Source of the DNA: an uncultured Saprospiraceae bacterium
Lineage (GTDB): Bacteria; Bacteroidota; Bacteroidia; Chitinophagales; Saprospiraceae
Assembly: GCA_938015595.1 (NCBI GenBank)
Contig: CALLPI010000005.1
Location: 1 to 64,000, forward strand
Length of the DNA: 64,000 bases
Direction of reading: 5' to 3'
The notes under the pieces were generated by a model that did not search any database, was not told the origin of the DNA, and was given only the letters and a program-made list of their open reading frames with translations. Of the stretch, positions 1 to 64,000 are shown one piece after another; positions within the stretch are counted from its first letter, which is position 1; every line of letters begins with the position of its first letter. A program made the translations under genes and the position numbers.

Positions 1-7
1 GGTAACC

Positions 8-17
8 GTTGCACAAC
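8..17 (+). repeat. Left terminal inverted repeat of the IS
   Basis: GTTGCACAAC, the inverted counterpart of 1741-1750. It marks the end downstream of the transposase gene. Confidence 0.8.
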
Positions 18-109
18 CACTCCCAAAACCAAAATCTAACAAAAAACGACCTCATTAGAGGCGATTTAAGCCAACCTGTTTTTTATGTTACATTTTCTAA
101 CGCTACAAT

Positions 110-1669
110 TTAGATGACCCAAAACCGAAGATTTGACGTTGGATCAGGCCGTTTTGAAAAAATCAAGCGCGCTCCTGTTGTTGTGGCGGCTTTTTGCAGG
201 GCATTTTGTACAATTTTCCATTTCGAGCGATTGAATTTCATCAGTTTTTTGAGGTTGTAACACAGCGCGCTTAATAACACATGTTTGTTGGCCGCTGCCA
301 TGCCTCTGGCGTTCACTCTGCGCATATTCAAAAAGTTTATGAGCGTGCCCAGCACCGGCTCTACTGTTCGGCTTCGTATGCGGCTTATCTTGTTCGCATA
401 GGTTTTGTTCTTCGTTAATTTATCGTGCATTCTATCGTAATACGGTTTGTCTATGCTGTCGTCTATCTTCTTGAACTTCGTGGCCTTGCCGCAACACGCT
501 TCTCGCAATGGGCAATTTTTACAGTCGCTTTCACTGCTGCGGTATGTCTTTTTGATGTATCCTTTGCTGTCTGTTCGCTCTCCTTTGTAAAGGAGTTTGG
601 CCCCGTTGCCGCCCGTTTTGGTGCATTGATAGTAATTGCCTTCTTGGTTGTATTCAAAACCTTCTCTTTCTGCTTTGTATTGCCCGTGATTGGGGATGTA
701 AGCATCTATGTTGTTTTGTTCACAAAAAGCCAATGCCTCTCCGCTGCTGTAGCCCGCATCGGCTGTTACTTGTTCTATACGGATTTCGTTTTGTCCTAAA
801 TTGGTGATGGTTTGTGAAAGGATGTCTGCCAGGTTCTGACTGTCTTTGTTGCCGGCACTGCTGGCGACAGCGCCTGTAATCACATGATGGGCATCGTCAA
901 CGGCTATTTGTCCGGCATAGTTGAGTTGGCGGGGTTTGCCGGGCTTGGTGCTGATTTTGGCATCGGGGTCGGTAGGACTGTAGTGCGTGTGGTTGGATAG
1001 GTATTTGGGACGGATGGTGTTTCCGTTTTCGTCTTCTTGTTTGGGATGGTCCACATGCCCCGGCATGTCTTTGTATGCTTTCTCTTTCCAGGCGTGATGA
1101 CGCTCTACGGCTTTCTTTACACTCGCTTTGACCTTATATTCACTGCCCTCGTTCAGTTCATTGGCGTATTGCGATACATCCTCCATGATTTCTTTTTCTA
1201 CCAAACTATCCATACTCGCATTGGCTTTGATATAAGCGCTGTCCACCGCCTGACGCTTGCCCCGCACCATGCCTTTTTGTACGCACAGCGACAACACTTT
1301 TTGAAACAAACTCAAAAATACTTCTTCGCCATAGAGTTGTCGGGTGCGGCTGATGGTGCTGTGCCAGGGCAAGGCCTCGTCTATGTCGTATTTTAAATAC
1401 CAGCGCACATCCAGACAGTTGGAACAATACTCGATGAGTTTTCTATCGCTATTGATGTTGTTTAAATAGCCTACCAAACAAATCTTGAGAAACACTACCG
1501 GATCAATACTCTCTTGCCCCTCTGTACCGTAGTACTTGGCGGTAGCTTTGTAGAGAAAATGCAAATCAAGGGTTTGCGCTAATTTGCGATAAAAATTATC
1601 GGCCGGTACCAGCGTATCCAGATTGACCTGGTACAGCATTTTGGGTTGTATGTCTTTGCGTCCTTGCAT
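110..1669 (-). CDS. IS1182-family DDE transposase
   Basis: A 519-residue transposase that would cut and join the ends of the surrounding insertion sequence. The N-terminal part (residues about 15-120) looks like the DUF772 domain of IS1182/IS5-related transposases. The catalytic acidic triad is visible as D143 (AVDSAY), D304 (TADAGYSSG) and E437 (SRTVEPVLGTL), the last being a strong IS1182 signature. A cysteine cluster DCKNC...ACC near residues 382-393, probably metal binding, is usual in this family. Length and motifs are intact and there is no frameshift, so the element may still be active. The start codon lies 72 bases inside the right inverted repeat. Promoter not identified. Confidence 0.92.
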   Translation of the reverse strand: MQGRKDIQPKMLYQVNLDTLVPADNFYRKLAQTLDLHFLYKATAKYYGTEGQESIDPVVFLKICLVGYLNNINSDRKLIEYCSNCLDVRWYLKYDIDEALPWHSTISRTRQLYGEEVFLSLFQKVLSLCVQKGMVRGKRQAVDSAYIKANASMDSLVEKEIMEDVSQYANELNEGSEYKVKASVKKAVERHHAWKEKAYKDMPGHVDHPKQEDENGNTIRPKYLSNHTHYSPTDPDAKISTKPGKPRQLNYAGQIAVDDAHHVITGAVASSAGNKDSQNLADILSQTITNLGQNEIRIEQVTADAGYSSGEALAFCEQNNIDAYIPNHGQYKAEREGFEYNQEGNYYQCTKTGGNGAKLLYKGERTDSKGYIKKTYRSSESDCKNCPLREACCGKATKFKKIDDSIDKPYYDRMHDKLTKNKTYANKISRIRSRTVEPVLGTLINFLNMRRVNARGMAAANKHVLLSALCYNLKKLMKFNRSKWKIVQNALQKAATTTGARLIFSKRPDPTSNLRFWVI

Positions 1670-1740
1670 GACATAAAAATACTGCGCTTTTCTGATATCT
1701 TTTGCTTGAATATTGAAATATTAGGTTACTTTTGCCTTGA

Positions 1741-1750
1741 GTTGTGCAAC
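1741..1750 (-). repeat. Right terminal inverted repeat of the IS
   Basis: GTTGTGCAAC on the plus strand, the exact inverse of the left end. It lies upstream of the transposase start. Confidence 0.8.
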
Positions 1751-2256
1751 AGGCACACGGGTTTTGCGTCAGGCGGGGTGACGTGCAAACTTGGAGCTTT
1801 GTGCTTCGTACAAATTCAGTGCTGGTTGACAGCTTTGTGCTCCGAAACCCGCCCGAACGCAAAGCCCGAAACCGTTGGCGGCAACCCTTTTTCTCCGAGA
1901 CAGTGGCGTAGTAATCTGACACGTACTGCAACTAAAAGGTAAAAAAAACGGTGACTGCTTTACACATGGTTGACAGCAGAGTGGTAACTTGGCCGTTTCA
2001 CACGGACAAAAAGGCGGTACCGTTCCGTACTTCGTGGACAACTTCGCAGAAATAAAAAAATCGTTTAATTGAAAAATCTATATCCTTGCCTCAATACAAT
2101 AAATATTGTATCAATTCGTTCTCAAAAAAAATATTAACTCAAAATCTAAAAATCATGGAAAATATTTTCAGTAATAACAAGGATTTAATCAACGAATTAA
2201 ATCAAAAAGTAATGGCATATATACCTGCTCTTGAACTGAACAATGATAATGAAATC
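1751..2256. other. Non-coding accessory stretch with attC-like hairpin
   Basis: About 500 bases without a convincing gene. At 1758-1777 and 1848-1868 there are two arms that pair almost completely (about 19 pairs, one extra base on one side, one further mismatch or wobble). Inside them GGAGC (1793-1797) pairs with GCTCC (1838-1842). An 11-base direct repeat AGCTTTGTGCT occurs at 1795-1805 and 1831-1841. Just outside the outer arm is GTTGGCG (1874-1880), reminiscent of the R' box of integron attC sites. TGGTTGACAGC occurs twice (1823-1833, 1967-1977). This resembles a degenerate integron recombination site; that reading is inference. Confidence 0.4.
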
Positions 2257-2595
2257 ATGAGACAATTCGCTATAATAATTTCAGTAAGTTTCTTATTGGC
2301 TCTTGTTGGTTGCACATATACTCAATATGTGCCACTTGACTTTTCAGATGCAAAAAGTCCTAAAATTGAAATTTTCTTATCTGGCGTTCAAAAGCCAATG
2401 AAAGAATATGATGTTATTTCTTACATTGAAACTTCAGGCACAACATTCACTACAAAAGAACAACTTTTAAGAGCATTAAAGAGGGAATCAGTAAAATTAG
2501 GGGCAGATGCAGTAATGGATGTTAAATTTTTTTATATCCCCAATGAATCTGGGGGCTTGCCTTCTGTTAGCGGTGTAGCAATAAAGTATAAGTAG
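2257..2595 (+). CDS. Small A+T-rich lipoprotein, function unknown
   Basis: A 112-residue predicted lipoprotein. From the ATG at 2257 the product starts MRQF, followed by a hydrophobic stretch and the lipobox LVGC (Cys19), which decides this start. A longer reading from ATG 2155 would bury the signal peptide 34 residues inside, so I reject it, although no ribosome binding site settles the matter. The mature part ends with a GADAVMDVKFFY...GVAIKYK segment that resembles small envelope proteins of the YbjQ/DUF4156 kind only loosely; I do not assign a function. The gene is clearly richer in A+T than its neighbours (roughly one third G+C) and lies next to an IS and an attC-like hairpin, so it was probably acquired by transfer. 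Confidence 0.7.
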   Translation: MRQFAIIISVSFLLALVGCTYTQYVPLDFSDAKSPKIEIFLSGVQKPMKEYDVISYIETSGTTFTTKEQLLRALKRESVKLGADAVMDVKFFYIPNESGGLPSVSGVAIKYK

Positions 2596-2703
2596 AAAAA
2601 AATTCGTGGTTGACATTTTCGCATTTCATAAACCGCGAACTGGATAAAAAAAGCAGAGTCATTGCAAATGCAAGCGGTCGTGGGAATGTTTTTTGGGCGG
2701 GGG

Positions 2704-3273
2704 TTACTTTTTGCGGAGTAGTTGTTCGAGTACTTGGGGGTAGTGCTGGTATTCCAGAGCGTGTACTTTTTGGGCTATGGTGTCGGGGGTATCTTCGGGG
2801 GCAATAGGGCATGAAGCCTGGAAGATGATTTGGCCTTCGTCGTAGCGTTCGTTTACATAATGTATGGTAATACCTGTTTGGTTTTCGCCGGCTGCTTTTA
2901 CCGCCTGATGCACATGCATGCCGTACATGCCCTTGCCGCTGAAGCGGGGTAGTAGTGCGGGGTGGATATTGACGATGCGCCCTTCAAAGGCCTGAACGAG
3001 GCATGAGGGTAGCAACCACAAGAAGCCAGCCAGAGCAATGAAGTCAATAGACCGGGTGGCGAGCAGTTGGGCTACATTGCCGGGCTGGTAAAATGCGGCG
3101 CGGTCGAGCAGCAGTGTAGGCACGCCAAGTGCCTCAGCTATACCCAGGACGGGGGCGTCGGGCTTGTTGCACAGCAGCAGGCGCACCTGGGCTACGGGGC
3201 TTTGCATGAAATACTCTATAATGCGGCGCGCATTGCTGCCCGTGCCGGAGGCGAAAATGGCCAGGTTTTTCAT
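2704..3273 (-). CDS. purN: Phosphoribosylglycinamide formyltransferase
   Basis: PurN transfers a formyl group from 10-formyltetrahydrofolate to GAR in the third step of cytoplasmic purine synthesis. The 189-residue product has the family landmarks: ASGTGSN phosphate loop at residues 8-14, the catalytic HPALLPRF segment (Asn-His-Asp family; INIHPALLP visible around residue 97-104), GITIHYVNERYDEGQI with the conserved aspartate, and a usual length. It starts 4 bases after the stop of the DUF4835 gene, so it is the last gene of the bamD-rpoZ-coaBC-DUF4835 operon. In many Bacteroidota the gene in this place is recN, so purN here looks like a lineage-specific arrangement. Confidence 0.93.
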   Translation of the reverse strand: MKNLAIFASGTGSNARRIIEYFMQSPVAQVRLLLCNKPDAPVLGIAEALGVPTLLLDRAAFYQPGNVAQLLATRSIDFIALAGFLWLLPSCLVQAFEGRIVNIHPALLPRFSGKGMYGMHVHQAVKAAGENQTGITIHYVNERYDEGQIIFQASCPIAPEDTPDTIAQKVHALEYQHYPQVLEQLLRKK

Positions 3274-3277
3274 GATG

Positions 3278-4192
3278 CTACGATCTTATGGCGCGGTATT
3301 TGGCTGAGTTGGAGGGGTCTATGCGAGTCATTGCACTGATAGCGCGGTCTTTTTCGGGTAAGGAGCCGCCTTTGAAGATTTCGGTGACTTCCGTGCCTTT
3401 AGTCTGATTAAACATCTGCACGGCCATGCTGTTAGGATAGGCCTGGTTGACCTGGGCAATATCGTCTAGCGCCTGCAGGATGATGGCGCGGCCTTTGGCA
3501 GGGTCGTTGTACATTACGTCAAGGCCGTGGCGGTGGTAGTCGTACATGGCTTGGCGGAAGGGGCGTACGCGGGGCGAGAGCATGTTTTCGATGAGCCAGT
3601 AGCGATTGCGGCTGCCGTCAATGGAGCGCCAGCCGGGGAAGGCTACTGCTGCGCCCTGGGGGATGTTGTTGAGGATGTCCTGGGCAATTTTGAACCATGG
3701 GTCGCCGCCGAGGGGGGAGAAGGTGTCGTAGTCGAGCCCCAGGATGAAGTATGCGTAGAAGGAGAGTATGGCGGAGAGATTGTCGTTATAGGTGTTGCGG
3801 CTGAAGATGAGGGGCTGAAACTGCTCATAGTCAAAGGTGACATCGCGGTCTTGGTGGTTGAACAGGTTAGTCTCGTAGTTGCTGCCGTACACTGGGCGGG
3901 AGGCTTGGATGGCTATATCGGCTTTGAAGCGGGTAGGGGAGATTTCCTGTTGTACGGTGAGCTGGATGTTGCAATTGATGCGCTCCTTTGGGTCAAAGAA
4001 GTGGTCGGTGAATTTGGTATTGTTGAGAAAGTCAAAGATGGTTTTTTCCAAGGTTTCAAACACCTTGGGATCTACGGTTTGCAGGCGCTGGGTATTGATT
4101 TTGACGGAGAAGTTCAATTCCTGGGCGGTCAGCGGAGCGCCAAGCAGTTGTACAAAACTGGTGATAGAGAGCAGCAGTCTGAAGGTTTTCAT
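3278..4192 (-). CDS. DUF4835 family secreted/periplasmic protein
   Basis: A 304-residue protein starting MKTFRLLLSI with a signal peptide ending near LTAQ. The segments LNFSVKINTQRLQ, TFDYEQFQPLIFSRNTYNDNLSAILSFYAY (read in pieces) and GLDYDTFSPLGGDP are characteristic of the Bacteroidota-specific DUF4835 family, whose biochemical role is not known. The start at 4192 is supported by an ATGA overlap with the coaBC stop (4189-4192), which points to translational coupling. Conservation of its position next to coaBC and bamD across the phylum suggests a role in envelope biogenesis, but that is inference from context only. Confidence 0.9.
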   Translation of the reverse strand: MKTFRLLLSITSFVQLLGAPLTAQELNFSVKINTQRLQTVDPKVFETLEKTIFDFLNNTKFTDHFFDPKERINCNIQLTVQQEISPTRFKADIAIQASRPVYGSNYETNLFNHQDRDVTFDYEQFQPLIFSRNTYNDNLSAILSFYAYFILGLDYDTFSPLGGDPWFKIAQDILNNIPQGAAVAFPGWRSIDGSRNRYWLIENMLSPRVRPFRQAMYDYHRHGLDVMYNDPAKGRAIILQALDDIAQVNQAYPNSMAVQMFNQTKGTEVTEIFKGGSLPEKDRAISAMTRIDPSNSAKYRAIRS

Positions 4193-5409
4193 AGGGATGA
4201 ATTGCTTGATTGGTTCCACCATTGTGCCAGTACATCGAGGATATCGTGGGCAACGTCAGTCTTCCGTTTTAACTCAAAATAGCGGGTATTATTGTTCGGA
4301 AAGAGTATGGCTATGCGGTTGGTAGGGCTGTCAAAGCCTGCCCCTTGGTGGCGCAGAGAGTTGAGCACGATGGCATCCATGTTTTTGCGCAGCATTTTGT
4401 TGCGGGCGTTGGCTTCCTCATTTTCGGTTTCGAGCGCGAAGCCGATGATGCGCTGGTGAGATTGCTTTTGCTGGCCGAGAGCAGCAGCAATGTCGGGATT
4501 TTTTATCAGGCGCAGGGTGATTGCCTCGTCCGTTTTCTTGATTTTTTCCGGGGCAGGTTCTGAAGGGCGGTAGTCGGCTACGGCGGCGGCGAGGATGGCG
4601 GCATCTGTATCGGGGAAGTACTGCATGGCGGCTTCGTACATTTGCTGGGCGGTTTGCACTGGATGCACATGTACGGCAGGATGAGTGGGTTTGAGTTTAG
4701 ATGGCCCCAACACAAGATGTACTTTGGCGCCTCGCTGAGCGGCGGCTTCGGCTATGGCTATGCCCATTTGGCCGGAGGAGTGGTTGCCGATGAAGCGCAC
4801 GGGGTCTATGGGTTCGTAAGTAGGGCCAGCGGTGAGCAGGATGCGCTTGCCGCTCAAGTCGTGAGCTCGGGCAAAAAACTGTAAAGCTAGTGCTGTAATG
4901 GCTTCGGGTTCTTCCATGCGGCCTTCGCCCACCAGGCCGCTGGCCAGTTCGCCATAGCCAGGGGCAATGAGGCGGTGGCCGTAGCTTTGCAGGCGCTGCA
5001 CGTTGGCCTGTACGGCGGGGTGGTGCCACATATCGAGGTCCATGGCAGGGGCAAACCACACCGGGCAGCGTGCCGACAGATATACTGCGGCTACGATGTT
5101 GTCGGCCATACCAAGCGCCAGTTTGGCCAGCGTATTGGCGCTGAGCGGGGCTACGATCATTAGGTCTGCCCAAAGCCCCAGTTCGACGTGGTTATTCCAC
5201 GCGTCTTCCGAACTAACAGAAGTGGGTACGCTGCGGCGGGTGAGCGTGCTGAGCGTGAGCGGGCTGATGAACTCCGTAGCAGCTTCTGTCATAAGTACTT
5301 GGACTTCGGCCCCTGCCTTGATAAGCAGCCGCGCCAGCGTAGCCGACTTGTAGGCTGCAATGCTACCCGTGATACCCAGGATGATGCGTTTGTCCTGTAG
5401 TGTGCTCAT
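4189..5409 (-). CDS. coaBC: Bifunctional phosphopantothenoylcysteine decarboxylase/synthetase
   Basis: CoaBC makes 4'-phosphopantetheine from phosphopantothenate and cysteine in coenzyme A synthesis. The 406-residue protein is a normal fusion. The N-terminal flavodoxin-like CoaC half has GSIAAYKS, the catalytic His in WNNHVEL, and PAMDLDMW, corresponding to the PxMNxxMW substrate clamp with Asp in place of Asn, a variation I believe to be common in this phylum. The C-terminal CoaB half has LLTAGPTYEPIDPVRFIGN, the NTP-binding HSSGQMG segment, AAAVADYRP and the KIKK lysine motif. It lies between rpoZ (44-base gap) and the DUF4835 gene (4-base overlap) in one operon. Confidence 0.95.
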   Translation of the reverse strand: MSTLQDKRIILGITGSIAAYKSATLARLLIKAGAEVQVLMTEAATEFISPLTLSTLTRRSVPTSVSSEDAWNNHVELGLWADLMIVAPLSANTLAKLALGMADNIVAAVYLSARCPVWFAPAMDLDMWHHPAVQANVQRLQSYGHRLIAPGYGELASGLVGEGRMEEPEAITALALQFFARAHDLSGKRILLTAGPTYEPIDPVRFIGNHSSGQMGIAIAEAAAQRGAKVHLVLGPSKLKPTHPAVHVHPVQTAQQMYEAAMQYFPDTDAAILAAAVADYRPSEPAPEKIKKTDEAITLRLIKNPDIAAALGQQKQSHQRIIGFALETENEEANARNKMLRKNMDAIVLNSLRHQGAGFDSPTNRIAILFPNNNTRYFELKRKTDVAHDILDVLAQWWNQSSNSSL

Positions 5410-5453
5410 GGTGAGGGCCGGGATGAACAGCCTGCCAGCAAGGGCAGCCCGGG

Positions 5454-5792
5454 TTAGTTTTTGTTCCTGCGATCTACATATTGATAGACCAACTCACCGC
5501 GCACAAACTCTTCGGTGGCAATGAGTGCTGGGTTAGGTAGTTTTTCGTAAAACTTGGAGATTTCGATCTGCTCCTTGTTCTCATTGATTTCCTCGATGGT
5601 GTCTGACGATACGGCAAACTCCTCGAGCTTCTGGTGCAGTTCGTACTTCAGCTCAGTATTGAGCTGGCGGGCGCGCTTAGCTATGATGGCCAGGGCTTCA
5701 TATACGTTGCCTGTTTGAGCAACCAAGACAGAGACGTCGCGGGGGCCTACGCTAGGTTCCAACCCTTGAGCTTTTGCTTTTATATCCGACAT
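5454..5792 (-). CDS. rpoZ: RNA polymerase omega subunit (Bacteroidota type)
   Basis: A 112-residue protein of the RpoZ type found in Bacteroidota. It shows the NVYEALAIIAKRARQLNTELK helix that in omega packs around the beta' C-terminus, and VRGELVYQYVDRRNK at the C-terminus. Omega helps assemble and stabilise RNA polymerase. The start codon lies 41 bases inside the 3' end of bamD, an unusually long overlap; the assignment of both frames is nevertheless clear because each shows family sequence. Position between bamD and coaBC is the common arrangement in the phylum. Confidence 0.88.
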   Translation of the reverse strand: MSDIKAKAQGLEPSVGPRDVSVLVAQTGNVYEALAIIAKRARQLNTELKYELHQKLEEFAVSSDTIEEINENKEQIEISKFYEKLPNPALIATEEFVRGELVYQYVDRRNKN

Positions 5793-6597
5793 TTTGCTCT
5801 AATTGTTTTATTTTTTTAAGTGCGGTTTCCTTAATTTGAAGGGCTTCTTTGGCATAAGTGCCTGAGGGAAAGCGAGCCAGAAATTCGTTGGCTTGGTCGA
5901 GTGCCTCTTGGTAGCGGTCGCCTTGTTTTTCGACTACGCTGTTTTCTGCCAGCAGGAAGGAGGCCTGCATGATCATGTAGCGCACGTTTTCGGCGTTGTT
6001 GGTTTCGGGAAAATCGCGCAGTAGGTTTTCAAACGAGTGAGCCGCCGACTGGTAGTTGCGCAGGTCAAAGTAGAGCTTACCTTCTTCGTAGGCCTTGCGC
6101 TCGAGTTTTGCGCGCATTTCGTCAATGAGTTGGTTGCAGTCTTTCACGCGGGGGCTGTCGGGGTAGGTATTGGCAAAGAGTTGCAACTCGTCAATGGCTT
6201 TTAGGGTGTAGGTTTGGTCGAGGCGGAAACTTGGCGAGAGCTTGTAGTTGCAATACGCAGCCATAAATGCCATTTCCGCCTTGTAGGGGCTGCCGCCGAA
6301 GGTCTGCACAAAGCTATTAAAGTGGTAAGAAGCCAGGATGTACTGCCGGGTGTAGTAATACGTGTAGGCATAGCGGTAGTACATTTCTTCTGCCTCTTTC
6401 TTGCCTCTGAAACTGGGCAAGGCCAGCTCAAGTAAGCCCTGGGCTCGTATGTAGTCTTTTTTATCGTAATATTCAAACGCTTTTTGGTGCATGGCGCTGG
6501 GGTCGCCAGAGGTGCGCAGTTTCTCGTACTCGCTGCGACAAGCACTGAGTAGCAATACGGGCAGTATTCCGAAGCTAAGAACCAGCTTGTTTTTCAT
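5752..6597 (-). CDS. bamD: Outer membrane assembly lipoprotein BamD
   Basis: BamD is a TPR lipoprotein of the BAM complex that inserts beta-barrel proteins into the outer membrane. The 281-residue product begins MKNKLVLSFG with a lipobox LLSAC (Cys about 18) followed by the Bacteroidota-typical CRSEYEKLRTSGDP, then TPR helices (AFEYYDKKDYIRAQGLLELAL, YRYAYTYYYTRQYILASYHF in pieces; YPDSPRVKDC). I chose the start at 6597, directly before the signal peptide and just after a consensus -7 box; upstream in-frame codons run through the promoter. The 3' end overlaps rpoZ by 41 bases. It is the first gene of a five-gene operon. Confidence 0.93.
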   Translation of the reverse strand: MKNKLVLSFGILPVLLLSACRSEYEKLRTSGDPSAMHQKAFEYYDKKDYIRAQGLLELALPSFRGKKEAEEMYYRYAYTYYYTRQYILASYHFNSFVQTFGGSPYKAEMAFMAAYCNYKLSPSFRLDQTYTLKAIDELQLFANTYPDSPRVKDCNQLIDEMRAKLERKAYEEGKLYFDLRNYQSAAHSFENLLRDFPETNNAENVRYMIMQASFLLAENSVVEKQGDRYQEALDQANEFLARFPSGTYAKEALQIKETALKKIKQLEQNVGYKSKSSRVGT

Positions 6598-6603
6598 AAG
6601 GGC

Positions 6604-6611
6604 GCAAAGGT
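6604..6611 (-). promoter_or_regulatory. Promoter -7 box of the bamD operon
   Basis: TACCTTTG on the minus strand, a full match to the Bacteroidota -7 consensus TAnnTTTG. A TTG lies 17 bases upstream, at the right distance for a -33 element. It is back-to-back with the era promoter in the 133-base divergent spacer. Confidence 0.7.
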
Positions 6612-6699
6612 AAGACGATTTGTACAAAACAACAAATATTTTGCAGACATGCTGGCATAATGAACGAAAAAACCCGCATGCACAGTGCCTGAATTCTAC

Positions 6700-6707
6700 T
6701 ACCTTTG
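6700..6707 (+). promoter_or_regulatory. Promoter -7 box of era-tsaC
   Basis: TACCTTTG, full match to TAnnTTTG, ending 23 bases before the era start codon, so the leader would be about 17 bases. Confidence 0.7.
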
Positions 6708-6730
6708 CACGAATTTTTATACGCGCTCGG

Positions 6731-7627
6731 ATGCATCGCTCTGGCTTCGTCAATATTATTGGCCACCCCAACGTAGGCAAATCCACCTTGATGAATCAGT
6801 TGGTGGGTGAGCGCATGTCTATCATTACGGCTAAGCCGCAAACCACCCGACATCGCATCTTGGGTATCCTTAGCGGTGAGGACTTTCAGATTGTCTTCTC
6901 CGACACGCCGGGCTTCATACAGGCGCCAGCCTATAAGATGCATGAGGCTATGAACCGCTTTGTGTACACCAGTTTTGAGGATGCCGACCTAATCCTCTTC
7001 GTCACTGATCCTTCTGATACTTACTCCGACAATGACCCATTGCTGCAGCGCCTGTGCCAGGCAGAAGCGCCTATCTTTCTGGTGATCAACAAAACAGACC
7101 TGGCTACGCCCGAGCAAGTGGAGTTGCTCATGGCGCACTGGCAGATGCGCTTGCCGGTACAGCGCACTTTTACCATAGCTGCTCTGCGCGGCCAGGGTAC
7201 TGCCGAGCTACTGGACGCCATACTGGCTGCGCTGCCCCAAGGCCCTGTGTACTTCCCCAAAGACCAACTCACTGACCGCCCGGAGCGCTTCTTCGTGGCC
7301 GAGATTATCCGCGAAAAAATCCTCGAACTCTACAATCAAGAAGTACCCTACTCCTGCGAGGTTGGCATTGAATCTTTTAAAGAAACACAAAACAAAGACG
7401 GGCAGCCTCTCACCCGCATCCAGGCTGAGATATATGTGGCGCGCAAAACCCACAAGCCCATACTCATCGGTAAGGATGGCGAGGCTATTAAAAAATTGGG
7501 CACTGAAGCACGTAAAGCCATTGAAACCTTTCTGGACACTAAGGTGTTTTTGGAACTCCACGTGAAGATCAGAGAAAACTGGCGCAATGACGACAACGCC
7601 TTGCGTAGGTTTGGGTATCAACTGTAA
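6731..7627 (+). CDS. era: GTPase Era
   Basis: Era is a GTPase that binds the 3' end of 16S rRNA and takes part in 30S subunit maturation. The 298-residue protein has the GTP-binding motifs in order: GHPNVGKST (residues about 11-19), the TTRH switch I, DTPG, and NKTD. A C-terminal KH domain includes YVARKTHKPILIGKDGEAIKKLG. The start MHRSGFVNI at 6731 fits homologues and lies immediately downstream of a consensus -7 box; in-frame codons further upstream precede the promoter. tsaC begins 4 bases after the stop, so the two are very probably co-transcribed. Confidence 0.96.
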   Translation: MHRSGFVNIIGHPNVGKSTLMNQLVGERMSIITAKPQTTRHRILGILSGEDFQIVFSDTPGFIQAPAYKMHEAMNRFVYTSFEDADLILFVTDPSDTYSDNDPLLQRLCQAEAPIFLVINKTDLATPEQVELLMAHWQMRLPVQRTFTIAALRGQGTAELLDAILAALPQGPVYFPKDQLTDRPERFFVAEIIREKILELYNQEVPYSCEVGIESFKETQNKDGQPLTRIQAEIYVARKTHKPILIGKDGEAIKKLGTEARKAIETFLDTKVFLELHVKIRENWRNDDNALRRFGYQL

Positions 7628-7631
7628 TGCA

Positions 7632-8594
7632 ATGATTGGCAATGATATAGCCTATGCAGCCGAACTGCTGCGCAGCGGTCAATTAGTAGCTATTCCTACC
7701 GAAACGGTGTATGGCTTGGCTGCCAATGCTCTGAACGAAGCAGCCGTGGCGCATATCTTTGAGGTCAAGAATCGGCCGTACTTTGACCCGCTTATCGTAC
7801 ACCTGCCGCAGGCCAACCTGCTCGATCAATACGCTGCCGATATATCAGCACAAGCCCGGCTATTGGCACAGGCATTCATGCCGGGGCCGCTCACGCTGTT
7901 GTTGCCCAAGCAATCAGTTATCCCCGATTTGGTCACGGCGGGGTCTGCGCTGTGTGCCTTCCGCGTGCCGCTGCACCCGATAGCACAAGCTCTGCTGCAA
8001 AACCTGGGTTTTCCGCTGGCTGCGCCCAGCGCCAATCCTTTCGGATACATCAGCCCCACCACAGCAGCACACGTAATGCAGCAACTGGGCGATAAGATAC
8101 CCTACATCCTCGATGGTGGCCCTTGCCAAGTAGGGCTAGAAAGCACTATTGTGGGCTTTGAGGGCAAGCAGGCTGTAGTGTATCGGAAGGGTGGCCTGCC
8201 CGTTGAGCAGATAGAAGCACTAATTGGCCCGCTACAGGTAAGACCGCACTCCGCCTCCAATCCCTTGGCGCCTGGAATGTTGCAAAGCCACTATGCTCCG
8301 CGCATTCCTCTGCTGTGGGGCAACCTAGAGGAACTCCTCGCAGCGCACGCCCACGAGCAGCCGGCTATATTGGCCTTTCGGCAAAAAAAAACCGGCTTAC
8401 CCCCCGAATACCAGGAAGTACTCTCGCCCACCGGAGATCTGGCCGAAGCTGCTCGCAACCTCTTTGCCGCCATGCGTCGGCTCGATGCCAGTGGTGCCAG
8501 CCTCATCTTGGCTGAACGCTTGCCGGAGCAAGGCCTGGGGCGCGCCATCAACGACCGCTTGCGCAGAGCTGCTGCCACGCGCTCGCCAGAGTAA
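7632..8594 (+). CDS. tsaC: Threonylcarbamoyl-AMP synthase (TsaC/Sua5)
   Basis: Makes L-threonylcarbamoyl-AMP from threonine, bicarbonate and ATP, the first step of the t6A37 tRNA modification. The 320-residue product has the YrdC domain (IPTETVYGLAANA, FEVKNRP, PGPLTLLLP, VPLHPIA, APSANPFGYISPTTA) and a C-terminal Sua5 domain (LAPGMLQSHYAPRIPL), so it is the long Sua5 form and not the short TsaC form. The ATG at 7632 (MIGNDIAY) is 4 bases after the era stop; a longer reading would overlap era. Downstream of era on the same transcript. Confidence 0.93.
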   Translation: MIGNDIAYAAELLRSGQLVAIPTETVYGLAANALNEAAVAHIFEVKNRPYFDPLIVHLPQANLLDQYAADISAQARLLAQAFMPGPLTLLLPKQSVIPDLVTAGSALCAFRVPLHPIAQALLQNLGFPLAAPSANPFGYISPTTAAHVMQQLGDKIPYILDGGPCQVGLESTIVGFEGKQAVVYRKGGLPVEQIEALIGPLQVRPHSASNPLAPGMLQSHYAPRIPLLWGNLEELLAAHAHEQPAILAFRQKKTGLPPEYQEVLSPTGDLAEAARNLFAAMRRLDASGASLILAERLPEQGLGRAINDRLRRAAATRSPE

Positions 8595-8747
8595 GTGGTT
8601 GCACTTCGCCTATGTCGCTCTGGTCAACCGCCACTCAATGCGTTGAGAATAGCCCTTGCACCAAGGCTTCGTTGTTTTGGAGGGATCAACTCAGCTTTGG
8701 GCTCGTAGTTCGGGCAGTGAGTTCGTGGTTTTCCGGCATCGTGTCCT

Positions 8748-8963
8748 TTACGCTTCCTCCTGCGCTTCCCCTTGTAACACTGCCAAAGCGGCTTCAGCTT
8801 TTTCGGCAGGGGTGTATAAGTCGGCCTCGCCCAAGGAGGGAATCATCGAATCGGGCTTGGACAATATGTGGCTTTCTATGCCGTGCTGCTTGAGCAAGTC
8901 TTCCATGAGTTTTACTTCCATGAGGTCGGCGGAAGTAAATACTTTGATCCATCCTTCTTTCAT
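8748..8963 (-). CDS. DUF2007 domain protein
   Basis: A 71-residue protein: WIKVFTSADLMEVKLMEDLLKQHGIES followed by LYTPAEKAEAALAVL matches the DUF2007 fold, a small alpha/beta module annotated as a putative signal-transducing protein without proven function. The family typically has V.......A...K..LE..GI, all visible. It is a single minus-strand gene between the convergent tsaC and the divergent scpA; about 150 bases separate it from the tsaC stop and hold nothing recognisable. Confidence 0.8.
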   Translation of the reverse strand: MKEGWIKVFTSADLMEVKLMEDLLKQHGIESHILSKPDSMIPSLGEADLYTPAEKAEAALAVLQGEAQEEA

Positions 8964-9020
8964 CGTGGCGCGTAGTTGATTTAAGGAGTAAATATACGTG
9001 CCTGGTGTCAGATTTCCAAG

Positions 9021-9028
9021 TAATTTTG
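9021..9028 (+). promoter_or_regulatory. Promoter -7 box of scpA
   Basis: TAATTTTG matches TAnnTTTG and ends 49 bases before the scpA start chosen here. No clear -33 element is visible. Confidence 0.5.
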
Positions 9029-9077
9029 CCGCTGCTTGTCTATTTTAGTAGTGGGCAAGTCAGAATGCCTGAGCTGG

Positions 9078-9821
9078 ATGTCAGTACCATACACCATCAA
9101 ACTACCTCAATTTGAGGGGCCTTTTGACCTGCTATTATTCTTCATAGAGCGGGATGAATTGGACATTCAGGATATTCCCATAGCCAAAATCACCGATGAC
9201 TTCTTGGCCTACCTGCACGCTATGGAGCGCATGAACATAGACCTGGCCGGTGAGTTCATGCTCATGGCAGCCACATTGTGCCGCATCAAAGCGCGCATGT
9301 TGCTGCCCCGTAAACCGGTAGATGAACAGGGCAACGAAATAGACCCTCGCCAAGAACTGGTGAGCCGCCTGCTAGAATACAAGCGCTACAAAAGCGTGTT
9401 GGACGACTTGCGCGCCCTGGAAGAGGAACGTGCGCGTAAAACTACTCGTGGCAACTTGAGTCACGAACTACAGAAAATAGCTACTCGAGCCTTAGTAGAT
9501 GCCGAATTGGAAAACCTGACGTTGTTTCATTTGCTAAAAGCTTTTGAACGCGTCATGCAGCGCTTTGAGCAAAGCCAGCCCAGACCTGTGCACCAGGTAG
9601 TACGATTCAACTACACCGTAGAGGAGCAGCAGCTCTACATTCTGGCGCGCATACCTCGAAATGGGCGGGCAGGTTTCCGGGAGGTGTTTGGGGAGTGCAA
9701 AGACCGTATTCATGCTATTGTCACTTTTTTGGCTTTGTTGGAATTGCTGAACATGCAACGGGTGACTATACTGCCAGGTGTAGAGGTGAATAGTTTTTGG
9801 ATAAGCGCTGAGCAAGGGTGA
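9078..9821 (+). CDS. scpA: Segregation and condensation protein A
   Basis: ScpA is the kleisin that bridges the heads of the SMC dimer in the chromosome-condensing SMC-ScpAB complex. The 247-residue product has the N-terminal kleisin signature (IKLPQFEGPFDLLLFFIERDELDIQDI in pieces, FLAYLHAMERMNIDLAGEFM, AATLCRIKARMLLP) and a C-terminal winged-helix part (FREVFGE, HAIVTFLALLELLNMQ). The start MSVPYTIKLP at 9078 fits the family; an upstream TTG reading is not needed. scpB and smc are not in this window. The next gene, selD, starts 83 bases later on the same strand. Confidence 0.93.
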   Translation: MSVPYTIKLPQFEGPFDLLLFFIERDELDIQDIPIAKITDDFLAYLHAMERMNIDLAGEFMLMAATLCRIKARMLLPRKPVDEQGNEIDPRQELVSRLLEYKRYKSVLDDLRALEEERARKTTRGNLSHELQKIATRALVDAELENLTLFHLLKAFERVMQRFEQSQPRPVHQVVRFNYTVEEQQLYILARIPRNGRAGFREVFGECKDRIHAIVTFLALLELLNMQRVTILPGVEVNSFWISAEQG

Positions 9822-9904
9822 GACTGTACGATTGTGAAACGAGGAGACTGGGGGGTATATACTGAGCAACGCTAGGTTTTGTGTATAATCGGTCAGCATT
9901 AGAT

Positions 9905-10948
9905 ATGGAAAAAACATCCTTCAAACTCACGCAATACAGCCATGGCGCTGGCTGCGGCTGTAAAATTGCTCCTAAGATACTGGATGCCATCTTGCACCAG
10001 ACGAGTGACAAAATCCACTTTCCGCGCTTGCTGGTGGGCAACGAAGAGCGCGACGATGCTGCTGTATATGACTTGGGCAACGGCACAGCCATTGTGAGCA
10101 CTACTGATTTTTTTATGCCCATTGTAGATGATGCCGAAGACTTTGGCCGGATCGCCTCCGTGAACGCCATCAGCGATGTATATGCCATGGGTGGCACGCC
10201 GCTGATGGCCATTGCTATACTAGGCTGGCCGGTAAACGTATTGCCGCCTCAAGTGGCTAATGCCGTAGTAGAGGGTAGCCGCAAAGCCTGCGCCGAAGCT
10301 GGCATTCCGCTGGCCGGCGGCCATAGTATTGACAGCCCAGAGCCTATATTTGGCCTGGCCGTGACTGGCACTGTACCAGTGGAGCTACTCAAGCGAAACG
10401 GTGGTGCTTCCGTGGGCAGTCAATTATTTCTCACTAAGCCCCTGGGGGTAGGCATCCTCACTACGGCCCAGAAAAAAGGTAAACTGCGCGAAGCACACCA
10501 GCACCTGGCACGCAACGTCATGGTGCAACTCAACAGCGCCGGTGCTGCTTTTGCCCGCCTACCCTATGTGGAGGCCATGACTGATGTAACAGGCTTTGGC
10601 CTGCTTGGTCATCTCGGCGAGATGTGCGAAGCTAGTCGTACTTCAGCGTACCTGGATTTCGAACGCATTCCACTCATTGACAAGGATATACTCCTTGAGT
10701 ATCTACAGGAGGGCTGCATTCCAGGGGGTACGCACCGCAATTGGGATAGCTATGGCCACAAGATTGGCCCTCTTACACAAGAGCAGCGCCACATCCTGTG
10801 CGACCCACAAACCAGCGGCGGTCTGCTGGTGGCCGTACAGGCAGCTTATGCGGCAGAGTTTCAGCACGAGGCAGCAAAGTTAGGGCTTGCGCTGGAGGTT
10901 ATTGGAGAGATGCATGCCGAGGGAGCACCTCTCATAGCAGTAGTTTAA
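9905..10948 (+). CDS. selD: Selenide, water dikinase (selenophosphate synthase)
   Basis: SelD makes selenophosphate from selenide and ATP, the selenium donor for selenocysteine and for 2-selenouridine in tRNA. The 347-residue protein carries the N-terminal glycine-rich active-site loop HGAGCGCK with Cys17 (catalytic, not selenocysteine: the codon is TGC), Cys19 and Lys20. It also has [34 protein letters not shown] and [12 protein letters not shown], all AIRS-family landmarks. No selA, selB, selenocysteine tRNA or mnmH lies in the window, so which selenium pathway it serves cannot be told. ATG 9905 gives the usual [12 protein letters not shown] start. Confidence 0.95.
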
Positions 10949-10979
10949 GTGGCTAGTAGCCTAGTCTAAATAAGAAAAA

Positions 10980-11004
10980 GAGCGACTCACAAGTTGCCCT
11001 TTTT
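10980..11004 (+). terminator. Possible terminator after selD
   Basis: GAGCGAC (10980-10986) can pair with GTTGCCC (10993-10999), with one mismatch and one wobble, followed by five T (11000-11004). A run of A on the other side would let it act weakly in both directions, toward the convergent gene at 11040 too. Confidence 0.4.
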
Positions 11005-11039
11005 ACTACCTTACCAACAGAGCAAGGCAAAAGGTAATT

Positions 11040-11690
11040 TTAGTTATTGCCAATGGGGATCCGGCCGCCCAGCCCAACCTGGAACGTGCCTATGCTGGAG
11101 CCGTCGGCGCCAACGCGATAAAGCCCAACGTCAAGGCCAAACTTGGCGCGTCGGCCAAACATAAACCCTGTGTTGCCGCCAAGATAGGTGAATCCACTGT
11201 TGAAACTTCCTAAAGTACTAAACTGATAGGTAAATCTTGGCGTAAGGTACCAAGTGAAGTTTTCGGATGGATGCAGGGAAAAATACACCGGTACGCTGGC
11301 ATTCCACAGCCCGCCGATAAGGCTGAAAGTACCGCCTTCGAAGCCAAGCGCTAATGCTGCTGGAGACTGGCGGTCGCCCACTAGTTGCGCCTTCATGCCC
11401 AGGGCGACGTTCAGATTCGTGTTTAGCCGGAAGCCCACGTCAATTTTTTCGCCTACGCCGTAGCGATATCCTATCTCTGCTGATGGGAAGAAGATGCGCG
11501 GAATACTCAGATCATTTTCGTCTTCTATATCCTGGAAGTTGGGACTTTGTGAGAAGTTGAGCGAAGCTATAATCTCGCCATTGCCTTTGCCAACGGTACG
11601 GCCATCCTGGAAGCCAGTCAATGAGGCACAGTTGTTCAGCAGGAGCCCCATGGCCAATAGCACGATCGGGAGTACAATAAGATTTTTCAT
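11040..11690 (-). CDS. Outer-membrane beta-barrel-like lipoprotein, function unknown
   Basis: A 216-residue protein with a signal sequence (MKNLIVLPIVLLAMGLLL) and a probable lipobox ending at Cys (NNC, about residue 21), which fixes the start at 11690. The rest is rich in alternating hydrophobic strands with Gly and aromatic residues (EIGYRYGVGEKIDVGFRL, FTYQFSTLGSFNSGFTYLGG, KFGLDVGLYRVGADG) and ends in a beta strand, the look of a small barrel lining up with outer-membrane proteins of unknown role. It is convergent with selD and has no co-oriented neighbour, so context gives no clue to function. Confidence 0.72.
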   Translation of the reverse strand: MKNLIVLPIVLLAMGLLLNNCASLTGFQDGRTVGKGNGEIIASLNFSQSPNFQDIEDENDLSIPRIFFPSAEIGYRYGVGEKIDVGFRLNTNLNVALGMKAQLVGDRQSPAALALGFEGGTFSLIGGLWNASVPVYFSLHPSENFTWYLTPRFTYQFSTLGSFNSGFTYLGGNTGFMFGRRAKFGLDVGLYRVGADGSSIGTFQVGLGGRIPIGNN

Positions 11691-11867
11691 ATTAGTAAGT
11701 TGATTTGGTGACAGTAATAGATAGCGCATTACAAAAGTAAAAGCAAATGCCCCTGTCAACTGTTAACACCGTACTAAAATCGGCTTTTTAAAATGTTAAA
11801 CCCTGCTGCCTGACCTGATGTTTCTTGTAACGGACTACAATGTGCGAGCACTTCTTGCAATTTTAAC

Positions 11868-11875
11868 TATCTTTG
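11868..11875 (+). promoter_or_regulatory. Promoter -7 box of the ABC transporter pair
   Basis: TATCTTTG matches TAnnTTTG and ends 26 bases before the ATG at 11902. Because it lies downstream of the first in-frame ATG (11818), it supports the shorter start. Confidence 0.6.
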
Positions 11876-11901
11876 GGCGCTCATTACAGCTACACGTACA
11901 C

Positions 11902-12648
11902 ATGTATCCCCTGAGAGTTCTGTTTCATATAGGCCGCTATATCTCCATGTTGGGTAGCGCCATAGCAAGGCCAGAGAAAAACATCATGTACTACCGCGAA
12001 ACCATTCGCCAGATGTACGACATCGGCATCGGTTCGCTGCCCATTGTGTTTCTGATCTCCATCTTCATTGGGGCGGTGGCGGCCTTACAGTTCGCTTTTC
12101 AACTGGACGGCACGTTGGTACCTATATACTATATAGGCTACATTGTGCGCGATTTTGCCATTATTGAGGCTTCACCTACTATTACCTGCCTGGTGCTGGC
12201 CGGCAAGGTAGGTTCCAATCTGGCCTCTGAAATAGGCGGTATGCGCCAAAAGGAGCACATTGATGCCATGGAGATCATGGGGGTCAATACAGCGGCCTAT
12301 CTCATTGCACCAAAGCTAGTGGCGGCGCTCGTAGTCATTCCCATGTTGGTAGCGCTGTCGGCTTTCATCAGCATCTATGGCGGGTATCTTGCTGTAGTGC
12401 CTACTGGCTGGCTGTCCGATCCCGAGTATGCCTTGGGGGTGCGCTCGTTTTTCAACCCACATAACTTCCGCCTGATGTTTGTCAAGGCCGTCACCTTTTC
12501 GTTCATTCTTACTTCGGTATCTTGCTACCAGGGCTACTACGTCAAGTCAGGCAGCATCGAATTGGGCAAGGCCAGCACCAATGCCGTGGTGTTCAGCAAT
12601 GTGCTCATCCTGTTGGCCGATTATTTCATTGCCGTGCTGCTTACCTGA
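11902..12648 (+). CDS. MlaE-family ABC transporter permease
   Basis: A 248-residue inner-membrane permease of the MlaE/YrbE family, which moves phospholipids (or other lipids) between inner and outer membrane. Visible landmarks are the conserved SLPIVFLISIFIGAVAALQ helix, SPTITCLVLAGKVGSNLASEIGGMRQKEHIDAMEIMGV in pieces (the family's EIGxMRxxEQIDAL motif), and about five membrane helices. The start MYPLRVLFH at 11902 follows a consensus -7 box. The ATPase gene follows after 101 bases. No MlaD-like substrate-binding gene lies in the window, so I do not name it mlaE. Confidence 0.9.
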   Translation: MYPLRVLFHIGRYISMLGSAIARPEKNIMYYRETIRQMYDIGIGSLPIVFLISIFIGAVAALQFAFQLDGTLVPIYYIGYIVRDFAIIEASPTITCLVLAGKVGSNLASEIGGMRQKEHIDAMEIMGVNTAAYLIAPKLVAALVVIPMLVALSAFISIYGGYLAVVPTGWLSDPEYALGVRSFFNPHNFRLMFVKAVTFSFILTSVSCYQGYYVKSGSIELGKASTNAVVFSNVLILLADYFIAVLLT

Positions 12649-12749
12649 AGTTTTGTTTTTTAGAAAGCATTTTTCAATCTAACTACATTGAGACGCTTAG
12701 CTCATAGTTGCTTAATAATACCATTTTTCATTTTGAACGCTGCCCAAGT

Positions 12750-13514
12750 ATGATCCGAGCAGACAGCATTTTCAAATCTTTTGGCGATACCCCGGTGTTG
12801 CAAGATATTAGTACCGAGTTCTTGCGCGGCAAAAACAATCTCATCATCGGGCGAAGCGGTGCCGGCAAAACTGTATTGCTCAAGCTACTGGTAGGGTTGC
12901 TCCAGCCTACCAAGGGTACAGTATGGTATGATGATATTGACTTTTACAGCCTCAACAAAAGGCAACTGCGCGACCTACGCATGCAAATCGGCATGTTGTT
13001 TCAAGGCTCCGCCTTGTTTGACTCTATGACAGTGCAGGAAAATATTAGCTTCCCGATGGATATGTTCACCAATATGACCGCCAAAGAAAAACTCGACCGC
13101 GTCAACTACTGCCTGGAGCGCGTGAATCTCGATGGCGCCAACAAGAAATACCCCTCCGAGCTCAGCGGTGGTATGCAGAAGCGCGTGGGCATTGCGCGGG
13201 CTATTGTGCTAAACCCCAAATACCTATTCTGCGATGAACCTAACTCCGGCCTCGACCCCAAAACTGCTCTAGTCATTGATGAACTCATTAGCGATATCAC
13301 TAAAGAGAGCAACATCACCACCGTGATCAATACCCACGATATGAATTCCGTGATGGAAATAGGCGAAAATATTATCCTGTTGCATAATGGCCGAATTGCC
13401 TGGCGAGGTAGCAAAGACGATGTAGTGCATAGCGATAACGAAATCCTGCAAGACTTCATTTTTGCTTCGCCCTTTCTCAAGCGCTTGCGCACTAAAGCAC
13501 TAGAGCGGGGGTAG
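12750..13514 (+). CDS. MlaF-type ABC transporter ATP-binding protein
   Basis: The 254-residue ATPase partner of the preceding permease. It shows Walker A GRSGAGKT (residues about 36-43), the Q-loop MLFQGSALFDSMTV, typical of MlaF/Mkl-like lipid-transport ATPases, the signature LSGGM, Walker B YLFCDEPNSGLD, and the switch His in NTHDMNS. The start MIRADSIFKSF at 12750 fits the family; an upstream TTG at 12708 would add 14 unrelated residues. Together the two genes would form the core of a lipid ABC transporter for outer-membrane maintenance; substrate and direction are not determinable here. Confidence 0.92.
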   Translation: MIRADSIFKSFGDTPVLQDISTEFLRGKNNLIIGRSGAGKTVLLKLLVGLLQPTKGTVWYDDIDFYSLNKRQLRDLRMQIGMLFQGSALFDSMTVQENISFPMDMFTNMTAKEKLDRVNYCLERVNLDGANKKYPSELSGGMQKRVGIARAIVLNPKYLFCDEPNSGLDPKTALVIDELISDITKESNITTVINTHDMNSVMEIGENIILLHNGRIAWRGSKDDVVHSDNEILQDFIFASPFLKRLRTKALERG

Positions 13515-13754
13515 CAGATGAGGCGGAGTTTCGCTTCGGCCTGGAGTCTCGTATCGGCCAGTCAGTAAACGGGGGGGGATTTCGCGTTCAGAGCGCTTCG
13601 CCTTGTGGCGCGCAGTTATTTATTTGGAACAGATACGACTTTTCTTCAAAAAACCTCTTTCATTCTTTTGACTTCTGAAAAAGTCCCATATCTTAGCATA
13701 TTATTTTGCAATAAGTACATTTTCTTTGAGTTCCTAACTGTTAAAACCTGTCTT

Positions 13755-16658
13755 ATGCTCACGATCTTTTTTACACGCAGCCTCAAGGTCCTTTGTGTGA
13801 TCGCGCTTTGCTACTTCAATTTCGTGGCGACATCTCAAGCTCAAACTAAAATAAGCGGCAAGGTAACCGATAAGGAAAGCGGCGAGCCACTCATCGGCGT
13901 AAACATCACCATCAAGGGTAGACTTTCCGGTACAGTGACCGACTTTGACGGCAGCTACGAACTCAGCGTTCCTGCTCTGCCAGCTACTTTGGTGTTTTCT
14001 TACACGGGTTATGCTTCGCAAGAGTTGAACGTGACCAGTGCTCAGGCCAACCTGAACATAAAGATGGAAGCCCAAAGTATCCTCACCAGCGAGGTGGTGG
14101 TGTCGGCTTCGCGCGTGGAGGAGCGCATCCTCGAATCCCCTGTCACCATTGAAAAAATGGACGCCATTGCCATACGCCAGGCAGCTGCACCTGACTTCTA
14201 CGACGGTATCTCCAACCTCAAAGGTGTGCAAACTACGCAAGGCTCGCTGACCCTGACCTCGCTCAATACGCGCGGTTTCGGTGCCATTGCCAACGAACGC
14301 TTCGTACAGCTCATTGACTGGATGGACAATGCCGCGCCGCTACTCAACTTTCCTACCGGCAATATCGTGGGCATCTCTGAGTTAGACGTGCAGAGCGTGG
14401 AACTGGTGCCTGGCGCTGCTTCGGCGCTGTACGGCCCTAACGCTTTCAATGGTATCCTGCTAATGAATAGCAAAAACCCCTTCGGCTACCAGGGGCTGAG
14501 CGTACAGGTGAAAACCGGCATTACCACCTCTGAAGCCGGCGGTACCAATCCCTACAACCTCTTGTCGGCTCGCTATGCCAAAGCGTTCGGCAAGTTTGCC
14601 TTCAAGCTCAATGCTTCTTATCTGGCTGCTACCGACTGGGTAGCTAATGACTATACCTCAGGCCGGGTTACAGCAGGCAATCGCAATCCTGCCGGGCCGG
14701 GCAAGCCTAACTTTGACGGTCTGAATACTTACGGCGATGAAACCGAGATCGTGGTGCCCATGGCAATATTGGCCAATCCTTTATCGCAGGTGCTGGCACC
14801 TTTGTTTGCGCCGCAACTCGGCCGCACCATTCCCGAAACCCAGGCCATCCTAGCGCAAACCATCCCGCGCTTGCCTTCTCTTGACTTGCGCCGCACCGGT
14901 TTTCGCGAAGAAGACCTCCTGGAAAGTAACGATGCAAAGAGCATCAAACTGGACGGCGCCCTCCACTACCGCCTCAGCGACAAACTCGAGGCTTCCTACA
15001 GCTACCGCTTCGGTGCCGGCTCCACAGTGTATCAAGGTGGCGAGCGCTACGTCCTGCGCGATTTTACTCAGCAGTTTCACAAGTTGGAATTGAGCAATCC
15101 CAACTTCTGGCTGCGCAGCTACATGTCGCAAACTGACGATGGCGACTCATACAACCTCACTGCATTGGGTGCGTTTGCCAATGAGCGTTTCAGGCCTTCT
15201 TCGTCGCAGTGGGTGCCTACCTACGCTGGCAGGTATGCTGGTGCGCTGCTTCCCATTTATTTGCAAGGCGGTACGGCTAATGCCCAGCAACTGGAGGCCG
15301 CCCATACCGCTGCCCGTGCTGCCGCCGACCAGGGGATACCCGCTCCTGGCTCTCAGGCATTCCGCGACACCGTGAATGCCGTGCGCAATGCCTTCTTCCA
15401 GCGCAACCCGCCCGGTGCTGGCTTTTTCGACAACTCCCGCATGTACCATGCTGAAGCAGGCTACAATTTTGCAGAGTTGATCAACCCCAGCGTAGTGGAA
15501 GTGCTCATAGGTGGCAACTTCCGCCAGTATGACCTCTATTCTGACGGTACTATCTTTAACGAAGATCCTGACGGCGATGGCAAATTTGAGCGCATCAAGA
15601 TCAACGAGTGGGGTGGCTTTGTGCAAGCCTCCAAGCGCCTCCTTAATCAGCGCCTGCGCTTGCAAGCATCGCTGCGCTACGACAAAAACGAAAACTTTGA
15701 AGGGCAGGTTTCGCCTCGCGTGGCAGTGGTGTACACCAGCGGTGCTAATCGGCAGCACAACTTCAGGGCTTCTTACCAGACGGGGTTCCGCAACCCCAGT
15801 ACGCAAAATCAGTTTATCTATTTCCCCACTGGGCAAGGTATCCTGGTGGGTAGCACGGAGGCCAATGCTAAGCGCTACGGCATACACAACGGCGGGGCTT
15901 ATACCAATGCCTCTTACAATGCTTTCATCGCCAGTGTATTGGCTGGCCAGCCCAATCCTGGCCTGCTAGTAGAGCGCAATCTGGCATACGTACAGCCGGA
16001 GCAACTCCGGGCGCTGGAGTTCGGATACAAAGGATTGGTAACGCCTAAGTTCCTTGCGGACTTCAACATTTACTATAATATCTACAACAACTTCATTACG
16101 CAGGAAACCGTGCGGGCCAAAAATGCTACTACACATCGCGGACAAACCCTTCCTGGCGTGCAACAGGTGCTACTTGGGCAGGCATCTTCGGCTACAGCTT
16201 GGCGTCCGTACATCAATGCGGAGGAAGAAGTGACCTCCACTGGCGTAGGTCTGGGGCTGGCGTATCAATTGCCCAAAGGTTATCAGCTCTACGGCAACTA
16301 CACCTACTCTACATTTAATGTAAAGAATCCTGGGCCAGGGTTTGAAGCCGGGTTCAACATGCCAGAGCACAAGTTGGTGGCAGGCATAGGCAACCGCAAG
16401 GCGTTCAAAAATTTTGGTTTCGACGTCAACTACCGCTGGCAGAGCGAGTTCTTCTGGGAAAATAGTTTTGCTTTTGGCACAATTCCGGCTTTTGGTGTAC
16501 TCAACCTACAAGCCAGCTACACCTTCCCAAAACTCAAAACGGTGCTCAAAACAGGGGGTACCAATGCTTTTGGCAAGGACTACCGCACCAATGCCGGTGG
16601 GCCCTTCGTAGGGCAGATGTACTACGTATCGCTTACATTCGACGAATTTCTGAAATAG
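13755..16658 (+). CDS. TonB-dependent outer-membrane receptor 1
   Basis: A 967-residue outer-membrane receptor for TonB/ExbBD-driven uptake of an unidentified ligand. In order: signal peptide (MLTIFFTRSL to TSQAQ), a carboxypeptidase-regulatory-like/DUF4480-type domain (ISGKVTDKESGEPLIGVNI, GTVTDFDGSYEL), a plug domain (VVVSASRVEERILESPVTIEKM, SLNTRGFGAIANE, DVQSVELVPGAASALYGPNAFNG) and a barrel of about 700 residues ending in an aromatic-terminated beta strand. No SusD partner follows; a strong terminator does. The start at 13755 is set by the signal peptide. The 240 bases upstream hold no gene; one possible -7 box is TTATTTTG near 13703. Confidence 0.92.
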   Translation: MLTIFFTRSLKVLCVIALCYFNFVATSQAQTKISGKVTDKESGEPLIGVNITIKGRLSGTVTDFDGSYELSVPALPATLVFSYTGYASQELNVTSAQANLNIKMEAQSILTSEVVVSASRVEERILESPVTIEKMDAIAIRQAAAPDFYDGISNLKGVQTTQGSLTLTSLNTRGFGAIANERFVQLIDWMDNAAPLLNFPTGNIVGISELDVQSVELVPGAASALYGPNAFNGILLMNSKNPFGYQGLSVQVKTGITTSEAGGTNPYNLLSARYAKAFGKFAFKLNASYLAATDWVANDYTSGRVTAGNRNPAGPGKPNFDGLNTYGDETEIVVPMAILANPLSQVLAPLFAPQLGRTIPETQAILAQTIPRLPSLDLRRTGFREEDLLESNDAKSIKLDGALHYRLSDKLEASYSYRFGAGSTVYQGGERYVLRDFTQQFHKLELSNPNFWLRSYMSQTDDGDSYNLTALGAFANERFRPSSSQWVPTYAGRYAGALLPIYLQGGTANAQQLEAAHTAARAAADQGIPAPGSQAFRDTVNAVRNAFFQRNPPGAGFFDNSRMYHAEAGYNFAELINPSVVEVLIGGNFRQYDLYSDGTIFNEDPDGDGKFERIKINEWGGFVQASKRLLNQRLRLQASLRYDKNENFEGQVSPRVAVVYTSGANRQHNFRASYQTGFRNPSTQNQFIYFPTGQGILVGSTEANAKRYGIHNGGAYTNASYNAFIASVLAGQPNPGLLVERNLAYVQPEQLRALEFGYKGLVTPKFLADFNIYYNIYNNFITQETVRAKNATTHRGQTLPGVQQVLLGQASSATAWRPYINAEEEVTSTGVGLGLAYQLPKGYQLYGNYTYSTFNVKNPGPGFEAGFNMPEHKLVAGIGNRKAFKNFGFDVNYRWQSEFFWENSFAFGTIPAFGVLNLQASYTFPKLKTVLKTGGTNAFGKDYRTNAGGPFVGQMYYVSLTFDEFLK

Positions 16659-16735
16659 GAGCGACATTCCTGCGTAGGCCACCTGTCTGACGTGCTTGTT
16701 TAGATTGAGCCGGCTGACGTTCCCCTTTCCCTACT

Positions 16736-16776
16736 ATGCCCGGTAAGAAGCGCATGGTTTCTTATCGGGCATTTTT
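16736..16776 (+). terminator. Intrinsic terminator after TonB receptor 1
   Basis: A 14-bp stem (16736-16749 with 16759-16772, a single G-T wobble), 9-base loop, then TTTTT at 16772-16776. One of the two clearest intrinsic terminators in the window. Confidence 0.88.
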
Positions 16777-16783
16777 AGGTACA

Positions 16784-17329
16784 CTACCAAAGCCGGAAGC
16801 CACCCTTGTGGCGGGAGCGCCCGTTGCGGCGTTTCTTGTTTTTTTCGTCCCAGAGCGGCTTTTTGACCAACACGTAACGGGCTGATATACCCGACTGGAA
16901 GTAAAACGGCTTTTCTCCGCCGGAGATATTGATGGCTGGCTTGAAGTCGTAACTGACATTGAAGCGAAACAGCGTAATTTCTGCCCCTGCAATTAAACTC
17001 AGACCAGACGGGCCTTTTGCCTCCTGCGGGTCTTGTCCGTACAATGGCTTAGTCGTACTCCATCCCAAATGAACCCCTGCACCCGCATATACATTGAACC
17101 CCCGTGTGATCAGAGGAGCATGTTGTTCGGCCAGTAGCGTAAACATACCCTCATCGCGGGCAAGACTGGATTGAAGAATACCTTCTAGAGTGGTGCGTCG
17201 GGCTATGCGTTGTTTTACTGTCAGCCCGAAATCAGTGCCTACACGAAGCCCAGCGGTCGTAAAGTACGTTTGAGCAAAACAGTCGTACATCACAGCTAAC
17301 AGGCCAGTAAGGAGAAGTGCATATTTCAT
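16784..17329 (-). CDS. Secreted beta-rich outer-membrane-like protein, function unknown
   Basis: A 181-residue protein with a signal peptide (MKYALLLTGLLAVMYDCFAQ). The mature part has short amphipathic strands with Gly turns (GLRVGTDFGLTVKQRI, GFNVYAGAGVHLGW, LIAGAEITLFRFNVSYDFKPAI) as in small eight-stranded outer-membrane barrels, followed by a strongly basic tail (KNKKRRNGRSRHKGG). The basic tail is odd for a barrel and may face the periplasm or bind a polyanion; that is speculation. It is convergent with TonB receptor 1 and divergent from TonB receptor 2, so it is probably a single-gene transcript. Confidence 0.72.
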   Translation of the reverse strand: MKYALLLTGLLAVMYDCFAQTYFTTAGLRVGTDFGLTVKQRIARRTTLEGILQSSLARDEGMFTLLAEQHAPLITRGFNVYAGAGVHLGWSTTKPLYGQDPQEAKGPSGLSLIAGAEITLFRFNVSYDFKPAINISGGEKPFYFQSGISARYVLVKKPLWDEKNKKRRNGRSRHKGGFRLW

Positions 17330-17511
17330 AAAGGCAAAAGGTATGAATTATTACGTTTTGAACGTGAAGATTGTATGTCAAAGTATATTATTGGCTTTTG
17401 GGGTATGCTTTATTAAGTGCATAGGGGCTATTCACATATAATTAACACAAGATTAATTTACCGTTTAAATACGTGTTGTTCCTTTGCCGCCGAATTCAGA
17501 AAAGCAACTCT

Positions 17512-20346
17512 ATGAGAGTAATCGCAAGTTTAGCCCTGTTATTGGGCGCCTCGATCTGGGCATATGCACAAGCTCCTCTAAGCGGAACCCTCACTGGCAT
17601 AGTCATTGATGAATCTACAAAAGAAACTATCATTGGTGCTAATGTGATTCTACTGGGCACAGAACTGGGCACCGCCAGTGACTTCGATGGATTCTATTCC
17701 ATACCGAATGTGCCTCCGGGCAAGTACACTGTACAGATATCCTACATAGGCTATGAAAACCTCACCATTAGTGATGTAGAGGTAAAACCTGGCGAAAAAC
17801 TTGTGTTGGATGTGGTACTATCTTCGTCTTCTACTTTACTGACGGAAATCACCGTAGTAGAATACCGTCAGACCAACACAGTGCAAGCCGTGCTATTGGA
17901 AGTAAAGCAAGCCAAGCAAGTAGTGAGTGGGGTGTCGAGCCAGCAGATTGCCCGCTCCCAAGACAATAACGCCGCGCAAGTGATGTCGCGCATACCAGGG
18001 GTAACCATCGTAGATGGCCGCTTCGTAATGATCCGCGGCTTAAGCGAGCGCTACAATAACGTAATGATCAACAATGTAACAGCGCCGAGTACAGAAATTG
18101 ACAAACGTACCTTCTCGTTTGATCTTATCCCCACTAGTGCATTGGACCGAATGTTGATTTACAAATCCGGTAGCGCTGACTTTCCAGGTGACTTTGCCGG
18201 CGGGGTGATCAAGCTCTTCACATTGGAAGATGTGAGCGACAACTTTGCCAAGGTAAGTGTAGGTGTTGGTTATCGGGCTAATACCACACTGAAACCTTAT
18301 TTCCAATCCAAAGGTTCTCCTACTGATTTCCTGGGCTTTGATTCCGGATACCGGCAATTACCTGCTAATTTTCCCAGCACGGACGTGCTCAAGTCCTCAG
18401 CGCGCAATTCTGTTATAAGGAGAGATGCCGCCCACTCTTTACCAAACAATTTTATGCCCCTTGAAAGCGTAGCTTCCCCAGATTATTCTCTTGGTTTTAG
18501 TTTCGGAAAAAATATAGACCTCGGAGGGAAAAAGCTAACTACTATCAACACAATAAACTATTCCACCAGCTTCCAGCACTTCCAAAGAGACTTCTATCGC
18601 TATCTGGTATGGGAAGACCGAACGCAACCTATCTTGGTTCGCTTTGAGTACAATGATGACAGCTACGAGAAGCAGAATCGCATCAGCATTATGTCTAACT
18701 GGAAGCTGCGCTTGAATAATCGCAGCCGCATCACTTTCAAAAACCTTATCAATCAGATAGGAGAAAACGAAACGGTGATTCGCAACGGTTTCGATTACAT
18801 TCAACGCCCCGACCAAGACGTGCGCACTCACCTGTTGGGCTATCGCAGTCGCTTCATTTACGCTGGTCAGTTGGAGGGGGTACACGATATTACTACGCGT
18901 TCTAGTTTGCGCTGGCTTGCTGGTGGGAGTTTTCTGAGAGAGATCGAACCGGATCTACGGCGTTTTCGGCAGTTCAGGCCTTTCGACCAAGGGGATCAAA
19001 ACTTCATCATTATTGATCCGCCTTCGTCTAATCTTTTTGATACAGGCCGCTACTACGGCGATCTCTCGGAGTTTTCTACCAACCATGCTTTGGACTTTTC
19101 GCATACCCTGAACAAAAAGGGCTTGGTTGGCTCTGTGTTCAAAACAGGTTATGCCGTGGACTATCGCAATCGCAACTTCGACTCCCGATATGTCTCTTTC
19201 CTCTATCCGGGTTTCTTCAACCCAGACACTTTGCGCAGAATAGGACGCCTGCCCTTGGACAAAATTTTTGCCAATGAGAATATTCGTACAGTAGACGGCT
19301 GGGTAATGGAAGAAGGCACGCGCGGCATTGACTCATACGACGCTTTCAGTTTTAACTCGGCTGTATATGCAAGCCTTGAGACCAAAGTCGCCGAAGCCAT
19401 TAATGTAACAGCGGGGGTCAGAAGCGAATATAACATTCAGCAAATGCGCACCATTGACGATGTCATTGGCAACTTAAAGGTAAATAACACCGTACTTTCC
19501 ATACTTCCTTTCTTTAATAGCACCTACAGCATCAGTGACAAATCCCTTGTGCGATTGGCGTATAGCAGTACTGTAAACCGACCTGAATTTCGTGAACTGG
19601 CGCCCTTTGTATTTTGGGATTACAAACTTGATGCTGGTCGCTTTGGCAACCCTCGGTTGGTACCTGCCAAAATCCAGAACGTGGACCTGCGTTATGAAAC
19701 CTATCCCCGTGCTGGCGAAACCTTTAGTTTCGGGGTGTTTTACAAGTACTTTAACGATCCCATTGAGAATAAAACTGTGATTACTACCGAAACCCCCCAG
19801 TTCACCTACATTAACGCCAACTGGGCACAGAACTTTGGCGCGGAGATCGAGTTGCGCAAGTCACTTCGGGGTGTTACCAGGAGCACTTTCTTAGACAATT
19901 TCTCCATCAACGCTAATGCCTCCATCATCAGATCCAAAGTGGATCTCGGCGCTGTAGCCGCTCAGGACTCTGTACGCGCTTTGCAGGGCCAGTCTCCATA
20001 TATTGTCAACGTTGCACTCTACTATGAAGTGCCGACCAGCGGTTTTAGCGCGTCTCTGATGTATAATATCTTCGGGGATCGTATTTTCTCAGTAGGGGAT
20101 GTGCTTTACCCCACCATTTACGAACTTTCTCGTCACAGTTTGGACTTAACCTTTACCAAGCGCTTTGCTGGTGGTATCAGTGCCAAATTTGGTGTTCAGA
20201 ATTTGCTGGATGCACCTTTTCGGTTCTTTGAAGACTCCGACCGCACTGAAAGCATTAGCCGCGATAAAAAAGACAACCCGATCTTCACATTCCGTCGAGG
20301 CCAGTTGGCTAATCTGACCTTGACGTTTGACTTGAACAAAAGGTAA
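17512..20346 (+). CDS. TonB-dependent outer-membrane receptor 2
   Basis: A 944-residue TonB-dependent receptor: signal peptide (MRVIASLALLLGASIWAYAQ), carboxypeptidase-regulatory-like domain (TLTGIVIDESTKETIIGAN, TASDFDGFYSI, VQISYIGYENL), plug (QDNNAAQVMSRIPGVTIVDG, MIRGLSERYNNVMINNV, GSADFPGDFAGGVIKLFT) and a barrel with the TonB_dep_Rec features VRLAYSSTVNRPEFRELAPF near the C-terminal third. The plug belongs to the subgroup with RGLSxRYN. The next gene, a beta-helix lipoprotein, begins 43 bases downstream with no terminator between, so the two are likely a transport pair. A near-consensus -7 box TTCCTTTG lies at 17479-17486. Confidence 0.93.
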   Translation: MRVIASLALLLGASIWAYAQAPLSGTLTGIVIDESTKETIIGANVILLGTELGTASDFDGFYSIPNVPPGKYTVQISYIGYENLTISDVEVKPGEKLVLDVVLSSSSTLLTEITVVEYRQTNTVQAVLLEVKQAKQVVSGVSSQQIARSQDNNAAQVMSRIPGVTIVDGRFVMIRGLSERYNNVMINNVTAPSTEIDKRTFSFDLIPTSALDRMLIYKSGSADFPGDFAGGVIKLFTLEDVSDNFAKVSVGVGYRANTTLKPYFQSKGSPTDFLGFDSGYRQLPANFPSTDVLKSSARNSVIRRDAAHSLPNNFMPLESVASPDYSLGFSFGKNIDLGGKKLTTINTINYSTSFQHFQRDFYRYLVWEDRTQPILVRFEYNDDSYEKQNRISIMSNWKLRLNNRSRITFKNLINQIGENETVIRNGFDYIQRPDQDVRTHLLGYRSRFIYAGQLEGVHDITTRSSLRWLAGGSFLREIEPDLRRFRQFRPFDQGDQNFIIIDPPSSNLFDTGRYYGDLSEFSTNHALDFSHTLNKKGLVGSVFKTGYAVDYRNRNFDSRYVSFLYPGFFNPDTLRRIGRLPLDKIFANENIRTVDGWVMEEGTRGIDSYDAFSFNSAVYASLETKVAEAINVTAGVRSEYNIQQMRTIDDVIGNLKVNNTVLSILPFFNSTYSISDKSLVRLAYSSTVNRPEFRELAPFVFWDYKLDAGRFGNPRLVPAKIQNVDLRYETYPRAGETFSFGVFYKYFNDPIENKTVITTETPQFTYINANWAQNFGAEIELRKSLRGVTRSTFLDNFSINANASIIRSKVDLGAVAAQDSVRALQGQSPYIVNVALYYEVPTSGFSASLMYNIFGDRIFSVGDVLYPTIYELSRHSLDLTFTKRFAGGISAKFGVQNLLDAPFRFFEDSDRTESISRDKKDNPIFTFRRGQLANLTLTFDLNKR

Positions 20347-20389
20347 TTCCTTACACTCTCTCATCATCAATCATTTAACCTGATCTCTT

Positions 20390-21787
20390 ATGAAGAAGTT
20401 AATGTATTTCACTGCTCTTGTAGCTGTCACGGTCTTCTTTTCCTGCGATAAAGGAGGAGATGATGTTGACCCCAAAACGCAACTTAACGAGTTGACCGGC
20501 GATTTGACCACCCGTACCCTTACTGCTGACAAAAAGTGGCTTCTCAAAGGCCAGGTATTCGTGCGCAACGGCCAAGTACTGACCATTGAGCCAGGCACGG
20601 TAATCTTTGGTGATAAGCGTACCCGTGGTGCACTCATCATTGACAAAGGAGGCAAGATCGAAGCCAATGGTACTGCGGAAAAGCCTATTGTTTTTACTTC
20701 CAACCAAGAACAAGGCATCCGTGATCGCGGTGACTGGGGCGGCCTGGTGATCGTGGGACGCGCCAACTGCAACCAAAATGAACCTGCTATCGAGGGTATT
20801 ACGCCCCCCGTTGTTTTTGGTACTTTCCAAAATACAGCTAATGATAATGAAAGTTCCGGAACGCTTCGTTATGTGCGTGTAGAGTTTGCTGGTATAGAGC
20901 TGACGCCCAACAATGAAACCAATTCTATTACCATGGGCGGCGTAGGCCGTGGAACTGTAATGGAGTATTGCATGGTATCTTTCGGTGGCGACGATGGCTT
21001 CGAGTGGTTCGGTGGTACTGTCAACGGCAAACACCTCATTTCTTTCTGCACCTGGGATGACGACTTTGACGTGGACTATGGCTGGAGCGGCAACGTGCAG
21101 TATGGCATTGCCATTCGCTACCCAGGCTTTGCTGATCAGTCTCAGTCTAATGGTTTTGAAACTGACAACGGCCCGAATGACAACGATGTAGAGCCTTACA
21201 CCACTGGTGTTTTCTCTAACATCACCATTATTGGCCCTATCAAAACCGGATCTACTGTGAGCAATGCCAACTTCGCGCATGCCATAGACCTGCGCAGAAG
21301 AACGGGCCTGTCTATTTTCAACTCTGTTTTCACTGGCTTTCCGCGTGGTGTGCGCATGAATCAGCCCTCTGTTTTGGCTCAGTATCAGTCTGGCCGTGGT
21401 GTATTGGCTAACAACATCATGGTGGCACCCGCACCAGCTACGGCTTATAATGCTGGTACTGGGGTAGCCGTAGCTGACGTGAAAGCCTACTGGGAGGCTT
21501 CGAATACAACCATTGACGGCCCGGCTACTGATGCTATCCACCAAAGCCTGGGTATCAATCCGGATATTTTCTTCGGTAGCCGCTTGCCGGAGCAGTATCC
21601 TTCTGCACCGGACTTCCGGGTAACGAGTGGCACCCTGACTACTGGTGCTTCCTTCACCAACCCGAAGTTCAATGAAGCTAATCGCTCGGCTTTCTTTAAT
21701 AAGAATGCCACCTTCCGCGGCGCTTTCGGCTCTACCAACTGGGCTACTGGCTGGGCTGAGTTCGACCCCGTTGATAAGGCATATTGA
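20390..21787 (+). CDS. Beta-helix surface lipoprotein partnered with TonB receptor 2
   Basis: A 465-residue lipoprotein: signal MKKLMYFTALVAVTVFFSC (lipobox Cys19) and an acidic spacer DKGGDDVDP. A parallel beta-helix-like body follows, with repeated short strands and Gly/Asn turns (LTIEPGTVIFGDKRTRGALIIDKGGKIEANG in pieces, GDWGGLVIVGRA, LRYVRVEFAG, GRGTVMEYCMVSFGGDDGFEWFGG, KHLISFCTWDDDFDVDYGWSG). The aspartate-rich loops GGDDGFEW and WDDDFDVDYGW look like metal or carbohydrate binding sites. Proteins of this type often follow TonB receptors in Bacteroidota; none has a proven function that I can name. A terminator at 21808-21856 ends the transcript. Confidence 0.82.
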   Translation: MKKLMYFTALVAVTVFFSCDKGGDDVDPKTQLNELTGDLTTRTLTADKKWLLKGQVFVRNGQVLTIEPGTVIFGDKRTRGALIIDKGGKIEANGTAEKPIVFTSNQEQGIRDRGDWGGLVIVGRANCNQNEPAIEGITPPVVFGTFQNTANDNESSGTLRYVRVEFAGIELTPNNETNSITMGGVGRGTVMEYCMVSFGGDDGFEWFGGTVNGKHLISFCTWDDDFDVDYGWSGNVQYGIAIRYPGFADQSQSNGFETDNGPNDNDVEPYTTGVFSNITIIGPIKTGSTVSNANFAHAIDLRRRTGLSIFNSVFTGFPRGVRMNQPSVLAQYQSGRGVLANNIMVAPAPATAYNAGTGVAVADVKAYWEASNTTIDGPATDAIHQSLGINPDIFFGSRLPEQYPSAPDFRVTSGTLTTGASFTNPKFNEANRSAFFNKNATFRGAFGSTNWATGWAEFDPVDKAY

Positions 21788-21807
21788 TTTGTAGTATTCA
21801 ATTCTCC

Positions 21808-21856
21808 AGGGGCTTGTTGTTCGCAAATTATGCGGGCGACGAGCCCTTGCATTTTT
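21808..21856 (+). terminator. Intrinsic terminator after the beta-helix lipoprotein
   Basis: A 17-bp stem, including several G-T wobbles (21808-21824 with 21832-21848), a 7-base loop AAATTAT, then TTTTT at 21852-21856. Confidence 0.75.
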
Positions 21857-21863
21857 ATCTTTG
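21856..21863 (+). promoter_or_regulatory. Promoter -7 box for the lipoprotein at 21903
   Basis: TATCTTTG matches TAnnTTTG; it overlaps the T-run of the preceding terminator and ends 39 bases before the start codon. Confidence 0.6.
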
Positions 21864-21902
21864 CGGCCGGGCGCTTATGTTCTTCTAAAAATCGTAAATG
21901 CA

Positions 21903-22511
21903 ATGGTTAAGTATACTACGCTATTTTCTTCGATGTTGCTGTTTCTGTTGTCTTGCACATCATCCACCTCCAATTACAACGCCAATGAACAATTGACCCC
22001 AGATCAGCAGAAAGCCCTAGTCGCTTCTGTCATTCGGTATGCGGCGGAGTTGCCCAAAAAGGCTACTATCGAAAATCGGATGGATACTGCATGGAATAGC
22101 CACTACGCCGAGCAGGTGGAAAAACATCGGCTTGATTTTTACTACACAAACCCAGGCACGAAGGACACCTATCTTATGATCAGCCGCCTTGCGCCGAGCT
22201 TGAAGGTGAAGCGCGTCGGTATTGGCATTCACTTGCGTATGGAAGGAGATTCCATTGCCTATTACAAAGAAGTATTCCGCACCTGGAAAATGCCCGAAGA
22301 TGTGTTGGCCGAAAAAGGTGGCAAACTTTTTGCCCTCATGGTTAAGGGCAGAGATCTCAGCCCTTATTATCCCGAAAACTCTGGCGCGCAGGAGTACATT
22401 GAGTTTCCTGATGCCAATACCTATTATGATGTAGAAAAGCGCAAATGGATTAGCAAACTGGAGAATCCAGTAGAGGAGTTGTTGCGCCAATCGGAGCAGG
22501 GGGCGCAGTAA
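21903..22511 (+). CDS. Lipoprotein of unknown function
   Basis: A 202-residue predicted lipoprotein (MVKYTTLFSSMLLFLLSC, lipobox Cys18, then Ser/Thr/Asn-rich spacer). The mature part is a soluble alpha/beta protein: an N-terminal helix around QQKALVASVIRYAAELPK, then RLDFYYTN...YLMISRLAPSLKVKRVGIGIHLRMEGDSIAYYKEVFRTWKM in pieces. I recognise no family. Start 21903 is set by the signal sequence and by a consensus -7 box 40 bases upstream. The next gene, tatC, has its own -7 box, so the two are probably separate transcripts. Confidence 0.75.
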   Translation: MVKYTTLFSSMLLFLLSCTSSTSNYNANEQLTPDQQKALVASVIRYAAELPKKATIENRMDTAWNSHYAEQVEKHRLDFYYTNPGTKDTYLMISRLAPSLKVKRVGIGIHLRMEGDSIAYYKEVFRTWKMPEDVLAEKGGKLFALMVKGRDLSPYYPENSGAQEYIEFPDANTYYDVEKRKWISKLENPVEELLRQSEQGAQ

Positions 22512-22619
22512 GCGGCGTCAATTCGAGGTAAGTGTGGGGTGGGGCAGAGAGAGGGCAGATAATCTCTATTACGCCAAGTGACGGACAAAAGACTGCTATT
22601 AAACGAACAAGTTCTTTTG

Positions 22620-22627
22620 TACCTTTG
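22620..22627 (+). promoter_or_regulatory. Promoter -7 box of tatC
   Basis: TACCTTTG, full match to TAnnTTTG, ending 43 bases before the ATG at 22671. Confidence 0.65.
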
Positions 22628-22670
22628 CGGGCGCTATGTTGCCCAATACAAACGGCAGCCCAATAGTGGA

Positions 22671-23525
22671 ATGAGCAAATCAGCCATGACAGAGCAGGAG
22701 CAGGGAGGAAGAGAGATGTCGTTTTTTGACCATCTGGAGGAGTTGCGCGCCCATATTGTGCGGGCGTTGTTAGCTATTGTGGTGTGTGGGGTGGGCATCT
22801 ATATATTCAAGGATTGGGTATATGATGTGGTGATTTTTGGCCCTAGCAAGAAGGACTTCATCTCGTACAAGATTTTTTGCGCCATTTCCCAAGGTTTGGG
22901 CGCAGGCAAGGCGCTTTGTTTGCAGCCGCCAGAGTTCAGAATGCAGGCAGTGGGTTTTGGCGAGGCTTTCATCACCACGCTTCGCCTATCTTTCATGGGG
23001 GGCATAGTGCTTGCTTTCCCTTTCATTATCAATGAGTTTTGGAAGTTTGTACGCCCTGGGCTGCTCGAACACGAGGCCAAGGCCATCCGGGGCTTTGTGG
23101 CAATCTGTACCTTGCTGTTTATGGTGGGGGTACTATTTGGCTACTTTGTACTGGCACCGTTTGCTACTAACTTTTTATTGGGCTACACCATTCCAGGCGT
23201 GGAAAACGTGCCTACGCTGGTGTCGCTTATCAACTACATGATCATGTTTATTCTGCCATCCGGGCTGGTATTTGAGTTGCCGGTGGTAGTGTATTTTCTC
23301 TCGCGCATTGGCTTAGTAACGCCTGCTGACATGCGCAAGTACCGCCGCCATGCCATTGTGATCGTCTTGATTGCAGCGGCTATCATCACTCCGCCTGATA
23401 TGGTTACGCAATTATTGTTGGGTTTTCCGCTGTATGTGTTGTACGAGCTCAGTATTTTTATATCCGCTAGGGTGAAACGGCAATTGGCCCGCCAGGAAGC
23501 TCTGGAAGAAGCAGCGGCCGTATAA
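22671..23525 (+). CDS. tatC: Sec-independent protein translocase TatC
   Basis: TatC is the inner-membrane receptor that recognises twin-arginine signal peptides of folded proteins. The 284-residue product has the N-terminal cytoplasmic MSFFDHLEELRAHIVRALLAI motif, QAVGFGEAFITTLRLSF (with the conserved Glu), PFIINEFWKFVRPGLLEHEAK, and six hydrophobic segments, ending near ITPPDMVTQLLLGFPLYVLYE. I chose ATG 22671, downstream of a consensus -7 box; an upstream in-frame start would precede the promoter. A start at the internal MSFFDHL is also possible. tatA is not in the window. Confidence 0.93.
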   Translation: MSKSAMTEQEQGGREMSFFDHLEELRAHIVRALLAIVVCGVGIYIFKDWVYDVVIFGPSKKDFISYKIFCAISQGLGAGKALCLQPPEFRMQAVGFGEAFITTLRLSFMGGIVLAFPFIINEFWKFVRPGLLEHEAKAIRGFVAICTLLFMVGVLFGYFVLAPFATNFLLGYTIPGVENVPTLVSLINYMIMFILPSGLVFELPVVVYFLSRIGLVTPADMRKYRRHAIVIVLIAAAIITPPDMVTQLLLGFPLYVLYELSIFISARVKRQLARQEALEEAAAV

Positions 23526-23533
23526 TAGGAGTT

Positions 23534-23977
23534 ATGCAAAGAGTATCTTCTAACTTGACGCTGGCATTGGTCCTTTTTTTCCCGGTGTTATGGGTAGCAT
23601 TCTTTACTGCATTCACCGTGGCAATTTGGGCCTATCGGATGGACTACTACGGTAGTATTCCTGGGCCAGCATTGCGCTGGGGTTTGTCATTGTTTCTGGC
23701 CGGGGGGCTCACGTTTTTTTATTTTACGGTGTGGCGGCTGAAGCGAGTGGAGGTAGATGACAACTTTCTCTACGTGACCAATTACTTCAAGCATGTGCGC
23801 TACCCCTGGCATCAGATAGAGGCAGTGCGCATGCACGACTGGAAGCTCTTTCGCACAATAATGGTTGAGCTTAAGCAGCCTGGCTCCTTTGGCAAGTATA
23901 TTATATTTTTGCCTACGGGACGTGTATTTGAGGAGTTTTTGCGCGAGAAGGAGATGTGGAGCCAGTTTATCCAGTAA
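23534..23977 (+). CDS. Small membrane protein with PH-like C-terminus, function unknown
   Basis: A 147-residue protein with two membrane helices (residues about 8-33 and 48-66) followed by a short soluble part (RLKRVEVDDNFLYVTNYFKHVRYPWHQIEAVRMHDW) that resembles bacterial PH-like domains, in which a strand pattern ending in PW..I..V is common. The cytoplasmic part ends with FLPTGRVFEEFLREKEMW. It starts 8 bases after the tatC stop, so it is probably translated from the same transcript, and lies 33 bases before the GH3 gene. No enzymatic motif is visible. Confidence 0.7.
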   Translation: MQRVSSNLTLALVLFFPVLWVAFFTAFTVAIWAYRMDYYGSIPGPALRWGLSLFLAGGLTFFYFTVWRLKRVEVDDNFLYVTNYFKHVRYPWHQIEAVRMHDWKLFRTIMVELKQPGSFGKYIIFLPTGRVFEEFLREKEMWSQFIQ

Positions 23978-24010
23978 ATGCACCGGTGTGCCGGTCAAAT
24001 CACTTTGTGT

Positions 24011-25516
24011 ATGGGTTTAAAATCCGTATTGGTATGGCCTTTTGCCAGGTTCACTGCGGCGCAGATTGACCGCTGGGCAATGCAGGCCGCGGCGGTGCAA
24101 GAGCGTACATTCCAACATTTGGTGTATCGGGCGCGCCACACGGCTTTTGGCCGTGAGCATGGCTTTGAGCGCATCCGCACTTATGAGGACTTCAAAAAGG
24201 CAGTACCCATACGCGACTATGAAGCGCTGCGTCCCTGGGTGGATCGCATCATCGCTGGCGAGCGCGATGTACTGTGGCCGGGCCGCCCGCGATACTTTGC
24301 TAAAACCAGCGGCACCACCTCTGGAGTGAAGTACATTCCACTTACTACCGATAGCCTGCCTAATCATGTAGGTACAGCGCGCAACGCCTTGTTCAATCAC
24401 TTTGCCCGCACTGGTCGGGGTGCCTGGTTGGACGGCAAGGTCATCTTTCTTTCTGGTAGCCCGGTGTTGGACGAAGTGGGCGGCATACCCACAGGGCGCT
24501 TGTCGGGCATTGTAAATCACCTGGTGCCAGCCTGGCTGCGCAGCAACCAGATGCCCTCCTACGCCGTCAATTGTATTGAGGACTGGGAGGAGAAGGTAGA
24601 GCGCATAGTAGATGAGACCCTTCGGGCTGATATGCGCCTCATCAGTGGCATACCGCCCTGGGTACAGATGTACTACGAGCGGCTGCTGGCGCGCAGCGGA
24701 AAGGCTACTATCAAGGAGGTATTTCCTAATCTGTGTATGTTTGTGTATGGCGGGGTCAACTTTGAGCCTTACCGCGCAAAGTTAGAGGCATTGGTAGGAG
24801 GTGAAATTGACAGCCTGGAGACTTATCCTGCTTCAGAGGGGTTTATTGCATTCCAAGACCGACCCGGACAGCCCGGGCTACTACTTAATGCCAATTCGGG
24901 CATTTTCTTTGAGTTTGTGCCATCTGGGGAGATTTTTAATGAGTGGCCTACTCGTTTGTCGTTGCGCGAGGTAGAGCTAGGGGTAAACTATGCCCTGATC
25001 ATTAACAACAATGCCGGTTTGTGGAGTTACAACATTGGTGACACAGTGGAGTTTGTCAGTACAAATCCGCCGCGCTTACTTGTTACTGGCCGCGTGAAGC
25101 ATTTTATCTCAGCCTTCGGTGAGCACGTCATTGGCAAAGAAGTAGAGGAGGCTATGCTGCAGGCCGCCGAAGCGCATGGTGTGCGCGTCGTGGAGTTTAC
25201 GGTAGCGCCGCAGATTGCACCGCCGGAGGGTGGGTTGCCCTACCACGAGTGGTGGGTAGAATTTGACACCCCGCCAGCCGATCTCGATGCCTTTTCTGCT
25301 ACCCTTGATGCAGCCATGACTCGTCAGAATATCTATTATCAAGACCTTATTCAGGGCAAGATATTACGACCCTGTACGGTGCGCATACTGCCCCGAGACG
25401 CTTTCAGGCAGTATATGAAATCGCTGGGTAAACTGGGGGGGCAAAACAAAGTACCCCGTTTGTCGAATGATCGCCAGATAGCCGAAGCCTTGGCGCTACT
25501 GCTGCCTCAGCCGTAG
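24011..25516 (+). CDS. GH3 family acyl-adenylating protein
   Basis: A 501-residue homologue of plant GH3 enzymes, which adenylate carboxylic acids and join them to amino acids. Landmarks: FAKTSGTTSGVKYIP (ATP phosphate loop, residues about 95-109), the conserved LETYPASEGF motif, NSGIFFEFVP, YALIINNNAGLWSYNIGDTVEFV and GRVKHFISAFGEHV. Bacterial members occur widely in Bacteroidota, but their substrates are largely unknown, so auxin chemistry should not be assumed. The protein has no signal peptide and should be cytoplasmic. Start MGLKSVLVWPFARF at 24011. It follows tatC and the small membrane protein on the same strand. Confidence 0.88.
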   Translation: MGLKSVLVWPFARFTAAQIDRWAMQAAAVQERTFQHLVYRARHTAFGREHGFERIRTYEDFKKAVPIRDYEALRPWVDRIIAGERDVLWPGRPRYFAKTSGTTSGVKYIPLTTDSLPNHVGTARNALFNHFARTGRGAWLDGKVIFLSGSPVLDEVGGIPTGRLSGIVNHLVPAWLRSNQMPSYAVNCIEDWEEKVERIVDETLRADMRLISGIPPWVQMYYERLLARSGKATIKEVFPNLCMFVYGGVNFEPYRAKLEALVGGEIDSLETYPASEGFIAFQDRPGQPGLLLNANSGIFFEFVPSGEIFNEWPTRLSLREVELGVNYALIINNNAGLWSYNIGDTVEFVSTNPPRLLVTGRVKHFISAFGEHVIGKEVEEAMLQAAEAHGVRVVEFTVAPQIAPPEGGLPYHEWWVEFDTPPADLDAFSATLDAAMTRQNIYYQDLIQGKILRPCTVRILPRDAFRQYMKSLGKLGGQNKVPRLSNDRQIAEALALLLPQP

Positions 25517-25938
25517 GCGTGGTGTAGCAGGTCGTAAGTGGTGACGATGCCCACTAACAGGCCTTCTTCATCTACTACAGGCAAGGCGTGGAAGAGGTTT
25601 TCGCGGAAGAAGCCAGCAGCCAACTCTACGGTGTCATCAGGCCGGATAGTGGCTATTGGCTTGGTCATCACTTCTTTAACCAATAGAGAGCGCAGGATGG
25701 CGTCGTTATATTCGTGGCTTTTGTGGGTTTTGAACAAAGTGAAGCCGTGTAGCAACTTCAGGTAGTCGCTATAACTGAGGATACCTACTGCCTTGCCTTC
25801 CTCTACTACCGGGATGTGATGGATGTTGTGCTTGCGAAAGATATCTTGCACAATTTCCATTGTATCAGTGGGTTGTACTACGATGACATTTTTCGTCATG
25901 ATGTCGGCAATGCGAGTAGTTTTATCAACAGTAATCAT
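25507..25938 (-). CDS. CBS-pair protein A
   Basis: A 143-residue protein made of two CBS motifs: DIMTKNVIVVQPTDTMEIVQDIFRKHNIHHIPVV and VMTKPIATIRPDDTVELAAGFFRENLFHALPVVDEEGLLVGIVTTYDLL (both in pieces). CBS pairs bind adenosyl ligands such as AMP or ATP and usually act as energy sensors. No enzymatic or transport domain is attached. The ATG overlaps the stop of the upstream paralogue by 4 bases (ATGA), so the two are translationally coupled. The 3' end overlaps that of the convergent GH3 gene by about 10 bases. Confidence 0.9.
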   Translation of the reverse strand: MITVDKTTRIADIMTKNVIVVQPTDTMEIVQDIFRKHNIHHIPVVEEGKAVGILSYSDYLKLLHGFTLFKTHKSHEYNDAILRSLLVKEVMTKPIATIRPDDTVELAAGFFRENLFHALPVVDEEGLLVGIVTTYDLLHHAYG

Positions 25939-26387
25939 AGCATTTCGGTAGTTTCTTTTTCAAAAAAGGCATCATTGAAGCTGTATAGCAACAGATCGTG
26001 TGTAGTCACCATACCCACCAGTTGGTTATCTTCCACGATAGGTAGAGCATGGAAGCGATTGGCCAGGAAGATGTCGGCCGCCAGGCCAATGGAATCGTCA
26101 GGATCCAGTACTAGTGGGTTTTTGGTCATGATGTCCTGGGCACGTAAGGACTGGTATTCTTTTTCTGACCAGGTTTTGCCGGTAGTGCGTAGCGACATGC
26201 GGTAGGCCAGGCGGTAAAAATCCTCCCTACTAATGATACCCATTAGCACGCCGCCTTTGTCCACCACTGGCAGGTGATGAAAAAGGTGATGCTCAAACAA
26301 ATTCTGGATACTGCTCAATCCTGTATCTGGCGTTACAGTGATTAGCTCGGCAGTCATAATGTCCCGGACAGGCCTTTCTGTATTCAT
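25935..26387 (-). CDS. CBS-pair protein B
   Basis: A 150-residue stand-alone CBS-pair protein and tandem paralogue of the next gene: VRDIMTAELITVTPDTGLSSIQNLFEHHLFHHLPVV and DIMTKNPLVLDPDDSIGLAADIFLANRFHALPIVEDNQLVGMVTTHDLL in pieces. The two proteins share organisation throughout and presumably arose by duplication; coupled translation suggests they may form a heterodimer, as CBS-pair proteins dimerise. I take the start MNTERPV at 26387; ATG codons at 26396 and 26417 are alternatives. A -7 box TACTTTTG lies at 26495-26502 on the minus strand. Confidence 0.88.
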   Translation of the reverse strand: MNTERPVRDIMTAELITVTPDTGLSSIQNLFEHHLFHHLPVVDKGGVLMGIISREDFYRLAYRMSLRTTGKTWSEKEYQSLRAQDIMTKNPLVLDPDDSIGLAADIFLANRFHALPIVEDNQLVGMVTTHDLLLYSFNDAFFEKETTEML

Positions 26388-26417
26388 TGCTCTCATTTCA
26401 TGGTGTGATTCAATCAT

Positions 26418-26807
26418 CGTCTGCCAAGAGCAATACTTTCTAAAACTTCGCCTGCAAATGTGCGCAGGTATTGAAAGAACTGCTTCTTTGTAGCCAAAAG
26501 TAGCTTCTATACAGAGTGTGGCGCGCTGACAAGCGTCAGCTCAAGTTTTGATTTTTGTCAGCAGCATGCAGGTAAGCGAAAGGAGCCGAGTGCCTGCGTT
26601 CGTTTATAGTTTTAGTGTGATGCAAGTCTTTTTTGCTTTCTGCAATTTAGCAGTATTGCTAGCAATTCAAAGTGATTTTCTAAGAAGTAAAAGCCTTCAG
26701 CACAGATGGCAATCTTAAATGCTCACGGGCTTTGCGCCATCTTCACTTTTGTCTGTTCTGGCAGCACCGGGTGTGCAATACTTTTTGGGGGTGTAAAAAA
26801 CCTTGTA
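26418..26807. other. Long intergenic region without a recognisable gene
   Basis: About 390 bases between the divergent CBS and membrane-protein genes. I see a perfect 6-bp hairpin GCTGAC/GTCAGC at 26525-26540 with no T-run, the CBS promoter candidate, and otherwise no coding or RNA signal. The right edge runs into the tandem operator array. Confidence 0.5.
26495..26502 (-). promoter_or_regulatory. Possible -7 box of the CBS gene pair
   Basis: TACTTTTG on the minus strand matches TAnnTTTG. The leader to the chosen start would be about 100 bases; no -33 element is evident. Confidence 0.4.
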
Positions 26808-26885
26808 TTGTAAAAAATTTTTTACTTTTGTAAAGCATTCTTTACTTTTGTAAAAAATTCTTTACTTTTGTAAAAATCTTTAACT
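26808..26885 (+). promoter_or_regulatory. Tandem 20-bp operator/promoter array
   Basis: Three head-to-tail 20-bp repeats (26808-26827, 26828-26847, 26848-26867) and a degenerate fourth (26868-26885). Each holds an inverted repeat GTAAA-N6-TTTAC (26810-26825, 26830-26845, 26850-26865), the shape of a dimeric repressor site, and the 20-bp spacing places all sites close to the same helix face. Each junction also forms TACTTTTG (26823-26830, 26843-26850, 26863-26870), a full match to the Bacteroidota -7 box. The first -7 box has a TTG 17 bases upstream. The array precedes a membrane-protein/XRE-regulator operon, so the regulator is the obvious candidate ligand. Confidence 0.75.
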
Positions 26886-26901
26886 CTTTAACTTGTATGC
26901 C

Positions 26902-27366
26902 ATGAAAACAATGCGATTACTTGCACCCAAGTGGAAATGGATAGGTGTTGCACTGACTGTGCCAGGTCTGGTGCTGGGATTTTTTTCTGTGTTCTACGAA
27001 TTTGAATTCCCGTGGTTGAATTTTCAATTGAGGGACGAAAAAGAAACCGACTTTTTTCGGAAAGCTGAAGAGAACTTTACCAACGAAATTGCTTTGACGC
27101 TGACGGTTGTAGGTTTGCTCATTCTGGCCTATACCCGCGAGGAGGTGGAGGATGAGCGCGTGCGGCTTATTAGACTGGAGGCTTTTCAGTGGAGCGTGCT
27201 CATTAGCTTCTTGTTGGTATTGGCAGGCAATTGGTTGTTGTATTCCTTTGATTTTTATGTGTTTATGGTATTCAACTTATTCACTCCACTGGTCATTTTT
27301 GTGCTGCGGTTTCACTACGTGTTGTACAGAGAAGCCCGACAAACCTCAAAAGATACCAGCCTATGA
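26902..27366 (+). CDS. Four-helix membrane protein, function unknown
   Basis: A 154-residue protein starting MKTMRLLAPKWKW with membrane helices around residues 14-31, 65-80, 95-113 and 117-136. The soluble loop between the first two contains a conserved-looking FRKAEENFTNEIALTL, and a charged cytoplasmic segment TREEVEDERVRLIRLEAFQWS lies between helices two and three. Membrane proteins with the EEVEDERxxxIR segment are regularly paired with small XRE regulators in bacteria; their role is not known to me. The start ATG 26902 lies 35-70 bases downstream of the operator array. It overlaps the regulator gene by 4 bases (ATGA). Confidence 0.82.
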   Translation: MKTMRLLAPKWKWIGVALTVPGLVLGFFSVFYEFEFPWLNFQLRDEKETDFFRKAEENFTNEIALTLTVVGLLILAYTREEVEDERVRLIRLEAFQWSVLISFLLVLAGNWLLYSFDFYVFMVFNLFTPLVIFVLRFHYVLYREARQTSKDTSL

Positions 27367-27563
27367 AGAACAGGGTAAAAGAAGAGCGCGCCCGCCTGAA
27401 CATGCAGCAGCAAGAATTGGCTGAGCGCATTGGTGTAAGCCGTCAGACAATGCACTCCATTGAGCATAACCGATACGTGCCCTCCACAGTACTGGCGCTG
27501 AAGATAGCCGCTGTATTCGGCAAGCCAGTGGAGGAGATTTTTATGTTGGAAGAGGATGATTGA
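27363..27563 (+). CDS. Small XRE-family transcriptional regulator
   Basis: A 66-residue helix-turn-helix protein of the Cro/CI type, nearly all of it the DNA-binding domain: RVKEERARLNMQQQELAERIGVSRQTMHSIEHNRYVPSTVLALKIAAVFGKPVEEIF in pieces. It belongs to the short YozG-like group that acts as a dimer without a separate ligand domain. It is translationally coupled to the preceding membrane protein (ATGA overlap at 27363-27366). By analogy with such pairs it probably represses its own operon through the palindromic array at 26808-26885; this is inference from position and symmetry. Confidence 0.93.
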   Translation: MKNRVKEERARLNMQQQELAERIGVSRQTMHSIEHNRYVPSTVLALKIAAVFGKPVEEIFMLEEDD

Positions 27564-27620
27564 GTGTATTAGCTGATCAATGGGGGAGGGCGGTGCGTGT
27601 ATGATAAATTCCTGCTCAGT

Positions 27621-28034
27621 TCAAATATTGCGGGTTAGGTTGCGATCCACCAGTACTTCTTTGAGTTCCTTAAGGAGTTTGTACTGATGGGGCATTACCT
27701 TTTTGAAGGCTTCCTTAATGGCTACAAACGTGCCTTGTTCCATTTCGGAGAGTTTTTCCGAGAGGGCTACCGCATCTTCATAAAGCATGGCCTTGAGCGA
27801 GGGAATGTCGTGCCAGTCGCCTTCTACGGCCCAGGCTTGTTCAGTTTCGCCATCGGCTTTGCTTACAGGGTCGAGTGCAATCAGTTTATCCTGCTGCATG
27901 AGCACTTCAGCCTTGTGCTGGGCATCGGGGCCTTCTGGTATCAGCCACTGATCTTCATCTGGTATGAGGAAGATTTCGAGGCCGCGCTCCCGAAAGCGAT
28001 AAATAATCAAGCGGACTTTTTCCCTCAGATTCAT
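27621..28034 (-). CDS. Hypothetical protein with Nudix-like N-terminus lacking the Nudix box
   Basis: A 137-residue soluble protein. Its start (residues 8-34, RLIIYRFRERGLEIFLIP then DEDQWLIPEG) has the look of the first strands of a Nudix hydrolase, where hydrophobic strands are followed by W.LP.G. The Nudix box with its REUxEExGU catalytic helix is absent, so it is unlikely to be an active Nudix enzyme. The rest is acidic and helical (LYEDAVALSEKLSEMEQGTFVAIKEAFKKVMPHQYKLLKELKEVL in pieces). A near-consensus -7 box TACCTTTA lies upstream. I give no function. It is upstream of, and co-oriented with, nothing that would explain it. Confidence 0.7.
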   Translation of the reverse strand: MNLREKVRLIIYRFRERGLEIFLIPDEDQWLIPEGPDAQHKAEVLMQQDKLIALDPVSKADGETEQAWAVEGDWHDIPSLKAMLYEDAVALSEKLSEMEQGTFVAIKEAFKKVMPHQYKLLKELKEVLVDRNLTRNI

Positions 28035-28116
28035 GCTCGCGAGTTAAATTGACTGGCAGGAGAAACACTAATTTATCGGATAAGGTTTACACAAGCTGTA
28101 AAGGTAGTATATTTTG

Positions 28117-29061
28117 TCACTGTGCAAACCGATAGGTAGCCATAAACTCATACCCTGGCCCACGAAATTGCCCAAAAGTGCCTATATTGAAAGAACCTGC
28201 TGCACCGATGCGCATCTGCCCGTCTTTGGTAAAGCCTTTTTTGAGCACCACGCCGGCCTGTATGCCTATAGTTTGGTTAGTGCCATAACTAAGGCCAGCC
28301 CAGAGGGCGTCGTAGCTTTCCATGCGCAGATGAAAGTATCCGTTGGCAATGCCAGGTGCCGCGTAATGCACCCAGAAGGATGGCTCCCAGCGCATATTGC
28401 CACTGGTAAAGCGCCCGCCTGCTATAGCATGGGCGTGTAAGGTGTGGCGTAGGTTGGCCGGGCTGTTGTTGTTTTTGAACACTACGTTCATAGGTGCAGC
28501 TTGCTGTACTGAAGCACCGATGTACAGGGCGCTGCGCTTGTCATATTGGCGGGCATTGGTGGTGTAGAATAGCCCTGCGCCGGCGTTGGGGCCTAGCGTA
28601 TTGAAATCGCCAGCCGGTGCCAGCGGGTCGTCAGGGTCATTGACCACCACGTTCACGGCATCCCACAGGAGGTGCTGCACTGTAGCAGATATACCTAGGG
28701 AGAATTGTTGGTTTTTGCTATCGCCAAAGCGTAGTTTGTAGGCGTATTGGAAGGCGAAGTGATTGACCACCAGCGGATTGATATAATCGCTCATAAAGTA
28801 ACCACCTATGGCGGAGTTGCTCTTGGGCATGGGGTACTGGATAGCTACCGAGGCGGTGCGCGGCGCGTTGTCAAAGCCCAACCATTGCTGGCGGTACACG
28901 GCGCTCACCTCCCAGTATGGCTCCAGGCCAGTCATAGCTGGATTCCAGAGGAAGGCCGTTTCAAGGAAAAGGCTGCGGTCGGGCAGTTGTTGGGCTTCCA
29001 GCCGGTCGGTGGCACAAGCCAACGCGCAGGTCAGCCCCAGGATGTAGTATAGAGCTTTCAT
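28117..29061 (-). CDS. PorP/SprF family T9SS outer-membrane protein (locus 1)
   Basis: A 314-residue outer-membrane protein of the PorP/SprF family. SprF is needed for secretion or anchoring of the adhesin SprB in gliding flavobacteria, and many paralogues sit beside type B T9SS substrates. Visible: signal peptide ending LEAQQ, the family hallmark FLWNPAMTGLEPYWEVSAVYRQQWLGFDNAPRTASVAIQYPM in pieces, SAIGGYFMSDYINPLVVNH, and a C-terminal beta strand ending TYRFAQ. It starts 2 bases after the stop of the type B protein gene 29064-30980, so the two form one operon and probably one secretion unit. Confidence 0.9.
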   Translation of the reverse strand: MKALYYILGLTCALACATDRLEAQQLPDRSLFLETAFLWNPAMTGLEPYWEVSAVYRQQWLGFDNAPRTASVAIQYPMPKSNSAIGGYFMSDYINPLVVNHFAFQYAYKLRFGDSKNQQFSLGISATVQHLLWDAVNVVVNDPDDPLAPAGDFNTLGPNAGAGLFYTTNARQYDKRSALYIGASVQQAAPMNVVFKNNNSPANLRHTLHAHAIAGGRFTSGNMRWEPSFWVHYAAPGIANGYFHLRMESYDALWAGLSYGTNQTIGIQAGVVLKKGFTKDGQMRIGAAGSFNIGTFGQFRGPGYEFMATYRFAQ

Positions 29062-29063
29062 TT

Positions 29064-30980
29064 TCAGTCTCTTACAATAGTGAGTGTTTGCTTGAAATCG
29101 GTGTGCGCTACAGAGAGCACATAGAAGTAGTGCCCTGCTGGCAGAGGCTTACCGCGCCAGGAGCCATCAAAGCGCTCGGCGTCGGTCTGGTAGCCGAGTT
29201 TCTGATATACGAGGTCGCCCCAGCGGTTATAGACCTTGAGCGCGTTGTTACTAAATTTGCCTAATCCTTCAAACTCTAGTACATCATTTTTGCCATCGCC
29301 ATTGGGCGTGATGAGGTTGACCAGGCGTATATTGGGTGCACCGTCCAGGATTTCCACCTTGACTTCGCGCACGGTTTGGCAGCCGTTGAACTCGCGTATC
29401 GTTACTCGAAACATCGAAGTGCGCAGGGGCGTCACTGTGGGAGTGGGGGAGGTGTAGCTGCTGAACGGGAACTCCGAGCGATCCCATATGTAAGATACCC
29501 CGCCTGTAGCGAATAGCTGTACTGGCTGGCCGCGCTGTACGCAGGTGTCGGGGCCAGCCTGACCACGCACATCGTATATTTGTACCAGGAAACTGGCGGT
29601 ATCTGAGGCACAGGCGGTGGATGCAATGACGGTATAGAGTGTGGTAGTACGCGGTTTGGCTACAGGGTTGGCGATGTCGGTGCGGTTGAGGGTGCGCGAG
29701 GTGTCAATCCAGCGGTAATCACTGCCACCCGAAACGCGCAGTTGCAGGCTGTCTCCTGGACAGATGCGCAGGTCAAAGTTTTCCAACACAACGTGCACCT
29801 GGCCGCTCACCGTAATGCGCGTGGTATCCGATCCTGTGCAGCCACGTGCGTCGGTCACTGTCACGCTGTACAGACCGCTTTGGCTGACGGTGAGCCGGCG
29901 CTGGGTACTACCGTCTGACCAGTGGTAGGCGGCAAAATCACCAGGGTCAAGTGTCGTGTTTTCCCCTGGGCAAAGCGTAAGATCGTCGCCTAGGTTGGGT
30001 TGGGGCGGTTCAGCGGCTTCAATGACGAATTGCGCCTGCAAAGTACAGCCAGCAGCGTCGGTAACGGCAAGTGAATATACGCCAGCCTGAAGCCCCAAAA
30101 ATTGGTTGGTGTTTTGTGGAGCACCGCCTTGCAAGGCGTATTGATACCCAGGTGTGCCGCCTGCGATGTCAATTTCGGCACTGCCGCCGCCAGGTACACA
30201 ACCGCCAGGGCTTATGTGTATGCTGTCTATACGTAACGCGGGCGGCTCAGTCACCTCAATGCTGGTTTCGTACAGCAGCACCCCTTGAGCATTTTCCACT
30301 CTGAGTGCATAGATGCCTGCCCGCAAGCCAGTCAGTGAAGGGGTAGTGGCAGAAAAGTCATCTGGGCCGCTCCAGCGAAATACGATGCCTGGGGGTGCAC
30401 CCGTAGTTTGGACTGTGATGGCGCCGTTGGCCTGGCCAGCGCAAGTAGCGCTTTGAGCTTCCAGAATTGGCTGCCAGGGAGTTGTAATGCGCACCACGCC
30501 AGTGTCCTGTGCTAAAGCCAGTGAGTCGAAAAGACCAGGTGCACTGCCATTGCGAAAGATTTGTATGCGCAGCGGGTCGTTGGAAATATATACCTGTGTA
30601 GAATCGCCATTCTGGCCTTCTGCATGGAAATGTAGGCGCACCAGTTGTTCGCCGTTGGGCAGGCTTACGCCCTGGCCTGTTACATCAAACCAGGAAAACC
30701 GCAAAATGCCCTGCGCCGCGGCTGTAGGGCCAATAGCTACCTGATTTAGTTGGCCGGAGGATTGGCCCAGATAGCGCATCACGTCAGGATTCCAGCGTAT
30801 GGAAAACTGAGCACTGACTATCTGGGTGAAATTTTGAGCGGCAAGGATAGGAAGCACCAGGGTGTCACCGCGCTGTACTGTGGTATCTGGGAAGGCCAGC
30901 CTAATGGATTGCGCCCATCCGGCTAACGTGAGGCACCCCAGTAGGCCTGTGACAGCAACGGATAAAAGCCGTACTCTCAT
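29064..30980 (-). CDS. T9SS type B surface protein with cohesin-like and SprB-like modules (locus 1)
   Basis: A 638-residue secreted protein: signal peptide (MRVRLLSVAVTGLLGCLTLAGWAQ), a cohesin-like beta-sandwich (residues about 25-170, FSIRWNPDVMRYLG...GILRFSWFD), two SprB-like repeats (ATCAGQANGAITV..., GGCVPGGGSAEIDIAGGTPGYQYAL), further Ig-like modules with GC...DT patterns, and a C-terminal gliding-motility-associated type B sorting domain (LITPNGDGKNDVLEF, NALKVYNRWGDLVYQ, LPAGHYFYVLSV, TLTIVRD). Type B domains send proteins through T9SS to the cell surface. The downstream PorP gene is its likely dedicated partner. A -7 box lies at 31006-31013. Confidence 0.9.
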   Translation of the reverse strand: MRVRLLSVAVTGLLGCLTLAGWAQSIRLAFPDTTVQRGDTLVLPILAAQNFTQIVSAQFSIRWNPDVMRYLGQSSGQLNQVAIGPTAAAQGILRFSWFDVTGQGVSLPNGEQLVRLHFHAEGQNGDSTQVYISNDPLRIQIFRNGSAPGLFDSLALAQDTGVVRITTPWQPILEAQSATCAGQANGAITVQTTGAPPGIVFRWSGPDDFSATTPSLTGLRAGIYALRVENAQGVLLYETSIEVTEPPALRIDSIHISPGGCVPGGGSAEIDIAGGTPGYQYALQGGAPQNTNQFLGLQAGVYSLAVTDAAGCTLQAQFVIEAAEPPQPNLGDDLTLCPGENTTLDPGDFAAYHWSDGSTQRRLTVSQSGLYSVTVTDARGCTGSDTTRITVSGQVHVVLENFDLRICPGDSLQLRVSGGSDYRWIDTSRTLNRTDIANPVAKPRTTTLYTVIASTACASDTASFLVQIYDVRGQAGPDTCVQRGQPVQLFATGGVSYIWDRSEFPFSSYTSPTPTVTPLRTSMFRVTIREFNGCQTVREVKVEILDGAPNIRLVNLITPNGDGKNDVLEFEGLGKFSNNALKVYNRWGDLVYQKLGYQTDAERFDGSWRGKPLPAGHYFYVLSVAHTDFKQTLTIVRD

Positions 30981-31005
30981 AGCGTAGTTTTTGAGATTTG
31001 GAATG

Positions 31006-31013
31006 CAAATATA
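31006..31013 (-). promoter_or_regulatory. Promoter -7 box of the T9SS locus 1 operon
   Basis: TATATTTG on the minus strand, matching TAnnTTTG, ending 25 bases before the start codon at 30980. Confidence 0.6.
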
Positions 31014-31109
31014 CGTATTATGATATTTTTGTGATATTCGTTACGGCGCGGTATGCCTAAAGATTCCGAACTTTGTACCGTTTTTTATTAAACCTTTAAA
31101 TTATGCAGC

Positions 31110-31766
31110 ATGGAACATATCACTGAGCTGAAGCCCATGCCCCGAATCGGGGACAAGGCCCCTGACTTCGAGGCAGTGACTACTACCGGGGTCATCAAAT
31201 TCTCAGACTTCAACCGCGATCATTGGGTCATCATGTTCTCTCACCCGGCCGACTTCACGCCCGTGTGCACCACCGAGCTTTCGGCTTTTGCTACGGACAA
31301 GAAGTTCTTCGAGGAGCGCAACACCAAACTCATCGGCCTGAGTATTGACAGTATTCACTCTCATGTGGCTTGGGTACAAAATGTACGCGAAAAGACTGGA
31401 GTGTACATGGATTTCCCCATTATCGCCGATCTAGATATGAAAGTGGCGCACCTATATGGTATGCTGCACCCTGGTGCTAGCTCTACAGCTACAGTACGTG
31501 CAGTGTTCTTCATTGACCCTCAGGGCATCATTCGCCTTATCATGTACTACCCGCTTAATGTGGGCCGCAACATGGAAGAAATCAAGCGCGTGCTCATTGC
31601 TCTGCAAACCGCCGATCAGTTCTCTTGCGCTATTCCTGTGAACTGGACGCCCGGTCATAAAGTTATTGTGCCGCCGCCCAAGACGCTCGAAGAAGTGGAA
31701 GAACGCCTGACCAATACTACTTACGAAAAGGTGGACTTCTACCTGGCTAAAAAATCCATTGGGTAG
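31110..31766 (+). CDS. 1-Cys-type (Prx6-like) peroxiredoxin
   Basis: A 218-residue cytoplasmic peroxiredoxin that reduces hydrogen peroxide and organic hydroperoxides. The peroxidatic Cys53 lies in SHPADFTPVCTTE, with the conserved Thr and the Arg in TVRAVFFIDP. The long C-terminal arm (IPVNWTPGHKVIVPPP) places it in the Prx6/AhpC long-form group found in bacteria and archaea. A second cysteine, Cys173 in FSCAIPVNW, could serve as resolving cysteine as in some archaeal homologues; that is inference. Candidate -7 boxes upstream are TATTTTTG (31024-31031) and GAACTTTG (31068-31075). A strong terminator follows. Confidence 0.94.
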   Translation: MEHITELKPMPRIGDKAPDFEAVTTTGVIKFSDFNRDHWVIMFSHPADFTPVCTTELSAFATDKKFFEERNTKLIGLSIDSIHSHVAWVQNVREKTGVYMDFPIIADLDMKVAHLYGMLHPGASSTATVRAVFFIDPQGIIRLIMYYPLNVGRNMEEIKRVLIALQTADQFSCAIPVNWTPGHKVIVPPPKTLEEVEERLTNTTYEKVDFYLAKKSIG

Positions 31767-31804
31767 TCAAGTCCTATCACTTCTAAGCTATACGGTACAC
31801 ACTA

Positions 31805-31838
31805 AGCCTGTCGGCAACTTCGCCGGCAGGCTGTTTTT
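31805..31838 (+). terminator. Intrinsic terminator after the peroxiredoxin gene
   Basis: An 11-bp G+C-rich stem with one wobble (31805-31815 with 31822-31832), 6-base loop AACTTC, then G and TTTTT (31834-31838). Confidence 0.9.
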
Positions 31839-32025
31839 GTTTGGGCCAAGCCCACTCCACATGTCTCTGAAGCCCCCAATGCTATGCTGTGAGTCATGGT
31901 AGCCAGAGCCTGGGAGGGGTACGACGTACCGGTTATTTCCTGTCTTTGCCTTCATCAAGCGATGCTTCACTATTGGTTTTGCCAGATGTGGCTTTGGCTT
32001 GCCCATTACTTGCGCCATTTTTCTC

Positions 32026-32033
32026 TACCTTTG
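32026..32033 (+). promoter_or_regulatory. Promoter -7 box that decides the start of the flavoprotein gene
   Basis: TACCTTTG, a full TAnnTTTG match. Transcription would begin near 32040, so all in-frame ATG codons (31896, 31962, 31986) lie upstream of it and cannot be used from this promoter. Confidence 0.6.
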
Positions 32034-32069
32034 CCTCAGCGCGCGTTGCGCTTGAAGAACATAAGCGTT

Positions 32070-33317
32070 TTGAGCATCCTTCAAACAGATATTGGTATAT
32101 TAGGTGCTGGCCCAGCGGGCGCTGCTGCGGCGCTTCGGCTGGGTACACTGGGTATTCCGTGTATTATTGTGGACAAGGCTACGTTTCCTCGTCCTAAGGT
32201 CTGCGGTGATGCCATCAGCGGCAAGGTCACTACACTGTTGCACCGTATGAACCCCGATATGCTCCGCCGCTTCGATGCTCAGCCCATGCATACCGGCGTG
32301 TGGGGTATTCGATTTGTGGCGCCCAACCGCAAGGTGCTCGACATTCCTTTTGGTGGGGGTATCATGCCGGCTTCAGCTTCCGCGCCGGGCTACGTATGCC
32401 GTCGTACTGACTTCGACCACTTCCTGGTGCAGGAAATGAAGCACTACCCCAGCATTACTTTACTAGAAAACACAGACATCCAGCATGTTGAGAAAACTGG
32501 CTCAGGCTACTGTATGGCTACTGCCGATCTCCGCACCCAAGTACACTGCCGGTTATTGCTGGTGGCCAATGGCGCGCACTCTGCGTTTAGCCGCAAGATA
32601 GCTGGCCTGCACAAAGACCCCGCGCACCACGCTGCTTCCGTCAGAGCTTATTTTGATGGAGTAAGCGGGATGCACTCTCAAGGATTCATTGAACTGCATT
32701 TTTTGCGTCCTATCTTGCCTGGGTATTTTTGGATATTTCCGCTGCCTGACGGCCGCGCCAACGTTGGCCTAGGCATTCGGAGTGATGTAGTGAGTAAAAA
32801 GCACTTGAATTTGCGGCAGGTCTTTCAGGAATTGATTTGTACGCATCCCAGCCTGCGCGAGCGTTTTGCCCACGCTCGTCGGGAAGGCCCCCTCGAGGGT
32901 TACGGCCTACCACTGGGTTCCAGGCCCCGCCCCATCTCCGGCGACCACTATCTGCTGCTGGGCGATGCTGGCCACCTCATAGACCCTCTTACTGGCGAGG
33001 GCATCGGAAATGCTTTTTACAGCGGCGTCATTGCCGCCGAGCAAGCCCAGCGTTGTCTGGAGGTGCAAAACTTCTCTGCAGACTTCCTGAAAGCCTACGA
33101 CCAGCGCGTAGCCAGGGTACTCGGCTCCGAAATGCAGCTCAGTTATCGCCTGCAATCTTTGCTGGCCTGGCCGGCGGTAGCTTCTCTTATGGCCAATGTT
33201 ATTGCTGGCAATAGCAACATCATTCATGCCTTTACACGTATGTACACCGACTTTGAACTGCGCCTTCAGTTGGTCAACCCTATGTTCTGGCTTAAGATGA
33301 TGTGGCGAAAGCGTTGA
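32070..33317 (+). CDS. Geranylgeranyl reductase family FAD-dependent oxidoreductase
   Basis: A flavoprotein of the PHBH-fold GGR group, which reduces or oxidises isoprenoid and related chains. The product of 415 residues has the dinucleotide-binding GILGAGPAGAAAALRLG at the N-terminus, PRPKVCGDAISGKV (the family's KxCGxxxS/G), the YFWIFPLPDGRANVGLG motif, and the second FAD motif LLLGDAGHLIDPLTGEGIGNAFYSG. Homologues start about eight residues before the first strand; no ATG lies there, and a -7 box at 32026-32033 rules out upstream ATGs. I therefore propose TTG 32070 (MSILQTDIGIL) with TTG 32052 as alternative. The lipid substrate is not known. Confidence 0.88.
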   Translation: MSILQTDIGILGAGPAGAAAALRLGTLGIPCIIVDKATFPRPKVCGDAISGKVTTLLHRMNPDMLRRFDAQPMHTGVWGIRFVAPNRKVLDIPFGGGIMPASASAPGYVCRRTDFDHFLVQEMKHYPSITLLENTDIQHVEKTGSGYCMATADLRTQVHCRLLLVANGAHSAFSRKIAGLHKDPAHHAASVRAYFDGVSGMHSQGFIELHFLRPILPGYFWIFPLPDGRANVGLGIRSDVVSKKHLNLRQVFQELICTHPSLRERFAHARREGPLEGYGLPLGSRPRPISGDHYLLLGDAGHLIDPLTGEGIGNAFYSGVIAAEQAQRCLEVQNFSADFLKAYDQRVARVLGSEMQLSYRLQSLLAWPAVASLMANVIAGNSNIIHAFTRMYTDFELRLQLVNPMFWLKMMWRKR

Positions 33318-33500
33318 GAAGAAAGTATTGCAAGCCATGGCAGGTGGTGTGTCACGCAGCCCCCGGAGTGTATGTGTCGTTGTTCAAGTGCAGCAGGTGC
33401 CATATAGCGGGCCGACAGAGGGCACGTAGCGGCGGTAGATACAGAAAGTGTCATTACTTTGAATACTCCTTGCCACCTTTGCAGGAAAAGATAAAACACC

Positions 33501-34133
33501 ATGCAGAATACTGCTCTGAATCAATACTGTGAGGCGCACACTACGCCAGCCTCAGCAGTGCTATATGCGCTAGAACGCGAAACCCACCTGCGAACCCTAT
33601 CGCCTCAGATGCTTTCTGGGCAATTACAAGGGCAGTTGCTTCGCTTTTTGAGCCTTATGCTCAAGCCGCACTTGGCACTGGAGATCGGCACATTCACAGG
33701 CTATAGTGCTATATGCCTGGCAGAAGGCCTGGCGCCTGGCGGCATGCTGCACACAATAGAGGCCAACGTAGAGCTGGAGGCCATGATACGCCGCTATCTG
33801 GCTGAAGCAGGTTTGCAGGAGCGCGTACACTTGCATATGGGCAATGCTCTGGAAATTGTGCCCACGATAGAAGGGCCGTTTGACTTAGTGTGGATAGATG
33901 CCGGCAAACAGGACTACGTGTACTACTATGACCTGGTGATAGACAAGGTGTCGCCGGGTGGGTTTATCCTGGCCGACAATGTGCTGTGGAGTGGCAAAGT
34001 GTTGCAAACAAACCTCGATCCCGATGCTCTGGCTTTGCATCGCTTTAACCAAAAAGTGCATGCCGACCCCCGCGTGGAGAACCTATTGTTGCCTGTACGA
34101 GACGGTATTTTAATGGCGCGGAGGTTACCTTGA
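33501..34133 (+). CDS. Class I SAM-dependent O-methyltransferase
   Basis: A 210-residue soluble O-methyltransferase of the caffeoyl-CoA/catechol type. It shows the SAM-binding LALEIGTFTGYSAICLAEGL (motif I, residues about 57-75), the acidic residue closing the second strand in HTIEANVE, the metal-binding FDLVWIDAGKQDYVYYYDLV, and GGFILADNVLWSGKV. Such enzymes need a divalent metal and methylate catechol-like hydroxyls; the natural substrate in Bacteroidota is not established. It starts 183 bases after the flavoprotein gene. A near-consensus -7 box CACCTTTG lies at 33476-33483. Confidence 0.92.
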   Translation: MQNTALNQYCEAHTTPASAVLYALERETHLRTLSPQMLSGQLQGQLLRFLSLMLKPHLALEIGTFTGYSAICLAEGLAPGGMLHTIEANVELEAMIRRYLAEAGLQERVHLHMGNALEIVPTIEGPFDLVWIDAGKQDYVYYYDLVIDKVSPGGFILADNVLWSGKVLQTNLDPDALALHRFNQKVHADPRVENLLLPVRDGILMARRLP

Positions 34134-34178
34134 CTTTGAACCAAACTCCTATTAAAGCTGTATCTATATCTTGACTTC

Positions 34179-34222
34179 CCAAGTTTTGTACACAACATTC
34201 GCAAGTCGTGCACAAAACTTGG
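34179..34222. repeat. Palindromic repeat element, copy A
   Basis: Two 15-base arms, CCAAGTTTTGTACAC (34179-34193) and GTGCACAAAACTTGG (34208-34222), pair 14 of 15 around a 14-base loop. A related copy lies at 46536-46579, and similarity extends about 25 bases to the left and over GCGTTG to the right. No T-run follows on either strand, so it is not a plain intrinsic terminator. Confidence 0.75.
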
Positions 34223-34336
34223 CGTTGTTCAGTATATACCGTTTCTAAACAAAATGGGACGAACAGGCAGTTTTCCACTATCAAAAGCTGTCTGGCATCC
34301 CGCCGTATTGTCAACCATTTTACACGCGCAACAACT

Positions 34337-34753
34337 ATGATGTACCCGATTGAACTGACTATACCTATGGCCAAAGACCTGACCAACTTTGGCTTTATTA
34401 GCTTGACTACACCAGGCGAAGTAGTAGAAGCTCTTGAAAACCAACAAGGTACTACGCTTGTGGTAGTCAACTCCGTATGCGGCTGCGCAGCCGCTAACGC
34501 TCGCCCTGGAGTGAAAATGGCCATTCAGCACAGCAAGCGCCCCGACCGCCTCTACACAGTATTTGCCGGCGTGGACGTAGAGGCTACTGCCAAGGCGCGC
34601 GAGTACATGCTGCCTTATCCGCCTTCTTCGCCTTCTATTGCCCTATTCAAAGATGGCAAGTTGGTGCACTTTGTGGAGCGCCATGAGATTGAGGGCCGCT
34701 CGGCGGAAGTCATTGCCGTGCGTTTGCAAATGGCCTTTGACCGCTACTGTTGA
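34337..34753 (+). CDS. Bacilliredoxin (BrxA/BrxB family)
   Basis: A 138-residue protein of the BrxA/BrxB (YphP/YqiW) family, thioredoxin-fold proteins that remove bacillithiol from mixed disulfides or act as disulfide isomerases. The active-site CGC is in VVNSVCGCAAANARPG (Cys48, Cys50), and the family's C-terminal AFDRYC ends the protein (Cys138). Start at the first of two adjacent ATG codons (34337, MMYPIELTIP). The body PPSSPSIALFKDGKLVHFVERHEIEGRSAE (in pieces) matches family members. The preceding 200 bases hold palindromic repeat copy A and no gene. Bacillithiol synthesis genes are not in view. Confidence 0.93.
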   Translation: MMYPIELTIPMAKDLTNFGFISLTTPGEVVEALENQQGTTLVVVNSVCGCAAANARPGVKMAIQHSKRPDRLYTVFAGVDVEATAKAREYMLPYPPSSPSIALFKDGKLVHFVERHEIEGRSAEVIAVRLQMAFDRYC

Positions 34754-34765
34754 GAAAAAATCCTT

Positions 34766-34773
34766 TAACTTTG
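34766..34773 (+). promoter_or_regulatory. Promoter -7 box of valS
   Basis: TAACTTTG matches TAnnTTTG and ends 20 bases before the valS ATG; it supports the start at 34794. Confidence 0.6.
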
Positions 34774-34793
34774 CGGCCTTTCAAAAAAGCCGC

Positions 34794-37547
34794 ATGATGG
34801 AACTTTCCAACAGGTACAGCCCGCAAGAAGTAGAATCCAGATGGTACGCGCACTGGCTGCGCGAGGGTCATTTCTTCTCTAAGCCTGACAAACGCGAACC
34901 CTACACCATTGTCATTCCGCCGCCCAACGTCACTGGTGTGCTGCACATGGGCCACATGCTCAACAACACTGTACAAGACATATACATACGCAAGGCGCGC
35001 TTGGAAGGCAAAAATGCCTGCTGGGTACCTGGCACCGACCACGCTTCCATTGCTACCGAGGCCAAGGTGGTAAAAATGTTGCGTGACCAGGGTATCCGCA
35101 AAAGTGACATTGGGCGAGAGGAATTCTTGCGCCATGCCTTTGACTGGAAGGAAAAATACGGCGGCATCATTCTGGAACAACTCAAACGCCTGGGTGCTTC
35201 CTGCGACTGGCGGCGCACTCGTTTCACTATGGAGGAGAGCCTGTCGCGTGCTGTAACTTACGTATTTGTGGACTTGTATCGCAAAGGGCGCATTTACAGA
35301 GGCAAGCGCATGACCAACTGGGACCCCGAGGCCAAAACTGTGCTCTCCAATGAGGAGGTGGTTTACCAGGAGGAAAACGCCCAGTTGTTTCATTTGCGCT
35401 ATCCGTTAGAACAAGACCCCTCGCAAGGTATCGTTATTGCCACCCAGCGCCCGGAAACCATCATGGCCGACACCGCTGTAGCTGTACATCCAGAGGACGA
35501 GCGCTATCGCCACCTCATTGGTCAGCGCGTGCTCATCCCACTCATTGACAAACCCATACCCGTCATTGCTGATACTTACGTAGACCGCGAGTTTGGTACT
35601 GGTGCACTCAAAGTAACCCCCGCGCATGACCAAAACGACTTTGAGATTGGCCTGCGGCATAATCTCGAAGTCATTGACATCCTCCATGATGACGGCACGC
35701 TCAATGACCAAGCCATTATTCTGGTGGGTGAAGACCGCTTTGTAGCGCGCAAAAAGATCAAAGCCCTGCTGGAGCAAAGCGGCCACTTAGTCAAACTGGA
35801 AGACTATCGCACCAAAATCGGCCGTTCCGAGCGTACCAACGCCGTAGTAGAACCACGCCTGACACTACAGTGGTTTCTGGACATGAAAGACTTTGCTACC
35901 TCGGCGCTGGCCGCGGTGCGCAACGGCGAGGTCAAGTTTCACCCCGATGGTATGTGGAACATGTACTACCAGTGGCTGCGCGAGGAAAATGTGCGCGACT
36001 GGTGTATTTCTCGCCAGCTTTGGTGGGGGCAACGCATACCAGCCTGGTATCTCAAATATGAAACTCCTAGCGAGGATCAGCACGTATTTGTAGCACCCTC
36101 TGCCGAAGAAGCGCTAGAACAGGCCCGCAAGGCCACTGGCAAGCCTAACCTCTCCCTTGACGATCTCGTACAGGAAGAAGATGTTGTGGACACCTGGTTT
36201 TCCTCCTGGCTTTGGCCACTCTCTGTTTTTGATGGCTTTGAGCGCCAGGACGAACTCCGCTACTACTATCCCACCAACTTGCTGGTTACTGGGTGGGATA
36301 TTATGTTCTTCTGGGTAGCGCGCATGATTATGGCCGGCTACGAATGGGGGCCAGAACTGTTGGGGCCTGATGTGGCCAAGCAGAAAGGCGTATTTCCCTT
36401 CAAAGACGTGTATTTCACCGGCATGGTGCGCGATAACAAGCGCCGCAAAATGAGTAAGTCGCTTGGCAACTCTCCTGATGCTATTGCCCTGCTTGATACT
36501 TACGGTGCTGACGGCGTGCGCTTTGGATTGCTATCCAGCACAGTAGCTGGCAATGACATAGTCTTTGACGCTCCGTTTGACCCCAAAACTGGCGAGATAC
36601 TCAATGAAAGCAAACTCTGCGAGCAGGGCCGCAACTTCTGCAACAAGATGTGGAATGCTCTGCGCCTGATCAAAGGCTGGACCATTGCTGAGCAGCCTAC
36701 TGACCCCAACGCCGCTGCTATACAGCAACTGGCAGGCAAATGGATGGAGCACCGCCTCAACGTTTCCATTGAGCGCTGGCAAACCTCCCTGAATGAGTAC
36801 CGCCTCTCCGATGCTCTTATGACGCTCTACAAACTCATCTGGGATGACTTCTGTTCTTGGTACCTGGAGATGATCAAGCCAGCCTACGGCGAGCCGTTGC
36901 CTGCTGCTGTAGTAGAGACTACCATATCGCTGTACGAGCGCATGGTGATACTACTGCATCCTTTCATGCCTTTTGTCACGGAAGAAATATGGCATCACTT
37001 GCGTGAGCGCGCACCCGGCCAGGACTGCATCGTAGCTTCCGTACCGGTAGCTGGCATGTACGACGAAGCATTTCTTCAGCTCATTGAGGAGGCCAAGGCA
37101 GTGGTCACGAGCGTGCGCGAGGTGCGCAATAACTACGGCATCAAGATGAAAGACCCCTTGCGCGTGTGGGTGCAGGAGAGCCGTACTGCTTCAGGGTTGT
37201 TTCACACCCCTGGTCTGCGCGAGTTAATTGTCAAAATGGCCATACTGGATTCGTTTGACATTACAGATACCGAAATACAAGGCGCGGCTACCTTCCTGTC
37301 GGGTAAGGATAGGTTTTACGTCTTGCTGGAGCAAGGCTTTGATAAAGAAGAAGAGTGTGCTCGCCTGCATAAAGAGCGGGAGTATTATCTAGGGTTTATC
37401 CAATCAGTGGAAGCCAAGCTCAGCAACGAGCGCTTTGTGTCAGGCGCACCGGAGCCAGTAGTAGCCCGCGAGCGCCAAAAACTAGCCGACGGCCAGGCCA
37501 AGCTGCGTATGGTAGAGGAGGCACTGGCGCAGTTGGGGTGTAATTGA
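34794..37547 (+). CDS. valS: Valyl-tRNA synthetase
   Basis: Attaches valine to tRNA-Val. The 917-residue protein has the class I signatures PPPNVTGVLHMGHMLNN (HIGH-like HMGH, residues about 45-48), the editing domain (TQRPETIMADTAVAVHPED, GTGALKVTPAHDQNDFE), WCISRQLWWGQRIPAWY, and RRKMSKSLGNSPD (KMSKS). A C-terminal coiled-coil tRNA arm (EEECARLHKEREYYLGFIQSVEAKL in pieces) completes it. Start chosen at the first of two ATGs (34794/34797) after a -7 box. hemW starts 8 bases after the stop and is probably co-transcribed. Confidence 0.97.
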   Translation: MMELSNRYSPQEVESRWYAHWLREGHFFSKPDKREPYTIVIPPPNVTGVLHMGHMLNNTVQDIYIRKARLEGKNACWVPGTDHASIATEAKVVKMLRDQGIRKSDIGREEFLRHAFDWKEKYGGIILEQLKRLGASCDWRRTRFTMEESLSRAVTYVFVDLYRKGRIYRGKRMTNWDPEAKTVLSNEEVVYQEENAQLFHLRYPLEQDPSQGIVIATQRPETIMADTAVAVHPEDERYRHLIGQRVLIPLIDKPIPVIADTYVDREFGTGALKVTPAHDQNDFEIGLRHNLEVIDILHDDGTLNDQAIILVGEDRFVARKKIKALLEQSGHLVKLEDYRTKIGRSERTNAVVEPRLTLQWFLDMKDFATSALAAVRNGEVKFHPDGMWNMYYQWLREENVRDWCISRQLWWGQRIPAWYLKYETPSEDQHVFVAPSAEEALEQARKATGKPNLSLDDLVQEEDVVDTWFSSWLWPLSVFDGFERQDELRYYYPTNLLVTGWDIMFFWVARMIMAGYEWGPELLGPDVAKQKGVFPFKDVYFTGMVRDNKRRKMSKSLGNSPDAIALLDTYGADGVRFGLLSSTVAGNDIVFDAPFDPKTGEILNESKLCEQGRNFCNKMWNALRLIKGWTIAEQPTDPNAAAIQQLAGKWMEHRLNVSIERWQTSLNEYRLSDALMTLYKLIWDDFCSWYLEMIKPAYGEPLPAAVVETTISLYERMVILLHPFMPFVTEEIWHHLRERAPGQDCIVASVPVAGMYDEAFLQLIEEAKAVVTSVREVRNNYGIKMKDPLRVWVQESRTASGLFHTPGLRELIVKMAILDSFDITDTEIQGAATFLSGKDRFYVLLEQGFDKEEECARLHKEREYYLGFIQSVEAKLSNERFVSGAPEPVVARERQKLADGQAKLRMVEEALAQLGCN

Positions 37548-37555
37548 TTTGCGTC

Positions 37556-38719
37556 ATGGCCGGGCTGTATTTGCATATTCCTTTTTGCCGACAGGCCTGT
37601 CATTACTGCAATTTTCATTTCTCTACTTCTCTAAAACTTAAAGAGGAGGTACTGCGCGCTATACGCGCGGAGTTGTATTTGCGGCGTGATTTTTTTGAAA
37701 AAGGTGCAATCCTGCAAAGTATCTATCTGGGTGGAGGTACACCATCGCTACTGACGGGGTATGAGTTGGAAGCCCTATTTGAGACCATTTACCAATATTT
37801 TCGGGTGGCGCCGGATGCTGAAATTACCTTAGAAGCCAATCCTGATGACCTCGATGAGCCCTACCTTACTCAACTGCGCCAAACCCCCGTAAATCGCCTT
37901 AGCCTTGGTATTCAGTCCTTTTCTGATGAGGACTTGCGCTGGATGAACCGTGCACATGATGCCGCCGAGGCTCGCCGCTGCATTGAGCAAGTTCAAGCTG
38001 CCGGATATCACAACCTCACTTGCGACCTCATCTACGGCGCGCCCACCACCAGTGATGCACAGTGGGAGGCCAATGTCCGCATCTTACTGGAGTACGGTGT
38101 TCCGCATCTTTCGTGTTATTGTCTCACGGTGGAGCCAAAGACTGCGCTTGCTCACTTTGTGAAAACTGGCCAATCCCCCCCCGTGGATGATGACAAAGCC
38201 GTGCGGCAGTTCCTGCATCTTATGGAGGCTATGGAAACGGCTGGCTATGAGCACTACGAGATCTCCAATTTTGCCCTATCAGGGCATTATGCCAAGCACA
38301 ACACAGCCTATTGGCTGGGGGCACCTTACCTGGGCGTAGGGCCGGGGGCGCATTCTTTTACTGGCCAAATAAGGCAATGGAACTTGCCTAACAACCCTCG
38401 CTATGCGAAGTTGGTACAGGCCAATGCGCCATGGCAAAGCCTGAAAGGCTTGGTTTGGGAGGAAGAAACGCTTACGCCTGCCGATTGCTACAACGAATAT
38501 GTGATGACAGGACTGCGCACAAAGTGGGGGTGCAATCTGTTACAAATTAGTGCTATGGGAGATTTTTTTGCTGCGCATTTTACCAAGCAGGTCGAAACTT
38601 TTGTTGTACAAGGCTTGGTACGGCGGCAAGACTACCATTACGCTCTCACCCGCGAAGGCAAGTTATTGGCAGATTTTATCAGTGCCGAACTTTTCTACAC
38701 TGCGGTTGCTGGCAACTGA
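37556..38719 (+). CDS. hemW: Radical SAM heme chaperone HemW
   Basis: A 387-residue HemN-like radical SAM protein that, in characterised members, carries heme to respiratory enzymes. The iron-sulfur motif is C-x3-C-x2-C (Cys11, Cys15, Cys18 in FCRQACHYCNF). It lacks the fourth Cys (CxC) characteristic of true HemN oxidases, which favours HemW. Other landmarks are YLGGGTPSLL, EANPDD, NRLSLGIQSFSDEDLRWMNRAH and the C-terminal HemN domain. The start MAGLYLHIPFC lies 8 bases after valS. Its last 25 bases overlap the end of the convergent proline dehydrogenase gene. Confidence 0.93.
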   Translation: MAGLYLHIPFCRQACHYCNFHFSTSLKLKEEVLRAIRAELYLRRDFFEKGAILQSIYLGGGTPSLLTGYELEALFETIYQYFRVAPDAEITLEANPDDLDEPYLTQLRQTPVNRLSLGIQSFSDEDLRWMNRAHDAAEARRCIEQVQAAGYHNLTCDLIYGAPTTSDAQWEANVRILLEYGVPHLSCYCLTVEPKTALAHFVKTGQSPPVDDDKAVRQFLHLMEAMETAGYEHYEISNFALSGHYAKHNTAYWLGAPYLGVGPGAHSFTGQIRQWNLPNNPRYAKLVQANAPWQSLKGLVWEEETLTPADCYNEYVMTGLRTKWGCNLLQISAMGDFFAAHFTKQVETFVVQGLVRRQDYHYALTREGKLLADFISAELFYTAVAGN

Positions 38720-39972
38720 GCGGACCTGCGGCGCTGTAGTTCGCGAAGTACTAGCTTATGTTCGCGGCTCAGGTCGCCGGTTACGGTGGTGTTTTCTTGC
38801 GCCCTTCGAATGAGGAAGGGCACCACCTCTCGCACGGGGCCATACACCACGTACTTGCCGGCGTTGAATCCAGCTTTGGCTAGGTTGAACGTGAGGTTGT
38901 CGCTCATGCCGTAGAGTTGACAAAACATCAGGTGCGGGTGCTGCACAGGCAGGTTGCGCTCCTTGATTAGTTTGGCCTGTAGCATGTTGCTGGCGGCATT
39001 GTGGGATGCATTGCACAGGGCGATTTGTTCGTAGTGGTCAATGCAAAAGCGCACGGCGGTGTCGTAGGCGGCGTCGGTAGCTTCCTTGGAGGGGTAGATA
39101 GGGGAGGGGTAGCCCAGGCGCTCGGCGCGCTCGCGCTCTTTTTCCATATAAGCTCCGCGCACCAGTTTGACGCCCAATACAAAGCCCTGCTTCACCGCAC
39201 GGTCGTAGGCGCGCGTAAGGGCAGAAAGGCTATTGGTGCGGTACATCTGAAAAGTGGTGTAAACAATGGCGCGCTCGCGGTTGTAGCGGGCCATCATGAG
39301 GGTAGCCAGGTGGTCAATGGTGTCCTGTATCCAGGACTCTTCGGCATCAATAAACACGCTGATGCCTTTTTGGGCAGCCGTATGGCAGATGGCATCAATG
39401 CGTTTGAGCACATTTTTGTACTCGCTGCGCTCCTTGTTACTTAGGTTTTCTTTTTCCTGAATGCTTTCCAGGAGACCAAATCGCGCCAGTCCGGTGAGTT
39501 TGACACACACAAAACGAATGCCTTCGCACTCCTGAGAGAACTCAATGGTGCGGATAATTTCATTCATCGTATGGTTGAAATCCTCCTCGGTTTCTTTGCC
39601 TTCTACACCATAGTCAATGGCAGAGAATACGCCAGCCTTATGCAATCTGCGGATGTTTTCGGCGCTGTCCAGCAGGTTAGTACCCGTGCAGAATTGCTCG
39701 AAGATGGTGCGCTTGACAACTCCCTCCACGAAGGGCATGCGCATGCGAATGGCCGCCAATCCCAGCATGGAGCCTACGCCTACCAGCCAGTGGTGATTCA
39801 TTAACCCGAAGAGCCGGGCGGCTTTTTCCAGTTCTTCGGTGGTTTTATACGCAAATGCCGTGGCGGTGTCCTCGAAATCAGGGAGCGCAATAGCCGTGCG
39901 GTTTTCATCGGCCAGCCAAGCCTGTTTGATTTTTTCAGCGTTGTTGTGTACAGGTATAGCGCTTGAGTTCAT
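38695..39972 (-). CDS. Proline dehydrogenase (monofunctional PutA-type PRODH)
   Basis: A 425-residue FAD enzyme that oxidises proline to pyrroline-5-carboxylate in proline breakdown. The C-terminal TIM-barrel landmarks are visible: FIDAEESWIQDTIDHL, QMYRTNSLSAL, GVKLVRGAYMEKERERA, and the substrate-binding CNASHNAAS followed by QLYGMSDNLTFNL and YVVYGPVREVVPFLIRRAQEN in pieces. It lacks a P5C dehydrogenase domain, as is usual for Bacteroidota. The ATG overlaps the aroE stop by 4 bases (39969-39972), so it is coupled to aroE. The 3' end overlaps hemW by 25 bases tail to tail. Confidence 0.94.
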   Translation of the reverse strand: MNSSAIPVHNNAEKIKQAWLADENRTAIALPDFEDTATAFAYKTTEELEKAARLFGLMNHHWLVGVGSMLGLAAIRMRMPFVEGVVKRTIFEQFCTGTNLLDSAENIRRLHKAGVFSAIDYGVEGKETEEDFNHTMNEIIRTIEFSQECEGIRFVCVKLTGLARFGLLESIQEKENLSNKERSEYKNVLKRIDAICHTAAQKGISVFIDAEESWIQDTIDHLATLMMARYNRERAIVYTTFQMYRTNSLSALTRAYDRAVKQGFVLGVKLVRGAYMEKERERAERLGYPSPIYPSKEATDAAYDTAVRFCIDHYEQIALCNASHNAASNMLQAKLIKERNLPVQHPHLMFCQLYGMSDNLTFNLAKAGFNAGKYVVYGPVREVVPFLIRRAQENTTVTGDLSREHKLVLRELQRRRSAQLPATAV

Positions 39973-40760
39973 GGCTTTGGTTTGTACTCGGTTGTAGCAC
40001 ATGCGTTCCAGAGTGCCCATGCTTTTTCGGCCTGCAAATATAGCATCTCTAGACCATTAGAAGTATAACATCCCATTTCCATGCCTTGTTGTAAAAAACG
40101 GGTATATTCAGGATTGTAAACCAGGTCGTAGAGTAGATTATTCGGCGTGAGCAAGTGGTAGGGTAGTGGTGGGCACTCTTGTACTTTGGGAGCCATGCCA
40201 AGCGGGGTGGCATTGACAACGAGCGGGTATTGCTGCAAGAGTTCTTTTTGAATGTCTTGATAATGTATTTGCCCAGGCTTTGGATGTCTGGATACCAGTA
40301 TGAACGGTATTTGCATCTGATGCAGCACCCAGGTTACGGCTTTGGAGGCGCCCCCTGTGCCTAAAACCAACGCCCCTGAAATCAGCTTTTGGTTGCTCTT
40401 CAGAAAACGCTCCAAAGATATCCGGAAGCCGTGTGCATCAGTGTTGTAGCCGGTGAGCATGCCATTGGCTATGCATATAGTATTTACCGCTCCAATGGCA
40501 GCGGCTTCTGGATTGAGCCGATGGAGGTACGGCATTACGGCCTCTTTGTAGGGAATGGTGACATTCAGCCCTGTCAGTTCAGGATATTGCTGCAGCAGCG
40601 CAGGCAGTTGGTCAATGCTTTCTATGGGGAATAACTCGTAGGCGCAGTCGGTCAAGCCTTCTTTTTCAAACTTCTCGCTAAAGTATCGTTTAGAAAATGA
40701 ATGCGTCAGCGGATACCCGATCAGCCCGAAAAGCCTGGCCATATATATTGTGCGTTGCAT
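39969..40760 (-). CDS. aroE: Shikimate dehydrogenase
   Basis: AroE reduces 3-dehydroshikimate to shikimate with NADPH in aromatic amino acid synthesis. The 263-residue protein has the substrate loop GYPLTHSFSKRYF, the catalytic Lys in GLNVTIPYKEAV, NTDAHGF with the catalytic Asp, and the Rossmann loop LGTGGASKAV. NATPLGM also matches. I keep the start at 40760 because its ATG overlaps the stop of the preceding gene (TGATG), suggesting coupled translation; MARLFGLIGYP at 40742 is the alternative. It belongs to a minus-strand chain: propeller protein, aroE, proline dehydrogenase. Confidence 0.95.
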   Translation of the reverse strand: MQRTIYMARLFGLIGYPLTHSFSKRYFSEKFEKEGLTDCAYELFPIESIDQLPALLQQYPELTGLNVTIPYKEAVMPYLHRLNPEAAAIGAVNTICIANGMLTGYNTDAHGFRISLERFLKSNQKLISGALVLGTGGASKAVTWVLHQMQIPFILVSRHPKPGQIHYQDIQKELLQQYPLVVNATPLGMAPKVQECPPLPYHLLTPNNLLYDLVYNPEYTRFLQQGMEMGCYTSNGLEMLYLQAEKAWALWNACATTEYKPKP

Positions 40761-41662
40761 CAGTTTGACCCCACCAGGGCTAGCCTAAAGGTTTCGTATC
40801 CGGGGCCAATAGCTATGCGCGTGATTTCCCGAATATTATATAGGCGCAAGTCGGCAATCTGTACCCAGTCCTTATCTCTGTTTGGATGATACTTATACAG
40901 TCGGCTACCCTGCCCCATGATTAGGGCGCCATCAGGCAGTATAGCGAAATCTTCTGACCCTTGCAAGGTGATGATGAGGTCTTGCGCGCGGGCTGCTTCG
41001 TCAGTGGGGCGTTTTTTTACGATTTTGGCGTTGCCCTGGCTATCTTTCACCACGTAAGCCAGCGTGCCATCGGGCATCATGCGGAAGCAGCGCCCCACAT
41101 TGGTAGCGATAGGAGTGAGGCGGTCATAATCTACATCGGCTACGACTAGCTGATTGGGCGAATCCACGATAAATAGGATGACCTGCCGGCTGTTGAGCCA
41201 TTGATAGTAGCCTATCTTAGTGTAGTATTTAAATACGGGCTTGCCGTTGCTCAGCCGGTCGAGCGGGAACTGCCATAGCCGCTGCAGGGTGTCGCGGCCA
41301 TTGATTTCCATGCGTACGGCGGAGAAGTTGTAATAGTCAGGCATCCGAAAGGGGGAGTATTCGCCTTCGGGGGTGTCGGTAATACGCGTAAGCGTCTGGT
41401 TGTCAATATCCATAGCCAATAACTCCGGCTGGCTCTCGCTGGGTAGCTGGCTGCTGATGTACAGCTCCGAATTGCTGAAGAAAGCGGGATGGTTGTTGTA
41501 CCCGTTGGGGTTGAATGCTGTGAGGTATCTCGGCTTGGTAAATGCAAAGGTGCTGTCGCTGGTTTGCCTGACCTCAAACAGGTATACTTGCGAGGGCTTG
41601 AGCTGGGCCTTGGCCGTTTGGGTGAAAGTTAAGAAGCAGCCCATCAGGAAAAGGTATCGCAT
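40760..41662 (-). CDS. Secreted TolB-like beta-propeller protein
   Basis: A 300-residue secreted or periplasmic protein with a signal peptide (MRYLFLMGCFLTFTQTAKAQ). The body shows repeated blades typical of TolB/PD40 propellers: PAFFSNSELYISSQL, ELLAMDIDNQTLTRITDTPEGEYSPFRMPD in pieces, QVILFIVDSP, RCFRMMPDGTLAYVV, DFAILPDGALIMGQGSRLYKY. Such propellers bind partners or substrates; the specific role is unknown. It is the first gene of a coupled chain with aroE and proline dehydrogenase, which are unrelated in function, so the operon is likely only a shared transcript. A near -7 box TACCTTTA lies just upstream. Confidence 0.75.
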   Translation of the reverse strand: MRYLFLMGCFLTFTQTAKAQLKPSQVYLFEVRQTSDSTFAFTKPRYLTAFNPNGYNNHPAFFSNSELYISSQLPSESQPELLAMDIDNQTLTRITDTPEGEYSPFRMPDYYNFSAVRMEINGRDTLQRLWQFPLDRLSNGKPVFKYYTKIGYYQWLNSRQVILFIVDSPNQLVVADVDYDRLTPIATNVGRCFRMMPDGTLAYVVKDSQGNAKIVKKRPTDEAARAQDLIITLQGSEDFAILPDGALIMGQGSRLYKYHPNRDKDWVQIADLRLYNIREITRIAIGPGYETFRLALVGSN

Positions 41663-42031
41663 GCTGAGTGTAGTTTGGGCGGTAAAGGTAGTAAAGAAAT
41701 TGAAATGTGGTATGTCAGTCTCGAATAAGCTATTCTACAACCTTTACATCATCGTATGCCTGGCGACGTCGGCGGCGTGGGTTTTGCTTGGGTTTTCGGT
41801 GTATTCAGGTTGTGCTCAGCACAATACTTTTGCTATCGGTGGTTTGTAAGGTGCAATGCTGTGTATCAGGGTGTTTTTGCCGGTGCCATTCGGGCATGTC
41901 CTGGCCAGGTTGCAGATAGTCCATTACATGAGGAAAGCTTTTGCTGTGTCCACCCGTATAGGATAACTCGCTATGCTGCAAGTTGAGTTTCTTAGACAAA
42001 GCACCTGAGTCTCGTATGGCCAAATACCTGC
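41663..42031. other. Intergenic region with at most a 45-codon ORF
   Basis: About 370 bases between two minus-strand genes. The only readable frame is 41712-41849 on the plus strand (45 residues with one hydrophobic stretch, YIIVCLATSAAWVLLGFSVY), which could be a small membrane protein but has no promoter box or homologue that I recognise. Otherwise I see nothing beyond the upstream promoter of the propeller gene. Confidence 0.35.
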
Positions 42032-42592
42032 TTACTTCCACTCGTAGCGCACTTGGAGTACATTGGCCAAAGCCCATAATTCGTGGCTTCTCCTGTTGTG
42101 TATGCTATCTAGCCCCCCAAAAAGCCGATAGCTGGAGAAGGCGCCTACCGAGAGCGACGCCCCCAAAGGTAACTCCAGCCCAGCAAAAGGAATGGCCAGG
42201 TATAAAGCGTCTTTGACAGGTTCTCTCGGGGGTGTTGCGCTTGACCAACGCTGTAAGGCTCTGCCAGCGCCCATTCGCAGGCCTGCTACTACTTCCAGCA
42301 CTCCGATGGCTGGCCGGTGATAGGCCAAGCCCAGACCGCCATATTGTACTTGCACCGTGTAAGCCACACTGTTTTCTGAGCCTTGTAGCAGGGCGGTGGT
42401 TTGTGCCACAAATGCTCCGGCATACAGCCGCTTCCAGGCAAGGCCTGCTTCGGCGCCGTAAGCCCAGCCTGGCAATCCTTTTGTCTCGGCAAATTCGACG
42501 CTAATGCCTGCCCACCACTTGTCTGCACGTTGTGCTTGTGCCAGCGACAAACACCAGAGCCACAACAGCACAATGTAGAGTATTCTGCGCAT
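42032..42592 (-). CDS. Secreted outer-membrane beta-barrel-like protein, function unknown
   Basis: A 186-residue protein with signal peptide MRRILYIVLLWLWCLSLAQAQ, which fixes the start at 42592. The mature part has the alternating strand pattern of a small outer-membrane barrel (GYGAEAGLAW-like segments: AYGAEAGLAWKRLYAGAFVAQ, VQVQYGGLGLAYHRP, VVAGLRMGAG, LSVGAFSSYRLFGGL) and ends in an aromatic-containing strand LQVRYEWK. No family recognised. It is divergent from the helical protein at 42777, with a near -7 box TAACTTTA in the spacer. Confidence 0.7.
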   Translation of the reverse strand: MRRILYIVLLWLWCLSLAQAQRADKWWAGISVEFAETKGLPGWAYGAEAGLAWKRLYAGAFVAQTTALLQGSENSVAYTVQVQYGGLGLAYHRPAIGVLEVVAGLRMGAGRALQRWSSATPPREPVKDALYLAIPFAGLELPLGASLSVGAFSSYRLFGGLDSIHNRRSHELWALANVLQVRYEWK

Positions 42593-42776
42593 GTGCTTCA
42601 AGGTGTGAAACGCCTTAAAGTTAGGCATTAGCTGGGATGCGCCAGTTGATTTTTATCAAAGTGAGCAGAATGGTGAACTTTTTTGCCAAAATATTCGATA
42701 TTTGCATGTGGATGCAGTCTTTTACAGTGGATAGGCAATATTTTTTATCTTCAAAATCTCATCAAAACTGCCTTTT

Positions 42777-43748
42777 ATGCAGAAGACGTTACTACTACTA
42801 CTCACAATTGTCTTGCTGGCGGCTGGTAACACTTGCGTTTGGTCTCAATCTGCTGAATCCCCCGAGACTTACATCTCGCGCTTATCTAACGAATACGCAG
42901 AGGTAAGCAACCGCAACTTAGAGTACCTGCAATACAGCGTACACAGCGACGACATTGCGCTCATCGAGCAAAAACGAGTAGCACTCATTCAGCAAATCCA
43001 GAAATCGTACAGTAACTTGAAGGCTATACCACCTTATAAGGGCGACAGTAAACTGCGCGACGAAATGCTGGCGGTTTTCGAGGCTTTCATAGAGTCTTTC
43101 AACATAGAGTTCAAGGAGGTCAACATGCTCAAGCAAAACAGCAAGAACTCCTTCGAGGCCATGGAGCAATACCTCAACGCCAGCAATGCCGCAGAGAAAA
43201 AGCTGGATGTTGCCTCCAGCCGAGCCATTGCCGCACAGGTCGCTTTTGCCCGTAAGTACAACATCAAACTTACAGAAGACGAAGAAAAGGCCAACAGTGT
43301 CAGAATCCTCAACAACCTCAACAATTATCACCGTGCCATCTTCCTGCGCATTTTCAAGGTGGCTAAGAAAGAAGCTGAGTTTTCAGACGCACTCAATCGT
43401 CAGAGTATCCCTGACATGGAGCGCACCCGCCGTGATTTGGAGCGCATTTGCGAAGAAAATCTACTTTTTCTGGAGCGCATGCCTGACTTCCAGAGTGATA
43501 CTACCTATCGCGACGCGGCCAAGAACTACATCCGCTTTTACCAGAGCATAGCCTCTGACGGATATAAAACCTTAATAGCTGTGCTTCGCAAAGGCGACAA
43601 GCGCACCAAGGAAGATGTAGATGCCTTCAACCACGTCATTCAGCAGTGCAGCGAAGAAGGCCCTGCGCTCAACGATAAGGTCAACGAAGCTGCCAACCAG
43701 TTGTTCAAAAAGCACGTACCCAAGCCCGTAGAAACGCGCCGTATCTGA
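42777..43748 (+). CDS. Secreted helical protein (LIC11966-like), function unknown
   Basis: A 323-residue exported protein: signal peptide MQKTLLLLLTIVLLAAG to WSQ, then almost entirely helical, with long amphipathic helices (QKRVALIQQIQKSYSNL, EMLAVFEAFIESFNIEFKEV, AAEKKLDVASSRAIAAQVAFARKY, RIFKVAKKEAEFSDALNRQ). The length and layout resemble proteins annotated as LIC11966 family surface proteins in Leptospira and Bacteroidota, but I make that link only from memory of the pattern. It is convergent with isocitrate dehydrogenase, 20 bases apart, and divergent from the barrel protein. Confidence 0.75.
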   Translation: MQKTLLLLLTIVLLAAGNTCVWSQSAESPETYISRLSNEYAEVSNRNLEYLQYSVHSDDIALIEQKRVALIQQIQKSYSNLKAIPPYKGDSKLRDEMLAVFEAFIESFNIEFKEVNMLKQNSKNSFEAMEQYLNASNAAEKKLDVASSRAIAAQVAFARKYNIKLTEDEEKANSVRILNNLNNYHRAIFLRIFKVAKKEAEFSDALNRQSIPDMERTRRDLERICEENLLFLERMPDFQSDTTYRDAAKNYIRFYQSIASDGYKTLIAVLRKGDKRTKEDVDAFNHVIQQCSEEGPALNDKVNEAANQLFKKHVPKPVETRRI

Positions 43749-43768
43749 GCATGGCGCACCAGGCGGTG

Positions 43769-45211
43769 CTACATTTGGTTGATGATTTCTGAAGCAAACT
43801 CGGAGCACTTCAGTAGGGTGGCGTCTTCCATCAGGCGGTGAAAGTCATAAGTTACCTTTTTACTGCCGATGGCGCCATCCATACCTTTGATGATGAGGTC
43901 GGCAGCTTCCGTCCAGCCCATGTAGCGCAGCATCATTTCGCCTGAAAGGATGACGGAGCCGGGGTTGACCTTGTCTTGTCCGGCATATTTGGGCGCGGTG
44001 CCGTGCGTAGCCTCAAAAATGGCATGTCCAGTGATGTAGTTGATATTGGCACCGGGGGCAATGCCAATGCCGCCCACTTGTGCAGCCAGTGCATCGGAGA
44101 GGTAGTCGCCGTTGAGGTTCATGGTGGCAATGACGTCAAAGTCCTTTGCGCGGGTGAGCACTTGCTGGAGGGTAATATCGGCTATGGCATCCTTGATGAG
44201 CAGTTTTTGTTTCCATTGGCCATTGCCGTGTGTGGGCAGTAGCTTCAGGGCGGTTTCTACTTCGGCTTGTATTTTTTGCTGTTGGGCAGGCGTCATCATA
44301 TCATAGCCAGGCTCTACCATGCGGGCATTGTCTTCTATGGATAGGCTGGGGTTGGCTTCCAAGTTGCCCAGTATCCAGGATTCGCGCTCGGTGATGACCT
44401 CTTGGCGGAAGAATTGCGTAGCTACACGGTAGCCCCACTCGCGGAAGGCACCCTCTGTGAACTTCATGATATTGCCCTTGTGCACTAGGGTTACGCTTTT
44501 GCGCTTGTTTTGAAGGGCGTAAGCAATAGCCGAATGTACCAGGCGCTCGGTGCCCAGCCAGGAAATCGGTTTGAACCCTATGCCTACGGCTACGCCCATC
44601 TCACTTGGCGTTATGCCAATCTTTTCCAATTCGGCTTGCCATTGCTGCGCCTTTTCGGCAGTGCCAAAGCGAATTTTTCCAAAATCTTTGGGAAACTCCG
44701 TTGCCAGAAAGTCCAGCACTTTTTGTGCTTCGGGGCTTCCAGCAGCGTATTCTATGCCCGCGTAGATGTCTTCAGTATTCTCTCGGAAGATGACCATGTC
44801 CACATCTTCGGGGCGTTTTACCGGGGAGGGCACACCTTTAAACCAGCGCACTGGCCGCAGGCATACGTATAGGTCAAGGATTTGCCGCAGAGCTACGTTG
44901 AGGCTGCGAATACCGCCACCTACTGGTGTAGTGAGCGGGCCTTTGATGCCAATGAGATACTCCTGGAAGGCAGCCAGAGTTTCGTCGGGTAGCCAGTTGC
45001 CGGTTTGGTTGTAGGCCTTTTCGCCTGCCAATACTTCCTTCCAGTATATTTTGCGCTTGCCGCCATAAGCCCGCTCTACAGCAGCGTCAAATACGCGCAC
45101 GGATGCCGCCCAGATGTCAGGGCCGGTGCCGTCGCCTTCGATAAAGGGAATGATGGGGTCATTAGGAACGGATAACTTTCCGTTCTGAATCGTTACTTTT
45201 GTTCCGTTCAT
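43769..45211 (-). CDS. icd: NADP-dependent isocitrate dehydrogenase
   Basis: Converts isocitrate to 2-oxoglutarate in the TCA cycle, yielding NADPH. The 480-residue product is a homodimeric type I enzyme: [41 protein letters not shown] in pieces (substrate-binding Ser and Arg residues), [29 protein letters not shown], and [20 protein letters not shown], where Lys-Tyr after HGTAP marks NADP specificity as in the Escherichia coli enzyme. The length, about 60 residues more than the E. coli protein, reflects a loop around residues 185-215. Monocistronic as far as visible. Confidence 0.95.
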
Positions 45212-45297
45212 TGCATTAGTATTTTATTGACAAAAGGTAAGTTGCCAAAAAGGTGCAAAAATTCTACCTGACGGCAGCGCAAAAGTATAGCCGGAAT

Positions 45298-46341
45298 ATG
45301 CCAAATCCAAACTTTGACCCAAAAAACGAGCGCTTACAAGCAGACGATGCTCAAGTAGAGAAAGCCTTGCGACCCAAGTTGCTGGAGGATTTTTCCGGGC
45401 AGCCTCGCATCGTGGAAAACTTGCGCGTATTTATAGCAGCAGCCAAACAACGTAGTGAGGCACTAGACCACGTGCTGCTCAATGGCCCTCCTGGGCTGGG
45501 CAAAACTACGCTCTCGCACATCATTGCGCGCGAGCTGGGTGCTGGGTTGAAGATGTCGTCCGGGCCAGTCATTGAAAAACCTGGCGATCTGGCAGGCCTG
45601 CTCACAGGGCTTGACCCCGGCGATGTACTCTTCATTGACGAAATACACCGGCTCAACACCGTAGTAGAAGAGTATTTGTACTCTGCAATGGAAGACTACC
45701 GCATTGATATCATGATAGACAGCGGCCCCAACGCGCGCAGTATTCAGATTTCGCTCAATCCTTTTACGCTCATTGGTGCTACTACGCGAGCTGGCTTGCT
45801 CACTGCTCCCATGCGCGCCCGCTTTGGTATCACCTGTCATCTAGACTATTACGATGCGCCCACGCTGCTGCGCATTATTCGCCGTTCGGCTAGCATTCTC
45901 GGTGTAGAAATCTCAGACGGCGGCGCCATGGAAATTGCCCGCAGGAGCCGAGGCACGCCGCGCATAGCCAACGCCTTACTGCGTCGCGTCCGCGATTTTG
46001 CTCAGATCAAAGGCAATGGTGTTGTGGACGAAGAAATCGCCCGATTTGGCCTGGCGGCGCTCAACGTGGACGAGGGTGGTCTCGATGAAATGGACAACCG
46101 CATCCTCGGTGCTATCATTCACAAGTTCAAAGGAGGCCCCGTGGGGCTGAGCACCATCGCCACTGCTGTGGGCGAAGAGCCTGGTACTATTGAAGAAGTG
46201 CACGAGCCATTTCTCATCATGGAGGGGTATATTCAGCGTACGCCGCGCGGCAGGGAAGCTACAGAAAAGGCCTATCGGCATTTAGGCGTGTTGCCTCCGG
46301 GTAAGGCTGGTACATTGTTCGAGATTGAAGGTGAGTTGTAA
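45298..46341 (+). CDS. ruvB: Holliday junction branch migration ATPase RuvB
   Basis: RuvB is the hexameric AAA+ motor that drives Holliday junction migration with RuvA. The 347-residue product has N-terminal [11 protein letters not shown], Walker A GPPGLGKT (residues 63-70), Walker [11 protein letters not shown], the sensor motif [10 protein letters not shown] followed by the arginine-finger region APMRARFGI, and the winged-helix C-terminus [15 protein letters not shown]...[10 protein letters not shown]. Start [10 protein letters not shown] at 45298; an upstream TTG reading adds 15 unrelated residues. ruvA is not adjacent. The 86 bases to the divergent icd carry no clear promoter box. Confidence 0.97.
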
Positions 46342-46976
46342 GCAATAGGCTACTTACTCTGGCTGGGGAGGGATGTGTCTGTGAGAGGCTTTTGAGTTGA
46401 CTGGCGTGCCCATGCGCTATCTACCCTGTCTTTGATAACACGCCATACTTCTTTGTAGGACGTGCCAAAGCGTGCTCATCAGGAAAAATGATAATGGCTA
46501 TCCGTTGGTTCATGTCTGTCTAATACTTCGGCTTGCCAAGTTTTGTGCACTGCATCTGTAAATCATGTACAAAACTTTGCGTTGCTTAATTGATCGTAAA
46601 AGTAGAAAAAATTCAGACATAACACCTGAGGAGCAGCCACTGAAAATATCTGGCTCTCCGTACGCGCTTGGTAAATTGCGGCTAAAAAATGCTTATTTGA
46701 GGGAGCTATTCCGTTTGCATACCTGGTCGGCGTTACACGGGCTATATATGCTGAAAAAAGTTAAAATGCCGCCGCATCATAAATTATTCGCAACGCTATG
46801 CGCTATTTTCGCGTAAATGCTGCGATATTTGTGCTACTTTTAATCCTATCTGAAAAACTGCTATGAGAAGACCCACGATTTTGTAAACGCATTCTGGGTA
46901 AACAAGCTCCCTGCCATGGGTGGCTCAACTATAATTCGCATTATCATAGGGAATCTCAAAAACGCACTCTCGTCCC
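46342..46976. other. 635-base intergenic region with palindromic repeat copy B and possible gene remnant
   Basis: No intact gene is convincing. On the minus strand, ATG 46513 opens a 30-codon frame (MNQRIAIIIFPDE) and an overlapping second frame reads ARFGTSYKEVWRVIKDRVDSAW down to a stop at 46350; a single frameshift would join them, so this may be a gene remnant. Palindromic repeat copy B sits at 46536-46579. The 83-codon plus-strand frame at 46565-46816 overlaps the repeat and looks accidental. The right part is A+T-rich and probably holds the promoter of the T9SS locus (candidate -7 box GATATTTG near 46827). Confidence 0.5.
46536..46579. repeat. Palindromic repeat element, copy B
   Basis: CCAAGTTTTGTGCAC (46536-46550) and ATGTACAAAACTTTG (46565-46579) pair 12 of 15 around a 14-base loop. 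It has the same arms, the same loop length and the same GCGTTG right flank as copy A at 34179-34222. Confidence 0.75.
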
Positions 46977-47930
46977 ATGAACGGAATACGTACTCTCGTA
47001 CCGGTGGCGCTCTTGCTGTGCAGCGCCTATTCAAAAGGCCAGCAACTCTCCCTCTTCACGCAGTATCGTGAAAATGCCGTCATCATTAATCCGGCAGCCA
47101 TGGAAAGCGACTTTCTCGCTTTCGGCAGCAACCTCACTTTCGGCGCCTCTTACAGGGTGCAGTGGTCGGGTTTCCGGTCGGCACCGCGCACCCAAACCCT
47201 GCGCGCTTCGTTCATCAGCAAGCGATTTGCCGGGGTAACGCCCCTGTTAGGCGGTCACATTATCAACGATCAAACCGGGCCTACCGGGTTCGCTGGGGTG
47301 TATGGCCGCATCGGAGGGGTAGTTACTAATGACCCCGAGTACGGAGGCTTTGCCATAGCTATCACGGGTGGCGCTGTGCAGTACCGCGTCAAGGCCTCGG
47401 AGTTGTTCCTGCGAGACGATGGGGACGTACTCGGCTCTACCAATCAAACCCGTATTTTCCCGGATGTAGGCATTGGCATGTACTATTACCAAATGGTGGG
47501 CGACGGCAACTTCTTCTACGCGGGAGCTTCTATGCCGCAGGCGCTAGGGCTTAATCTGACTTTCAAGAATGAAAATGGCCAGTTCTACACCAAGCGGGTA
47601 CAACACATCTACGGCACATTAGGCTTCTATAAGTTTACCAACGGCGGCGATGGATTCATCGAACCATCGGTGCTGTTCAAATATGCTCCTAATGCTCCAC
47701 TGAATGTGGATGTCAACTTGCGCTATCAGATCCCCAGTAGTTTATGGATTGGTGCTGGCATGTCTTCCGCCAAGGCCATCCACCTAGAAACTGGTCTTTT
47801 ACTGGGCGAAGCGTTAGGCGCTGATAATGTGTTTCGCATAGGATATGGCTTTGACTACCCGTTCAGTTCCATCGGGCCTAGCACGGGCGCTACCCACGAG
47901 ATCAATCTCACCATATCGCTTGATCGCTAG
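46977..47930 (+). CDS. PorP/SprF family T9SS outer-membrane protein (locus 2)
   Basis: A 317-residue PorP/SprF-type barrel: signal peptide MNGIRTLVPVALLLCSAYSKGQQ, then LFTQYRENAVIINPAAMESD, SYRVQWSGFRSAPRTQTLRASF, and late strands VNLRYQIPSSLWIGAGMSSAKAIHLETGLLLG in pieces, ending INLTISLDR. Members are thought to hold or guide specific type B T9SS substrates at the cell surface. It precedes the giant type B protein gene by 79 bases on the same strand, so the pair is the functional counterpart of locus 1 but with the gene order reversed. Confidence 0.9.
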   Translation: MNGIRTLVPVALLLCSAYSKGQQLSLFTQYRENAVIINPAAMESDFLAFGSNLTFGASYRVQWSGFRSAPRTQTLRASFISKRFAGVTPLLGGHIINDQTGPTGFAGVYGRIGGVVTNDPEYGGFAIAITGGAVQYRVKASELFLRDDGDVLGSTNQTRIFPDVGIGMYYYQMVGDGNFFYAGASMPQALGLNLTFKNENGQFYTKRVQHIYGTLGFYKFTNGGDGFIEPSVLFKYAPNAPLNVDVNLRYQIPSSLWIGAGMSSAKAIHLETGLLLGEALGADNVFRIGYGFDYPFSSIGPSTGATHEINLTISLDR

Positions 47931-48009
47931 AGGAAAATACTTGCTCCGAATGTATGACAACTGTTTTCCCATGAATTTTAAAACTAATTCGCTCAAATTC
48001 AATCACAGC

Positions 48010-51000
48010 ATGAAAGATATTATTTTCGGATTGCTCTTCTGTCTGGCTTTTTCTACAGGTCTGATGGCGCAGCCGGGGTTTTACTTTAGCAATGAAGCCG
48101 CTTGCCAGGGCGAAACCTTCTGTGTGGACGTCACCGTGGACAATTTCTCCAACATCACTGGTACCACCTACCAGATACGCTGGGATGCTGCCATTATTCA
48201 GTATCAAAGCATACAAAACCCCACCTTGCCGGGCTTCAACATTGCTACTCATGTGGATGCCAGCGCCGCGGCCAGCGGTATACTCAGCATCAGTTGGAGC
48301 GTAGCGCCTTGTGGTGTGCCAGGCACAATGGGTGTTACCTTGGTCGATTGCTTTGGTCAGTGTCGGCCTACTATCATGCAGATATGCTTCCGAATGCTTT
48401 CTAGTACATATGGCGCCAGCACTACGGTGGGCATAGGCCCTAATCCTTACATCACCAAAGACAACAGCGCTTGCCAGAACGTAGGGCTCATCAATAATCC
48501 CGGCATCGTTAGCAACTGCGTAAGACCGGTAGAACTCATCGCCTCGCGCCGGCAGGGTAACCCTGGCGACCTAGTGTGTGTGGACTTCCGCGTCACTGGG
48601 TTTGATGATTTGAACAGTATGCAGTTCACCGTCAATTACGATTCTTCAGTGTTGACATTCGAGAATGTGGTTATTCCTGGTGCCTTGCCTAATTTCTCAC
48701 AAGCCAACTTTGGTACGCCGCCCAGTTTACCGGCGGGTACCATCACTGTGTCGTGGTCTTACACCCCGCCGGATAATTCAGGCATTACCCTGTTAGACAG
48801 TACCATGATTTTCCAGGTGTGCTTCCGAATATCTGGGCAGTGCGAGGCGGCTTCACTTATTACATTTGGCGACAGCCCTACACCTATAGAATTTGGCAAC
48901 ACTATTGTACAGAATTTCAACATCATGGTGTTGCCGCGTAATGGTCGGGTACAGGTCTCCAATTGCAATCCCACTGGCATGCCTATGCGGGTAGTGTGCG
49001 GCCCACCACGCAACCTTGGTGAAACCTTCTGCGTGGACATCACGGCCAACAACTTTTTTAATGTAGCGGCTTTCAATTATCTGGTAGAATGGAACCCTGC
49101 TATCTTGGAGTTTCAGAGCATAGCCAACATTACTACTAATGGTATTTCCAACTTTACGCCGGCCAATTTTTCTACGGCCAACGTCCAGGGTGGTATCTTG
49201 AGGGTAAACTGGGTGCGCACCGCCAATAACAACGCCTTCATCCCTAATGGCGAGGTGCACTATCGCATTTGCTTCAAAGTAATAGGCGTGGGAGGCAACA
49301 GCCCTATATCCATTGGCGGTCCATTGCCTTTTATGCAGCTCAACAACCTCAACGCCCCCAATATCGGTATCAACTCCACTAATTGTGAGGTGATCATCAA
49401 CCAGCCTACTGGCGTAACGCTTCAAGTGGCTAGTGCCGATGCCAACTACAACCAACAGGTATGCGTCAATATTTCGGCTAATAATTTCAGAGACATCACC
49501 CGCTTCCGCTTCTCTGTAAACTGGGACCCACTGCACTTGCAATTTGTGTCTATCCAGAACTTGACCCTGCCAGGAGTCAATCCTTTGGTCAATTTCAACC
49601 AGTTGGGCGTGGCTTCTGGTACGCTTTCCTTCGACTGGAGCACCATGACGCCAGTAACCCGACCAGATGGAACTGACCTGTTCCGATTATGCTTCCTGGT
49701 GGTAGGCCAACCTGGCGATTGCGACTTGGTATCTATCACCGACGTGCCACTGGCTCGGGAGGCAGTCACTTCCTTCTCCAATGGCAACAACATCGGCATT
49801 AGCGTACAAAATGGTACGGTATGCTCGCTTTTCCCAGAGGGCTTTTTCATGAATGTGGGCACGGTCAACGGCTTTTGGCGCGATACCATTTGCGTGCCGT
49901 TCACAGTGGCCAGTTTCGACAATATCACGGATGCGCGTTTCGATGTGAGTTTCAATCCGAACAACCTTAGCTACGTGGGCGTGCGCAACCTGGCTAACTT
50001 GCCCGGCCTAAGCACAAGTACTTTCGATGCGACCCAGGCCGACATAGGGCTTATTCGCTTCAACTGGAACAGCCTCCAGCCCAGGATGCTGCCCGATAGC
50101 ACTGTGCTTTTTGAAATGTGTTTTGCTGCCATTGGCGAGGCCAGAGGAACTTGTCATCGGGTGGAAGTTATACGCGACCCCGCTCCGGTGGTACTCACTT
50201 CGGCTGGTGTTGGGAGCCTGGTATTCCGAAACGGTCGGGTTTGCGTAGGCGACAAACTCATACTGGAATCCGTGACGATCACTCCGGTGAGCTGTCCAGG
50301 TGCTAACGACGGGCGCATAGAGCTTACAGTAGTCGGCGGTCGTCCGCCATATGGAAATACCTGGGAATCAGATCCGTTGCAGTTTTTCCCCCTGGTGGGC
50401 CGAAACCTGCCGGTAGGCCCGATTGTGGTGACTACCCGCGACAACAGTTCTCCTGCCGTCATTCGGGTGGATACTTTCTTTGTACCTTTGGCCACTAACG
50501 TACCTACGGTAAACGCCGGCCCTGACCGCCCGTTTCCTTGTGATGGTTCGCCGATTCTTGCCTTGCAGACGCAGGTCAGCCAGGGGCCGGATTTTGCCTA
50601 CAAATGGACTACTCTAGGAGGGGAACTGGCCTTGCCAGACACCAATGCTACCGGCCTTGCCCGTCGTCAGGGTATTTATATTCTGGCGGTGACTAACCGC
50701 GTTACCGGCTGTACCGTTACTGATACAGTGTTGGTGACCAACCCTGTGCTGCCTATTGCTGATGGCGGCCCTGATCAGCTTACTACCTGTCTTTCAGATA
50801 CTGTGATGCTCAATGGCAGCCTAAGCAGCATGGGAGATACAGTAACTTATAGTTGGACGGCTTTCAACGGCGGAACTATTCTGGCAGGCGAGCAGAATCA
50901 GGCTTCGCCTCGCGTCAGAGGCACAGGCACGTATGCGCTGGAGGTCCGATTTACTACCTCTGGTTGTATTGCACGGGATACGGTATTGGTCAACGACGGT

Positions 51001-54000
51001 GCTATACTCCCTACGGCTTTTGGTGGCGCAGATGCCGAGATTGGTTGCAGTGCTTCTGTCACTCTGGATGGCTCTGCTTCGTTTGGCGCCAATCCGCTCA
51101 GCCTCAGTTGGCAAAATCAGTCGGGTACTACATTGTCTAATACCGCTACTTACGAGGCTTCCAGTCCAGGTACCTTTATTTTGGTGGCCCGGGATACAGT
51201 GAATGGTTGTATCGCTCGGGATACCGTAGTGGTGACGCCTACGACCAATGTGCCTACAGTAAACGCCGGTGCCGACCTGACGCTCACTTGTGACATGCCC
51301 GAAGTGACCTTTGCCGCCAGCGTCACTAATTCTACTTCTTTTTCTGTACAATGGACGCCTGTTGATTCAGGCGGCGCGTTGGTCAGCAGTACCGTAACTC
51401 AACTCAATGCCCGTGCTTCGGCGCCAGGCACCTATCGAGTGGAAATACGTGATCTCTTCACCCAATGTATAGCTACTGATACCGTGGTGGTCAACGATGG
51501 CACTCAGTTGCCAGACGTAGCGCTGACTGTCTCCAATGCCCTCACCTGTGATTCTACCCAAGTGCGCGTGAGTGCTACTACGCCTGCTGGCAACGACTTC
51601 ACTACTCGCTGGACTTTCAACGGGCAGAACATAGGTACGCAGGTCAATGCTATCGACGTCGCGGAGCCTGGTTTTTACGCCATTGAAGTAACAAATACCA
51701 CTACCGGCTGCGTGCGCCTTGACTCCGTAGAAGTGCGCCGTGACCTCAGTGCGCCAAGTGTAGGCATTGTACCGCCGGCTACCTGGACTTGCCAATTTGA
51801 TACAATTCAGCTCACTTCTAACATCATTACCGGCAATGTGCCAGGTATAAGATTTGAGTGGACGGGCGCCAATAATGATACCACCGCCATTATCGGACGT
51901 ACAGCGCAGAACCCCGCTGTGATCCGCCCTGGTAGCTATACGTTGCGTGCGTTTAGTCCTGTTACTGGGTGTTTTGGTGAGGCCACCGTCACGGTGCAAG
52001 CCGACTCCATACGCCCCACTGCCCAGGCTGGCGATGATCGCACTATCGGCTGTAGCGGCGAAACAGTCCAACTGCGTGGCATAGCTAATACTGCGGGTGT
52101 CAACCCACTAGGCTTCTCCTGGATTGGTCCGGATGGAACAGTCATTACCACGCAAGACACCATTACGGTCTCCATTTTTGGCGCATATGTATTCGTGGTG
52201 CGAGACGAAGTGAATGGTTGCTTTGCTACGGATACGGTGCTGATCAACTCCAGTGCTGACGTACCCACAGTGACCATAGCCCCGGATACGTTGCGCCTGA
52301 CGTGTAACAACACCTCTGTGACCATACCTGGCCAAATCAGCTTCAACAGTAGTTTCACTTTTGAATGGATTTCCCTGGCGTTTGGAGCATTGGAGCCAGG
52401 TACAGAGACTAGCCAGACACCGCGTACTTCCACCGGCGGGATTTACATCTTGCGGGCCACCAACCCGGCTAATATGTGCTTTGCTTCAGATACTGTAGTA
52501 GTTATTGCTGACCAGCAGCTACCCGTTGCTGACGCCGGAGGCTCTTACACGCTCACGTGCAGGGAGCCATCTATTCAATTGAGTTCGCAGGGGTCGTCTT
52601 CTGGTGCCGGCATTCGCTACGACTGGTATTTGAACGACCTTAACAACCTGGTGGCTGCCAACAATGCTACTCCCACTATTCAGCAGCCTGGCAATTATCT
52701 CCTACAGGTTACCAATCTCAATAATGGCTGTACTCGCATAGACACGGCATTTGTAGCACAGGATGGTACGCCGCCTCAAATATCTGTGCTCACGCAGTCG
52801 CTTGAGTTGTTCTTAACTTGTGCTATCACGCAGGTAAGCGCTAGGGTAGCCTACACGCCTGAAAATCCAAACTTTGATATTGAGTGGTCGTTCAGTCAAG
52901 GAGGGAACATTGTATTGCTCTCTGCTGACAGCCTTACCATTACAGTCAATAGGCCAGGAATATACACCATTCGAGTGACCAACCCAGACAACGGGTGCGT
53001 AGGGAGTAACGAAGTGGTGGTAGAAGCAGATACACTGCGCCCCACCATTGTCATTGAACCGTCTCCTGGTAGGCAGATTACTTGTGCCACCTCACTGATT
53101 AGCTTAAATGCCTCCAGTTCCTCTTCGGGGCCTGATTTTACCTCCCAGTGGAATGTACTGGAAGGAGGGCCTTTGACTACCTTGGCTCCATTGCAAGTCA
53201 CTACCTCTACTTCTGGTGTATATGAGTTGGTAGTTGTAGATACTACTAATGGTTGCATAAGCAGAGATACCATCAAAATCACAGAGAACTTTGATACGCC
53301 AGTGGTCACGATTGCTGTTCCGGAGGCAATCACCTGCAACACTTCATCTGTGGTGCTCGATGCTAATGGCTCTTCGTCAGGGGCAAATTTCAGCATCAGC
53401 TGGATGGGTATTGAAGGAGGCACAGTGTCGCCTACAGGGAATCCCTTGCAGGTCACAGTCAACAGCGGCGGTCTGTTTGAGTTGACCATACGTGATAACA
53501 CAAATGGTTGCGAGGGGCGCGACACCGTATTCGTAAGGCAAGATAACATGCCCCCGGTGGCCAATGCCGGCTCCGATGTAGAGATCAGTTGTGGAGGTGT
53601 TACCACAACGCTGGACGGCTCCGGCTCTGACGCTGGCAACAACATCAGCTACCAGTGGAGCGCCATTAGCGGCGGCGGCCCCATTACAGGTGCAACAATG
53701 GCCTCGGCATCAGTCAACGTTGCCGGTACTTATCAGCTGCTGGTAACCAACACCAGCAATGGCTGCTCGGCAACAGATACTGTAGTGGTGCGCATCGCCA
53801 ATAACTTGCCGGAGGCCATGGCCGGCGAAGATACTCAGGTATGCGGAGGAAGCGTCAATCTTCGCGCTATACTGCCCCCCACTACTACTGGTCGGTGGAC
53901 TAGCCTGGGACAAGCCGTGGTGAGCGACCCTGGTAATCCCGAATCTGCCGTAACCAACGCTCAGATCGGCGATAATCGCTTTGTGTGGACGCTCTCTACC

Positions 54001-54621
54001 ACTGATTGTCCTAATTACAGCAGCGATACCGTCAATATTCTTGTACAGCGTGCTCCTGACGCCAACAATGACCAGGCTACATTGCCAGCGGGTATGCTGA
54101 GCGCTTCTATCAATGTAACGGCCAATGACCAGTTGTTTGGCGCCTCGGCCTTTACTGTGGCGGTGGTATCGCCGCCTTCGCTAGGGCGCGTGGGTAATAC
54201 TAGCGGCGGAGTACTGGACTACAGCGTTGCGCCAGGGGTATTTGGGCAAGACCAGCTACGCTACCAAATCTGCAATGCAGATTGCCCCACGCTCTGCGAT
54301 ACTGCCATAGTACAAATCCAAATTGAACGCGGTAACGTGGTGATTAACCTGCCTAATGCCATCACGCCCAATGGCGATGGCCTCAATGACCAGCTTGTGT
54401 TTGAACAGTTGTTGGATGGCGGGCAGCAATACCCCAATAATGAACTCATCATCTTCAATCGCTGGAACGACATCGTATTCCGCGCGCGTCCTTACCTCAA
54501 CGACTGGCGCGGTACGAACCAGTCTGGTCAGGAGTTACCCCAGGGCACATATTACTACATCCTGCGGCTTAATATTGCTGAGGGAGAAATCATCCGGGGC
54601 GATGTTACTATTGTGCGCTGA
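48010..54621 (+). CDS. Giant T9SS type B surface protein with cohesin-like and cysteine-paired repeats (locus 2)
   Basis: A 2203-residue secreted protein. Signal peptide MKDIIFGLLFCLAFSTGLMAQ sets the start. Residues about 21-770 are five cohesin-like modules of about 150 residues (each with CVDVTVDNFSN or a variant, W...I.QYQSI, GILSISWS). One SprB-like repeat follows (ITPVSCPGANDGRIELTVVGG). Residues about 829-2015 hold 14 Ig/PKD-like repeats of about 85 residues, each with one early and one late Cys (LTC...NGC) and mostly a DTVVV end; then a VTANDQLFG module and a type B sorting domain (AITPNGDGLNDQ, IIFNRWNDIVF, TYYYILRL). It is probably an adhesin or scaffold exported by T9SS with the upstream PorP protein. 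Confidence 0.92.
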   Translation: MKDIIFGLLFCLAFSTGLMAQPGFYFSNEAACQGETFCVDVTVDNFSNITGTTYQIRWDAAIIQYQSIQNPTLPGFNIATHVDASAAASGILSISWSVAPCGVPGTMGVTLVDCFGQCRPTIMQICFRMLSSTYGASTTVGIGPNPYITKDNSACQNVGLINNPGIVSNCVRPVELIASRRQGNPGDLVCVDFRVTGFDDLNSMQFTVNYDSSVLTFENVVIPGALPNFSQANFGTPPSLPAGTITVSWSYTPPDNSGITLLDSTMIFQVCFRISGQCEAASLITFGDSPTPIEFGNTIVQNFNIMVLPRNGRVQVSNCNPTGMPMRVVCGPPRNLGETFCVDITANNFFNVAAFNYLVEWNPAILEFQSIANITTNGISNFTPANFSTANVQGGILRVNWVRTANNNAFIPNGEVHYRICFKVIGVGGNSPISIGGPLPFMQLNNLNAPNIGINSTNCEVIINQPTGVTLQVASADANYNQQVCVNISANNFRDITRFRFSVNWDPLHLQFVSIQNLTLPGVNPLVNFNQLGVASGTLSFDWSTMTPVTRPDGTDLFRLCFLVVGQPGDCDLVSITDVPLAREAVTSFSNGNNIGISVQNGTVCSLFPEGFFMNVGTVNGFWRDTICVPFTVASFDNITDARFDVSFNPNNLSYVGVRNLANLPGLSTSTFDATQADIGLIRFNWNSLQPRMLPDSTVLFEMCFAAIGEARGTCHRVEVIRDPAPVVLTSAGVGSLVFRNGRVCVGDKLILESVTITPVSCPGANDGRIELTVVGGRPPYGNTWESDPLQFFPLVGRNLPVGPIVVTTRDNSSPAVIRVDTFFVPLATNVPTVNAGPDRPFPCDGSPILALQTQVSQGPDFAYKWTTLGGELALPDTNATGLARRQGIYILAVTNRVTGCTVTDTVLVTNPVLPIADGGPDQLTTCLSDTVMLNGSLSSMGDTVTYSWTAFNGGTILAGEQNQASPRVRGTGTYALEVRFTTSGCIARDTVLVNDGAILPTAFGGADAEIGCSASVTLDGSASFGANPLSLSWQNQSGTTLSNTATYEASSPGTFILVARDTVNGCIARDTVVVTPTTNVPTVNAGADLTLTCDMPEVTFAASVTNSTSFSVQWTPVDSGGALVSSTVTQLNARASAPGTYRVEIRDLFTQCIATDTVVVNDGTQLPDVALTVSNALTCDSTQVRVSATTPAGNDFTTRWTFNGQNIGTQVNAIDVAEPGFYAIEVTNTTTGCVRLDSVEVRRDLSAPSVGIVPPATWTCQFDTIQLTSNIITGNVPGIRFEWTGANNDTTAIIGRTAQNPAVIRPGSYTLRAFSPVTGCFGEATVTVQADSIRPTAQAGDDRTIGCSGETVQLRGIANTAGVNPLGFSWIGPDGTVITTQDTITVSIFGAYVFVVRDEVNGCFATDTVLINSSADVPTVTIAPDTLRLTCNNTSVTIPGQISFNSSFTFEWISLAFGALEPGTETSQTPRTSTGGIYILRATNPANMCFASDTVVVIADQQLPVADAGGSYTLTCREPSIQLSSQGSSSGAGIRYDWYLNDLNNLVAANNATPTIQQPGNYLLQVTNLNNGCTRIDTAFVAQDGTPPQISVLTQSLELFLTCAITQVSARVAYTPENPNFDIEWSFSQGGNIVLLSADSLTITVNRPGIYTIRVTNPDNGCVGSNEVVVEADTLRPTIVIEPSPGRQITCATSLISLNASSSSSGPDFTSQWNVLEGGPLTTLAPLQVTTSTSGVYELVVVDTTNGCISRDTIKITENFDTPVVTIAVPEAITCNTSSVVLDANGSSSGANFSISWMGIEGGTVSPTGNPLQVTVNSGGLFELTIRDNTNGCEGRDTVFVRQDNMPPVANAGSDVEISCGGVTTTLDGSGSDAGNNISYQWSAISGGGPITGATMASASVNVAGTYQLLVTNTSNGCSATDTVVVRIANNLPEAMAGEDTQVCGGSVNLRAILPPTTTGRWTSLGQAVVSDPGNPESAVTNAQIGDNRFVWTLSTTDCPNYSSDTVNILVQRAPDANNDQATLPAGMLSASINVTANDQLFGASAFTVAVVSPPSLGRVGNTSGGVLDYSVAPGVFGQDQLRYQICNADCPTLCDTAIVQIQIERGNVVINLPNAITPNGDGLNDQLVFEQLLDGGQQYPNNELIIFNRWNDIVFRARPYLNDWRGTNQSGQELPQGTYYYILRLNIAEGEIIRGDVTIVR

Positions 54622-54652
54622 TAGCGCCTGTTTTCACCAATAGCTTGATACT

Positions 54653-54687
54653 TGAGAGGCTGCAGAACAGTGTTTTGTGGCCTCTCA
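54653..54687. terminator. Bidirectional hairpin between convergent genes
   Basis: TGAGAGGC (54653-54660) pairs perfectly with 54680-54687, and CAGAA/TTTTG extends the stem inward past a TG/TG internal loop. No T-run follows on either strand, so termination is only probable from its place between the T9SS locus and the convergent deaminase gene. Confidence 0.4.
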
Positions 54688-54738
54688 CGTTGTATTCTAC
54701 AGCTTTTTTACTAGGTCGAGCAGCATGGTACTCGGGCG

Positions 54739-55212
54739 TCAGTAGAGTTTTTTGTCTTCTTTTTGTATCCACTTTTCAAAAGCCCCCCAAGCTTCATCCG
54801 ACAGCATTTGTTCCATGGGTATTGAGCGCTCCTGTGCTGGCAAGGAAATTTGCTGATAAATAAAAGTATCGTCGAAACCTGCTTTTGCCGCGTCGGCATG
54901 TCGGGCGGCATATACTACTCTGGCTGGTCTAGCCCAATAAATGGCACCCAGACACATGGGGCAGGGTTCGCAAGAGGTGTATAGTGTGCAGTTGGTCAAT
55001 TGGTAGGTGCCTAGGCGCGCACATGCATCTCGTATGGCCAATATTTCTGCATGGGCGGTGGGGTCGTTGGTAGAGGTAACGCGATTGAAGGCACGGCCTA
55101 CAATTTGCCCGTCTTTAACGACTATCGCGCCGAAGGGGCCGCCGGCTTGTTGCGCTGGGCCTTCGTAAGACAAGCGAATGGCTTCGCGCATAAAGAGGAT
55201 GTCTTTGTTCAT
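54739..55212 (-). CDS. guaD: Guanine deaminase
   Basis: A 157-residue zinc-dependent deaminase of the cytidine deaminase-like fold. The zinc ligands and catalytic Glu are in TAHAEILAIR (His, Glu) and SCEPCPMCLGAIYWARP (two Cys). The stretches GGPFGAIVVKDGQIV, NDPTAHAE, YQLTNCTLYTSCEPCPMC and AGFDDTFIYQQI closely match Bacillus subtilis guanine deaminase, which favours guanine over tRNA adenosine as substrate. It would convert guanine to xanthine in purine salvage. It follows the cysteine desulfurase gene by 32 bases on the same strand and may share its transcript. Confidence 0.88.
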   Translation of the reverse strand: MNKDILFMREAIRLSYEGPAQQAGGPFGAIVVKDGQIVGRAFNRVTSTNDPTAHAEILAIRDACARLGTYQLTNCTLYTSCEPCPMCLGAIYWARPARVVYAARHADAAKAGFDDTFIYQQISLPAQERSIPMEQMLSDEAWGAFEKWIQKEDKKLY

Positions 55213-55244
55213 GTCTGGTATTCAGTGTATGAAGCTAATTTTTT

Positions 55245-56399
55245 TTAAACCCAACGACTTGCCAGCAGGTCTGATGGCAAACAAGTTTTCAAAGCCTGCA
55301 CGGCAGTCTCTACTTCCTCAGCAGTATTGAAATGGGAAAAGGAAAAACGCACTGCTTTCCAGCCAGGAAGGCCGCCGATGGCATCTATCACGTGCGAGCC
55401 GGCATCTGCTCCGCTGGTACAGGCGCTGCCACCAGACACGCTGATGCCAGCTATGTCGAGGTTGAGCAGCAGCATATCGGTCTTGGGAGAAGGAGGAAAC
55501 CCCACGTTCAGTATTTTGTAGTGTCCATACTCGGGAGAGCCATACAGGACTGCCATGGGGAAGGCGTCTTGTATTCGGGTCAGCAGCAGCTGGCGCAGTT
55601 GCTCAATGTGGGTGCGGCGTTGCACCATGTGTTCGTATGCCAATTCCAGAGCTTTGGCCAGGCCGATGATGCCCGGAGTATTTTCTGTACCGCCGCGCAT
55701 GTTGCGCTCCTGGCCGCCACCGTCTATGAATGGCCGCAACATGGCTTCGTTGCGAATGAAGACAAAACCTGTGCCTTTGGGGCCGAAAAATTTGTGCGCC
55801 GAACCAGTGATGAAATCAATGGGTAAGGTCGAGAGGTCTATGAGGTAGTATCCTATGGTCTGCACCGTGTCGGAATGAAAGTAGGCATCGTATTGGCGGC
55901 ATAGGGTGCCTACCACGTGTAAGTCCAGCAGATTGCCGATTTCATTGTTGGCGTGCATGAGCGAAACCAAGGTTATGGCAGTGCTCCCTTGGAGGAGGGC
56001 TTCCAAGTGCTCAAGGTTTACACGCCCCTGGCTGTCCAATTGTACCCATTCCACCTGCACGTTGGTGTGTTTTTCCAGGGCTTCTACAGAATGCAGAACG
56101 CAGTGATGCTCTATTCGAGAAGAGATAATGCGCTTGACTCCTAGATCGCGCACAGCATTTTTGATGACCATGTTGCTGGACTCTGTGCCGCCGGAAGTAA
56201 AGAAAATCTCGCCAATGGAGGCGCCCAGTAGCTGTGCTACGGTTTTTCGGGCTTGTTCAACGGCGTTGCGCGCCTTGCGTCCTTCTGCATGGATGGAAGA
56301 AGGGTTGCCATAAAGCTCCTGCATAGCCATGGTCACTGCTTCAGCGACGGCTGGATCAAGTGGCGTAGTGGAGGCGTTGTCGAAGAATATACGTGGCAT
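55245..56399 (-). CDS. Cysteine desulfurase (NifS/IscS family)
   Basis: A 384-residue PLP enzyme that takes sulfur from cysteine for iron-sulfur clusters and thiolated tRNA. Visible: DNASTTPLDPAV at the N-terminus, GNPSSIHAEGR, FTSGGTESSNM, the PLP-binding His (IEHHCVL) and Lys203 in GSAHKFFGPKG, and the mobile catalytic loop SVSGGSACTSGA with Cys327. The short loop before that Cys and the extended SACTSG pattern indicate group I (NifS/IscS). No iscU or tRNA thiolase gene is adjacent, so the acceptor is unknown. guaD follows downstream, and low-complexity repeats lie upstream. Confidence 0.94.
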   Translation of the reverse strand: MPRIFFDNASTTPLDPAVAEAVTMAMQELYGNPSSIHAEGRKARNAVEQARKTVAQLLGASIGEIFFTSGGTESSNMVIKNAVRDLGVKRIISSRIEHHCVLHSVEALEKHTNVQVEWVQLDSQGRVNLEHLEALLQGSTAITLVSLMHANNEIGNLLDLHVVGTLCRQYDAYFHSDTVQTIGYYLIDLSTLPIDFITGSAHKFFGPKGTGFVFIRNEAMLRPFIDGGGQERNMRGGTENTPGIIGLAKALELAYEHMVQRRTHIEQLRQLLLTRIQDAFPMAVLYGSPEYGHYKILNVGFPPSPKTDMLLLNLDIAGISVSGGSACTSGADAGSHVIDAIGGLPGWKAVRFSFSHFNTAEEVETAVQALKTCLPSDLLASRWV

Positions 56400-56412
56400 T
56401 TTAAGACTTTGA

Positions 56413-56490
56413 TACTGTGTGACTTGGAGATGAGGAGACTTGGAGACGGGGTGACTGTGTGACTTTGAGATTGGGAGGCTGGTAGATGGG
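56413..56490. repeat. Low-complexity GA/GT-rich repeat
   Basis: A stretch built from variants of GACTTGGAGA; CTGTGTGACTT-GAGA occurs at about 56415-56430 and again at about 56454-56470. It lies between rimO and the cysteine desulfurase gene. Confidence 0.6.
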
Positions 56491-56491
56491 T

Positions 56492-57814
56492 TTAGGGGTT
56501 TGGGTGGACGACTTTGCCAAAGAGGTCAAATTCTTCTGCGTCATGGATGAGCACCTGGGCAAAATCGCCGATGCGGACGTAGTTTTCCTGAGCGTTCACC
56601 AGTACTTCATTGTCTACTTCAGGAGAGTCGTGCTCTGTACGACCTACGAAATAGTTACCCTCTTTGCGGTCAAAGAGCACTTTAAAAGTATGACCGATTT
56701 TTTCCTGGTTTTTCTCCCAGGATATTTGTTCCTGGATGGCCATGAGTTCGGCAGCGCGCTCAGCTTTGAGTTCGGAGGGCACGTCGTCTTCATAACCATA
56801 AGCAGAGGTTTGCTCTTCGTGCGAATATTGAAAAACGCCCAATCGCTCGAATCGTACTTGCTGTACGAAATCGCAGAGATTGCGGAAAGCAGCATTGGTT
56901 TCTCCTGGGAAGCCTACCAGCATGGTGGTGCGTAGGGCTAGGTCAGGCACTTTGGCGCGTGCAGTTTCGATGAGTTGCCAGGTTTCTTGCAGTGTGATCT
57001 GGCGTTTCATGCGATACAGAATTTCATCATCAGTATGCTGGAGGGGCATGTCCAGATAGTTGCAAATTTCAGGGCGTTCGGCCATAACATCAAGCACTTC
57101 TAGAGGGAACTTGCTAGGATAGGCGTAGTGTAGGCGTATCCATTCAATGCCCTCTACATCGGCCAGCGCGTGCAGTAGGCGGGGTAGTTCGCGTTTTTTG
57201 TACAAGTCTAGCCCGTAGTATGTGAGCTCTTGCGCGATGAGCATGAGCTCTTTCACGCCGCGGCGTGCCAGATGCTTGGCTTCTTGGACTACATCTTCTA
57301 TCGGGCGGGAGATGTGGCCACCGCGCATGAGAGGAATAGCGCAGAAGGAGCAGGTGCGATTGCAGCCTTCTGATATTTTCAGGTAGGCATAGTGAGGCGG
57401 TGTAGTGATGAGGCGCTCGCCAATGAGTTCGTGCTTGTAGTCGGCTTTGAGGCGGGCCAGCAATCCGGGCAGTTCCAACGTTCCAAACCATGCATCTACT
57501 TCAGGAATTTCTAGTTCCAGATCAGTTTTATAGCGCTGCGATAGGCAGCCGGTTACGTAGAGTTTGTTAATGCGCCCTTTTGTTTTGGCATGGGCAAACT
57601 GCAAAATGGTATCTATGGATTCCTGCTTGGCCACATCAATGAAGCCGCAAGTGTTGACAATGACAATACCTGCATCCTCGTCGTTACTATCGTGTACTAC
57701 GTCGTAGGCATTGGCTCTGAGCTGGGTGATGATGTTTTCGGAGTCCACCAGGTTTTTGGAGCAGCCCAGGGTAACGACGTTGACCTTGTTGGGTTGGAAC
57801 GTTTTGGTTTTCAT
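56492..57814 (-). CDS. rimO: Ribosomal protein S12 methylthiotransferase RimO
   Basis: A radical SAM enzyme that adds a methylthio group to the conserved aspartate of ribosomal protein S12. The 440-residue product has the N-terminal cluster-binding domain (VNVVTLGCSKNLVDSE, Cys18; NTCGFIDVAKQESID; VTGCLSQRY), the radical SAM motif CNRTCSFCAIP, and a TRAM domain near the C-terminus (IGHTFKVLFDRKEGNYFVGRTEHDSPEVD in pieces). GCSKNLVDSE together with RGGHISRP distinguishes RimO from MiaB. The start MKTKTFQPNK at 57814 is 24 bases from a consensus -7 box. Confidence 0.95.
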   Translation of the reverse strand: MKTKTFQPNKVNVVTLGCSKNLVDSENIITQLRANAYDVVHDSNDEDAGIVIVNTCGFIDVAKQESIDTILQFAHAKTKGRINKLYVTGCLSQRYKTDLELEIPEVDAWFGTLELPGLLARLKADYKHELIGERLITTPPHYAYLKISEGCNRTCSFCAIPLMRGGHISRPIEDVVQEAKHLARRGVKELMLIAQELTYYGLDLYKKRELPRLLHALADVEGIEWIRLHYAYPSKFPLEVLDVMAERPEICNYLDMPLQHTDDEILYRMKRQITLQETWQLIETARAKVPDLALRTTMLVGFPGETNAAFRNLCDFVQQVRFERLGVFQYSHEEQTSAYGYEDDVPSELKAERAAELMAIQEQISWEKNQEKIGHTFKVLFDRKEGNYFVGRTEHDSPEVDNEVLVNAQENYVRIGDFAQVLIHDAEEFDLFGKVVHPNP

Positions 57815-57837
57815 GTATGAAGTTGTGCAATTGAATG

Positions 57838-57845
57838 CAAAGTTA
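57838..57845 (-). promoter_or_regulatory. Promoter -7 box of rimO
   Basis: TAACTTTG on the minus strand matches TAnnTTTG, ending 23 bases before the rimO start. Confidence 0.6.
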
Positions 57846-57907
57846 CGCAACCTGTTGATGATGGTGGCGAAAGCTTGGGCTGCGTTTTGGGTGCAAAAGA
57901 GACGGAC

Positions 57908-59014
57908 TTAGCGATTACGGCGCGCCTTGTTGTTTTTGTAGTCCATAAAAATAAAGTCGCCCAGACCTTGCAAGCTGCTGTAAAAAGCCTTGCCATTGTT
58001 GGCGCGGGTGAACTGATCCACGAAACGCACAAGCAGTGGGTCGCGGGCTATCATAAAGGTGGTGATGGGGATTTGTAGTTTGCGGCAGCGCATGGCCAGG
58101 CTCAGGGTTCTGTTAAGGATTTGGCGGTCTAGCCCCATGCTGTTGCGATAGTAGCGCTTACCTTTTTTGATGCATGTAGGCTTGCCATCGGTAATCATGA
58201 AGATTTGTTTATTGGGGTTTTTACGCCGCTTGAGAATATCCATGGCCAACTCCAGTCCTGCCACTGTATTGGTGTGATAGGGGCCGACCTGGAGGTAGGG
58301 TAAGTCTTTGATTTCGATTTGCCAGGCGTCGTCGCCGAATACGATGATGTCGAGTGTATCTTTGGGATAGCGTGTGGTGATGAGTTCTGAAAGTGCCATA
58401 GCCACTTTTTTGGCAGGCGTGATGCGGTCTTCTCCATAGAGGATCATGGAGTGCGAGATGTCAATCATCAGCACGGTGCTCATCTGTGCCTGGTAGAAGG
58501 TTTCTTTTATTTCCAGGTCTTCCATGCTGAGCTTGAATTCGTCAATGCCATGATTGATCTGGGCGTTGCGCAGCGATTCGGACACGGCCAGGTGCTCTAG
58601 AGGGTCGCCGAATTCGAAGGGGCGCAACTCAGAGGTGTGTTCGTCGCCGCGGCCGTACTGGCGGGTGTTGTGGTTGCCAGATTTCGACTTTTTGAGTTGC
58701 CCAAAGATGTCTTCCAGTGCTTTTCGGCGCAGGGCCAGTTCGAGTTTGGCTGAAGGCACAAAGTCTGGCGCACCTTGCCCATTGTCTTGGGGTTGTTGTA
58801 TGTAGCCTTTGTCAATGAGATCCTGGATGAAGTCTGCCATGCCATAGTCTTCATCCGTCAGTTGGTACTCGCGGTCTAGCTCAGTGAGCCATGCCAGGGC
58901 TTCTGCTACATCGCCGGATGTGTGTACCAGAATTTCCTGAAACAGCTTGAAGAGCTTATCGAAGGTAGTGCCTTCGCGGTCGGGGGTGTATGCTGAGAAT
59001 CTCCATCCAATCAT
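57908..59014 (-). CDS. VWA-domain protein without a visible AAA+ partner
   Basis: A 368-residue soluble protein. The C-terminal half is a von Willebrand factor A domain with a full MIDAS motif (D185, S187, S189 in LMIDISHSM; later Thr in TNTVAG; Asp in MITDGKP), a metal-dependent ligand-binding site. The N-terminal half (about 170 residues, TFDKLFKLFQEILVHTSGDVAEALAWL and so on) is helical. The layout matches VWA proteins that usually work with MoxR or magnesium-chelatase-type AAA+ ATPases; none lies nearby. The start MIGWRFSAYTPD at 59014 fits family starts. The gene is 70 bases downstream of rfbD and co-oriented. Confidence 0.88.
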   Translation of the reverse strand: MIGWRFSAYTPDREGTTFDKLFKLFQEILVHTSGDVAEALAWLTELDREYQLTDEDYGMADFIQDLIDKGYIQQPQDNGQGAPDFVPSAKLELALRRKALEDIFGQLKKSKSGNHNTRQYGRGDEHTSELRPFEFGDPLEHLAVSESLRNAQINHGIDEFKLSMEDLEIKETFYQAQMSTVLMIDISHSMILYGEDRITPAKKVAMALSELITTRYPKDTLDIIVFGDDAWQIEIKDLPYLQVGPYHTNTVAGLELAMDILKRRKNPNKQIFMITDGKPTCIKKGKRYYRNSMGLDRQILNRTLSLAMRCRKLQIPITTFMIARDPLLVRFVDQFTRANNGKAFYSSLQGLGDFIFMDYKNNKARRNR

Positions 59015-59084
59015 AACGATGAATAAAGGTTTGAGTGGAGCATAAGGTTTATGGTGGAGCCAGTTTTTTGTGTTGTAGCTTCTG

Positions 59085-59966
59085 TTATTGTTGTGCAAGG
59101 CATTGCTTAAGGGCTTCGCGCCAGTGTGCGATTTCCTGCCCGAAGATTTGTTTCCATTTGCTTTTATCTAGTACACTGTATGGTGGTCTTTGGGCAGGGG
59201 TGGGGTAGGCTGAGGTCAGGATGGGTTGTACTTTGCAGTTTATGCCAGCCAGCTCAAAAATGGCCAGTGCAAAATCGTACCAAGATGCTACCCCTTCATT
59301 GCTGTAATGAAAGATGCCGTTCAAGGTGTTTGGCGGAACCTGCCCCGCCTGCTCTGCCTGGATGGCCCTCAGCACGGCCATAGCCAAATGTCGAGCGTAG
59401 GTAGGTGAGCCAACTTGGTCGTACACCACATTGAGCGATGCGCGCTCCCGCCCTAGGCGTAGCATGGTGTTTACGAAGTTGTGCCCCCATTGAGCATACA
59501 CCCAGGAGGTGCGGATGATGGTTGAGCCTGTTGGATAGATACCCATGATGGCGTCTTCGCCCAAGCGTTTGCTAAGGGCATATACGCCACGAGTGCATGT
59601 GGGGTCATCTTCCCGAAAGGGGCGATTTTGAGCTGTATGAAATACATAATCAGTAGAAAAATGTACCAGTCGGGCATTGGTGCTTCGGCAAGCTTCGGCC
59701 AGGAGTTTGGGTGCTAGTGTATTAACTTGGTAGCACTGCTTTGGTTCCGTTTCGGCTTTGTCCACTGCAGTATATGCAGCGCAGTTGATGTACCAGCATG
59801 CCGGATACTGCTCGAAAAAGCGCTGTACAGCTGCCTCATCAGAAACATCTAGCGCGGCGGAGTCTGCCCAGACAAAGTGCCAGTCGGGGAAAAGCGAAGA
59901 CAGGTGCCGAAATTCTCTGCCCAGTTGCCCGCCTGCACCAGTGACTACGATGTCAATTTTCTTCAT
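59085..59966 (-). CDS. rfbD: dTDP-4-dehydrorhamnose reductase
   Basis: Final step of dTDP-L-rhamnose synthesis for surface polysaccharides. The 293-residue protein is an extended short-chain dehydrogenase: NADPH-binding GAGGQLGREF near the N-terminus, DVSDEAAV, NCAAYTAVDKAETE, STDYVF, the catalytic YALSKRLGE (Tyr-x3-Lys), RTSWVYAQWGHNFVNTM, and DQVGSPTYARHLA. The start MKKIDIVVTG at 59966 lies 14 bases inside the end of the upstream serine hydrolase gene. rfbA, rfbB and rfbC are not in the window, which is unusual, since these genes are often clustered. Confidence 0.93.
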   Translation of the reverse strand: MKKIDIVVTGAGGQLGREFRHLSSLFPDWHFVWADSAALDVSDEAAVQRFFEQYPACWYINCAAYTAVDKAETEPKQCYQVNTLAPKLLAEACRSTNARLVHFSTDYVFHTAQNRPFREDDPTCTRGVYALSKRLGEDAIMGIYPTGSTIIRTSWVYAQWGHNFVNTMLRLGRERASLNVVYDQVGSPTYARHLAMAVLRAIQAEQAGQVPPNTLNGIFHYSNEGVASWYDFALAIFELAGINCKVQPILTSAYPTPAQRPPYSVLDKSKWKQIFGQEIAHWREALKQCLAQQ

Positions 59967-61155
59967 ACGGCAAGCCCCAGTACATGGAAAAAAATATTGG
60001 TACAGCCGAGTTGATGTACCAAGAGGGTGCATTGCTGAGGATGGCAATGCCGATGTCTTCGGAGGGGATGAAGGCGATTTCTGAGCGGAAGCCGTTTACA
60101 TAGCCTCCGTGAAATACTACGTGCCGCCCATGGCTGATCACACCTCGCCAGCCCAGGCCATACCAAGACTCAGTGGCTTCGGGGAAGGCGCGGTGGTTGT
60201 TTTCGGTCATAGGCACATCTATTTGCTTTTGGTATAGAGTTTTCAGTTCGTCTTTGGTTATGACTTTAGGATAGTGCCCCAACAAGAGCAGTAGCCACTG
60301 CCCCATATCGGATATGCTGGCATTGACGCCGGCAGCCGGCATGACTTCATAATAGTTGGGCGATACAGGGATGGGGCGGTAGCGCTCTTTCTCCAAGCGA
60401 TGCGGACGAGCTATATTTGTGGTGTCTAGCATAAAATTGGCGTAGCCTGCACTGGCATTTGTCATTTGGAGCGGCAAAAATATGCGGCTGTACAACAACT
60501 GTTCAAACCGCCTGCCAGTTGCGCATTCGACTACTTCGCCAATGAGGCTGTAAGCCACATTTTGATAGTTATACCAGGTGCCTGGTTTGTGCGTGGGTTT
60601 TACTTCAGCTAGTCGTTGGCGGGCACTCAGGTAGGAATGTCCGGCCTCAATGAGGTTGGAAAACGCTTGACGTGGCAATCCAGTGGTATGGCTGAGCACA
60701 TGTCGTATGGTAAGTAAATCGGAATACTGGTTTTTGTAAAGCCTGAGGTCTGGTACATATTTGCGCACAGGGTCGTTCCAGTCTATTTGGCCATCCTTCA
60801 CTATTATGCTAGCTAACACCGCAGCAAAGCCTTTAGACAGGGAGGCTAGGCGAAATACCGTATGCGGATTGATTAGTTCTTGGGTATCTACTGATTTCAC
60901 TCCGTAGCATTGGGTGAAGATAACCTGGCCGTCCTTGACAACTACCACTGCTACGCCCGGAAGTTGCTCCCGCTCTATACTTTCGCGGGTGTAGGCGTCA
61001 AATTGATTGAGTAAAGCTTGGGTCTGTGCATCCAGCACCGGCACCGCATCATTACTTGGCAGGGTACTATGTGACTTGCGCAGTGAGAACACATGCACGT
61101 TGGTGAACATGATGACAACGACTATCAGGAGAAAAGCAAGGGCAACTTTTTTCAT
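59953..61155 (-). CDS. Membrane-anchored serine hydrolase, class C beta-lactamase-like
   Basis: A 400-residue member of the beta-lactamase class C/penicillin-binding protein-like family (serine hydrolases that act on peptidoglycan peptides, D-amino acid esters or similar). It starts MKKVALAFLLIVVVIMF, an uncleaved anchor or signal sequence, so it acts outside the cytoplasm. Active-site motifs: S105-x-x-K108 (ASLSK), Y197-Q-N199, and HGGY as the third motif (HxG). The ATG at 61155 is preferred over the TTG four codons upstream. A -7 box TACTTTTG lies at 61194-61201. It overlaps rfbD by 14 bases. Confidence 0.92.
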   Translation of the reverse strand: MKKVALAFLLIVVVIMFTNVHVFSLRKSHSTLPSNDAVPVLDAQTQALLNQFDAYTRESIEREQLPGVAVVVVKDGQVIFTQCYGVKSVDTQELINPHTVFRLASLSKGFAAVLASIIVKDGQIDWNDPVRKYVPDLRLYKNQYSDLLTIRHVLSHTTGLPRQAFSNLIEAGHSYLSARQRLAEVKPTHKPGTWYNYQNVAYSLIGEVVECATGRRFEQLLYSRIFLPLQMTNASAGYANFMLDTTNIARPHRLEKERYRPIPVSPNYYEVMPAAGVNASISDMGQWLLLLLGHYPKVITKDELKTLYQKQIDVPMTENNHRAFPEATESWYGLGWRGVISHGRHVVFHGGYVNGFRSEIAFIPSEDIGIAILSNAPSWYINSAVPIFFSMYWGLPYEEN

Positions 61156-61193
61156 AAATTTTGGCAAAGCGCTTGTGCAGAAACCAAACTTTA

Positions 61194-61201
61194 CAAAAGT
61201 A
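61194..61201 (-). promoter_or_regulatory. Promoter -7 box of the serine hydrolase gene
   Basis: TACTTTTG on the minus strand, a full TAnnTTTG match, 38 bases before the start codon at 61155. Confidence 0.55.
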
Positions 61202-61391
61202 ACAATTTTTATAGATGTTTGCTGTTCCTATGCCTTTAACATCTAATTTGCCTGTATTTATGCACCGTGCGCACCAAGTTTGCCGAATAGGACTTAACAC
61301 TAATTAACAAAGAAAACCCGATCCGATTACAACTTTTCAGCCGTCCAGTTATTTCTACGTCAGTTTTTTCTGACAATACAATCATCACACC

Positions 61392-63890
61392 ATGTCACGT
61401 ATTTTTTTAATCATTGCCCTATTGCTGGCCTCCATTTCGCTGTTTGCTCAACCCGGCCCGCCTGTTGCACGGTCTTCTCAGGTACCCTCTGCCCCTACCA
61501 TAGTAGGGAAAATACAGGGTATTGTTATGGATTCTATCACCAAAGAGATTGTGGAGTTTGCTGCTGTAGCACTCACAGATTTGCGTCAGGAAAAGCAAAT
61601 AGACGGAACCATCACCGATGAAAAAGGCGCTTTTCGCTTTTCTGAAGTAAAGCCTGGCAAATATCAGGTGAGCATTTCCTTCATTGGTTATCAACCCAAG
61701 ACGCTCGGCCCCATTGAAGTTTCGCTTCAAAAGCCGGATGTTTTACTGGGCAAAATCTTCTTGTTGCCTCAAGGGCTGATGCTCGACGAAGTGACCGTCA
61801 CTGCAGAGGCTGCCGTGGTGGAAAACCGAATTGACAAAATCGTCTATAATGCTGAAAAAGACGTAGCTACCGCCGGCGCCGACGCTGCCGAAGTGCTGCG
61901 CCGCGTACCCCTGCTCTCTGTGGATATGGAAGGCAATGTGTCTTTGCGGGGCTCCGAAAATATCATGATTCTCATCAATGGACGCCCCTCAACCATGTTT
62001 GCTACCAGCGTGGCCGATGCTTTGCGTACCATTCCCGCTGATCAGATCAAGAGCGTGGAGGTCATCACCGCACCAGGCGCTCGTTACGACGGCGAAGGCT
62101 CGGGCGGCATTATTAACATCATTACTAAGCGCAAGGCTGCTCAGGGAGTGACCGGCTCCGTTAGTGCGTCGATAGGCAACCGCATGAACCGCAGTAATTT
62201 CAACCTCAACATGGCTCAGGGGCGCTTTGGCCTCAATACCAACATCAATGGCTGGGCTTCGTGGAAGCGCCCTGGGTTCACCAACTTCTACCGGGAAGAT
62301 TTCACAGCTGGTGGTCAAGCCCGCCTTTTCCGCCAAGATGGCGATGCCACCACCCAAACCTACGGCCCAGGTGGCTCCATCAGTGCTTTCTATGACATCA
62401 ATGCCTACAATGCTCTGTCGTCTTCGTTGTCTTTTCGTAGCTATGGCGATACGCGCTACGAGTTGGTCAACTCCCTCTTTCAAGATCCTGTAGCTGGCCT
62501 CAACCAGGCCTACACCCGTCGCAGCAACTCCTCGTCGTTGCGCGGCGGCTTTGATTGGACTACCGACTATCGCCGTACTTTCAAAAAGCCTGAACAGGAA
62601 TTTATAATTGCCGTTCAGTTTAGCGGTAACCAAAGTTCTAACAAAAACTCCTTAGAGCAAATTAGCCCCGAGGATATACTGCGACGCAACGAGCGCAACC
62701 GCAACTCCGGCTTCAACTTAGAAACCACCCTTCAAGCTGATTATATCCACCCCATTAGTTCGGCCGTTAAGTTAGAGACTGGTTTAAAGGGGATCCTACG
62801 TAAAATAGACAGCGATTTTGGTAGTGAATACTGGGACTTTGACTTGCTGCAATATATCGTCAATCCTCTGCGCACTGATGTATTTTACTATGACCAGGAC
62901 GTCATTTCCGGCTATGTATCCGCCACGGCTAAGCTCGGCAAGCATTATGGTATCAATGCTGGTGCGCGTTATGAATATACCTTCATAGGCGGGGATTTTA
63001 AGAACCAGCAAAGGAGTTTTACCAACAACTACGCTAATTTTCTGCCCAGCCTTACCATCAGCCGAAATTTCAAGAACTTCCGCTCACTCAAGCTTAGCTA
63101 TACCCAGCGTATCCAGCGGCCAGGCCTGCGCTTTGTCAACCCATTTGTCAACTTTAACGATCCGCGCAATATTTCCTACGGCAATCCTGAATTGCTGCCG
63201 GAGCTGACTAATCAGGTGGAACTAAGCTATAACACCAACATCAAAGGTGTGAGTACCAACATGGCTGTATTCTATCGCCATACTGGCGATGTTATCGAGA
63301 GCCTTCTGCGCATTGACGAGGAGGGCGTATCCGTAACTACATATGAGAATATCGGCGTGAATCAATCCGTTGGTTTCAATCTTTTTGCTTCTCTTTCGGT
63401 CAAAAAATTCCTGACCCTGCGTGGTAATCTCAACGTGAATACCTACGACAGCCGCAGCATGCTTCCTGGGTTGGACTTGCGCAGGCAGGCCGTCGTATGG
63501 GGCGGCAACATTAGTTCCACATTCAATTTTCCTAAGAATTACCGCCTGGAAATTTCTGGCTTTTACCGTGCTCCGCGCCAAACGCTTCAGGGGTTCAATC
63601 CCTCTTTTTATATGATGAACGTTGGCTTTCAAAAGGAGTTCAACAAACGGGCCACGCTGGGCATAGTGGTTGTGCAGCCCTTTTCTGAATATATCCGTTT
63701 CCCGTCGAGGCTGGAGGGAGACAACTTCTTTCAGCGCAGTGAATTGCGCATACCTTTCCGCTCGTTTGGTCTCAATTTTGGCTATCGTTTCGGCAAAATG
63801 GACTTCAACAAGGGGCCGCGCCAGCGTAGAAGCAGCATCCGCAACAATGACCAGAAAGATGATGGTGACGACAACGGCGGTATGCGATAG
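61392..63890 (+). CDS. TonB-dependent receptor 3 (OMP_b-brl_3 type)
   Basis: An 832-residue outer-membrane protein: signal peptide MSRIFLIIALLLASISLFAQ, carboxypeptidase-regulatory-like domain (IQGIVMDSITKEIVEFAAVAL, GTITDEKGAFRFSEVKPGKYQVSISFIGY in pieces), plug-like region (AEVLRRVPLLSVDMEGNVSLRGSENIMILINGRP in pieces, SVEVITAPGARYDGEGSGGIINIIT), and a barrel of the outer-membrane family 3 type, which is shorter than in classic receptors (SLKLSYTQRIQRPGLRFVNPF, YGNPELLPELTNQVELSY). The C-terminus is a charged unstructured tail (RQRRSSIRNNDQKDDGDD), not a beta strand. A 5-bp hairpin with a T6 loop (61359-61374) lies in the leader. Confidence 0.92.
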   Translation: MSRIFLIIALLLASISLFAQPGPPVARSSQVPSAPTIVGKIQGIVMDSITKEIVEFAAVALTDLRQEKQIDGTITDEKGAFRFSEVKPGKYQVSISFIGYQPKTLGPIEVSLQKPDVLLGKIFLLPQGLMLDEVTVTAEAAVVENRIDKIVYNAEKDVATAGADAAEVLRRVPLLSVDMEGNVSLRGSENIMILINGRPSTMFATSVADALRTIPADQIKSVEVITAPGARYDGEGSGGIINIITKRKAAQGVTGSVSASIGNRMNRSNFNLNMAQGRFGLNTNINGWASWKRPGFTNFYREDFTAGGQARLFRQDGDATTQTYGPGGSISAFYDINAYNALSSSLSFRSYGDTRYELVNSLFQDPVAGLNQAYTRRSNSSSLRGGFDWTTDYRRTFKKPEQEFIIAVQFSGNQSSNKNSLEQISPEDILRRNERNRNSGFNLETTLQADYIHPISSAVKLETGLKGILRKIDSDFGSEYWDFDLLQYIVNPLRTDVFYYDQDVISGYVSATAKLGKHYGINAGARYEYTFIGGDFKNQQRSFTNNYANFLPSLTISRNFKNFRSLKLSYTQRIQRPGLRFVNPFVNFNDPRNISYGNPELLPELTNQVELSYNTNIKGVSTNMAVFYRHTGDVIESLLRIDEEGVSVTTYENIGVNQSVGFNLFASLSVKKFLTLRGNLNVNTYDSRSMLPGLDLRRQAVVWGGNISSTFNFPKNYRLEISGFYRAPRQTLQGFNPSFYMMNVGFQKEFNKRATLGIVVVQPFSEYIRFPSRLEGDNFFQRSELRIPFRSFGLNFGYRFGKMDFNKGPRQRRSSIRNNDQKDDGDDNGGMR

Positions 63891-63900
63891 CGTACGATAA

Positions 63901-64000
63901 TCAGCCACCTGCTAAAATGACCAGTTTGGCAGGTGGCCACACGCCTGGCTTTTTTACCGTCACCCAAAATACTCCGCCTGGCAATCCTTGTACTTGCAAA
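63901..64000 (-). CDS. 3' end of a gene for a T9SS type A-like substrate (partial)
   Basis: A minus-strand reading frame enters from beyond the right edge and stops with TGA at 63901-63903. The 32 visible codons read LQVQGLPGGVFWVTVKKPGV followed by WPPAKLVILAGG. This has the pattern of a type A T9SS C-terminal sorting domain, where L..L..GVY.V.V is followed by a short loop and KLVV near the C-terminus. The rest of the gene is outside the window. It is convergent with TonB receptor 3, with 10 bases between the stops. The identification rests on a short tail and is moderate. Confidence 0.6.
   Translation of the reverse strand, partial: LQVQGLPGGVFWVTVKKPGVWPPAKLVILAGG

What the first reader, a model, noticed from the sequence alone, without database searches (positions are those of the whole stretch)
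26808..26885. Tandem 20-bp palindromes fused with three promoter -7 boxes
Three head-to-tail 20-bp repeats each hold the inverted repeat GTAAA-N6-TTTAC, and every repeat junction regenerates TACTTTTG, the Bacteroidota -7 box. Binding of one repressor would thus cover three or more potential promoters at once, with sites on nearly one helix face. The array precedes a coupled membrane-protein/XRE-regulator pair. The design (operator and -7 box in one repeating unit) suggests a switch whose strength could also vary by repeat number.
Basis: partly seen in the sequence, partly recalled or inferred. Interest (0 to 1): 0.58.

Follow-up and report, generated by a model that had tools for sequence, protein, structure and literature searches.

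The report
Repeated operator–promoter unit of self-regulating pair
In front of a small two-gene unit (a membrane protein and a DNA-binding regulator) sits a triple repeat that is very probably the regulator's own binding site built into the promoter; related bacteria across the Bacteroidota carry the same kind of site, but the threefold promoter copy was found only here.

Summary
Three 20-bp repeats (26808-26876) hold GTAAA-N6-TTTAC, and each junction makes TACTTTTG. An unbiased word search over 126 promoters ranked GTAAA-N6-TTTAC first (66 of 126; shuffles 0.15). Units recur every 21 or 20 bp, and the half-sites supply the -33 (TTGAC/TTGTC) and -7 (TAC.TTTG) elements. One clade of eight regulators with Ala instead of Thr/Ser in the recognition helix has GTAAT-N6-ATTAC instead (8 of 8, against 0 of 126), which ties the site to the regulator. 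So the array is most likely the autorepression operator of a CylR1/CylR2-like membrane-protein/XRE pair. Two corrections: only boxes 2 and 3 have a family-like -33 block; and most promoters have one fused -7 box, three being unique among 134. The exact double unit was in no other genome of two samples of 395 and 298. No further targets stand out in the genome. Binding, repression and sensing are inferred. A variant of a known design.

The parts
26808..26876 (+). Tandem array, 3.5 copies of a 20-bp unit (consensus TTGTAAAAAATTCTTTACTT)
26810..26825 (.). Operator palindrome 1, GTAAA-AAATTT-TTTAC
26830..26845 (.). Operator palindrome 2, GTAAA-GCATTC-TTTAC; also occupies the -33 region of box 3
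26850..26865 (.). Operator palindrome 3, GTAAA-AAATTC-TTTAC
26823..26830 (+). -7 box 1 (TACTTTTG); no family-like -33 block upstream
26843..26850 (+). -7 box 2 (TACTTTTG); -33 block = palindrome 1 in the 20-bp register
26863..26870 (+). -7 box 3 (TACTTTTG); best-placed promoter, 31 nt before the ATG; start site expected near 26875 if the box lies at -12 to -5
   Evidence: box position from PMC9723704 passages; start site inferred
26793..26808 (.). Degenerate upstream unit (GTAAAAAACCTTGTAT) with TTG at 26803-26805, 17 bp before box 1
   Evidence: alignment by eye with L007
26870..26884 (.). Degenerate downstream unit (GTAAAAATCTTTAAC), in the place of the third palindrome of L007
26902..27366 (+). 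154-aa membrane protein, four predicted transmembrane helices (11-31, 60-77, 85-112, 118-152); no Pfam/NCBIfam family above cut-off; EDE 83-85 invariant in the 13 aligned sequences
27363..27563 (+). 66-aa XRE regulator (HTH_3), recognition helix SRQTMHSIE; solved relatives 9k3w and CylR2 (1utx)

Best explanation
The array is the autoregulatory operator-promoter of a CylR1/CylR2-like operon. A dimer of the 66-aa XRE protein binds each GTAAA-N6-TTTAC palindrome. Neighbouring palindromes lie about two helical turns apart, so two or three dimers sit side by side on one face of the DNA. Their half-sites contain the bases that sigma needs: the TA of the -7 box is the TA of TTTAC, and the -33 element lies in the 3' half-site of the unit upstream. 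Repressor and RNA polymerase therefore compete for the same bases and the operon limits its own expression. The membrane protein, translated just before the regulator from the same message, probably senses a membrane signal and relieves repression. Shown here: the anatomy, the conservation, the geometry and the change of half-site with the recognition helix. Inferred: binding, cooperativity, repression (rather than activation) and the sensing role.
For: (1) Enumeration of all 5-mers and spacers 0-20 in 134 non-redundant promoters: GTAAA-N6-TTTAC is first in the Thr/Ser class (66 of 126 loci; shuffled mean 0.15; best of any word in 20 shuffled sets 5-7) and GTAAT-N6-ATTAC in the Ala class (8 of 8; shuffled 0.05). 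(2) No crossing over between classes: 0 of 8 Ala-class promoters have the GTAAA palindrome and 0 of 126 Thr/Ser ones the GTAAT palindrome. The nearest Thr relatives in the tree (L135, L136, L143) have GTAAA half-sites. (3) Real-DNA control: 85 palindromes in 18.8 kb of promoter against 8 in 382 kb of the rest of the same loci. (4) Spacer fixed at 6 (66 loci against 1 at N5, 6 at N1); linker 5 or 4; successive units 21 bp (79) or 20 bp (14) apart. (5) Aligned on the -7 box alone, 88 promoters give GTAAA-N6-TTGAC-N5-GTAAA-N6-TTTAC.TTTG. 50 of 106 -7 boxes in these promoters have GTAAA 13 bp before them, against 3 of 215 elsewhere. (6) Later loci, not used to find the motif: exact palindrome in 14 of 28 Thr/Ser pairs. 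(7) The regulator matches CylR2 (E 1.5e-10). (8) No further operator-promoter sites in the genome above the control, so local autoregulation is the simplest reading.
Against: No binding or expression data exist here. 14 of 126 Thr/Ser promoters show no unit even with relaxed half-sites; some of these may have misplaced starts. All eight Ala-class regulators form one clade, so their half-site change is one evolutionary event. An independent Ala regulator (L157, another partner protein) does not have GTAAT in its promoter, so Ala alone does not explain the shift. Boxes 2 and 3 have TTTAC rather than TTG at -33, and box 1 has a weak -33 block. The sign of regulation is not shown; XRE proteins can also activate.
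Confidence: 0.78

Rival explanations
1. The sites are real operators, but the regulator activates or acts as a dual switch, the tandem dimers recruiting polymerase from upstream while a downstream site represses.
For: Units lie on one face at 20-21 bp, and 82 of 134 promoters have two or more units, which would also suit cooperative activation or a two-stage switch.
Against: The sites overlap the -33 and -7 boxes themselves, which favours steric exclusion of polymerase.
Confidence: 0.1
2. The array is bound by a different regulator (another XRE protein or a global factor) that also controls this operon.
For: The genome search with a related XRE sequence counted 2 matches in the own genome; the second was not examined.
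Against: Half-sites change together with the recognition helix of the linked regulator; the palindrome stays beside the pair across the phylum; other sites in the own genome are at control level.
Confidence: 0.06
3. Chance AT-rich tandem repeat, or slippage product without regulatory role.
For: The tripled unit is unique to this species in the samples searched, as expected of a recent local duplication.
Against: The unit itself is conserved across the phylum far above shuffles and real-DNA controls, and L007 of the same genus keeps three palindromes at 20-bp spacing at the same place.
Confidence: 0.03
4. The pair is a toxin-antitoxin or defence module with the XRE protein as antitoxin and autorepressor.
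For: Two-gene operon with overlapping ORFs and an XRE protein; several PADLOC profiles match the XRE, all as general HTH.
Against: The membrane protein matches no PADLOC, Pfam or NCBIfam family above cut-off; two tandem copies of the membrane gene with one regulator occur in 20 of the 148 distinct loci, which does not fit a toxin well.
Confidence: 0.08

Closest known systems
CylR1/CylR2 of Enterococcus faecalis
   Same: 66-residue XRE regulator homologous over residues 3-62 (1utx, E 1.5e-10), encoded with a small membrane protein; promoter binding by the regulator and a suspected signalling role for the membrane protein (passages of PMC3709268).
   Different: CylR1 has three predicted membrane helices according to PMC3709268; this protein has four in the model. 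CylR2 also controls a neighbouring cytolysin operon; no such second target was found here. The CylR2 operator was not compared (paper not held).
SdpR/SdpI of Bacillus subtilis
   Same: Works alike in outline: autorepressor plus membrane protein that relieves repression on a membrane signal (passages of PMC1626106).
   Different: Different regulator family (ArsR type, recalled); signal and sequestration are not shown here.
9k3w, PbsX-family transcriptional regulator (solved structure)
   Same: Nearest solved sequence to the regulator (E 6.7e-13).
   Different: No paper on it was recognised in two searches; its operator is unknown to me.
Bacteroidota sigma-A promoters (TAnnTTTG at -7, TTTG near -33)
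   Same: Three exact -7 boxes; consensus as in PMC7366714 and PMC9723704 (passages).
   Different: -33 of boxes 2 and 3 is TTTAC, part of an operator half-site.

Membership tests
CylR1/CylR2-like membrane-protein/XRE pair | Short XRE regulator homologous to CylR2 | tested here: met
   phmmer 1utx E 1.5e-10 over residues 3-62; HTH_3 49 bits, cut-off 23
CylR1/CylR2-like membrane-protein/XRE pair | Small integral membrane protein in the same operon | tested here: met
   4-bp ORF overlap; four-helix model, pLDDT 82. Homology to CylR1 itself was not tested
CylR1/CylR2-like membrane-protein/XRE pair | Regulator binds an inverted repeat in the promoter | tested here: inconclusive
   Strong comparative support; no binding assay possible
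CylR1/CylR2-like membrane-protein/XRE pair | Control of a separate effector (bacteriocin) operon | tested here: not met
   Other sites in the genome at control level. This is a feature of the cytolysin case, so the pair is called CylR1/CylR2-like, not a member of that system
CylR1/CylR2-like membrane-protein/XRE pair | Signal passed through the membrane protein | not testable with these tools
   No signal known
Bacteroidota sigma-A promoter | TAnnTTTG -7 box | tested here: met
   three TACTTTTG
Bacteroidota sigma-A promoter | -33 TTG/TTTG at the family spacing | tested here: inconclusive
   Boxes 2 and 3: TTTAC in register, profile scores 13.5 and 14.4 (family 25% 11.6, median 17.0); box 1: -2.9, random 95% level -2.8
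Type II toxin-antitoxin module | Partner is a recognisable toxin | tested here: not met
   No family match above cut-off for the membrane protein

The most novel reading that the evidence does not exclude
The 20-bp unit is a self-contained, amplifiable operator-promoter module: each copy gives its own -7 box and, through its TTTAC half-site, the -33 element of the next copy. Adding a copy would then add a start site and a repressor site together, and copy number would tune strength and cooperativity of repression at once. More widely, the CylR2-like family may follow one operator code, a 5-bp half-site GTnnn with a fixed 6-bp spacer and 5-bp linker, whose inner bases follow the recognition helix.
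Probability: 0.3. Interest if true: 0.6.

Novelty: new variant of a known kind. Interest (0 to 1): 0.42.

Why it matters
It gives a testable operator definition for a widespread but unnamed class of membrane-protein/regulator pairs in Bacteroidota, including a natural change of DNA specificity (GTAAA to GTAAT) that can be swapped in the laboratory. It also shows how an operator can be written into both elements of a Bacteroidota promoter, which is useful for building regulated promoters in this phylum.

Tried and rejected
Single-sequence scan of genome contigs with the membrane protein found nothing; the alignment A1 then did. Regulon idea: the other palindromes in the genome are at control level, so dropped. 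Rfam: no match in 26400-27700. Sigma-70/terminator scan: at shuffle level. Fold search of the membrane model: best E 2.9, no usable match. Ala residue alone as specificity switch: weakened by L157. Papers: ten searches listed nothing that I recognised, from titles and abstract starts, as describing this operator in Bacteroidota; only open-licence papers are searched, and (TGTAAA, TTTACA, XRE) and 70 are the closest to the question. PMC8457756 was searched for the half-sites: none in its text.

Rows dropped: of 148 distinct regulator loci, those without a membrane gene of this family directly upstream (10) and 4 near-identical promoters (138 to 134) were left out of the counts. The 30 later loci are reported apart; L182 among them has the same promoter and regulator as L040. 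Family counts are weighted towards well-sampled groups (Algoriphagus, Mucilaginibacter, Chitinophagaceae) and are not independent events.

Full report
WHAT IS THERE. The window lies in a Saprospiraceae genome (3.77 Mb, 27 contigs); the nearest orthologous locus, in the same genus, is that of UBA2329 (L007 = L022). Between 26808 and 26876 there are 3.5 copies of a 20-bp unit. Each holds GTAAA-N6-TTTAC, and each junction reads TTTACTTTTG, i.e. the Bacteroidota -7 box TAnnTTTG (the consensus was seen in passages of PMC7366714 and PMC9723704). The next genes are a 154-aa membrane protein (26902-27366) and a 66-aa XRE regulator (27363-27563) with a 4-bp overlap. The regulator is an HTH_3 protein whose nearest solved relatives are 9k3w and CylR2. 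The membrane protein belongs to no named family above cut-off and is modelled with four membrane helices (pLDDT 82).

CHANCE. The palindrome is found 3 times in the window and only here; none of 100 shuffles reached 3. In the genome it occurs 7 times, 3 of them in the array, against a control of 4. The longer word GTAAA-N6-TTTACnTTTG with up to one mismatch gives the three copies and three more places, against a control of 4 (3 forward, 1 reverse). So nothing else in this genome stands out as a target.

THE PAIR IN OTHER GENOMES. The membrane protein was found in 15 of 119 relatives, in 53 of 395 genomes of the class, and through an alignment in 507 candidate stretches of GTDB contigs, of which the best 80 were kept. 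For every regulator found in the fetched loci I took the 150 bp before the first gene of its operon. After removing 10 loci without this membrane family and 4 near-copies, 134 promoters remained: 126 whose regulator has Thr or Ser after SRQ/TRQ in the recognition helix and 8 with Ala.

THE OPERATOR. Counting all 5-mers paired with their reverse complement at spacers 0-20, the top word in the 126 is GTAAA-N6-TTTAC (66 loci, shuffled mean 0.15; no word in 20 shuffled sets exceeded 7) and the second is TTTAC-N5-GTAAA (45 loci). In the 8 it is GTAAT-N6-ATTAC (8 of 8, shuffled 0.05). The two palindromes do not mix: 0 of 126 and 0 of 8. In the rest of the same loci the palindrome is about 200 times rarer (85 in 18.8 kb against 8 in 382 kb). 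The spacer is 6 almost without exception, whereas the linker is 5 or 4. 21 bp is two turns of 10.5 bp; 20 bp is slightly less. A later set of 30 loci, not used to find the motif, had it in 14 of 28 Thr/Ser pairs with the membrane gene. Against: 14 of 126 promoters have no unit even by relaxed rules, and 60 of 126 lack the exact palindrome.

THE LINK TO THE REGULATOR. The eight Ala-class regulators ([TS]RQAINSIE) form one clade with support 100/90, inside a group whose other members (L135, L136, L143) have Thr and GTAAA half-sites. The tree rests on 66 columns and is weak elsewhere. The half-site change is thus one event kept in eight loci of Flavobacteriaceae, Lentimicrobiaceae and other Bacteroidota. 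One more Ala regulator, L157 (SRQAIHAIE, another membrane partner), arose separately and has no GTAAT palindrome; so the Thr to Ala change is not sufficient alone. Five plasmid-borne relatives were read, out of 30 rows listed. Bernardetia (Bacteroidota) has GTAAA-N6-TTTAC. Priestia has TTTAC-N5-GTAAA-N6-ATTAC. By eye, Paenibacillus has GTTAA-N6-TTAAC and Sphingomonas GTCAn-N6-nTGAC in the same geometry. In Streptomyces I saw none. This is a lead, not a test.

THE PROMOTER WITHIN THE OPERATOR. TAnnTTTG occurs in the last 110 bp of 92 of 133 promoters (the window left out), against 17.8 in shuffles. Aligned on that box alone, 88 promoters give a consensus that reads GTAAA-N6-TTGAC-N5-GTAAA-N6-TTTACaTTTG. 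The TA of the -7 box is the TA of a half-site, and the -33 TTG lies in the half-site one unit upstream. GTAAA-N6-TTGAC and GTAAA-N6-TTGTC occur in 29 promoters each of 126; in the Ala class 7 of 8 have TTGC there, so TTG stays while the other bases follow the regulator. A repressor on these sites would occupy both polymerase contacts.

THE WINDOW'S OWN FORM. In the window the units have not specialised into a -33 unit and a -7 unit: all three end in TTTAC and all three carry a -7 box. This is 1 of 134; 56 promoters have one TTTAC.TTTG and no other has two or more. The exact double unit TTTACNTTTGTAAA-N6-TTTACNTTTG was found in no other genome of 395 (class) or 298 (family; the two samples overlap). 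With one mismatch it appears in three other genomes of the first sample and two of the second; three of these five are TTGAC forms next to the same gene family. A profile built from 82 family promoters gives boxes 2 and 3 a good -33 block in the 20-bp register (13.5 and 14.4; family quartile 11.6, median 17.0). Box 1 scores only -2.9, the 95% level of random positions. By distance to the ATG (31 nt; family median 22, quartiles 19-26) box 3 is the likeliest main start, with box 2 as a second. L007 of the same genus has three palindromes at 20-bp spacing as -33 unit, -7 unit and a third over the start region, so the window form looks like a duplication of the middle unit.

HOW IT WORKS. Most likely autorepression by side-by-side regulator dimers, relieved through the membrane protein, as inferred for CylR1/CylR2 (passages of PMC3709268) and described for SdpI/SdpR (passages of PMC1626106). 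The operator anatomy and its link to the regulator are shown by comparison; binding, sign, cooperativity and sensing are not.

NOVELTY. Operators that overlap promoters, and pairs of this kind, are known. Ten paper searches showed no description of this operator in Bacteroidota that I recognised, in an open-licence library only. The EMBO J paper on CylR2 was not held, so I could not compare its operator. I class the window feature as a new variant of a known kind.

Noticed in passing
L040, L048, L049, L052, L060, L065, L070, L097 (promoters and regulators): A clade of regulators with [TS]RQAINSIE has GTAAT-N6-ATTAC operators while its relatives have GTAAA-N6-TTTAC: a natural specificity change in a 66-residue repressor.
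   Followed up: yes
L222 (Paenibacillus), L219 (Sphingomonas), L220 (Priestia): Distant relatives of the regulator seem to have sites of the same geometry (N6 spacer) with other inner bases (GTTAA, GTCAn) or mixed half-sites.
   Followed up: partly
20 of 148 loci, for example Algoriphagus and Mucilaginibacter loci such as L030 and L026: Two tandem, diverged copies of the membrane gene share one regulator and one promoter.
   Followed up: no
window 25507-25938 and 25935-26417, - strand: Two adjacent genes with a 4-bp overlap; the second is a CBS-domain protein (Pfam CBS) and the first looks alike by eye. They are transcribed away from the array.
   Followed up: no
L218 (Bernardetia plasmid, 601,782 bp): The same kind of pair with GTAAAATAAACTTTAC upstream lies on a large plasmid.
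   Followed up: partly
window 26877-26893: A second short tandem repeat (TCTTTAAC, 2.1 copies) directly follows the array and overlaps its last, degenerate unit.
   Followed up: no
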